Positions 1 to 27,330 of a DNA stretch of 27,330 nt are shown piece after piece (the stretch's first letter is position 1; each line of letters starts with the position of its first letter). The notes beneath the pieces were generated by a model. It saw nothing but the letters and a program-made list of their open reading frames with translations, was not told the DNA's origin and did not search any database. This DNA is from a virus, in IMG/VR virus record IMGVR_UViG_3300048929_000043, positions 1-27,330 of that record; one strand, written 5' to 3'. The position numbers and the translations under genes were made by a program.

Positions 1-52
1 CAAAGGCGTGCTTCGGCCGGATGAAAATAACATGTAAAGCGTTGCAGAGGCA

Positions 53-544
53 TTGCAGCAACGCGGCTTCCAGATGAGCGAGCACGGCGTTCGCGTCGTG
101 GCGCAAACTTATGGCAATGCCACCGGACAGGTGGCGCCTGCCAAGATTGAGCCGATCAACGCAGACATGCTTCTCTCCCCCGAGGATCGTGAGGCTCTCG
201 GCATTGAGACGGTTCTACCGTCGCCTAACAGCCACTTCGCACAGGCCAGTCGATTGACCGAGCTGCGCGAGCAAAAGCTGCGAAAAGATATCGAACGTGT
301 TGAGATCAAAGCGGCGAAAGAGCGCGGTGAATTAGTAGAGCGTGCGCGCGTTCAATCATCGTTCGTGGCGGCCGGCGCGTTGATGGCGAGCATACTTCAG
401 AACCTGCCTGCCGAGATCGCGTCAATCTTCGCCGATCCCGACAAGAAGTCGGAAGTACGCATCAAGGTGCAGACTCGCGTCGACCAAATGCAGCACGCTC
501 TCTACGCTGCGCTGCGCGATTACGGAGAGACAGATGCTAGCTGA
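53..544 (+). CDS. putative terminase small subunit, 5' end uncertain
   Basis: Likely DNA-recognition subunit of the packaging motor. It lies directly before the large terminase and overlaps it by 11 nt. The second half (about residues 65-110) is a charged helix containing REQKLRKDIERVEIKAAKERGELV, interrupted here only for description; the ERGELV end followed by a helical C-terminus resembles Nu1/DUF1441-type small terminases. The start is unresolved: the frame opens after TAA at 35-37, TTG 53 has only GAGG two bases upstream, and ATG 74 has no clear ribosome site. The usual N-terminal winged-helix DNA-binding domain is short or missing in this reading; the segment VAEALQQRGF looks like part of it. 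The coding start may lie before the in-frame stop if that stop is a mutation or sequencing error. Function is inferred from position and the C-terminal half. Confidence 0.6.
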   Translation: MQQRGFQMSEHGVRVVAQTYGNATGQVAPAKIEPINADMLLSPEDREALGIETVLPSPNSHFAQASRLTELREQKLRKDIERVEIKAAKERGELVERARVQSSFVAAGALMASILQNLPAEIASIFADPDKKSEVRIKVQTRVDQMQHALYAALRDYGETDAS

Positions 545-2390
545 CCCGTTGTTCGCGGGGCTAGCCGAGGGCTTCAAGCCAAAACCGAAAATGACGTTGT
601 CGGAATGGGCTGAAGCGAAGATGGTGCTCCCGCCCGAGCGCGCATCGAACCCCGGCCCCTACCGCGTCGGCGACGCGACCTTCCAGCGCGGAATGATGGA
701 CGCCGTTACCGATCCCGACAACGAGGACATCGTATTCGTCACGTCGTCACAGGTCGGCAAGACGACGATCATTGTCGCCGCAAACGGCTACTACTGCGAG
801 GCTGAGCCCTGTGGCCAGTTGTCCGCGTGGCCGAACCAGGATGTCGCCGACGCCTACGTTCGAGAGACCTTCGACACCACAGTCCGCGACTCGCCGGATT
901 GGGCGAGCGTTATGACCAGCTCGACTGAGTACAAGGGCGGCTTCATCAAGTTCGTCGGCGCTAACACCCCGACGAAGCTCGCAATGACGCCGATCCGCGT
1001 TGTCACGGGTGACGAGGTAGACCGCTGGCCTATAAGTTCGGGTAAGGAAGGCTCTCCGGTAGAACTCGCGAAGAAGCGCCGCACGACGTTCCACAACCGC
1101 AAGGGCCTGTGGGTGTCGACGCCCGTCCACGAAGATACGAGTGCCATCGTGCAGCTCTTCAAAGAGACGCGCCAGCACTACTTTCTCGTGACCTGCCCGT
1201 ATTGCGAACTGAAGCAAACGCTGAAGTGGGACAACGTTATTTTCCAGAAGGGCAAGGAAGAGGACGCCGAATACGCCTGCGAGGATTGCGGCCAGCTGTG
1301 GGGTGAGATGACGAAGCGTCGCCTCGTTCGAGAGGGTGCTTGGCATCAGATCGGTGCCGCGATTGGTAAGAAAGTCGATGGCTCACCCGTCAAGCTGGCT
1401 TACCCTTTCAAGTGCTTCAAGCCCGAAGACAACTTCGTGCCATCACGCGAAAAGGTCGGCTACTGGATCAACGAGCTTTATTCGCCTTGGTCGTCAATGC
1501 GCGAGATGGCGCTGGCTTGGTCGGAGTCGGAAGGCAACCCGGAAAAAGAGCAGACTTTCTTCAACACGCGGCTTGGTCTTCCTTATCGTGGCGACATATC
1601 AAGCTTCGCCGATCCCGAGGGCCTCAAAGCCCGAAAGGAAGCGTACGATCCGCTCAAGGTGCCGAAGCGCGCCGCGCTACTTACAGCCGCGGTCGACGTA
1701 CAAGATGATCGAATTGAAGTGCTAGTCATCGCATGGGGCAAGGGCGACGAATGTTGGCTGCTCGACCATACGGTCATCCAGCTCGACCCTAGCACTGACG
1801 CCGCATGGGATGAACTCGCGTTGGTGCTCGAACGCGGATACCCACATCTCGGCGCCGCGGGTGAGACCCTCGGCATCTTCGCCGCGACTGTCGACTCCGG
1901 CGGTCATTTCACGCAGAAAGCTTATGCCTTCAGCGCGAAGTGGTTGGCGGTTGGCCGTCGTTACTACGCCCACAAGGGCGTGCCCGGAGAGAAGAAGCCG
2001 ATTTGGGTGAAGTCGGAGCAGCGCTTCAAGGACAACATCAAGCTCTTCCTGATCGGCGTCGACGACGCCAAGGCCACGATCTATACGCGCTACGCGATTG
2101 CGAAGCCGGGGCCAGGGTACGTGCACATTCATGAGGGTGTCACGGACGATCAGATTGCGCAGATGACGGCCGAGCGCGCCGAGACTGAGTATGTCGACGG
2201 ATTCCCGAAACGGAAGTGGACGAAGCCGCGTCATCGCCGCAACGAGATGCTCGATCTCATGGTCTACAACCATGCTGTTCGCTGTTCAGTGAACATCGAC
2301 ATGGACTCGTGGATCACCAAGCTAAACACACCAAAAGAACTGGAACCTAAGCCGATCAACGCGGCGGACATCGGCAAGCTGTTCAAGTAA
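534..2390 (+). CDS. terminase large subunit, lambda gpA type
   Basis: ATPase and nuclease that cuts concatemeric DNA and pumps it into the prohead through the portal. At 618 aa it is close to lambda gpA (about 640 aa). A Walker A-like loop SSQVGKTT lies near residues 71-78, and the Walker B segment VVTGDEVD has acidic residues D160/E161. A four-cysteine zinc finger, typical of the GpA family, is formed by C221, C224, C249 and C252. The C-terminal nuclease half begins near residue 385 with AAVDVQDDRIEV, and VDSGGH follows further on. The ATG at 534 overlaps the small terminase end, suggesting translational coupling. The gpW and portal genes follow directly, as in lambda. GpA-type terminases usually go with cos packaging, but no cos site was identified here. 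Confidence 0.95.
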   Translation: MLADPLFAGLAEGFKPKPKMTLSEWAEAKMVLPPERASNPGPYRVGDATFQRGMMDAVTDPDNEDIVFVTSSQVGKTTIIVAANGYYCEAEPCGQLSAWPNQDVADAYVRETFDTTVRDSPDWASVMTSSTEYKGGFIKFVGANTPTKLAMTPIRVVTGDEVDRWPISSGKEGSPVELAKKRRTTFHNRKGLWVSTPVHEDTSAIVQLFKETRQHYFLVTCPYCELKQTLKWDNVIFQKGKEEDAEYACEDCGQLWGEMTKRRLVREGAWHQIGAAIGKKVDGSPVKLAYPFKCFKPEDNFVPSREKVGYWINELYSPWSSMREMALAWSESEGNPEKEQTFFNTRLGLPYRGDISSFADPEGLKARKEAYDPLKVPKRAALLTAAVDVQDDRIEVLVIAWGKGDECWLLDHTVIQLDPSTDAAWDELALVLERGYPHLGAAGETLGIFAATVDSGGHFTQKAYAFSAKWLAVGRRYYAHKGVPGEKKPIWVKSEQRFKDNIKLFLIGVDDAKATIYTRYAIAKPGPGYVHIHEGVTDDQIAQMTAERAETEYVDGFPKRKWTKPRHRRNEMLDLMVYNHAVRCSVNIDMDSWITKLNTPKELEPKPINAADIGKLFK

Positions 2391-2408
2391 AGCCTTCGGA
2401 GGGCAGAC

Positions 2409-2714
2409 ATGGCTAACACACCCGGTGCCTGCCCTCCGGGGCAGAGCTTCAACGCGGACTTGCCGGACTGTGTCGCACAGTGCGCGACGATCTACCAGGC
2501 GTACATCGCCGCAGTCTCCGGCAAGAGTCGTGTCGTTGTCCGTTTCAATGATCGATGGACGGAATACGCGAAGCCGGACGCTGCGTCGCTCCTGACGCTC
2601 TACATGACACTTTACACGGCCTGCCCTGGCGCGAAAGCAGCCGGGCTTCCCGATCTCAATCCGAACTTGAAGGTTGAACGTGGACGGCCGGCAAGGGGAT
2701 TCTTCCGATGGTAG
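2409..2714 (+). CDS. gpW-like head-tail joining protein
   Basis: A small protein between large terminase and portal, the position of gpW in lambda, where it plugs the portal vertex after packaging and permits tail attachment. The core from about residue 30 reads YQAYIAAVSGKSRVVVRF and then a Tyr/Leu-rich helix. The end GRPARGFFRW matches the basic-then-aromatic C-terminus of gpW (RRGPAGFYV in lambda). It is longer (101 aa versus 68) because of a Cys-containing N-terminal extension (C8, C21, C25). The start has a good ribosome site, GGAGG at 2398-2402. Its stop overlaps the portal start by 7 nt. Assignment rests on synteny and the C-terminal match. Confidence 0.75.
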   Translation: MANTPGACPPGQSFNADLPDCVAQCATIYQAYIAAVSGKSRVVVRFNDRWTEYAKPDAASLLTLYMTLYTACPGAKAAGLPDLNPNLKVERGRPARGFFRW

Positions 2715-4309
2715 ACCTGACCTACGGAGAGCGGGATAAACACGAAGACTTGCGCCCCGGTTGGGGGTTCAGTTACTCGCCAAGTCTGACTTCGTCCGAC
2801 GCGGTCGCGTGGCGCAACAAGGATCGTACGGCCGCCGACGCCCGTGACGCATCGCGCTCCAATCCTTACGGAGCAAGTGCCAAGCGCGCGACCGTCGACA
2901 GCATTGTCGGCCTGCACTTCAAGCTTCAATACGCGCCCAATGCGGAAATTCTCGGGGTGTCCGAAGAAGAGGCGCTCGAATATGCGGACATGGTCGAGAA
3001 CATGTGGGATGTAGCGGCAACGTCGCCGTTATATCATCTCGATGCGCAGCGCAAGCAGACGTTCTCCGGCCTGATGCGCACGGCATACGCGTCTTATTAC
3101 GTCGACGGCGAAACGCTCGCAACGGTCGAGTGGAAGAAGGCGTTCAACGGCGACCGCACTTGTTTGCATCTTATCGACCCTCAGCGGTTGTCAGACCCCC
3201 GAGGGGCTATCGACTACACGGGTAAACGCCGAATGGGCGTCGAGCGCGACAAGCACGGCGCCCCGATTGCATATCACATTCGCGAAGCGACCATGAGTGA
3301 TGTCGCACTGTGGGGGCCAGCTGCCTCGCAGTTCGCTTGGCGGCGCGTTCCTCGCTACACGCCGTGGGGCAGGCTCAACGTCATCCATTTCTTCGAGCAC
3401 GACGCGCCGGATATGACACGGGGTATGACCTCGTTCACAACCGCTCTGATGCCGATGCGTCTGCTTCAGGACTACAACATCACTGAGCTTGAGAGCGCGG
3501 CTATCCGCGCCACCTATGCAGCGGTGGTCGAGAGCGAGCTGGATTACGAAGAGGCGATGAAGGTCATTGGCGCCGAACAGCGCAAGGCCATCGAGAGCAA
3601 CAACGTGCTCGACTTCACGCTTCGAATGATGGCTGACAAATCGGAGTTCTACAGGGGCCAGGAGTTCAAGTTCGGGAAGAGCAAGGTGGCTCACCTTCTG
3701 CCGAACGAGAAACTGCACATGGTGCAGGGCAACCAGTCGGTGTCAGCCCTCAAGGACTTTAATTCGGTCAACCTGTATACCCTGGCGTCTGCTCTCGGTG
3801 TCGATTATGCGACGCTGACGAAGGACTTCTCGGACACGAACTACAGCGGCGCTCGCGCGGCTTTGTTCGACGTGTGGAGATCATACGAGGTCCGACGCGC
3901 TGCGTTCATCGACTCGGTGCCGGTGCCGTTTTTCGCTTGCTGGCTTGAAGAGCAGATCGCGCTTCGCGGTACGATCCCAATGCTCGGCAAGAAATCCTTC
4001 TACGACGTCCGCGACGCTATCTGCAATTGCTCGTTTGAGACGTGGTCGAAGCCGCGGCTGGACCCACTGAAGGAGAACCAGGCGGACCAAGTGCTCTATG
4101 ACATGGGTGCTTTGGACCTGAAGAGCATCTGCGCGGCGGACGGCAGGGACTATCGCAAGGTGCTAGTGCAACGCGCCGCCGAGAAGGCGCTGATGGACAA
4201 GCTCGGTCTCAAACCCGAAGACATTAACCCCGAACTTCAAGCCAACAAAATGAAGGCGAAGAAGGGGGAAGACGCTGGCCAAGAGGGCGGCGGTACAGGA
4301 GAAGCATGA
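2708..4309 (+). CDS. portal protein, lambda gpB type
   Basis: Dodecameric portal through which DNA enters and leaves the head. At 533 aa it equals the usual lambda gpB length. The N-terminal region carries the family pattern ARDASRSNPYGASAKRATVD followed by IVGLHFKL, and later segments include LIDPQRLSDPRG (about residues 157-168) and HFFEHDAPDMTRGMTSFTTA (about 229-248). The C-terminus is Lys/Glu/Gly-rich, as often seen where portals interact with scaffold. The ATG overlaps the gpW-like gene by 7 nt, and the protease start overlaps the portal end by 4 nt (ATGATG region at 4306), so gpW, portal and protease are probably translationally coupled. Confidence 0.95.
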   Translation: MVDLTYGERDKHEDLRPGWGFSYSPSLTSSDAVAWRNKDRTAADARDASRSNPYGASAKRATVDSIVGLHFKLQYAPNAEILGVSEEEALEYADMVENMWDVAATSPLYHLDAQRKQTFSGLMRTAYASYYVDGETLATVEWKKAFNGDRTCLHLIDPQRLSDPRGAIDYTGKRRMGVERDKHGAPIAYHIREATMSDVALWGPAASQFAWRRVPRYTPWGRLNVIHFFEHDAPDMTRGMTSFTTALMPMRLLQDYNITELESAAIRATYAAVVESELDYEEAMKVIGAEQRKAIESNNVLDFTLRMMADKSEFYRGQEFKFGKSKVAHLLPNEKLHMVQGNQSVSALKDFNSVNLYTLASALGVDYATLTKDFSDTNYSGARAALFDVWRSYEVRRAAFIDSVPVPFFACWLEEQIALRGTIPMLGKKSFYDVRDAICNCSFETWSKPRLDPLKENQADQVLYDMGALDLKSICAADGRDYRKVLVQRAAEKALMDKLGLKPEDINPELQANKMKAKKGEDAGQEGGGTGEA

Positions 4310-5649
4310 TGACGCAACTCGCACACATTGCGACGCGCCTGTTCAACGTGCCGCTGCTTGTCACGCCCGAATATGGGAGCGTGGTGACTTCGGTTCTATC
4401 GGATCGCATCGGTGTTCAGCCTATGGTGTCCGACGAAATGTTGCAGAGCTACGTGCGCCCTTCCGATCGGGCCGTTATGAACCGGCGCTCCGGCATTGTG
4501 ACGATGCCGGTGGTGGGCGGCATGATCCACCGCGGCGATATGATGTCGTCGATGTCGGGATTGCAGAGCTACACGAGCTTGCACGGCAAGCTGGACGCAC
4601 TGCTCAACGACGATGATGTCCGCGGCATCTTGCTTGACATCGACAGCGGCGGTGGTGAAGCCGCCGGCCTTAGCGAGTTGGTCGACTGGATGCCGAAAGC
4701 CTCGAAGGCGGCCGGCAAGCCGATATGGGGCATCGCGAACACCAACGCGGGCAGCGCGGCCTACTGGCTGGCTTCCTCTACTTCTCGGCTCTTCGCCGCG
4801 CCGGTCGCCTCGCGCGTCGGTTCGGTTGGCGTCTACGTCCAGCACGTCGACCAGTCCAAGGCGGTGGAGAAAAAAGGCCTCGTGGTCTCGTTCATTTATG
4901 CGGGCGACCACAAGCTCGACGGCAACCCATTCGGGCCGCTGCCCGATGATGTACGCGCCTCCATCCAGGCTGGCGTGAACAGACTTTACGGCGAGTTCGT
5001 CACCGCCGTCGCGAGCAATCGCGAGCTTGACGAGAAATTGGTTCGAGACACGCAAGCGAGGGTCTACGGACCCGAGGAAGCTTACGAGCTTGGACTTGTC
5101 GACGGTGTTGGTGGCTTGGGCAGTGTTCTTGCTGCTTTCACCGAACATCTTAACCGCCCCTTCGTGGGCTATACGTCTCATGGAGATTCCATGTCTAAAG
5201 AACTGATCTATGGTCAAGCCGACCTCGATCGCGCCAAGGCGGAAGGTGTTGTGTCCGGCAAGGCCGAAGCAGGGACCGCTCTCGCTGACCTGACCTCGAA
5301 GCTCTCGGCAGCCGCCGATGATCGCAAGGCTCTGCTCGCGTCGTTCGCGGCTGTTGCCGGCGACAACCCCAAGGTCGCCGTGTTCGTCGAAGCGCTGAAC
5401 GACGGTGTCGCCCCGGCGACCGCCGCGAAGTTCGCTGCGAAGATCGAAGCGCCGAAGAAGGCCGAGGTCGCCAAGACCGAGAAGAGTGCGACGCAGCTCG
5501 ACGCTGACAAGCTGATGAAGCAGCACGCTGCGAACGTTTCGGACGATGGGGGCGAGGAAGCCGCGGTCGACCCGAAGGCGGCTCGCCTGGCTGAGATCGC
5601 CGGCTCGATGAAGGCGTTCAACGCCTCGCGCGGCTTCAAAGCCAAGTAA
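4306..5649 (+). CDS. prohead maturation protease (S49/SppA family) fused to scaffold
   Basis: Processes scaffold and portal during prohead maturation, equivalent to lambda gpC (439 aa; here 447). The protease domain spans about residues 60-285. The substrate-loop region is LLDIDSGGGEAAG (109-121). The catalytic Ser is S150 in NTNAGSAAYW and the general-base Lys is K203 in GDHKLDGNPF, the Ser-Lys dyad of S49 peptidases. After about residue 290 comes a charged Ala/Lys/Asp-rich tail without protease motifs, which looks like an assembly scaffold. That tail has its own in-frame start at 5191, listed separately. Two start codons, ATG 4306 and ATG 4309, are adjacent; either is possible. The gene overlaps the portal stop, and the decoration protein follows 26 nt later. 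Confidence 0.93.
   Translation: MMTQLAHIATRLFNVPLLVTPEYGSVVTSVLSDRIGVQPMVSDEMLQSYVRPSDRAVMNRRSGIVTMPVVGGMIHRGDMMSSMSGLQSYTSLHGKLDALLNDDDVRGILLDIDSGGGEAAGLSELVDWMPKASKAAGKPIWGIANTNAGSAAYWLASSTSRLFAAPVASRVGSVGVYVQHVDQSKAVEKKGLVVSFIYAGDHKLDGNPFGPLPDDVRASIQAGVNRLYGEFVTAVASNRELDEKLVRDTQARVYGPEEAYELGLVDGVGGLGSVLAAFTEHLNRPFVGYTSHGDSMSKELIYGQADLDRAKAEGVVSGKAEAGTALADLTSKLSAAADDRKALLASFAAVAGDNPKVAVFVEALNDGVAPATAAKFAAKIEAPKKAEVAKTEKSATQLDADKLMKQHAANVSDDGGEEAAVDPKAARLAEIAGSMKAFNASRGFKAK
5191..5649 (+). CDS. nested scaffolding protein (Nu3-like), internal start
   Basis: An in-frame ATG at codon 296 of the protease gene is preceded by GGAG at 5182-5185 with a 5-nt gap, a better ribosome site than most in this window. 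Translation from it would give a 152-aa protein beginning MSKELIYGQ, covering only the charged scaffold-like tail: a helical N-terminal part, an Ala-rich middle, a Lys/Glu-rich linker and a C-terminal helix ending ASRGFKAK. This matches lambda, where Nu3 is made from an internal start of gene C and forms the internal scaffold removed on maturation. The start is seen in the sequence; expression and scaffold role are inferred from the lambda parallel. Confidence 0.72.
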   Translation: MSKELIYGQADLDRAKAEGVVSGKAEAGTALADLTSKLSAAADDRKALLASFAAVAGDNPKVAVFVEALNDGVAPATAAKFAAKIEAPKKAEVAKTEKSATQLDADKLMKQHAANVSDDGGEEAAVDPKAARLAEIAGSMKAFNASRGFKAK

Positions 5650-5675
5650 CAACCGCACACCGTAGGAGATCAACG

Positions 5676-6083
5676 ATGCCTTCCGATACCTGGAACATCC
5701 CGTATCCCGTGCGTACGGGCGACGCCGACAGCGTCCCGACGCACGTCCAACTGGAATTGCCCGGCTCTCGCCCGCGCTTCCAGAACTTCACCCTGCTCGC
5801 CGGTCAGCTCTACAAGAAGGGCTCCGTGCTCGGCGTGATCACCGCGTCGGGCAAGCTGACGCTCTCTGCTTCGGCGGCTGGCGACGGTTCGCAAACCCCG
5901 ATCGCTGTCCTGAACATCGACGTCGACGCCACCGCGGCCGATGTCAAGTTCGACGTGATGGTGGGCGGCGCTGTCCTCAACCCGGCTGCCCTGGTGCTCG
6001 GCACGGGCCTCACGTCTGCCGCTGCGCAGACTGCGTTGCTCGCGCGCGGCTTTGCGTTCCGTACGCCTGGCTTCTCCGGCTAA
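5676..6083 (+). CDS. head decoration protein, gpD type
   Basis: Trimeric protein that stabilises the expanded capsid from outside. At 135 aa it has a Gly/Ala/Val-rich beta fold with FTLLAGQLYKKGSVLGVITA near residues 38-57, then SQTPIAVLNIDVDATAADV (72-90) and a C-terminal GFAFRTPGFSG. This is the pattern of the PF02924 decoration family rather than of a close lambda gpD copy. It sits exactly between protease/scaffold and major capsid genes, as in lambda. An exposed AGGAG lies 9 nt before the ATG, fitting high expression. It is less certain than the neighbours because the family is short and variable. Confidence 0.85.
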   Translation: MPSDTWNIPYPVRTGDADSVPTHVQLELPGSRPRFQNFTLLAGQLYKKGSVLGVITASGKLTLSASAAGDGSQTPIAVLNIDVDATAADVKFDVMVGGAVLNPAALVLGTGLTSAAAQTALLARGFAFRTPGFSG

Positions 6084-6112
6084 TCTCCCTTTCGTAGGAA
6101 GGATTCTTTTCT

Positions 6113-7168
6113 ATGGTTATCCAACTCTCTCGTTACGAAACGTGGGAACTCGACGCGATGGTCGAGCAGCTGGAGCGGCCCAATCCGTGGTTGCTTCGCA
6201 CGTTCTTCGGTCGCCAGAAGTTCTTCGACACCAAGCAGATCGAGTTCGACATCGTCGATCGCGGTCGCCGCATGGCGCCGTTCGTCGCTCCGACCGTCGC
6301 CGGCAAGCCGATGGTACGCGAGGGCTATCGGACTCGTACGCTCACCCCGGCTTACATCAAGCCGACCGCGCTGGTCCAGCCCGGCGAAGCGTTCACCCGT
6401 CTGCCGGGCGAAGGTTCGTACGGCGGCGTGCTCACTCCGAAGCAGCGGTTCGACGCGATCGTCTCGGAGCATCTCGCGCTCCACGAAGACATGATCGACA
6501 ACCGTTTGGAGTGGATGGCCGCGCAGACTCTGGTCAACGGCTCCATCACCATCTCCGGTGAGTCCTACCCGACTGTCACCGTTGACTTCGGCCGCGACCC
6601 GTCGCTGACCAACACCCTCACGGGTGGCGCGAAGTGGGACCAGACGACCGCAACCCCCCTCGAAGACATCGAGAACATGGCGTTGCTCGTCCGGCAGATC
6701 AGCAAGGGTGCAGTCGTGACCGATCTGGTCATGGACGGTGCCAGCTGGAATCTTCTGAAGAAGAACACCGAGATCACCGATCTGATCGACATTCGTTTCC
6801 GCCGTGACGTTGGCGGAACCACCGCGATCGACGGCGGTCCTCGCACCAACCTGAACGAGCCGGTTTATGTCGGCACGCTTCAGGGCCGCATCGACATGTG
6901 GGTGTATGACTCCTACTACCTCGACGATGCCGGCGCTACGCAGCCTTACATCCCGGCCAAGACCGTGATCGGCATCTCGCCGGGCGCGCTCGAAGGTACG
7001 CAGTATTACGGCGCGATCCTCGATCTCGATGCGGGGATCACGGCTCGTCGCTCCTTCACCAAGTCGAAGGTGCTGTTCAACCCGTCGGGACTCGAACTGG
7101 TCACTCAGTCCGGCCCGCTGCTCGCGCCGCGTCGCCCGAATGCGATGTTCGTGTTGAAGGTTGCCTAA
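6113..7168 (+). CDS. major capsid protein, lambda gpE type
   Basis: Forms the icosahedral shell (HK97 fold). At 351 aa it is close to lambda gpE (341 aa). The N-terminal part contains RTFFGRQKFFDTKQIEFDIV (residues 25-44), and then MAPFVAPTVAGKP, LTPAYIKPT and FTRLPGEG follow in the same order as the gpE family. The C-terminal region has QYYGAILDLDAG and ends PRRPNAMFVLKVA, matching the family's usual domain end. AGGAAGG lies 10 nt before the ATG with an A/T-rich, unstructured spacer, as expected for the most abundant protein. The gene is followed by a repeated motif and a strong hairpin, so it probably ends a high-level transcript segment. Confidence 0.95.
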   Translation: MVIQLSRYETWELDAMVEQLERPNPWLLRTFFGRQKFFDTKQIEFDIVDRGRRMAPFVAPTVAGKPMVREGYRTRTLTPAYIKPTALVQPGEAFTRLPGEGSYGGVLTPKQRFDAIVSEHLALHEDMIDNRLEWMAAQTLVNGSITISGESYPTVTVDFGRDPSLTNTLTGGAKWDQTTATPLEDIENMALLVRQISKGAVVTDLVMDGASWNLLKKNTEITDLIDIRFRRDVGGTTAIDGGPRTNLNEPVYVGTLQGRIDMWVYDSYYLDDAGATQPYIPAKTVIGISPGALEGTQYYGAILDLDAGITARRSFTKSKVLFNPSGLELVTQSGPLLAPRRPNAMFVLKVA

Positions 7169-7169
7169 G

Positions 7170-7192
7170 CTGTAAGGCGTGGCACCTAACAC
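7170..7192 (+). repeat. intergenic CTGTAAGG motif, copy 1
   Basis: Begins two bases after the capsid stop. CTGTAAGGCG is followed 15-21 bases later by CCTAACA, which is a near inverted copy of TGTAAGG (one mismatch). Over 23 bases it agrees with copy 3 at 18 positions and all five differences are transitions. Function is unknown. Confidence 0.6.
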
Positions 7193-7200
7193 AGACCCCG

Positions 7201-7231
7201 GCCGCTCCGCTTTGAATGCGGAGCGGCTTTC
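7201..7231 (+). terminator. rho-independent-like terminator after capsid gene
   Basis: Perfect 10-bp inverted repeat GCCGCTCCGC / GCGGAGCGGC with loop TTTGAAT, followed only by TTT then C-rich sequence. The short T run suggests a partial terminator or 3'-end stabiliser that would raise capsid mRNA over downstream genes. Confidence 0.75.
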
Positions 7232-7255
7232 CCCGCCCCCAGGAGATTGCACCAC

Positions 7256-7528
7256 ATGGTTAAGCTGGTAACCACACAGAGCGTGACGCTCACGACCCCT
7301 GTCCTTGATTCCAAGGGCAACCCTGTCACCGAGAAGATCAAGTTCAACCGACGCGAGGTTACATCGCAGGTTGTCGATCATCATCGCCACAAGGCCGGCG
7401 AACTGATCGACGTCAGCCGCGAGCTTGCCGACGAACTGGTCTCGAAGAATATCGCTCGCGTTCCTGAAGCTGCGTTGGACGACGAAGTCGATCCTACGAA
7501 GCCCGCTGCCGACGACACGCTCTCGTAA
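7256..7528 (+). CDS. small head-completion region protein (hypothetical)
   Basis: A 90-aa acidic protein directly after the capsid gene. The start is ATG 7256 with AGGAG at 7241-7245 (10-nt gap); the in-frame TTG 7247 is too close to that site. The segment VVDHHRHKAGELIDVSRELA followed by DELVSKNIARVPE resembles a small family common after phage capsid genes, in which a beta segment with a 'hxG..ydV' turn precedes a short helix and a GxA-like ending. The C-terminus is Asp/Pro/Ala-rich. It may correspond positionally to lambda FI or to a head-completion protein. The specific function is not recognised. Confidence 0.7.
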   Translation: MVKLVTTQSVTLTTPVLDSKGNPVTEKIKFNRREVTSQVVDHHRHKAGELIDVSRELADELVSKNIARVPEAALDDEVDPTKPAADDTLS

Positions 7529-7556
7529 CGCGCTCTAGCTCGGCAGGGGCACCAAC

Positions 7557-7814
7557 ATGCACGAAAGCATATCCACTATGACTGTCGACGAATTGAAGTC
7601 GGTTGTCAAAGACGCGATCCGCGAAGAGCTGAGCGCATGCGGCATCCTTGCTACCACTGCTGAGCAGAGAGTGAAATCGCAGGGTGACTTCGACTTCCTA
7701 CGTCGCATTCACCTCTTGTGGGATGGAGTCGTCAACAAGGTCGGCACCGCCGTCTTGATTGCACTGCTCGGCGTCGCCGCGACCGCTATCGGCATCATCA
7801 AGTTCGGAAGGTAG
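7557..7814 (+). CDS. small C-terminally anchored membrane protein (DUF6127-like)
   Basis: An 85-aa protein. Residues 8-30 form a charged helix (VDELKSVVKDAIREEL), residues 45-58 contain RRIHLLWDGVVNK, and residues 61-82 are one hydrophobic segment (VGTAVLIALLGVAATAIGII) ending in a basic KFGR. This layout fits small one-helix phage proteins annotated DUF6127 that appear near head-tail joining genes. A role at the membrane is inferred from the helix only. The start ATG 7557 has AGGGG at 7546-7550; ATG 7578 is an alternative without a good site. It is followed after 4 nt by the next gene. A membrane protein inside a head-neck gene cluster is unexpected. Confidence 0.7.
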   Translation: MHESISTMTVDELKSVVKDAIREELSACGILATTAEQRVKSQGDFDFLRRIHLLWDGVVNKVGTAVLIALLGVAATAIGIIKFGR

Positions 7815-7818
7815 ACCG

Positions 7819-8259
7819 ATGCTTATCCACTCCGTTGCCGCCGCTCCGGTTGATTGCCGGTCGGTGGATGTAGACGCTTGCGAGCACGATGTAAGTGCAG
7901 CGCAAGACGCTCAAGTCGAGGCGCTGGGGTGCTTCCAGCTTCGGCTCCGCGATCAGGTCGACTTCTCTGTCAACTTCTCGAAGTGGTTGCAGCAGAACGG
8001 CAACGCTCAATTGAGCGATGCTGAATTTGTTGCGGCTGTAGGAAGCCCAAGTGTTCCGAACATCGTAGGACAGGCGTTCAATGCGTCTGGCCGCTGCGTT
8101 GTTGTGCTTGCCGCGCATGAAGGCGCGACGGCCGGGGATGCGTACTGGCTCGACGTTACTGCTACAGTGGCCGCCGTTCAGGCGACTACGCCGCAGGACG
8201 TCCCACTGCCGGCTAGAACTCTCGTGCGACGTATCCACGTCGTCGTCGTTAATGGCTAG
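7819..8259 (+). CDS. neck/adaptor-region structural protein (hypothetical)
   Basis: A 146-aa protein. ATG 7819 is chosen because GGAAGG at 7806-7811 lies 7 nt upstream and the previous gene stops at 7814; the open frame continues back to 7759 but overlaps that gene. Residues about 35-65 read LRLRDQVDFSVNFSKWLQQN, and later parts (VGQAFNASGRCVVVLAA, TLVRRIHVVVVNG) look like beta strands of an Ig-like domain. The 'D..DF...WL' start plus a late 'T..GR...R.I.V.V' pattern resembles phage fibre-tail or head-tail adaptor domains. That similarity is by eye only. It overlaps the next gene by 8 nt. Confidence 0.65.
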   Translation: MLIHSVAAAPVDCRSVDVDACEHDVSAAQDAQVEALGCFQLRLRDQVDFSVNFSKWLQQNGNAQLSDAEFVAAVGSPSVPNIVGQAFNASGRCVVVLAAHEGATAGDAYWLDVTATVAAVQATTPQDVPLPARTLVRRIHVVVVNG

Positions 8260-8629
8260 CTGGTTCGACGAAGAGGCAATCTCAACACAAGGCATAGTCG
8301 AAGAGTTCGGGGAGAAGTTCACGTTGCAACCGTACAAGACGGGCGGCGTGAACTTCCCCCGCGTGCCAGACCCGACGAGATCGGGTTACGACTTTCTTGC
8401 TGTGTTCGAGCTGACGCCGAAAGACCTGTCTCTCGGAATGGGAGAGGTGAAGGTCTCCACCCGCTCGCCTTGTCTCACAGCGCTGATCTGCGACGTGCCC
8501 GGCATACGTCAGGGCGATCGCGTCGTGCGACAGCTCAATGGTGAGACGTTTGAAGTGACCGAGCCAAAGCCCGATGGGCTTAGCGGCATCGAGATACACG
8601 TCGTCCAACTTGGGAGAGCGAAGATATGA
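8252..8629 (+). CDS. head-tail joining protein, lambda gpFII-like
   Basis: Probably forms the ring connecting the portal/gpW ring to the tail. The 125-aa protein starts at ATG 8252, overlapping the previous stop by 8 nt; an open frame extends upstream but would lie inside that gene. The C-terminal half has the order of lambda gpFII: a hydrophobic strand (CLTALICDV), then IRQGDRVVRQLNGETFEVTE and a final strand IEIHVVQLGRA, equivalent to 'LRRGDTLTIGEENFWVDRV' and 'CHLWLGRG' in gpFII (117 aa). Its ATGA overlap with the next gene suggests coupled translation. Confidence 0.72.
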   Translation: MASWFDEEAISTQGIVEEFGEKFTLQPYKTGGVNFPRVPDPTRSGYDFLAVFELTPKDLSLGMGEVKVSTRSPCLTALICDVPGIRQGDRVVRQLNGETFEVTEPKPDGLSGIEIHVVQLGRAKI

Positions 8630-9468
8630 GCATGTCGCGGATGTTTCTCCGCGCGCTTGCGTGCGTCGCATTGCAGAAGCAAGCGGACGACGCGGTATCG
8701 CCGACGATGGCAGACGACAGGGTGTTCGACAGCCGTCTCGATCCAGTGATGTTTCAGGAGTTCGACAACCCCATGCCGGGGATCATCGTCTACACGGACG
8801 ACGATTCCGGCGATCTCATAAATCGAGGCAGCGGCTCCGGCCCCTATCGGCGTTGGGTCGATCTCCGCGTGGAGTTGATGTTGGGGAGCTTCGCTACAGA
8901 GATCATAGATGAAAAACAACGCGTGGTCTTCGACGTCCCCACGACCGACGCGGAATTGGAAGCGCAGCTAGACCTACTGGAAGCGCAAGCGAAATGGGCG
9001 CTGTGGCAATTGCCACGTGTCCACACCAACGCATTCAAATCGTTCGTAGTGCGTCTTGAGAATGTTCAGTCGCATGCCACGAGAGATGAAGCAAACAACC
9101 GCTTCGCGTCTCGTCGACTTCACTTCAAGGTCGAAATACCCGACGACTGCCCGCCTACCTTCTACGGCACTATGCCCGGTGTACCGATCCCCGAGTCGAT
9201 TCCTTTCTGTGAGGACCTCTCGAAATTCCCGGCTCCGTGGATCAGGCCGATGCTGCAAGCCATGTGCAACATGCCGAGCATGCAAGGCGTGCTGCAAGTT
9301 CTCGCCGGCAGCAATAACCCGACCGTCTATGTGCCGTTGCTGAAAAAGATCGGCATCAACGTTGACGCGATAGAGCCGATGGCTGACCCGGACCTCCTGG
9401 CACAGCAAGGCAAGACGCACGGACCCGATGGGCGCATCGAGGTCGAGAACATATTGGAGATTCCATGA
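8626..9468 (+). CDS. putative tail terminator / neck protein
   Basis: A 280-aa soluble protein occupying the slot just before the DUF2635 and sheath genes, where Mu has its tail terminator (gp37). The N-terminal 160 residues show the terminator-like order of helix, strand IIVYTDDDSGDL, strand RWVDLRVELMLGSF and the acidic helix TDAELEAQLDLLEAQAKWAL. The remaining part (CPPTFYG, CEDLSKFPAPW, CNMPSMQGVL) is not recognised and makes it longer than usual terminators. ATG 8626 overlaps the gpFII-like stop by 4 nt; a second in-frame ATG lies at 8632. Assignment is mainly by position. Confidence 0.55.
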   Translation: MSMSRMFLRALACVALQKQADDAVSPTMADDRVFDSRLDPVMFQEFDNPMPGIIVYTDDDSGDLINRGSGSGPYRRWVDLRVELMLGSFATEIIDEKQRVVFDVPTTDAELEAQLDLLEAQAKWALWQLPRVHTNAFKSFVVRLENVQSHATRDEANNRFASRRLHFKVEIPDDCPPTFYGTMPGVPIPESIPFCEDLSKFPAPWIRPMLQAMCNMPSMQGVLQVLAGSNNPTVYVPLLKKIGINVDAIEPMADPDLLAQQGKTHGPDGRIEVENILEIP

Positions 9469-9665
9469 CGCGAGTTGTGACTGTGCGTCCCGTTCCGGGG
9501 CGTCTGATCTTGATGCCTGAGAGGGCATTCCAGCCCGTCCCCGAGGAAGGCGCGAAGGTTTACCTCGACGCTTTCTACACGCGGACAATCAACCAGGGTG
9601 ATCTCGAAGTCGTGCCGGAAGCTCCGGTCGCGACGAAGAGCGTTGCCGAAAAGCCGAGCAAGTGA
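9465..9665 (+). CDS. DUF2635 family protein (Mu gp38-like)
   Basis: A 66-aa protein directly upstream of the sheath gene, the normal place of DUF2635 in Mu-like phages. The family pattern is visible: VRPVPGRLILMPE at the start, VPEEGAKVYLDAFYTRTINQ in the middle (the 'lP.eG..V....yw.rr...Gd' motif) and GDLEVV near residue 45, followed by a Pro/Ala/Lys tail. The biochemical role is not established. It overlaps the previous gene by 4 nt (ATGA) and ends 8 nt before the sheath start. Confidence 0.85.
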   Translation: MTRVVTVRPVPGRLILMPERAFQPVPEEGAKVYLDAFYTRTINQGDLEVVPEAPVATKSVAEKPSK

Positions 9666-9673
9666 GGGCCTAG

Positions 9674-11155
9674 ATGGCTATTCAGTTCAACCAAATCCCC
9701 GGCAACATCCGGGTCCCCTTCGTTCGCTTCGAAGTGAACGCGGGTACGCAACCGTACTCTTCGATCCAGCGCCTTGTTCTGATCGGTCAGATGACCTCGG
9801 CCGGCGTGGCAACGGCCGACATGCCGCTGTTCGTCACGGAGAACGAAGACCAGCTGTTCGGCACGGGCTCGATGCTCGCGTCGATGTACAAGACCGCGCG
9901 AAAGAATGCTCCCTTCCAGGAGATTTGGGCGATCCCGCTGGCCGACGCCACGGGTGGCGCCACCGCCGCGGTCGGCAGCATCAAGATCACGGCGCCGACC
10001 ACGTCGGTCAGTCTCGTCTACTACATCGGCGGCTATCGCGTATCCGTCCCGGTGAATGCCCTCATGACCGCCGCGAACTGTGCGACGGCGCTGGTTGCGG
10101 CCATCAACGCGGTCAACGGCATCATCGTCACCGCTGCGGTGGATGGGACCGACACCACGATGGTCAAGATCACTGCCAAGAACAAGGGCACGCTCGGCAA
10201 TACCATTCGCATCGAGACCCGGCTCTATGCTGACGACGGCATCGCCGCCGACGACCTCAGCGTCATCGTGCAGCCGACAGGCGGTAGCGGCGATCCTACG
10301 ATCACCAACGCCATCGCCAACATGGGTGATGACCAGTGGGACTGGATCGTTATGCCGTATTGCACTGGCGCCTACCTGACCGAGCTTGAGACCTGGCTCG
10401 ACGCGCGTTGGGGTCCGATGTCGCAAATGTACGGCCACAACATCACCGCGTTCTCCGGCTCTGCCGGCGAAGTGCAGGCATTCACCAGTGCGCGTAACAG
10501 CTGGCACTCGTCGATCATGCCGGTGAAGAACGGTCCGCAGCCGACCTATCTGTGGGCCGCTGCTATCGGCGCGCAAACCGCGCAGCATTTGCAGACGCCG
10601 CCGGAACTGTCTCGTCCGCTTCAGACTATCGAACTCATCGGCATCCTGCCGCCGAAGTCGGTCGCGGATCAGTGGAGCACAGTGCAGCGACAGAGCTTCT
10701 ACTTCGCTGGTGCATCTGGCTATCGCGTGCAGGATGGTGTGGTTCAGATCGACCGTCTGCTCACCACCTACCAGCGCAACGCGTGGGGCTCACCTGATCA
10801 GTCGTGGCTCGATGTCAACACGATCGCACAGCTGATGTACGGCCTTCGTGCGATCATGGCCTACATGACGCAGACCTGGCCGCGTGCCGCTCTCGTCGAC
10901 AAGAACCCGAACAACATCCAGGGCTTCGCGACGGCAGACGACATCAAGAACTCGTTCATCCATATCTACAAGGATTTGGAAGCGATCGGCGTGTTCGAGA
11001 ATTCGGACCTGTTCGCGCAGCTGCTCATCGTCGAGCGCAATGCGACCGATCCGAACCGGGTCGATACCTATCTGCCGCTCGACCACGTCAACCAGCTGCG
11101 CGTGCTGGCGGTGAACTCGACCTCGTTCCTGCAATATCCCACGGGCACGCTGTAA
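9674..11155 (+). CDS. contractile tail sheath protein, Mu gpL-like
   Basis: The outer contractile sheath around the tail tube. At 493 aa it matches Mu gpL (about 495 aa). The family order is visible: an N-terminal IPGNIRVPFVRFEVNAGTQ segment (residues 8-26), a variable protruding domain with many Thr/Val strands, the central DWIVMPYC and MYGHNITAFSGSAGEV part, and a conserved C-terminal domain ending QLRVLAVNSTSFLQYPTGTL. GAGGG lies 7 nt before the ATG. The stop TAA is part of a repeated CTGTAAGG motif and is followed by a strong hairpin. Confidence 0.95.
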   Translation: MAIQFNQIPGNIRVPFVRFEVNAGTQPYSSIQRLVLIGQMTSAGVATADMPLFVTENEDQLFGTGSMLASMYKTARKNAPFQEIWAIPLADATGGATAAVGSIKITAPTTSVSLVYYIGGYRVSVPVNALMTAANCATALVAAINAVNGIIVTAAVDGTDTTMVKITAKNKGTLGNTIRIETRLYADDGIAADDLSVIVQPTGGSGDPTITNAIANMGDDQWDWIVMPYCTGAYLTELETWLDARWGPMSQMYGHNITAFSGSAGEVQAFTSARNSWHSSIMPVKNGPQPTYLWAAAIGAQTAQHLQTPPELSRPLQTIELIGILPPKSVADQWSTVQRQSFYFAGASGYRVQDGVVQIDRLLTTYQRNAWGSPDQSWLDVNTIAQLMYGLRAIMAYMTQTWPRAALVDKNPNNIQGFATADDIKNSFIHIYKDLEAIGVFENSDLFAQLLIVERNATDPNRVDTYLPLDHVNQLRVLAVNSTSFLQYPTGTL

Positions 11156-11179
11156 GGTCTGTCACCCACCTAGTCAGAC
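11150..11179 (+). repeat. intergenic CTGTAAGG motif, copy 2
   Basis: The first bases, CTGTAAGGTCTG, include the sheath stop codon. GTCTG (11157-11161) can pair with CAGAC (11175-11179). It is more diverged than copies 1 and 3 after base 8. Confidence 0.45.
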
Positions 11180-11201
11180 GCCGCCCTTCGAGGCGGCGTC
11201 T
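11176..11201 (+). terminator. strong hairpin after sheath gene
   Basis: Perfect 10-bp inverted repeat AGACGCCGCC / GGCGGCGTCT closed by CTTCGA. No T run follows (TCGATATCG), so it may protect the sheath mRNA 3' end or act as a weak terminator rather than a full one. Confidence 0.6.
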
Positions 11202-11230
11202 CGATATCGCTCCAAAAGGATTCAACCATC

Positions 11231-11605
11231 ATGGATTGCTGCTACGCAGCGGGCGGCCTCGTCCGCATCACGGCGAACGGCCAGCTCTGGTCGGCGCGTT
11301 CGTCCGTCACCGTCGAGCCGATCAACTTCGAGCGCTCTGCCGCCTCGAATCAGGACGGCACGATCTACACCACGACCAAGCCGGTGCCTGCCACCGCGGA
11401 GATCGTCTTGTCGGATAGCTGCGACATGAAGATCGCAGACATCATGGCCTGCCCGCTCGATGTCACCATCGAACTGACGCAGGTCCGGCGCCGATACATG
11501 TTTACCAAGGCCGTTGTGGTGGGGCGTCCGAAGATCGATACCGAAACTGGTGCGATCTCCGGCCTGACCATTACGTCGGGCAACGTTACCGAAACCACCT
11601 TCTGA
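11231..11605 (+). CDS. tail tube protein, Mu gpM-like
   Basis: Forms the inner rigid tube driven through the envelope on sheath contraction. At 124 aa it matches the Mu gpM size and lies directly after the sheath. The fold pattern is visible: GGLVRITANGQLWSARSSVT (residues 8-27), ATAEIVLSDSCDMKIADIMA in the centre, and alternating strands RRRYMFTKAVVVGRP and AISGLTITSG with the end NVTETTF. An AAAGGA site lies 9-10 nt before the ATG. The tail assembly chaperone starts 10 nt after its stop. The pair Cys3-Cys4 near the N-terminus is unusual. Confidence 0.92.
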   Translation: MDCCYAAGGLVRITANGQLWSARSSVTVEPINFERSAASNQDGTIYTTTKPVPATAEIVLSDSCDMKIADIMACPLDVTIELTQVRRRYMFTKAVVVGRPKIDTETGAISGLTITSGNVTETTF

Positions 11606-11615
11606 GGTCCCCCAA

Positions 11616-11912
11616 ATGCCTTTTACTGTCCCGCTCAGTAAGCCGCTGAAGACTCACGACGGAGAGGTCACCCAGCTCACGCTGCGTGACCTCACGGCTA
11701 GCGACATCGTCATGGCTCGTGTCCCCCCGGTCAAGCTGATTGCCAACAGCAAAGAAGACGAAGAGCACGCCGAGTTTCGCTACGACATCATCATGCAGTT
11801 GGCATCCCGCCTCACGGGCATTGACGACCTGATCCTTGGCGGCTTGTCCGCCAGGGACTTCCACGCTGTGGCGAATGCGGTCGTCAAGCTGTGGAACGCC
11901 TCGGGGGAATAA
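11616..11912 (+). CDS. tail assembly chaperone, short form
   Basis: The chaperone coats the tape measure during tail building and is absent from mature particles. The 98-aa protein shows the PF10109-type pattern: VPLSKPLKTHDGEVTQLTLR at the N-terminus, LTASDIVMA, a helix with MQLASRLTGIDDLILGGLSA, and DFHAVANAVVKLW at the end. It lies between tube and tape measure as in Mu and P2. The last codons TCG GGG GAA then TAA contain a G5AA run where ribosomes could slip back one base into a long open frame (listed separately). Confidence 0.85.
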   Translation: MPFTVPLSKPLKTHDGEVTQLTLRDLTASDIVMARVPPVKLIANSKEDEEHAEFRYDIIMQLASRLTGIDDLILGGLSARDFHAVANAVVKLWNASGE

Positions 11913-12046
11913 GAGGTCGCATCGAGTTCATGCTCATAGTGGTTCGACGTCCGCTCCACGAAGTTTTGGCGTTGTCGAACGAACAGCTGCGGTATTGGTG
12001 CGACCTGATCGTTAGCCGCAAGGAAGACTACTTTAGAGGACCCTGA
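11903..12046 (+). CDS. -1 frameshift extension of the tail assembly chaperone
   Basis: The -1 frame is open from the G run at 11903-11907 to TGA 12044-12046, overlapping the end of the short form and filling the whole gap before the tape measure gene. It encodes [18 protein letters not shown], then a Leu-rich helix containing [20 protein letters not shown]. This resembles the E'/T-type extensions of long chaperone forms (a hydrophobic-then-Pro start, 'l..l...eL..W'). The only in-frame ATG (11930) has no good ribosome site. A slip at GGGGGAA would give a fusion of about 143 aa. The A-site codon does not re-pair perfectly, so efficiency may be low, as the system needs. Confidence 0.7.
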
Positions 12047-12111
12047 CCATGCAGACTTTCCAGACCGCCGCGGTGGTGGGCCTGATCGACAACATGTCGG
12101 GTCCTCTAAAG
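12031..12111 (+). promoter_or_regulatory. 13-bp inverted repeat enclosing the tape measure ribosome site and start
   Basis: CTTTAGAGGACCC (12031-12043) and GGGTCCTCTAAAG (12099-12111) are perfect reverse complements. The first arm contains the tape measure Shine-Dalgarno AGAGGA (12035-12040, 8 nt before ATG 12049). The second arm is codons 17-21 of that gene. In mRNA the pairing would hide the ribosome site. The first arm also encodes the last codons of the frameshifted chaperone. Confidence 0.65.
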
Positions 12112-14259
12112 GAATTAGCGAAAAATGCGAGAGAACTAGCCAAAGTGTTTGACGGCGGCAAGTTTCTCAACCCCAACGAGTTTGATGCCTACACCAAGGG
12201 CCTGCATAAGGCCAACGCCGCCGCGAAAGAACATCTCTCTCTGATGCAGAGGATTGGGTCTGTATCGCGGAAGATGGGCCGCGAGGCCATTCCGTTCGCT
12301 GCTCCTATTGTCCCCTTTGTTCGAAACAACCTGCCGGAAGAAAAGACCACGCAGGACACTCTTTCGCGCATGCGCGATCTGAACTCTGTCGACAGGGAGA
12401 ACGTGCAAAAACTGCGCGAGGACGCGCGCCTGAAAGGCGTCAAGTATACCGGAGGCCCCGGAGCTTACCTCAAGGAAGGTGAGTCCGCCGCCAAGATGAA
12501 CATCCCTCCTGCACTCATGAGCGGATCGGCCGAGGTGGGACAGCAGTTCGCCGACTTCTTGAAAGAGAAGGAAGGCGAGGGCATCGAGAAGGTCATCAAC
12601 ACGGCCGAGTATTTCAGCATGCTGAAGAACAGGGCCGGGGAGAAAACGAGCCCGAAGGCGTTGTTCGAAGAGCATCTAGCGAACGGCATGTCCGAGGAAG
12701 ATGCCAAGCTCGACATCATACGACGCCTGAAAGGCGCGACAGGCCTGTACAAGCGCATCGCCAACATGATGCCGGGAAGTGAAAAGGATTTGTTCGAAGC
12801 GTTGAAGATGTCAGCGCCGACCGCCGAGACGCTCGGCGTTCCGATCAGCGACTCGGTAGCCACTCTCGCCATGATGGCGACCGGCGGCATTACAGGATCG
12901 CATGCAGGTACGATGTACCGCGGTATGCTTACCCGCGCCGGCAACCCGTCGTTCGTCGCGATGGCCGCCGCGCGTACCGCGGGCTACGACATTCGATCGA
13001 ACATGAAGCTCGACAACAACTTCCTGAATCCGGACAACTTCATCGACGGCCTCAAGAACTACTACGGGCCGATGCTCAACAGCGACCCCAAGCTCGCGGA
13101 GCAACTGAAGAAGCGCATCAGGGATTTTAAGAACGACCCGAACTCGTACAACGAGGACGGCGAGGGCAACTATAAGGCCTACAACGAGCTTCAACAGAAT
13201 ATGGTGGACGATCTCGTCAAGGCAGGCGGGAAGAAGAAAGACGGAAAGACCGACTTCCTGAATAGCGAGTTGGTGTCGAAGCGCATCGCAAAAGGTCTCA
13301 ACCTCGCGAACTCCGGCTTCAATCTCCTTGATCTGATCGAAGACGTGAAGAAGCAGGGCAAGTTGACGCCGGGCTTCATCAAGGCCCTGGTCGGCACCGA
13401 GGCCGGCACGGGCATGTCGCAGATCGGTTTGCAGGACATCGAGAAGGCGCGCCAAGTCGGCAGACAGACCACCGAGGGCGACAAGTACTCGCTTTCCCAA
13501 GAGTGGGACGCCGCGATGAAAGCTCGCGCCGAATCCGTTTACGGAACATGGGATAGCCTTGGCAATCGCATCAAGGCGCTCTTCGACAAGATGTTCGAGT
13601 CGGTCGAGAAGCCGCTGGATGAAATCGGCAAGAAGCTCAACCAGAATCTGGACGCGATGCAAGGCGCCGATGTCGGCAAGACGCGGGCCGGTGTTGCAGC
13701 CGGCGCCGGTCTAGCTTCGCTCGGCATGGGCGGCGCTGCGTCCTTCTTCGGCGGCGGTGCGGTTGCTGGCGCGGCCACTGCGGGGCTTGCCACGGGCGGC
13801 ACTGCGCTGCTCGGCGCCGCCGCGGCCTACATGCTTTATCGCGGCCTCACTGATCCCGACACCATAAAGGAGGGGAGCGCCGAGGACCTCAAACGTCGCC
13901 GCAAGTTCGGTATGGCGCAGTGGGGCAACACGGCTTCCGACCCGCAAGACGATCCGTGGATCACGCCGAAGTGGAAGGCGCCGGAGTGGCCGACGAAGGC
14001 CGAGCCTGTTCCCTACACCAACGTCAAAGGCGAGAGTTCGTCTAAGGCGATCGAAGTCAGTGGCACTGTCACCGGCAGCGCCGAACTACACAACAACGTG
14101 GCGGTCCAGATACAGCCGTCGCAATACTTCTTGGGCGTGGTCGCTCGTGCCGAGAGCGTGTCGAGCATGGCGATCAACGGCAAGCTCGGGACGAGCATGC
14201 AAGGCCCTGGCGACAACGGCACCAAGCCTAGCGCGTCGGCCCTAACCGGGACACAGTAA
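12049..14259 (+). CDS. tail tape measure protein
   Basis: Sets tail length and helps pass DNA through the membrane. The 736-aa protein is largely helical with charged heptad-like stretches. Near residues 280-320 it carries the TP901/PhageMin-type core [20 protein letters not shown] followed by [19 protein letters not shown] long Gly/Ala-rich hydrophobic block (about residues 548-600) is the typical membrane segment of tape measures. The Ser/Thr-rich C-terminus probably contacts the hub. If about 0.15 nm per residue holds, the tail would be near 110 nm. The start ATG 12049 lies 2 nt after the chaperone extension stop, with its ribosome site in an inverted repeat. Confidence 0.93.
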
Positions 14260-14260
14260 C

Positions 14261-15628
14261 ATGACCTGCCTTTGCATAGACGAACTGCGCCCCGCTTCAT
14301 TCCGGGGCGCAGCGTTCTTCGTCGCGAACGATACCGGCGAGTACGGCCGTCGCGACATCGTCCATGAATACCCCATGCGAGACGATGCGTACATCGAAGA
14401 CATGGGGCAGAAAGCGACTAAGTTTTCGGTGCAGGGGTATCTCGCCGGAGACGACTGGATAGCGCAGAAGAATGCGCTGGTCGCTGCTTGTACGGCGCGC
14501 GGCCCCGGCATGCTTCAGCTGCCGACCGAAAGCCCGCAGCTGGTCGCCTGTTTGACGTTGCACGTATCGCGTTCCAAGGACGAATGCGGCTTCTACTCCG
14601 TGAAGCTGGAATGCGTAGCGGCGAAGAATTTCACGTCCGGCACGGCGCTGTCTGGTGCGGTAGGTGCGTTCGAGAGTCAGATCGGGGCGGTTTTCAATTC
14701 AGCCATCCCGGCGCTCACGTCTTTCTTCGACGCGAACTACGTGTCGACCAACGTGCAGCAGTACGTCATCGACAACCAGATGCAGCGCGTGATCGGCTTC
14801 GCTTCAGCGGCGATTGATCTCGTAGAAAGCTCGCCAACTGTCAACGCCGATTTATCTACCGACGCGGTGCAGGCAGCTATCAGCATCTTCCAGAACGCGG
14901 ACGATTACGTTCAACCCGGTACGGACGGCTCGATCTATTTGGCCCAACAGCCGATTGTCGCGCAGACCGTGGGCGCTGTGGCGAACGACGTGGGCGTGAA
15001 GACCGTCAGCGAGACGGGTGTTACCGTGACCAGCGCCGCTTCGGCGATCGTTCCTATGGTGGCGTACGTCGTCAACACGCTCGGTAACTCCATGTCGGCC
15101 GACGACGCCGTGAATGCCTTGACGACGTTGTCGTCGTTCAGTGTCAACGAAGTCACCCTGGCGAAGCTGAAGACCGAGGTCACGGCCAACCTGACCATAC
15201 CGTCGACGGTCAGTGTCTCCGACACATCTGATGCCGCGAACAGCGGCGCGTTCTGCGGAATGGTGCGATCCTTCGCGTTGATGAAACTGGCGCAGGCGAT
15301 CACCGCGAAGACCTTCCTCACCAGAGGCGAGGCCATTCAGGCGCGCGCAAATGTGGTGGAGTTGTTCAACGATCAGATCGCGCAGTTTGAGGAAGACGAG
15401 ATCGTCAACATCATGCTGAGCGCTCGCGACCTGTGCGTCACCGCCATCTCGCAGAAGATGGTGAGTATCGTGCCGATTCTGAACATCACGGCAGCGGCTA
15501 CCAAGCCGTCGCTCTATTGGGCGTCTCGACTCTACGACGACGCGAACAGAGCGGAAGAGCTGTCCGACCGCAACGGCGTCGTGAACCCCGGCTTCATGCC
15601 CCGAAACTTCGAGGCGCTCGCGCGGTAA
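14261..15628 (+). CDS. Mu gpN-like tail/DNA circularisation protein
   Basis: The baseplate-proximal tail protein following the tape measure in Mu. The name 'DNA circularisation protein N' is historical; a structural hub role is more likely. The N-terminal domain of about 110 residues is diagnostic: LRPASFRGAAFFV, GRRDIVHEYPMRD and the segment TKFSVQGYLAGDDWIAQKNA, then GPGMLQLPTESPQLVACLTL and CGFYSVKLECV. The C-terminal two thirds are helical and Ala/Val/Thr-rich, as in the family (455 aa versus about 490 in Mu). The start is ATG 14261, 1 nt after the tape measure stop, without a strong ribosome site, so translational coupling is likely. Confidence 0.9.
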   Translation: MTCLCIDELRPASFRGAAFFVANDTGEYGRRDIVHEYPMRDDAYIEDMGQKATKFSVQGYLAGDDWIAQKNALVAACTARGPGMLQLPTESPQLVACLTLHVSRSKDECGFYSVKLECVAAKNFTSGTALSGAVGAFESQIGAVFNSAIPALTSFFDANYVSTNVQQYVIDNQMQRVIGFASAAIDLVESSPTVNADLSTDAVQAAISIFQNADDYVQPGTDGSIYLAQQPIVAQTVGAVANDVGVKTVSETGVTVTSAASAIVPMVAYVVNTLGNSMSADDAVNALTTLSSFSVNEVTLAKLKTEVTANLTIPSTVSVSDTSDAANSGAFCGMVRSFALMKLAQAITAKTFLTRGEAIQARANVVELFNDQIAQFEEDEIVNIMLSARDLCVTAISQKMVSIVPILNITAAATKPSLYWASRLYDDANRAEELSDRNGVVNPGFMPRNFEALAR

Positions 15629-15634
15629 AGCGCT

Positions 15635-15663
15635 GCGGGCGTCCTCTCTATTGAGGACCCCGC
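15635..15663 (+). promoter_or_regulatory. hairpin burying the gpP Shine-Dalgarno
   Basis: GCGGG-C-GTCCTC, loop TCTATT, GAGGAC-CCCGC: an 11-bp GC-rich stem with one bulged C. The GAGGA of the right arm (15653-15657) is the only ribosome site for the gene starting at 15665, so the hairpin would hide it. Confidence 0.6.
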
Positions 15664-15664
15664 A

Positions 15665-16729
15665 ATGACAGATCAGCTTACGTACGTCACGTTCCAGGTA
15701 GGTGGGGTGAACTACACCGCCTTCGAACGCGCCGCAGTGTCTTATGCGGCGAACCAGGCGTCGCGTGCGTTCGCGTTCACCGTCACCGACTCTACGGACG
15801 GAATGGACTTGGCGTGGAATTTCATGCCGGGCACGCCTGTAACTGTTACGGCGAACGGGCAGCTGCTTCTCACCGGCTACATAAACAAGATGATGCCGAG
15901 CTTCGATAAGCTGAATCACACCGTCGAAGTGAGCGGAACGTCAAAGGGTAGTGACAGCGTCAAGAGCGCAGCCGAACACGAGAAGGGCGAGTTCAGGAAC
16001 AAGACACCCCTTCAGATAGCGCAGGAACTGGACAAGCAGGGCGTCGGGTTCAGCTCCGACGCCGAGCAGAAGCAGATTGAATACTTTCGGCTCAACCCGA
16101 ACGAAACCGTCTTCGAGGCTATCGAGCGCGCCACGCGTCGCTTCCCTCAACTACTGCAAGGGATGCCGGACGGTTCGATCAAACTCACTAAGGGCGGCAC
16201 GGGCGGATCAAATGCGCCGATCATTCAGGGGGTGAACCTCTTCGGCGGCAGTGCCATGTTCGATGATACCGATCAGCACAGTGAGTACAAGGTCAAAGGC
16301 CAGCGCGTCTTTGGTACGGACAGGAAGTCTCTGCGGATCACTGCGACGGAGAAAGACAGCTCGGTGAAGCGGCACTTGCCGAAGCACATTCACCAAGAGA
16401 CCGACATCGACGACGAGACCGCGAAGAACCGCGCCAAGCACCACAAGAATCGTCAGCAAGGCGAATCGGTATCCGCATCTCTCCGAATGCAATCGTGGTT
16501 CGATAGCGCTGGCCAACTCTGGAAGGCGAACGGCCTTGTCTATGTTGAATCACGAGTACTGAAGTTGAGCCAACAGATGCTCATCAAGAGTGTCTCGCTC
16601 ACCCAAGACAGTAACGGCTCGTTCGCTCAGCTCTCGCTCGTGTTGCCTCAAGCCTTCGGCGGTGAGGGCACAGGCATGGGTGCTGGCGGTGCAGGCTCCG
16701 GCGCACAGGCTCCGTGGAGTGAATACTGA
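15665..16729 (+). CDS. baseplate hub protein, Mu gpP-like
   Basis: A gp27/gp44-type hub protein that forms the central ring at the tube end and holds the spike. The 354-aa protein starts with VTFQVGGVNYTAFERAAV and then has strands ASRAFAFTVTDST and GTPVTVTANGQLLLTGYINK, the first tube-like domain. The middle DSVKSAAEHEKGEFRNKTPL and EYFRLNPNETVFEAIERATR is the family signature region. A His-rich basic stretch (RHLPKHIHQETD near residues 238-249) and a Gly-rich C-terminus follow. The gene shares one base with gp45 (TGATG). Confidence 0.92.
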   Translation: MTDQLTYVTFQVGGVNYTAFERAAVSYAANQASRAFAFTVTDSTDGMDLAWNFMPGTPVTVTANGQLLLTGYINKMMPSFDKLNHTVEVSGTSKGSDSVKSAAEHEKGEFRNKTPLQIAQELDKQGVGFSSDAEQKQIEYFRLNPNETVFEAIERATRRFPQLLQGMPDGSIKLTKGGTGGSNAPIIQGVNLFGGSAMFDDTDQHSEYKVKGQRVFGTDRKSLRITATEKDSSVKRHLPKHIHQETDIDDETAKNRAKHHKNRQQGESVSASLRMQSWFDSAGQLWKANGLVYVESRVLKLSQQMLIKSVSLTQDSNGSFAQLSLVLPQAFGGEGTGMGAGGAGSGAQAPWSEY

Positions 16730-17442
16730 TGGAAGACTATTACACGCACCGCAATTCCAGTCACCGCTATCTCATCACAAAGATCGACGACAGCGACAAG
16801 ATACAGCTGATCGACGGCGAAGGCCTGACCGACGAGAAGCACACCAAGATCATGCGGGTGTACCCGCATGGCTTCTCGTCTCACTCGATCGAAGATGCGC
16901 ACATGGTGGTGATCGGTCTCGGTGGCCGGCGCGACATGATAGTGGCGATCGGCGGCGAGCACGCCGACAAGCGACCGAAGAACCTGCCGAAGGGCGACAC
17001 GATCCTCTACAACGCCGAGGGCGATGTGATCCGCATCTTCGGCAAGAAGACGATCGACATAACGCACTCGAAGAACATCAAGCTCTCCATCGGCAAGGGT
17101 CTGAAAGACAGCCAGGGCGGGCAGGGCGGTAGCGGCGGCGCGCAGGGTGAAGGCCAGAGCCAGGGCAAGGAAGCCGAGGCCGGAGAAGACAAAGACGTCA
17201 CCTTCGTCATGACCGAGAACGACATCACCGCCACGAAAGGCGATGTCAGCATCAAGTGGGAGAAGGACAAGCTCACTCTCACTAAGGGCGACACGACTAC
17301 GGTCATGGAAGGCAACAAGATCACGCACAAGGCGGATCACGTCGTCATCGAAAGCAACAAGGTTGATCTCGGCGCCGAAGGCGGCATGCCGGTCGGCCTT
17401 TGCGGTGGTGGCTGCTCGTCCAAGGTCTTCGCCGCACCCTAA
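16729..17442 (+). CDS. baseplate spike protein, Mu gp45-like
   Basis: A trimeric membrane-piercing spike. Residues about 1-90 form the OB-type domain (HRYLITKIDDSDKIQLID, MRVYPHGFSSHSIEDAHMVV, GGRRDMIVAIGGEHADKRP). Short repeated strands follow (GDTILYNAEGDVIRIFGKKT; VSIKWEKDKLTLTKGDTTTV), suited to a beta-helical shaft. A Gly/Gln/Glu low-complexity insert (about 128-155) interrupts the shaft. The tip ends GMPVGLCGGGCSSKVFAAP with C225 and C229. Mu gp45 and P2 gpV bind iron at the tip through His-x-His; no such motif is seen here. The length, 237 aa, is somewhat above Mu gp45. Confidence 0.9.
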   Translation: MEDYYTHRNSSHRYLITKIDDSDKIQLIDGEGLTDEKHTKIMRVYPHGFSSHSIEDAHMVVIGLGGRRDMIVAIGGEHADKRPKNLPKGDTILYNAEGDVIRIFGKKTIDITHSKNIKLSIGKGLKDSQGGQGGSGGAQGEGQSQGKEAEAGEDKDVTFVMTENDITATKGDVSIKWEKDKLTLTKGDTTTVMEGNKITHKADHVVIESNKVDLGAEGGMPVGLCGGGCSSKVFAAP

Positions 17443-17454
17443 AGGACAAACGAG

Positions 17455-17994
17455 ATGGACATCCGTATCCGCGATACCGAAGCCGACGATCAACAGCCGT
17501 TCTTGCTGTGGGATTCCTACTGGAATCAAAACCTGCTTGATCCCGCGGTGGTCGACTGGAAGCTGGCCGGGCCGGACGCACCGCAGAACGCCTACGGGCT
17601 CGCAGCCGATCACGCTCTTCATACCGCGATCCTGATCTCCCTCTTCACGTGGCGACGCGCCGACCCGAGCGACAAGCTGCCGTCCGGCGCCGACCCAAAG
17701 GGTTGGTGGGGCGACACGATCGATCTCGAAGAAAACGAGACACGCATCGGTTCTCGTCTGTGGCTCTTGTTGCGCTCGACGCTCAGCGAGAACACGGCGC
17801 GTTTGGCCGAAGACTACGCGTACGAAGCGCTTCAACCGATCATCGACCAGGGCGCCGTTGCGCGATTCGTCTGCACCGCAGAGGTCGACGTGGTCTCCGG
17901 CTATCTCGCCCTCGACGTGAAGGCGTATTCACAAAGCGAACAGATGGTCTACGACCAGAAGTTTGAGCGCCTATGGCGACAGGAGTTTGCATAA
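17455..17994 (+). CDS. baseplate protein, Mu gp46-like
   Basis: A baseplate wedge component, similar in role to T4 gp25. The 179-aa protein has the GP46 family pattern: HALHTAILISLFTWRRADPS (residues 44-63) and the hallmark DPKGWWGDTIDLEENE, then IGSRLWLLLRSTLSENTARL and the helix YAYEALQPIIDQGAVARF, with a final strand pair DVVSGYLALDVKAYS. The ribosome site AAGGA lies 9-10 nt before the ATG. The stop overlaps the gp47 start by one base (TAATG), so the two wedge proteins are probably coupled. Confidence 0.93.
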   Translation: MDIRIRDTEADDQQPFLLWDSYWNQNLLDPAVVDWKLAGPDAPQNAYGLAADHALHTAILISLFTWRRADPSDKLPSGADPKGWWGDTIDLEENETRIGSRLWLLLRSTLSENTARLAEDYAYEALQPIIDQGAVARFVCTAEVDVVSGYLALDVKAYSQSEQMVYDQKFERLWRQEFA

Positions 17995-19070
17995 TGCCTT
18001 TCCAAATCCCAGCCATCAAGGACATGGCGCAGCGAGCGCGCAACGCGTTCCGCGCCGAGATGCCCGGCACCGATGCATGGATTTGGCCGAACAACGTCTA
18101 CGTGAGCGCCAAGGTCATCGGCGGTGCGGTGTGGGAAGTGTTCGGCCGACTGAAGTGGATGGACCGACAACGTTTCGCCTTGACGGCTACCGGCTATGAG
18201 CTGGATCGCCACGGGCTCGATTACGGCATCGGCCGCAAGGGCAAGTCGTACGCGCAGGGCAACGTCGTTGTCAGCGTTGACACTTTCCCTTTCGAAATCC
18301 CCTCCGGCACGATCTTCACGCGATCGGACGGAGCTTCCTTCACATCGACGCGCGCGGCAGAGGTGGGACAGTTCTCACTCACTGCGACCGTTCCAGTTGT
18401 CGCGGACGTCGCCGGCCGCAGCGGAAACACGATATACGGTGCTCCGTTGTCGACCACGCTATCAGGCGTCCAGTCTGCCAGCGTGGATGACGTCGGGTTA
18501 GGGCAGGGTGCCGACCAGGAGACCGACGATCAGCTGAGAGCCCGCATCTTGCACCGCAAGCGATATCCGCCCCACGGCGGCGCCGCTAGCGATTACATAG
18601 GGTGGGGGCTAGAGCTTCCCGGTGTGACGCGTGTCTTCGTGAAGGGCAACGCCTTCGGCCGCGGCACGGTCGGTGTGTGGTTCTTGATGGACGACAACTA
18701 CGTCGCCGGCATCCCGCTTCAGGCCGATGTCGACGCCGTGCAGGCCCACATCGATTCCGTCGCCCCCGTTACCGCGATCCCGATCGTGCAGGCGCCGATC
18801 GCCGATTGCGTGGACATTCAGATTCGCAACCTTAACCCGGACACTCAGGCAGTGCGCGAGGCCGTTGCAGCCGAGTTGCAATCGCTCTTCCGCCGGACTG
18901 CGGTGGTCAGCGTGCCCGACGATCCTTTCATCCTTTACCAGTCCCAGCTCTGGCAGGCCATCGCCAATGCGACCGGCGAACGTAGCCACCAGCTCGTCGC
19001 GCCATCTACCGACGTGACGTTCGCGCCTGGCACGATGCCGTGTCTTCGGAGCGTGACGTTCCTGCCATAA
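17994..19070 (+). CDS. baseplate wedge protein, Mu gp47/baseplate J-like
   Basis: Builds the baseplate wedge with gp46. The start is ATG 17994 (MPFQIPAIKDM), overlapping the gp46 stop; an upstream in-frame codon at 17973 would lie inside gp46. At 358 aa it fits the Baseplate_J family. Visible features are WIWPNNVYVSAKVIGGAVWE near the N-terminus, RHGLDYGIGRKGKSYAQGNV, the acidic link DVGLGQGADQETDDQLRARI followed by LHRKRYPPHGGAASDYIGW (the J signature), then VTRVFVKGNAFGRGTVGVWF. The next gene, unusually, is not gp48 but a membrane hydroxylase-like gene 11 nt downstream. Confidence 0.93.
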   Translation: MPFQIPAIKDMAQRARNAFRAEMPGTDAWIWPNNVYVSAKVIGGAVWEVFGRLKWMDRQRFALTATGYELDRHGLDYGIGRKGKSYAQGNVVVSVDTFPFEIPSGTIFTRSDGASFTSTRAAEVGQFSLTATVPVVADVAGRSGNTIYGAPLSTTLSGVQSASVDDVGLGQGADQETDDQLRARILHRKRYPPHGGAASDYIGWGLELPGVTRVFVKGNAFGRGTVGVWFLMDDNYVAGIPLQADVDAVQAHIDSVAPVTAIPIVQAPIADCVDIQIRNLNPDTQAVREAVAAELQSLFRRTAVVSVPDDPFILYQSQLWQAIANATGERSHQLVAPSTDVTFAPGTMPCLRSVTFLP

Positions 19071-19081
19071 CGAGGTCCGAC

Positions 19082-19519
19082 ATGAAAGACGGCGAGTTCA
19101 TCATAGCGCCGATGGTTGCTGCGGCGCTGTTTGGCGCCGATCCGAACCTCCTGTGGTTCGCGCTCGGGTGTGTGCTGTGGACTTTCACGGAATACAGCAC
19201 GCACCGTCTGTTGCACGTCCTTCGGCTTCCGCTTCACCACCATCACCACGCGCGTCCGCGAGAAGAGCCGTCTCCGATCTTCTGGCCTTTCTGGACGCTC
19301 GTGTTCGGGTTGGTTTGGCTTGCACCGCTGGCGATGATCTCCGGTCTCGCCGCCGCGTATACGTGGTTCATCAACGTCCATCGGGACTGCCACCACAACA
19401 CGGACAACGTGTTGCCGTCGCTGCTTGAGCACCACGACAAGCACCATCACGCGCACCCGAATAGCAACTTCGGCGTGAGCACCCGCTTTTGGGATTGGGC
19501 TTTTCGAACACTCGCATAG
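19082..19519 (+). CDS. fatty acid hydroxylase/sterol desaturase-family membrane protein (cargo gene)
   Basis: A compact 145-aa integral membrane protein with the His clusters of the diiron hydroxylase superfamily. These are H41-x3-H45 (THRLLH), H52-H56 (five His), H100-x3-H104-H105 (HRDCHH) and H117-H118-x2-H121-H122-H123 (HHDKHHHAH). NSNFGVSTRFWDWAFRT at the end is the classic 'NFG.t...WD.lFgT' finish of this family. Hydrophobic stretches at about 8-36 and 64-97 supply the transmembrane helices that place the His near the cytoplasmic face. Such enzymes use O2 and two irons to hydroxylate or desaturate acyl chains, sterols or carotenoids; the substrate here is unknown. The start is ATG 19082 (GAGG about 7 nt upstream). 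It sits inside the Mu-type tail operon between gp47 and gp48, so it is a late-expressed accessory gene. It is shorter than most family members, though similar to carotene hydroxylases. Confidence 0.85.
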   Translation: MKDGEFIIAPMVAAALFGADPNLLWFALGCVLWTFTEYSTHRLLHVLRLPLHHHHHARPREEPSPIFWPFWTLVFGLVWLAPLAMISGLAAAYTWFINVHRDCHHNTDNVLPSLLEHHDKHHHAHPNSNFGVSTRFWDWAFRTLA

Positions 19520-19533
19520 AGGAATGACAGCCA

Positions 19534-20619
19534 ATGACAACGGCGCTAGGCCCGTCTGAGACTTGGTGCCCGAGGACTACCGACGAGGCTATGACAGGTG
19601 TGCAGGGTCTCTTTCCTCCCGGCCCTTCCTTTCACTCCGTCAACGTCGAGGGCACTCAGCAATACCACTACTGGCGCGCATTCTCCAACGTGCTCGGCTA
19701 CACCTACTCGCGGCTTTGCGACTATGTGGACGAGTTCTTCTGCGCGACGGTGAACGAGTCTCGCGATCAATGGATCGAAGAGTACGGCTTGAACGATCCG
19801 TGCGATCCGTACGGCCACAACCTGTGCCTCAAGGTTGCTGCGGAGGGCGGCGCCACTTGCGATTACTTCGTGCAGATGGCGGCGCTATCCGGCCTCTCTA
19901 TCACCTGTAACGCCGCCGACATCCCTGAACCCATCGCGGGTTGCTTCGAGGTCGGCTGCACCCCGCTGGGGCCGACGCCGACGTTCGTAGGACGCGGCAG
20001 CCGGCTCGGCTACGGGCAGCAGAACGTGTGCGACTTCGGCGAGGTCGTCGATCACCCGAACCCGGACAAATGGGAGAACGGGAGAACGAACGGGGCTTCG
20101 TGCCCTGTGCCTGGGAGTAACCTCGGCGACGGTCCCGATCAGTACGAGTCGTGCTGCATGATCGTCGGCTATTACGATTTCCATGTCGACGTTCTGCCGA
20201 CAGACTCTTCGTACTGCCAGAACGCGAGCACCACGATCACTTTCGAATGCCCGTTATCGCCTCGCGGTACGGACACATCACCGTGCCCCACCACACCGGA
20301 CGTTACCCGGCAGCTCGACGCCACCGGCAACTACAGCGATTGGGGCCATGCATACGTGTGGGAAGTAACGGTCGACCTTAGTGCGACGCCGATCCCGCCG
20401 ACGACACCCGGCTCCGAGCCGGACCCGGATGCGCCGAGCAGTCAAGCCGGGTGCTTCATGGTCGGTCTTCCTCTGTTCACCACGGACGGATCGTCTGCCG
20501 GCGGGACGGAGCTTTGCGCCGAGTTCGCAGGAGCAATCGATCCGACGTTCACGATCTGCTTCCTCGATCGCATCAAGCCGGCGCACACCACTCTCAACGT
20601 GAAAGTCATCCAGCCATGA
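19534..20619 (+). CDS. Cys-rich gp48-like (DUF2313) tail protein
   Basis: A baseplate-periphery protein that links baseplate to fibres. The first 150 residues show the gp48/YmfQ pattern: GLFPPGPSFHSVN, WRAFSNVLGYTYSRLCDYVD, then NESRDQWIEEYGLNDPCDPY, the 'dP.ta...l..WE...GLpd' motif. The rest is atypical: 361 aa with 19 cysteines (about one in nineteen), including a CC pair near residue 209, a repeated AGCFEVG / AGCFMVG motif, and a Pro/Ser/Asp-rich linker (SATPIPPTTPGSEPDPDAPS). The family is usually about 200 aa and not Cys-rich. AGAGGA lies 9-10 nt before the ATG. It overlaps the first fibre gene by 4 nt. Confidence 0.8.
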   Translation: MTTALGPSETWCPRTTDEAMTGVQGLFPPGPSFHSVNVEGTQQYHYWRAFSNVLGYTYSRLCDYVDEFFCATVNESRDQWIEEYGLNDPCDPYGHNLCLKVAAEGGATCDYFVQMAALSGLSITCNAADIPEPIAGCFEVGCTPLGPTPTFVGRGSRLGYGQQNVCDFGEVVDHPNPDKWENGRTNGASCPVPGSNLGDGPDQYESCCMIVGYYDFHVDVLPTDSSYCQNASTTITFECPLSPRGTDTSPCPTTPDVTRQLDATGNYSDWGHAYVWEVTVDLSATPIPPTTPGSEPDPDAPSSQAGCFMVGLPLFTTDGSSAGGTELCAEFAGAIDPTFTICFLDRIKPAHTTLNVKVIQP

Positions 20620-22058
20620 CAGGAATCTTCGGGCCGCAAAATTCCAATGCGGCGCTCGTTCTACCCACTGGCGCTGACAAGCAGCGCTACGGCGTAGCGC
20701 AGACTTGGGTGCAGGACTGCTCCGCTCCGGGCCGCAACGACGGAACGGTGCTCGACGCTCACTTCTACAACCGCATCATCGGCAACCTCGATTACCTGGT
20801 CAGCCAGTCCGGTATAACCGCGACGCCTGGCGACATGACTGTGCTCTATCGGGCGATGGTCGAGGCGATCTCCGGCGGTGCTCCGGCCGCGCTGAACACA
20901 CTGCGCGAGCTGGCCGATGCCATCAATGGCGATCCTAACTTCTACCAGAACATGCAGGCCGCGTTGGACGCTCGGCTTCGCTTCGATGCGCCGCAAAGTC
21001 TGAGCGTCTTGCAGATGGCGCAGGCGTTCGAGAACCTCGGGCTGGCGGTCGTCGCGCAGAGCGGAGCCTACGCAGACCTGTCAGGCCTTCCGACTCTTGG
21101 CACAGCGTCGTCGAAGGATGTCGGCACGAGCGCCGGGCAAATCCCGGTGCTCGACGGTTCGGCAAGATTGCCAGCCGTCGACGGCTCGCTGCTGACGGGC
21201 GTGCTGCCTACTGGCGCGATCCTCTACGGCGCCTCGCAGTCGCTCAATCCCGCGCAGAAGTATCAGGCACAGGGCAACCTTGGTCTTGCATCTTTTATGC
21301 GAGGCTACATCGCCGGCTTGAAGCTCACCACGCCAGGATCATCGGCTAGCTTCGTTGTGGCCGCCGGCACCGCGGTAGACGGCGCCAACTCGTACCTGAT
21401 GCAGATCGGGTCGAACTATACGAAGACAACGTCCGCTTGGGCTGTCGGCTCCGGGTCTGGCGGTCTGGATACTGGCGCCATCGCGGCGAACACCTGGTAT
21501 CACGTCTTCCTGATCGCGAACCCCTCGAACAACGGGGTCGAAGTTTGCGTGTCGCTCAGCCCTACTGCGCCGACAACGGGGCCTCGCATCCCGGTCGGGT
21601 ACACGGTGTCACGTCGTATTGGCTCTTTGCTGACAGACAGTGCGGCGCAGTGGACCGCATTCTTGCAAGACGGCGACCGCTTTATGCTTTTGGCGCCTGT
21701 CAAGCAGACGTTCACCAACCCCGGCACCACGGCGTTCAACGTCACGCTGACCACCCCGCTCGGCGTTCGCACCGAAGCGTTACTCTACGCGATGGCCTCA
21801 GCGTCCTCCACAGCGGGTAACGCTGTCTCGTTCTATATCTCCGACCTGTCGCTTCCTGATATAGCGCCCGGCGTCAGCACTGGCGTGTTCAGCTTCGAGA
21901 CGTATACGGGCACCACAATCGGGGCTCTCGGCGGATCGATAGGCGCTTTCACGAACACGTCGTCTCAGGTCCGAGCACGGCTGCAAATATCCGCGGCCGA
22001 TATCCAACTCATCGTAACCACCGCCGGCTGGATCGACCGCCGAGGCCGCGACGCTTAA
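20616..22058 (+). CDS. tail fibre protein
   Basis: A receptor-binding fibre. The start is ATG 20616 (MTGIFGPQNSN), overlapping the gp48-like stop (ATGA); the longer open frame back to 20451 lies inside that gene. Residues 1-85 are an anchor domain also found in the next gene (FGPQ, TWVQDCSAPGRNDGT, GNLDYLVSQSG). Residues about 85-185 carry fibre shaft repeats: LNTLRELADAINGDPNFYQN, FENLGLAVVAQSGAYADLSG, LPTLGTASSKDVGTSAGQIP and LDGSARLPAVDGSLLTG. The C-terminal 270 residues are Ser/Thr/Gly-rich strands and probably the host-binding head; this part is not recognised. 480 aa. Confidence 0.85.
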   Translation: MTGIFGPQNSNAALVLPTGADKQRYGVAQTWVQDCSAPGRNDGTVLDAHFYNRIIGNLDYLVSQSGITATPGDMTVLYRAMVEAISGGAPAALNTLRELADAINGDPNFYQNMQAALDARLRFDAPQSLSVLQMAQAFENLGLAVVAQSGAYADLSGLPTLGTASSKDVGTSAGQIPVLDGSARLPAVDGSLLTGVLPTGAILYGASQSLNPAQKYQAQGNLGLASFMRGYIAGLKLTTPGSSASFVVAAGTAVDGANSYLMQIGSNYTKTTSAWAVGSGSGGLDTGAIAANTWYHVFLIANPSNNGVEVCVSLSPTAPTTGPRIPVGYTVSRRIGSLLTDSAAQWTAFLQDGDRFMLLAPVKQTFTNPGTTAFNVTLTTPLGVRTEALLYAMASASSTAGNAVSFYISDLSLPDIAPGVSTGVFSFETYTGTTIGALGGSIGAFTNTSSQVRARLQISAADIQLIVTTAGWIDRRGRDA

Positions 22059-22069
22059 TCGCGCGTGGT

Positions 22070-22095
22070 CTGTAAGGCGCGACATCTGACGCGCC
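22070..22095 (+). repeat. intergenic CTGTAAGG motif, copy 3
   Basis: Begins 11 bases after the fibre stop, in the 72-base gap before the tailspike gene. Its first ten bases, CTGTAAGGCG, are identical to copies 1 and 4. GGCGCG (22076-22081) and CGCGCC (22090-22095) form a 6-bp inverted repeat around ACATCTGA. Nothing else clear lies in this gap except the GAGAGG ribosome site of the next gene. Confidence 0.55.
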
Positions 22096-22130
22096 GATCC
22101 GAGCTACCTTCAAACTGAGAGGCCCACCAG

Positions 22131-23459
22131 ATGGCTACAGCATTTGGACCGCAAGGTCCGAACTATACGACCACGCGTCCGCCCGCCGACCCGCAGGCCA
22201 GCGCGGGAGTTGATACGTGGTTCAAGAACTGTTCGGCGGCCGGTGCCAAAGACGGCACCTTCGCCACCGCCGCGTTCTTCAACGTTCTCGTCGGCAACCT
22301 TCGATACCTCGTCCGTACGTCAGGCGTTGCGCTCGACGATGTCAGCGACACGATGGTCTTCGACGCCATCAACCAGATGGTCTCGAACGGCGAGCACAAC
22401 TACGCCGTTGACGTCGGTGGCGTGAACGCTGTCGCCGTTACGCTGCCTGTGACTGTCACGAGCTATACCGCCGGCATGACGGTGTACGTGAAGATCGGCA
22501 ACGACAACACGGGCGGCTCCACTCTCAACATCAACACGGTTGGCGCGAAGGCCATCCTTCGACCGGACGGCAGCACGCTACGCCGCGGTGATCTGCTCAA
22601 GGGGGAAGTCGCCGAGCTGGTCTTTGACGGCACCAACTTCTACAAGATCGGTCTGTCGGGCCTCACGCTGACCGCGCCGCGTACCTACTACGTGGATGGA
22701 GCGAACGGTTCTGACGCCAACGACGGCTTGCAGCCGGGCGCCGGACATGCATTCGGGACTGTCCAGAAGGCGGTCGACACGGCTCAGGTCTTCAACCTGA
22801 ACGGCTTTCAGATCACGATCCAGGTGGCCGACATGATCGCCACCAATTACGATCCGGTCACTCTTCCGCTGATCAACGGCTCGGGTTCGATCTCTATTGT
22901 CGGCAACCCCAGCAACCCCAGCAACGTCCACATCCACGCGAACGCCGGCCCCGCCGTCACGTGTAACTCACCCGGCTATTCGCTGATCGGCGTCCAGCTC
23001 AGTTCGTCGGCGCGCGACCTGGTGAACCTCCGTCCGTCTACGGGCGTTTGGGGTATCGGCACCTGCAACATCAATGTCCAGAACATTGTGTGGGGCGCGT
23101 GCGCGGACAACCACATGATCGCATCCACGGGTGTGATCACGATCGGCGGTACACAGCGCATCGTCGGCGGCTCCGGCTCCCACTACCTGGTCTCGTTTGG
23201 TGGCAAGGTCATCACGACCTCGGGACCGACCACTCCGGTCTTGGTGATCCCCTCGGCCGTCTCGATCACGACCTTCGCCGTCGTTGTCCAGTCTTCGCTT
23301 CTCTCTGCCGTGTACGGGTCCATCACGGGCGCCGGCAACGTCACGGGCGCGAAGTACTCCGCATCCGGTAACTCGATCATCGACACCAATGCGCAGGGCA
23401 TCAACTACCTGCCGGGCTCAACCCCTGGCGGCCTCGCAACTGGAGCGCAGTATCTCTGA
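22131..23459 (+). CDS. tailspike-like protein with beta-helix domain
   Basis: A second receptor-binding protein, 442 aa. Residues 1-87 match the anchor of the upstream fibre (FGPQGPNY, DTWFKNCSAAGAKDGT, GNLRYLVRTSG). Residues about 90-180 form a small beta domain (YTAGMTVYVKIGNDNTGGST, VAELVFDGTNFYKIGL). From about 186, TYYVDGANGSDANDGLQPGA followed by FGTVQKAVDTAQ is the entry motif of right-handed beta-helix (pectin-lyase-like) tailspikes. Repeated rungs with short Val/Ile strands follow, such as ISIVGNPSNPSNVHIHANAG. Such spikes often bind or cut surface polysaccharide; no catalytic residues could be assigned. The last gene base is shared with the DUF4376 gene (TGATG). Confidence 0.85.
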   Translation: MATAFGPQGPNYTTTRPPADPQASAGVDTWFKNCSAAGAKDGTFATAAFFNVLVGNLRYLVRTSGVALDDVSDTMVFDAINQMVSNGEHNYAVDVGGVNAVAVTLPVTVTSYTAGMTVYVKIGNDNTGGSTLNINTVGAKAILRPDGSTLRRGDLLKGEVAELVFDGTNFYKIGLSGLTLTAPRTYYVDGANGSDANDGLQPGAGHAFGTVQKAVDTAQVFNLNGFQITIQVADMIATNYDPVTLPLINGSGSISIVGNPSNPSNVHIHANAGPAVTCNSPGYSLIGVQLSSSARDLVNLRPSTGVWGIGTCNINVQNIVWGACADNHMIASTGVITIGGTQRIVGGSGSHYLVSFGGKVITTSGPTTPVLVIPSAVSITTFAVVVQSSLLSAVYGSITGAGNVTGAKYSASGNSIIDTNAQGINYLPGSTPGGLATGAQYL

Positions 23460-24067
23460 TGACATTCTCATTCTCAGACCTCCGAGACTACCGTAATTGG
23501 TATTGGGTCGTCGGCAGCTCGAACAGCGAAGTCTATTCGAGTGCGACGAATACCTACGTCTCCATCGCCGATGCGACGTACGTCGCGTGGCTCGCCAACG
23601 GCAACTCCCCATCTCGCATCTTCAACGAGGTTGAACTGTGGGGTGCTCTCGCCGTGAACGCGCCCGGTCTTCTGGCCGACTGGCTGTTCGACGGTGCGAC
23701 ATTCGTCCAACCGTCTCCCGGCCTGTACACCAAGAAGCAGCTCGCGGCCTATGCGGCGAGCGTCCGCTACAACAAAGAAGTGGGTGGCACCGTCATCAGT
23801 GGCGTGCCTTACCTGACCGATCGTGAGACGCAGGCCAAGCTGACTTCGGCCGCGCTGATGATGCAGGTCAATCCGGCGGCGACCATTCAGTGGAAGGGCG
23901 CTGACGGTTCGTTCGTCACGCTCGACGCCGCGGGCATGCTGTCGCTCGCGTCTGCTGTCGGCGCGTTCGTGCAGACTTGCTTTGGCACCGAGGCCACCGT
24001 GCTCGCGGCCATTGAGGCCGACACGATCACCTCGCTGGCCGACATCGACGCGGCGTTCGCCGCGTAA
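23459..24067 (+). CDS. DUF4376 tail protein, probable fibre assembly/tip factor
   Basis: A 202-aa protein immediately after the tailspike. The C-terminal half (about residues 90-200) has the DUF4376 pattern: KKQLAAYAASVRYNKEVGGT, then SGVPYLTDRETQAKLTSAAL, IQWKGADGSFVTLDAAGMLS and a helix AVGAFVQTCFGTEATVLAAI. DUF4376 domains often occur at the ends of, or beside, tail fibre genes, and the N-terminal part (WYWVVGSSNSEVYSSATNTY) looks like tail-fibre-assembly proteins. A role in folding or attachment of the adjacent spike is inferred. A strong terminator follows 26 nt after the stop. Confidence 0.78.
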   Translation: MTFSFSDLRDYRNWYWVVGSSNSEVYSSATNTYVSIADATYVAWLANGNSPSRIFNEVELWGALAVNAPGLLADWLFDGATFVQPSPGLYTKKQLAAYAASVRYNKEVGGTVISGVPYLTDRETQAKLTSAALMMQVNPAATIQWKGADGSFVTLDAAGMLSLASAVGAFVQTCFGTEATVLAAIEADTITSLADIDAAFAA

Positions 24068-24093
24068 CGCCTACCGGACTTTCAGACGCTCAG

Positions 24094-24125
24094 ACGGCCG
24101 CTCTTCGGGGCGGCCGTTTTTCTTT
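24094..24125 (+). terminator. strong rho-independent terminator after tail genes
   Basis: Stem ACGGCCGC / GCGGCCGT around loop TCTTCGGG, followed directly by TTTTTCTTTT. This is the best intrinsic terminator in the window. It closes the tail operon 22 nt before the endolysin start, leaving almost no room for a separate promoter. Confidence 0.9.
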
Positions 24126-24147
24126 TCTCACCCGCTATGAGGCTACC

Positions 24148-24876
24148 ATGCTCAACGCGAAGTTAGTCGCCGCGAACGCGGCGCGATGGGCGCGAGCGAA
24201 GCTCACCCGTTCATCCGAGTTCAATCCTGTCGCCAAGCGCCTGATCGCCGCCAAGGCGCGCTACCAGGCCGTCGAAGCCAAGACCGGCGTGCCTTGGTAT
24301 GTCATTGCCGTCATCCACGAGCGCGAATCCTCGCAGTCGTGGGCTGGTTCGTTGGCGCAGGGCGATCCGTGGAACAAGGTCTCCACGCATGTGCCCGCCG
24401 GTCGCGGCCCGTTCAAGTCTTGGGAAGACGCCGCCGTCGACGCGCTGGTGAACTGCGCGCCCTACGCGTCACGAAACAAGGACTGGTCGATCGGCGCGCT
24501 GCTCACGCTGCTCGAAGGCTACAACGGCCTCGGGTACTTCAACAAGGGCATCCCGTCGCCGTACGTCTGGTCGGGCACCGATCAGTATGTGAAGGGCAAG
24601 TATGTTCGGGACGGAGTGTTCGATGCGAACACCGTCGACAAGCAGCTCGGCTGTGCCGGTCTGTTGCTTGTGATGGCGAGCCTCGATCCGTCGATCGGTC
24701 TGTCGCAGGGTCCGGCTAGCGCGGCATCCGTACCTCCGGTGTCCGCCCCCGTTCCGGTCGTGAAGCCCGTAGTGCCTGCCGCTCCCATCACCCCGTCCGT
24801 CAGCAACCCTGCGCCCGGCTCGATCGGTGCGTGGGTGAAGATGCTGTTCGAAGCGCTGTTCAAGAAAGGGAAGTAA
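24148..24876 (+). CDS. endolysin, glycosidase-like
   Basis: A peptidoglycan-degrading enzyme opening the lysis cassette. The 242-aa protein has a catalytic domain at about residues 35-190: RYQAVEAKTGVPWYVIAVIH, then ERESSQSWAGSLAQGDPWNK with candidate catalytic acids E58 and E60, THVPAGRGPFKSWEDAAVDA, and LLEGYNGLGYFNKGIPSPYV. This resembles lysozyme-like phage proteins of rhizobial bacteria. No signal peptide is visible, so export would depend on the holin. A Pro/Val-rich linker (about 200-225) precedes a short amphipathic tail GAWVKMLFEALFKKGK that could touch the membrane. A strong terminator stands directly upstream. Confidence 0.85.
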   Translation: MLNAKLVAANAARWARAKLTRSSEFNPVAKRLIAAKARYQAVEAKTGVPWYVIAVIHERESSQSWAGSLAQGDPWNKVSTHVPAGRGPFKSWEDAAVDALVNCAPYASRNKDWSIGALLTLLEGYNGLGYFNKGIPSPYVWSGTDQYVKGKYVRDGVFDANTVDKQLGCAGLLLVMASLDPSIGLSQGPASAASVPPVSAPVPVVKPVVPAAPITPSVSNPAPGSIGAWVKMLFEALFKKGK

Positions 24877-24877
24877 C

Positions 24878-25021
24878 ATGTTCGAGTTCGCTCTTGGCGC
24901 CGCAGCTGGCGGCGCTGCCGTGTGGTTCGGTAAGCCCTACATGCAGGGCGCCTACAGCAAGGCGATGTCCGCCTATGCGTTCACCAAGGCTGTCGTCGCC
25001 AAGGTGAAAGGCTGGCTCTGA
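24878..25021 (+). CDS. small lysis-cassette protein (47 aa, hypothetical)
   Basis: A short gene starting 1 nt after the endolysin stop, with AAGGGAAG 4-5 nt before its ATG and its TGA sharing a base with the next ATG (TGATG). The protein begins MFEFALGAAAGGAAVWFGKP, an Ala/Gly-rich weakly hydrophobic segment, and ends with a basic amphipathic helix containing AFTKAVVAKVKGWL. The tight packing on both sides and the clear ribosome site support it as real. It could be a membrane-associated accessory of lysis; no family is recognised. Confidence 0.7.
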   Translation: MFEFALGAAAGGAAVWFGKPYMQGAYSKAMSAYAFTKAVVAKVKGWL

Positions 25022-25218
25022 TGTTTGCTCTCGCTGGCCCCATCACCCGTATCGCGTTGCGATACGGCGGCGGCTATCTCGCCGGCCGTTACGGCTTGGC
25101 GATCGACTTCAACGATCCCGACATCTTCGAGGTGTCGGTGGCTATCGTGAGCGGCCTTCTCTTCATCGGAAATGAAGGCTGGTACGTGGTGGCACATAAG
25201 CGGGGGTGGCAACGGTGA
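25021..25218 (+). CDS. small membrane protein in lysis cassette (65 aa)
   Basis: ATG 25021 shares its A with the stop of the 47-aa gene. The protein has an N-terminal semi-hydrophobic part (MFALAGPITRIALRYGGGYL), an acidic turn DFNDPDIFEV and one hydrophobic helix at about residues 37-50 (VSVAIVSGLLFIG), then a basic tail HKRGWQR. Small proteins of this plan accompany holins in alphaproteobacterial phages. It may be a holin partner, antiholin or spanin-like piece; no lipobox or coiled coil supports a spanin. The end overlaps the holin start. Confidence 0.65.
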   Translation: MFALAGPITRIALRYGGGYLAGRYGLAIDFNDPDIFEVSVAIVSGLLFIGNEGWYVVAHKRGWQR

Positions 25219-25628
25219 CATGGCTCTTTAGTTTTCTCTCCGGCCCGATTATGAGCTTCCTCGGCGGACCCCTTATCAAGGGGTTGCTTGACGCCTACAA
25301 GGCTAAGCTCGCTCAGGCCGACAGCCAGGACGCAAAAGCGCTTGAACTCCTTACGAAGGAGATCGACGCCGACATCGCCGCGCGGGCAGAAGCGACCAAG
25401 CTTCTGATCGCCGAGCAAGGCCACTGGTACACGGCGTGCATTCGCCCGCTGTTCGCCTTGCCGTTCATCCTCTACTCGTTCAAGATCGTCGTGTTCGATA
25501 AGGTGTTGGGACTTGGCACCACCCCGGTGGGCATCGACGCGAACTTCTGGTCGATCTTCCACACCATCATCATCGCGTACTTTGGCGCCACCGCCGTAGA
25601 ACGGGTGACCAAAATCTTCAAGCGCTAG
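25215..25628 (+). CDS. holin, three-helix type (GTA/HP1-like)
   Basis: Forms inner-membrane holes that release endolysin. GTG 25215 is chosen because it overlaps the preceding stop (GTGA) like other pairs here and has GGGGGTGG just upstream; GTG 25206 is an alternative adding three residues. Hydrophobic segments lie at about 2-23 (LFSFLSGPIMSFLGGPLIKG), 80-97 (PLFALPFILYSFKIVVF) and 110-128 (FWSIFHTIIIAYFGATAVER). A charged helix lies between the first two (KAKLAQADSQDAKALELLTK). The IRPLFALPF motif and the closing FGATAVERVTKIFKR are typical of this holin group. Its stop overlaps that of a minus-strand gene. Confidence 0.8.
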   Translation: MTWLFSFLSGPIMSFLGGPLIKGLLDAYKAKLAQADSQDAKALELLTKEIDADIAARAEATKLLIAEQGHWYTACIRPLFALPFILYSFKIVVFDKVLGLGTTPVGIDANFWSIFHTIIIAYFGATAVERVTKIFKR

Positions 25629-25771
25629 CGTTTGTGCTTCGGCCCGAACAAGCTCGATATGTCGGTCGGCCTTTGGAAGATGATACCGATCACCGCGATG
25701 GCCAACCAGCCGAGGAAGCCGGCTCCAAGACCGGCGCCGATGGCTATCACGGCTGCTGTCGTCTGGCTCAT
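25625..25771 (-). CDS. small antisense membrane protein gene (48 aa)
   Basis: Read on the minus strand, an ATG at 25771 begins MSQTTAAVIAIGAGLGAGFL and continues GWLAIAVIGIIFQRPTDISS to a basic end GPKHKR. It has one long hydrophobic helix (about residues 6-33) and a short polar tail. GGAG lies 7 nt before the ATG, and a possible promoter (TTGAAT, 17-bp gap, TAGACA) is 28-56 bases upstream. Its stop and the holin stop share CTAG. These points favour a real gene, but it is short and no family is recognised. A role in lysis timing, superinfection exclusion or holin interaction is speculation. Confidence 0.55.
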   Translation of the reverse strand: MSQTTAAVIAIGAGLGAGFLGWLAIAVIGIIFQRPTDISSLFGPKHKR

Positions 25772-25798
25772 ATCCGCACTCCGCATTCCGAGGCTCGC

Positions 25799-25827
25799 TG
25801 TCTAGCATCCGCGCGCCTTTCATTCAA
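25799..25827 (-). promoter_or_regulatory. candidate promoter for the antisense small gene
   Basis: On the minus strand, TTGAAT (25822-25827) and TAGACA (25799-25804) are separated by 17 bases. They match the -35 box at four and the -10 box at three of six positions. The start of transcription would fall about 20 bases before ATG 25771. Confidence 0.35.
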
Positions 25828-25865
25828 CCAGCGATCCGGCCCCTCAGACGGGACACAGGCCGGAG

Positions 25866-25909
25866 ACCCCGAGCGGCCGCGGCTCCCTATACGGGGTCGC
25901 GGCCATTTA
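25866..25909. terminator. stem-loop between holin region and metallophosphoesterase
   Basis: GGCCGCGGCTCC (25875-25886) pairs with GGGGTCGCGGCC (25893-25904) over 12 positions including two G-U pairs, loop CTATAC, followed by ATTTAATT. A competing pairing GACCCCG (25865-25871) with CGGGGTC (25892-25898) shares the right arm. It is likely a terminator, perhaps switchable. The rest of the gap 25772-25860 holds only the candidate minus-strand promoter. Confidence 0.6.
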
Positions 25910-25910
25910 A

Positions 25911-25951
25911 TTGACGTAGCTGTAAGGCGTGTGAGATATCAGGCCTAACAG
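25911..25951 (+). promoter_or_regulatory. candidate promoter with operator-like dyad; CTGTAAGG motif copy 4
   Basis: TTGACG (25911-25916) and GATATC (25935-25940) are 18 bases apart, a possible promoter for the gene at 25973. CTGTAAGGC (25920-25928) and GCCTAACAG (25943-25951) form a dyad with one mismatch that covers the spacer, -10 box and likely start of transcription, as an operator would. It carries the same half-sites as copy 1 with a wider gap. Confidence 0.45.
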
Positions 25952-25972
25952 TGTCTCTGAAAGGAACCCATC

Positions 25973-27292
25973 TTGGCCGCCAAGAATGACCTATCGCGCC
26001 GGCACGAAGTCGTCGCCAAGTTCGCTGAGCTGAGAGACATGAAGGCGGTAGCCGATACGCTTGGCATCACCCGTGATCACGTCCGCAGAGTGCTTAAGAA
26101 CATGGGGATAACGACCAGGGCTGTTTCGCTTGCCGAGGCCCCCACCACGACGATCGCAGCCGGGCCGGCGCCCGAGCCTGTCCGTCTCGATCTCGCCGAG
26201 AAGCACCGTTTCGAGCAGAACGAGAAGCAGCTGAAGAAACAGCTCAAAGAGCTGACCGAGCGTCTTGTCGCCGCCGAGGACCACCGCCAGAGCATTCTCG
26301 GGCTGTCCTTCGATCCGGTCGAGCCGATCTGCAAGCCTCAAGTCCTTCAGATCGGAGAGCGCGGTCGCCAGGCAGCAATCCTACATCTCTCGGACACGCA
26401 TGAAGGCGAGGTCGTCAACTTCGAAGAGACGATGGGCGTCAACATGTACAACCGGGATATCGCGCGCAGGCGCTTCGCCCGCGTGTTCGAGACGGCGGCC
26501 ATCCTGACGACGACCGCCTGGCCGCGCTCAGACGGAGCGCCCCACAAGATATTCCTTCTGCTCGGCGGCGATCTGATCAGCGGTCACGGGTTGCACCCCG
26601 AGCTGGCCGAGACGGACTACGGCACAGCGTACGAGCAGTGCAAGAACGCTTCGACCAACATTGCATCCGGCGCGCTGCGCTGGTCGATGGAGTTGCAGGA
26701 GCATTGGGGTCACCCGATCGAGATCGTCATCATCTCGGTCGGCGGCAACCACGGGCGCATGACGTTCGGCAAGCCGCGCTCCAAGCTCGCGCCCGTCCAG
26801 AGCTATGACACGCTAGTCGCCGACTTCGTTGAGTCTGCACTGCGGGGCCAGGGCAACTTCAAGTTCTTCACGCCTCGCTCGTTCGATGCCTACTTCGACA
26901 TCGTCGGTTGGCCGACACTGCTCACACACGGCGACCGCATGAGCGCTGGTGGCGGCACGGGCTTCATCGGCCCGGCGGCGAACATCGTGAAGGGCCACAA
27001 GAAGATCATGCTCACCGAGGCGCAGCAGCGCCGGCCGGTGCGGTTCATCTTCAGCGGACACTTCCACACCCGGCTGGTCACCCCGTGGGGTTTCTCCAAC
27101 AGCGCGATGATCGGCTACAGCGAGTTCGCCAAGTCGATCCGCGCCGACGCCGAGCCCGCCTCGCAGAACTTCGTCGTCCTGCACGAGCGCCTCGGTCTGT
27201 TGCGCGAGCAGCCGATCGTCGTCGGCCGGCCGGACGAGGGTTCCATCTACTCACCTGCCGGCGGCCTGATCCTACCGTCCCCCGACCTCTGA
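25973..27292 (+). CDS. HTH-metallophosphoesterase fusion protein
   Basis: A 439-aa calcineurin-like phosphoesterase with a DNA-binding-like front end. It starts at TTG 25973 with AAGGAA 6 nt upstream. Residues about 22-46 form a helix-turn-helix (MKAVADTLGITRDHVRRVLK). Residues 75-105 are a Lys/Glu/Gln-rich coiled coil. The catalytic domain carries all metal motifs in order: LHLSDTH (D141, H143), LLLGGDL (D200), VGGNHGR (N259, H260), LLTHGD (H319) and FSGHFHTR (H363, H365), so it should be an active two-metal enzyme on a phosphodiester or phosphomonoester. Its own promoter/operator region sets it apart from the lysis genes. The substrate is unknown; a nucleic-acid role is suggested only by the HTH. 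Confidence 0.88.
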   Translation: MAAKNDLSRRHEVVAKFAELRDMKAVADTLGITRDHVRRVLKNMGITTRAVSLAEAPTTTIAAGPAPEPVRLDLAEKHRFEQNEKQLKKQLKELTERLVAAEDHRQSILGLSFDPVEPICKPQVLQIGERGRQAAILHLSDTHEGEVVNFEETMGVNMYNRDIARRRFARVFETAAILTTTAWPRSDGAPHKIFLLLGGDLISGHGLHPELAETDYGTAYEQCKNASTNIASGALRWSMELQEHWGHPIEIVIISVGGNHGRMTFGKPRSKLAPVQSYDTLVADFVESALRGQGNFKFFTPRSFDAYFDIVGWPTLLTHGDRMSAGGGTGFIGPAANIVKGHKKIMLTEAQQRRPVRFIFSGHFHTRLVTPWGFSNSAMIGYSEFAKSIRADAEPASQNFVVLHERLGLLREQPIVVGRPDEGSIYSPAGGLILPSPDL

Positions 27293-27303
27293 GGGCCTAG
27301 CCC

Positions 27304-27330
27304 ATGACCCTAACCGTGTTCCTCGACACC
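27304..27330 (+). CDS. start of a further gene, cut by window end
   Basis: ATG 27304 follows the phosphoesterase stop by 11 bases, with GAGGG at 27292-27296 as ribosome site. Only MTLTVFLDT is present, with no stop before the edge. Function cannot be told. Confidence 0.5.

Follow-up and report, generated by a model that had tools for sequence, protein, structure and literature searches.

A phage tail operon of the Mu type was found to carry, in addition to its baseplate genes, a gene for a compact membrane protein of the fatty acid hydroxylase (FAH) superfamily. The window analyzed is the whole of IMG/VR record IMGVR_UViG_3300048929_000043, a fragment of 27,330 bases, and the gene, here called the cargo gene, occupies positions 19082-19519 on the plus strand and encodes 145 residues. 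It is probably a mobile auxiliary gene, moron-type in the wide sense, for an active diiron membrane hydroxylase acting on a host membrane lipid. This explanation is supported by the family, the fold and the conserved site of the protein, by the position of the gene as an extra one, by its recurrence in unrelated phages and by purifying selection in its relatives.

The frame of the cargo gene is intact, with 145 codons from the ATG at 19082 to the TAG at 19519, and inspection of the sequence revealed a GAGG motif resembling a ribosome-binding site 6 nt 5' of the ATG (19072-19075, plus strand). The open reading frame given in an earlier note on this DNA was thus borne out. The GC and GC3 of the gene equal those of the neighbouring phage genes, and the encoded protein is small, with hydrophobic stretches. 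No sigma-70-like promoter was found for the gene, and the single terminator-like site falls within the gene itself, a count below chance expectation. The cargo gene therefore does not have the promoter and terminator of its own that characterize a classical moron. Since it is embedded in the operon, it can be called a moron only loosely, as additional cargo.

The neighbouring genes, all on the plus strand, were identified with PHROGs and Pfam. A gp46-type baseplate gene (17455-17994; phrog_180, 6.8e-36) precedes the left neighbour, a gp47-type baseplate gene (17973-19070; phrog_6, 5.6e-52), which is separated from the cargo gene by 11 nt. The right neighbour, a gp48-type baseplate gene (19534-20619; phrog_203, 4.7e-7 over residues 14-124), follows after a gap of 14 nt. 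Together with a gp45-type gene (PF06890, 5e-15), the order is gp45, gp46, gp47, cargo gene, gp48, in agreement with the earlier claim that the Mu order 45-46-47-48 is interrupted solely by this gene. The gp48-type protein has 361 residues and, beyond residues 14-124, a long Cys-containing extension common to near relatives. The head genes are of the lambda type (terminase gpA, portal, S49 protease and capsid E) and only the tail is Mu-type, indicating a mosaic phage. An exonuclease-type gene (25973-27292, plus strand; phrog_284, 1.6e-34) follows the tail fibre genes at the right end.

A survey of relatives also agreed with the proposed insertion between gp47 and gp48. In the nearest relatives having both neighbours (L003-L006; gp47 72% identical, gp48 60-66%), the interval is 8-10 nt long and empty. 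These four records probably represent two distinct phages, as L005 and L006 look like one and L003 does not differ from L004 across the junction. No match to PF04116 was found among 30 related records. The cargo gene is an extra gene in a conserved operon, absent from near relatives, as expected of a moron or auxiliary gene, and the empty interval indicates that it entered this tight operon as a unit, or left it as a unit in the other phages.

The same interval holds an insert of 1.7 kb (9140-10803) in a distant relative, L014. The insert carries a different gene, a 358-residue minus-strand open reading frame with CxxC motifs, and is another cargo in the same place. The case for gp47/gp48 as an insertion hotspot is not strong, since this second insert carries another gene in the opposite orientation. 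One near relative of the window phage was also encountered in assemblies of Streptomyces iakyrus (63,072 bases) and Phycicoccus jejuensis (33,203 bases) (L054 and L055), and the same near relative, with the same gp47 match, is present in a metagenome (L006, 63,029 bases). Its occurrence in two unrelated actinobacterial assemblies probably reflects a contaminant phage.

The assignment of the protein as a membrane enzyme of the FAH superfamily, made originally from the sequence alone, was upheld by the PF04116 (FA_hydroxylase) profile, which matched at 1e-12 with 49 bits against a curated cut-off of 31 and was aligned over positions 1-132 of 132. Only FA_hydroxylase clears its Pfam cut-off; the other match, SHP, falls below its own. 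Local alignment of the cargo protein with its nearest relative gave a score of 274, compared with a mean of 34 for shuffled sequences (sd 6, maximum 65). Judged by sequence, the match to the superfamily stands well clear of chance. No NCBIfam model matched the protein. A sequence search of the PDB returned the yeast ceramide hydroxylase Scs7 at 5e-4.

An AlphaFold2 model, computed from an alignment of 14 proteins (the window protein and viral proteins), had a pLDDT of 85.4 and a pTM of 0.81. When the model was compared with the PDB by Foldseek, Scs7 (4zr0/4zr1) was matched with a probability of 1.00 and a TM score by query length of 0.62-0.68, making Scs7 the only credible PDB relative by sequence and by fold. 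The predicted structure shares a helical membrane fold with the hydroxylase domain of Scs7 and, at the level of the fold, agrees with the earlier proposal. No desaturase-type profile passed its cut-off in Pfam, and the PDB fold match was Scs7 alone and not stearoyl-CoA desaturase. In the viral structure library (BFVD), the named matches were giant-virus FAH or desaturase proteins, all of them weak.

The conservation of histidines was scored across 40 homologues, 25 viral and 15 bacterial. The cargo protein has the four motifs of PF04116, all encoded on the plus strand: HxxxH at H41 and H45 (19202-19216), HxxHH at H52, H55 and H56 (19235-19249), HxxxH at H100 and H104 (19379-19393) and HxxHH at H118, H121 and H122 (19433-19447). 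Nine of these ten histidines are invariant; H104, in the third motif, is absent from one homologue. The adjacent H105 is partly conserved (80% of viral and 53% of bacterial proteins), and H53, H54, H117, H123 and H125 are unconserved, although they lend the protein its His-rich look. The four His clusters described earlier are therefore real, with ten conserved histidines, but H53, H54, H117 and H123, which had been counted among them, are not conserved and H105 is so only in part. The site histidines are kept while their neighbours drift, a pattern expected of a retained metal site rather than of a mere His-rich stretch.

Single-sequence searches with the cargo protein returned nothing from IMG/VR, GTDB contigs, GenBank phages or plasmids. 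The idea of an orphan gene was nevertheless rejected, since the family was recovered by profiles built first from bacterial homologues (Bradyrhizobium BTAi1 and further alphaproteobacteria) and later from those of phages. Profile searches of IMG/VR yielded a first set of 14 viral loci, all 14 exceeding the PF04116 cut-off, and 28 loci in all with compact FAH genes. The gene lies between terminase and portal in L069, between DNA polymerase and helicase in L083, upstream of DNA polymerase in L072 and L077, between integrase and terminase in L084, just upstream of the endolysin gene in L085, L086 and L096, after a tail lysozyme in L088 and after tail fibre genes in L091 and L093. In alignment A4, the 5' part of L088 precedes its likely start and is unreliable. 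A role in tail assembly was rejected because relatives adjoin terminase, polymerase, integrase and endolysin genes; neighbourhoods of replication, packaging, tail and lysis make any role tied to virion assembly unlikely.

Two other genes of the window, both on the plus strand, bear on the mobility of the FAH gene. The first (24148-24876) has no Pfam or PHROG match, and in L070 and L081 its homologues (58% and 50% identity by tblastn) immediately precede the FAH gene. The second (25206-25628) is small, with a weak holin-like match (phrog_3427 holin, 0.0095), and its homologue in L070 (39% by tblastn) comes shortly after the FAH gene. In L070, the FAH gene is thus flanked by homologues of both, whereas in the window the two have no FAH gene between them and the FAH gene is found some 5 kb off, in the gp47-gp48 interval. 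The comparison is direct evidence that the FAH gene has changed place. Furthermore, pairwise dN/dS among the relatives is 0.11-0.35, indicating that the protein is maintained by purifying selection. The FAH gene is mobile cargo and not a part of the tail.

In a first tree, the window protein grouped with L069, L070 and L083 (support 95/82) and with L088 (100/98), all of them phage proteins. It sits on a long branch of 1.9-2.5 changes per column, so that its own substrate may have shifted, and the purifying selection is that of its relatives. A subgroup profile run against 266 genomes of the genus of Bradyrhizobium BTAi1 gave a two-peaked result: 13 compact copies, spread over 11 genomes, matched at 2e-41 or better, and every other copy at 1e-27 or weaker. 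One compact copy, L141, lies inside a prophage head module and is the L069 prophage itself, the terminase, portal, protease and capsid being 100% identical, which fixes the host group of the L069 phage as Bradyrhizobium. The other compact copies are located in variable regions, with gene GC below that of the flanks; two of them are broken. The compact bacterial copies fell into one clade (99/98) of a second tree, nested in a 15-row group with the five phage proteins (99/98). No branching order was resolved within this group, so transfer may have run either way. From its relatives, the host of the window phage would be a Bradyrhizobium-type alphaproteobacterium.

Lipid genes adjoin only some of the bacterial copies, and others sit beside unrelated genes. 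The copy in L152 neighbours a CFA synthase gene. A conserved Bradyrhizobium cluster (L147:5894-10076 and L149:9802-13987) combines a compact FAH gene with genes for a T_hemolysin-family protein, an acyl-AMP ligase and an SDR, and looks like a lipid or acyl-product pathway; a literature search on the T_hemolysin / AMP-ligase / SDR cluster gave nothing useful. In L066 (1486-3336), the gene immediately before an alphaproteobacterial FAH gene is of the aminotransferase type and, judged by eye, resembles serine palmitoyltransferase, a hint that the FAH protein there may be a sphingolipid hydroxylase.

A lipid hydroxylase carried as mobile cargo is the best explanation because the protein matches the full PF04116 profile, has Scs7 as its sole credible PDB relative, shows the His pattern and belongs to a family found at 28 other viral loci. 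The empty site, the varied positions beside hallmark phage genes, the dN/dS values, the Bradyrhizobium and prophage copies and the lipid or acyl genes beside some bacterial copies (L152; L147 and L149; L066) argue in the same direction. For the cargo enzyme, we infer catalysis, metal, substrate, expression time (late timing included) and benefit as follows; the gains suggested in the earlier note, a block to re-adsorption, easier release or altered fluidity, belong with these inferred points. During infection or lysogeny, the protein would insert in the host inner membrane, where its ten conserved histidines would bind two metal ions, probably iron, on the cytoplasmic face. A host redox partner would supply the electrons, no gene for such a partner having been seen within the window. 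With O2, the enzyme would then add a hydroxyl group to a lipid of the host membrane; an acyl chain or an aminolipid of Bradyrhizobium-type Alphaproteobacteria is the likeliest target, and the resulting change in membrane packing and surface properties would benefit the phage or the lysogen. In broader terms, an uncatalogued phage lipid-hydroxylase family may be passing among unrelated phages and accessory regions of Bradyrhizobium, allowing the phage to remodel the host membrane chemically, a proposal that falls slightly short of what we would call probable. Possible gains from such remodelling are, for example, exclusion of competitors and protection of the infected cell or lysogen.

Superinfection exclusion is a special form of the lipid hydroxylase explanation, in which a surface altered by the modified lipid would stop sister phages from binding or injecting. 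Exclusion of other phages is common among morons, and the family recurs in temperate-type phages, with an integrase beside the gene in L084 and the prophage L141. However, the superfamily acts at the inner membrane or the ER, and an effect at the outer surface would need export of the lipid; exclusion as the specific benefit is rather unlikely. The possibility of a carotenoid or terpenoid substrate was also weighed. The 145-residue size and the His motifs resemble those of compact CrtZ-type hydroxylases, and carotenoids are made by the photosynthetic Bradyrhizobium sp. BTAi1, so the phage could alter host pigment or hopanoid chemistry instead of an acyl lipid. This is improbable, as no carotenoid gene occurred among the bacterial neighbour proteins scanned and NCBIfam yielded no model. 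Equally improbable is another reaction, desaturation or vinyl-ether formation, at the same fold and diiron site. The wider histidine-rich membrane diiron group catalyzes hydroxylation, desaturation and decarbonylation, and one weak BFVD fold match is named as a lipid desaturase domain, but both the profile and the sole PDB match are hydroxylases.

A non-catalytic membrane protein that retains the fold, holin-like or a scaffold for example, would suit the small size, the hydrophobic stretches and the endolysin genes beside several relatives, but it is very improbable given that the ten site histidines are kept in every viral copy while neighbouring ones vary, and that many relatives lie far from lysis genes. 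Host contamination, misassembly or neutral passenger DNA, suggested by the single metagenome record and by the nearest phages without the gene, is scarcely credible and was rejected on composition (GC and GC3 equal to phage genes), on spacing (gaps of 11 and 14 nt inside one operon, with an intact frame) and on recurrence of the subfamily at phage-internal positions elsewhere, with dN/dS of the relatives below 0.4.

Few phage genes act on host lipids, and the described ones that were found are desaturases of marine or brine phages. A compact hydroxylase family recurring in phages of rhizobia and of metagenomes provides a handle on whether phages remodel host membranes through hydroxylation, and its 145-residue member, in which the ten histidines of the site are all kept, offers a small model of the membrane diiron hydroxylases, a difficult group to study. 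Among the lipids of rhizobial hosts are hydroxylated and unusual ones that bear on stress tolerance and on the interaction with plants. In rhizobia, hydroxylated lipids have been associated with tolerance of stress, and a lowering of membrane fluidity has been suggested for them (PMC3972451).

Among known systems, the cargo protein resembles the fatty acid 2-hydroxylases Scs7/FA2H (4zr0, 4zr1) in its FA_hydroxylase domain, its four His motifs and its fold, and a solved relative of this type has a two-metal site (PMC10002949). Unlike Scs7, it has 145 residues, shorter loops and no cytochrome b5 domain, the identity is about 25%, and its family is viral and bacterial. The compact Bradyrhizobium FAH proteins belong to the same subfamily, with about 150 residues and the same site residues, but their genes lie in bacterial accessory regions and not in a tail operon. 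A virus-encoded FAH domain is also present in Mimiviridae sp. ChoanoV1 (A0A5B8IDN9), a weak fold match (probability 0.99, E 0.31); the giant viruses with FAH genes, unlike the window phage, are nucleocytoplasmic and infect eukaryotes. OlsE, the ornithine-lipid hydroxylase of Agrobacterium and Rhizobium, is a member of the FAH superfamily. As a rhizobial lipid hydroxylase it may be a further analogue, although it is chromosomal.

The FAH family was absent from PHROGs at E-values up to 1, three different family members had no match in 50,697 GenBank phage records, and no phage FAH-type hydroxylase family was found in the viral structure library. No description of a phage FAH-type hydroxylase was found in open-licence papers, and an earlier description elsewhere is possible. 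The earlier statement that a phage lipid-modifying enzyme is undescribed was, however, too strong, since fatty acid desaturases (vFAD) of Arctic phages have been published (PMC7300359), as have lipid desaturases of cyanophages (Roitman 2018, as cited in PMC7300359). Like the cargo protein, these are phage-borne membrane enzymes of the His-box diiron type, thought to modify host membrane lipids, and their repeated transfer from host to phage may be a further likeness to the cargo family. Unlike the cargo protein, they are of the stearoyl-CoA desaturase type, catalyze another reaction and belong to phages of marine or cold-brine hosts. The superfamily itself is well known; what would be new here is the predicted hydroxylase chemistry among the lipid-modifying cargo genes of phages.
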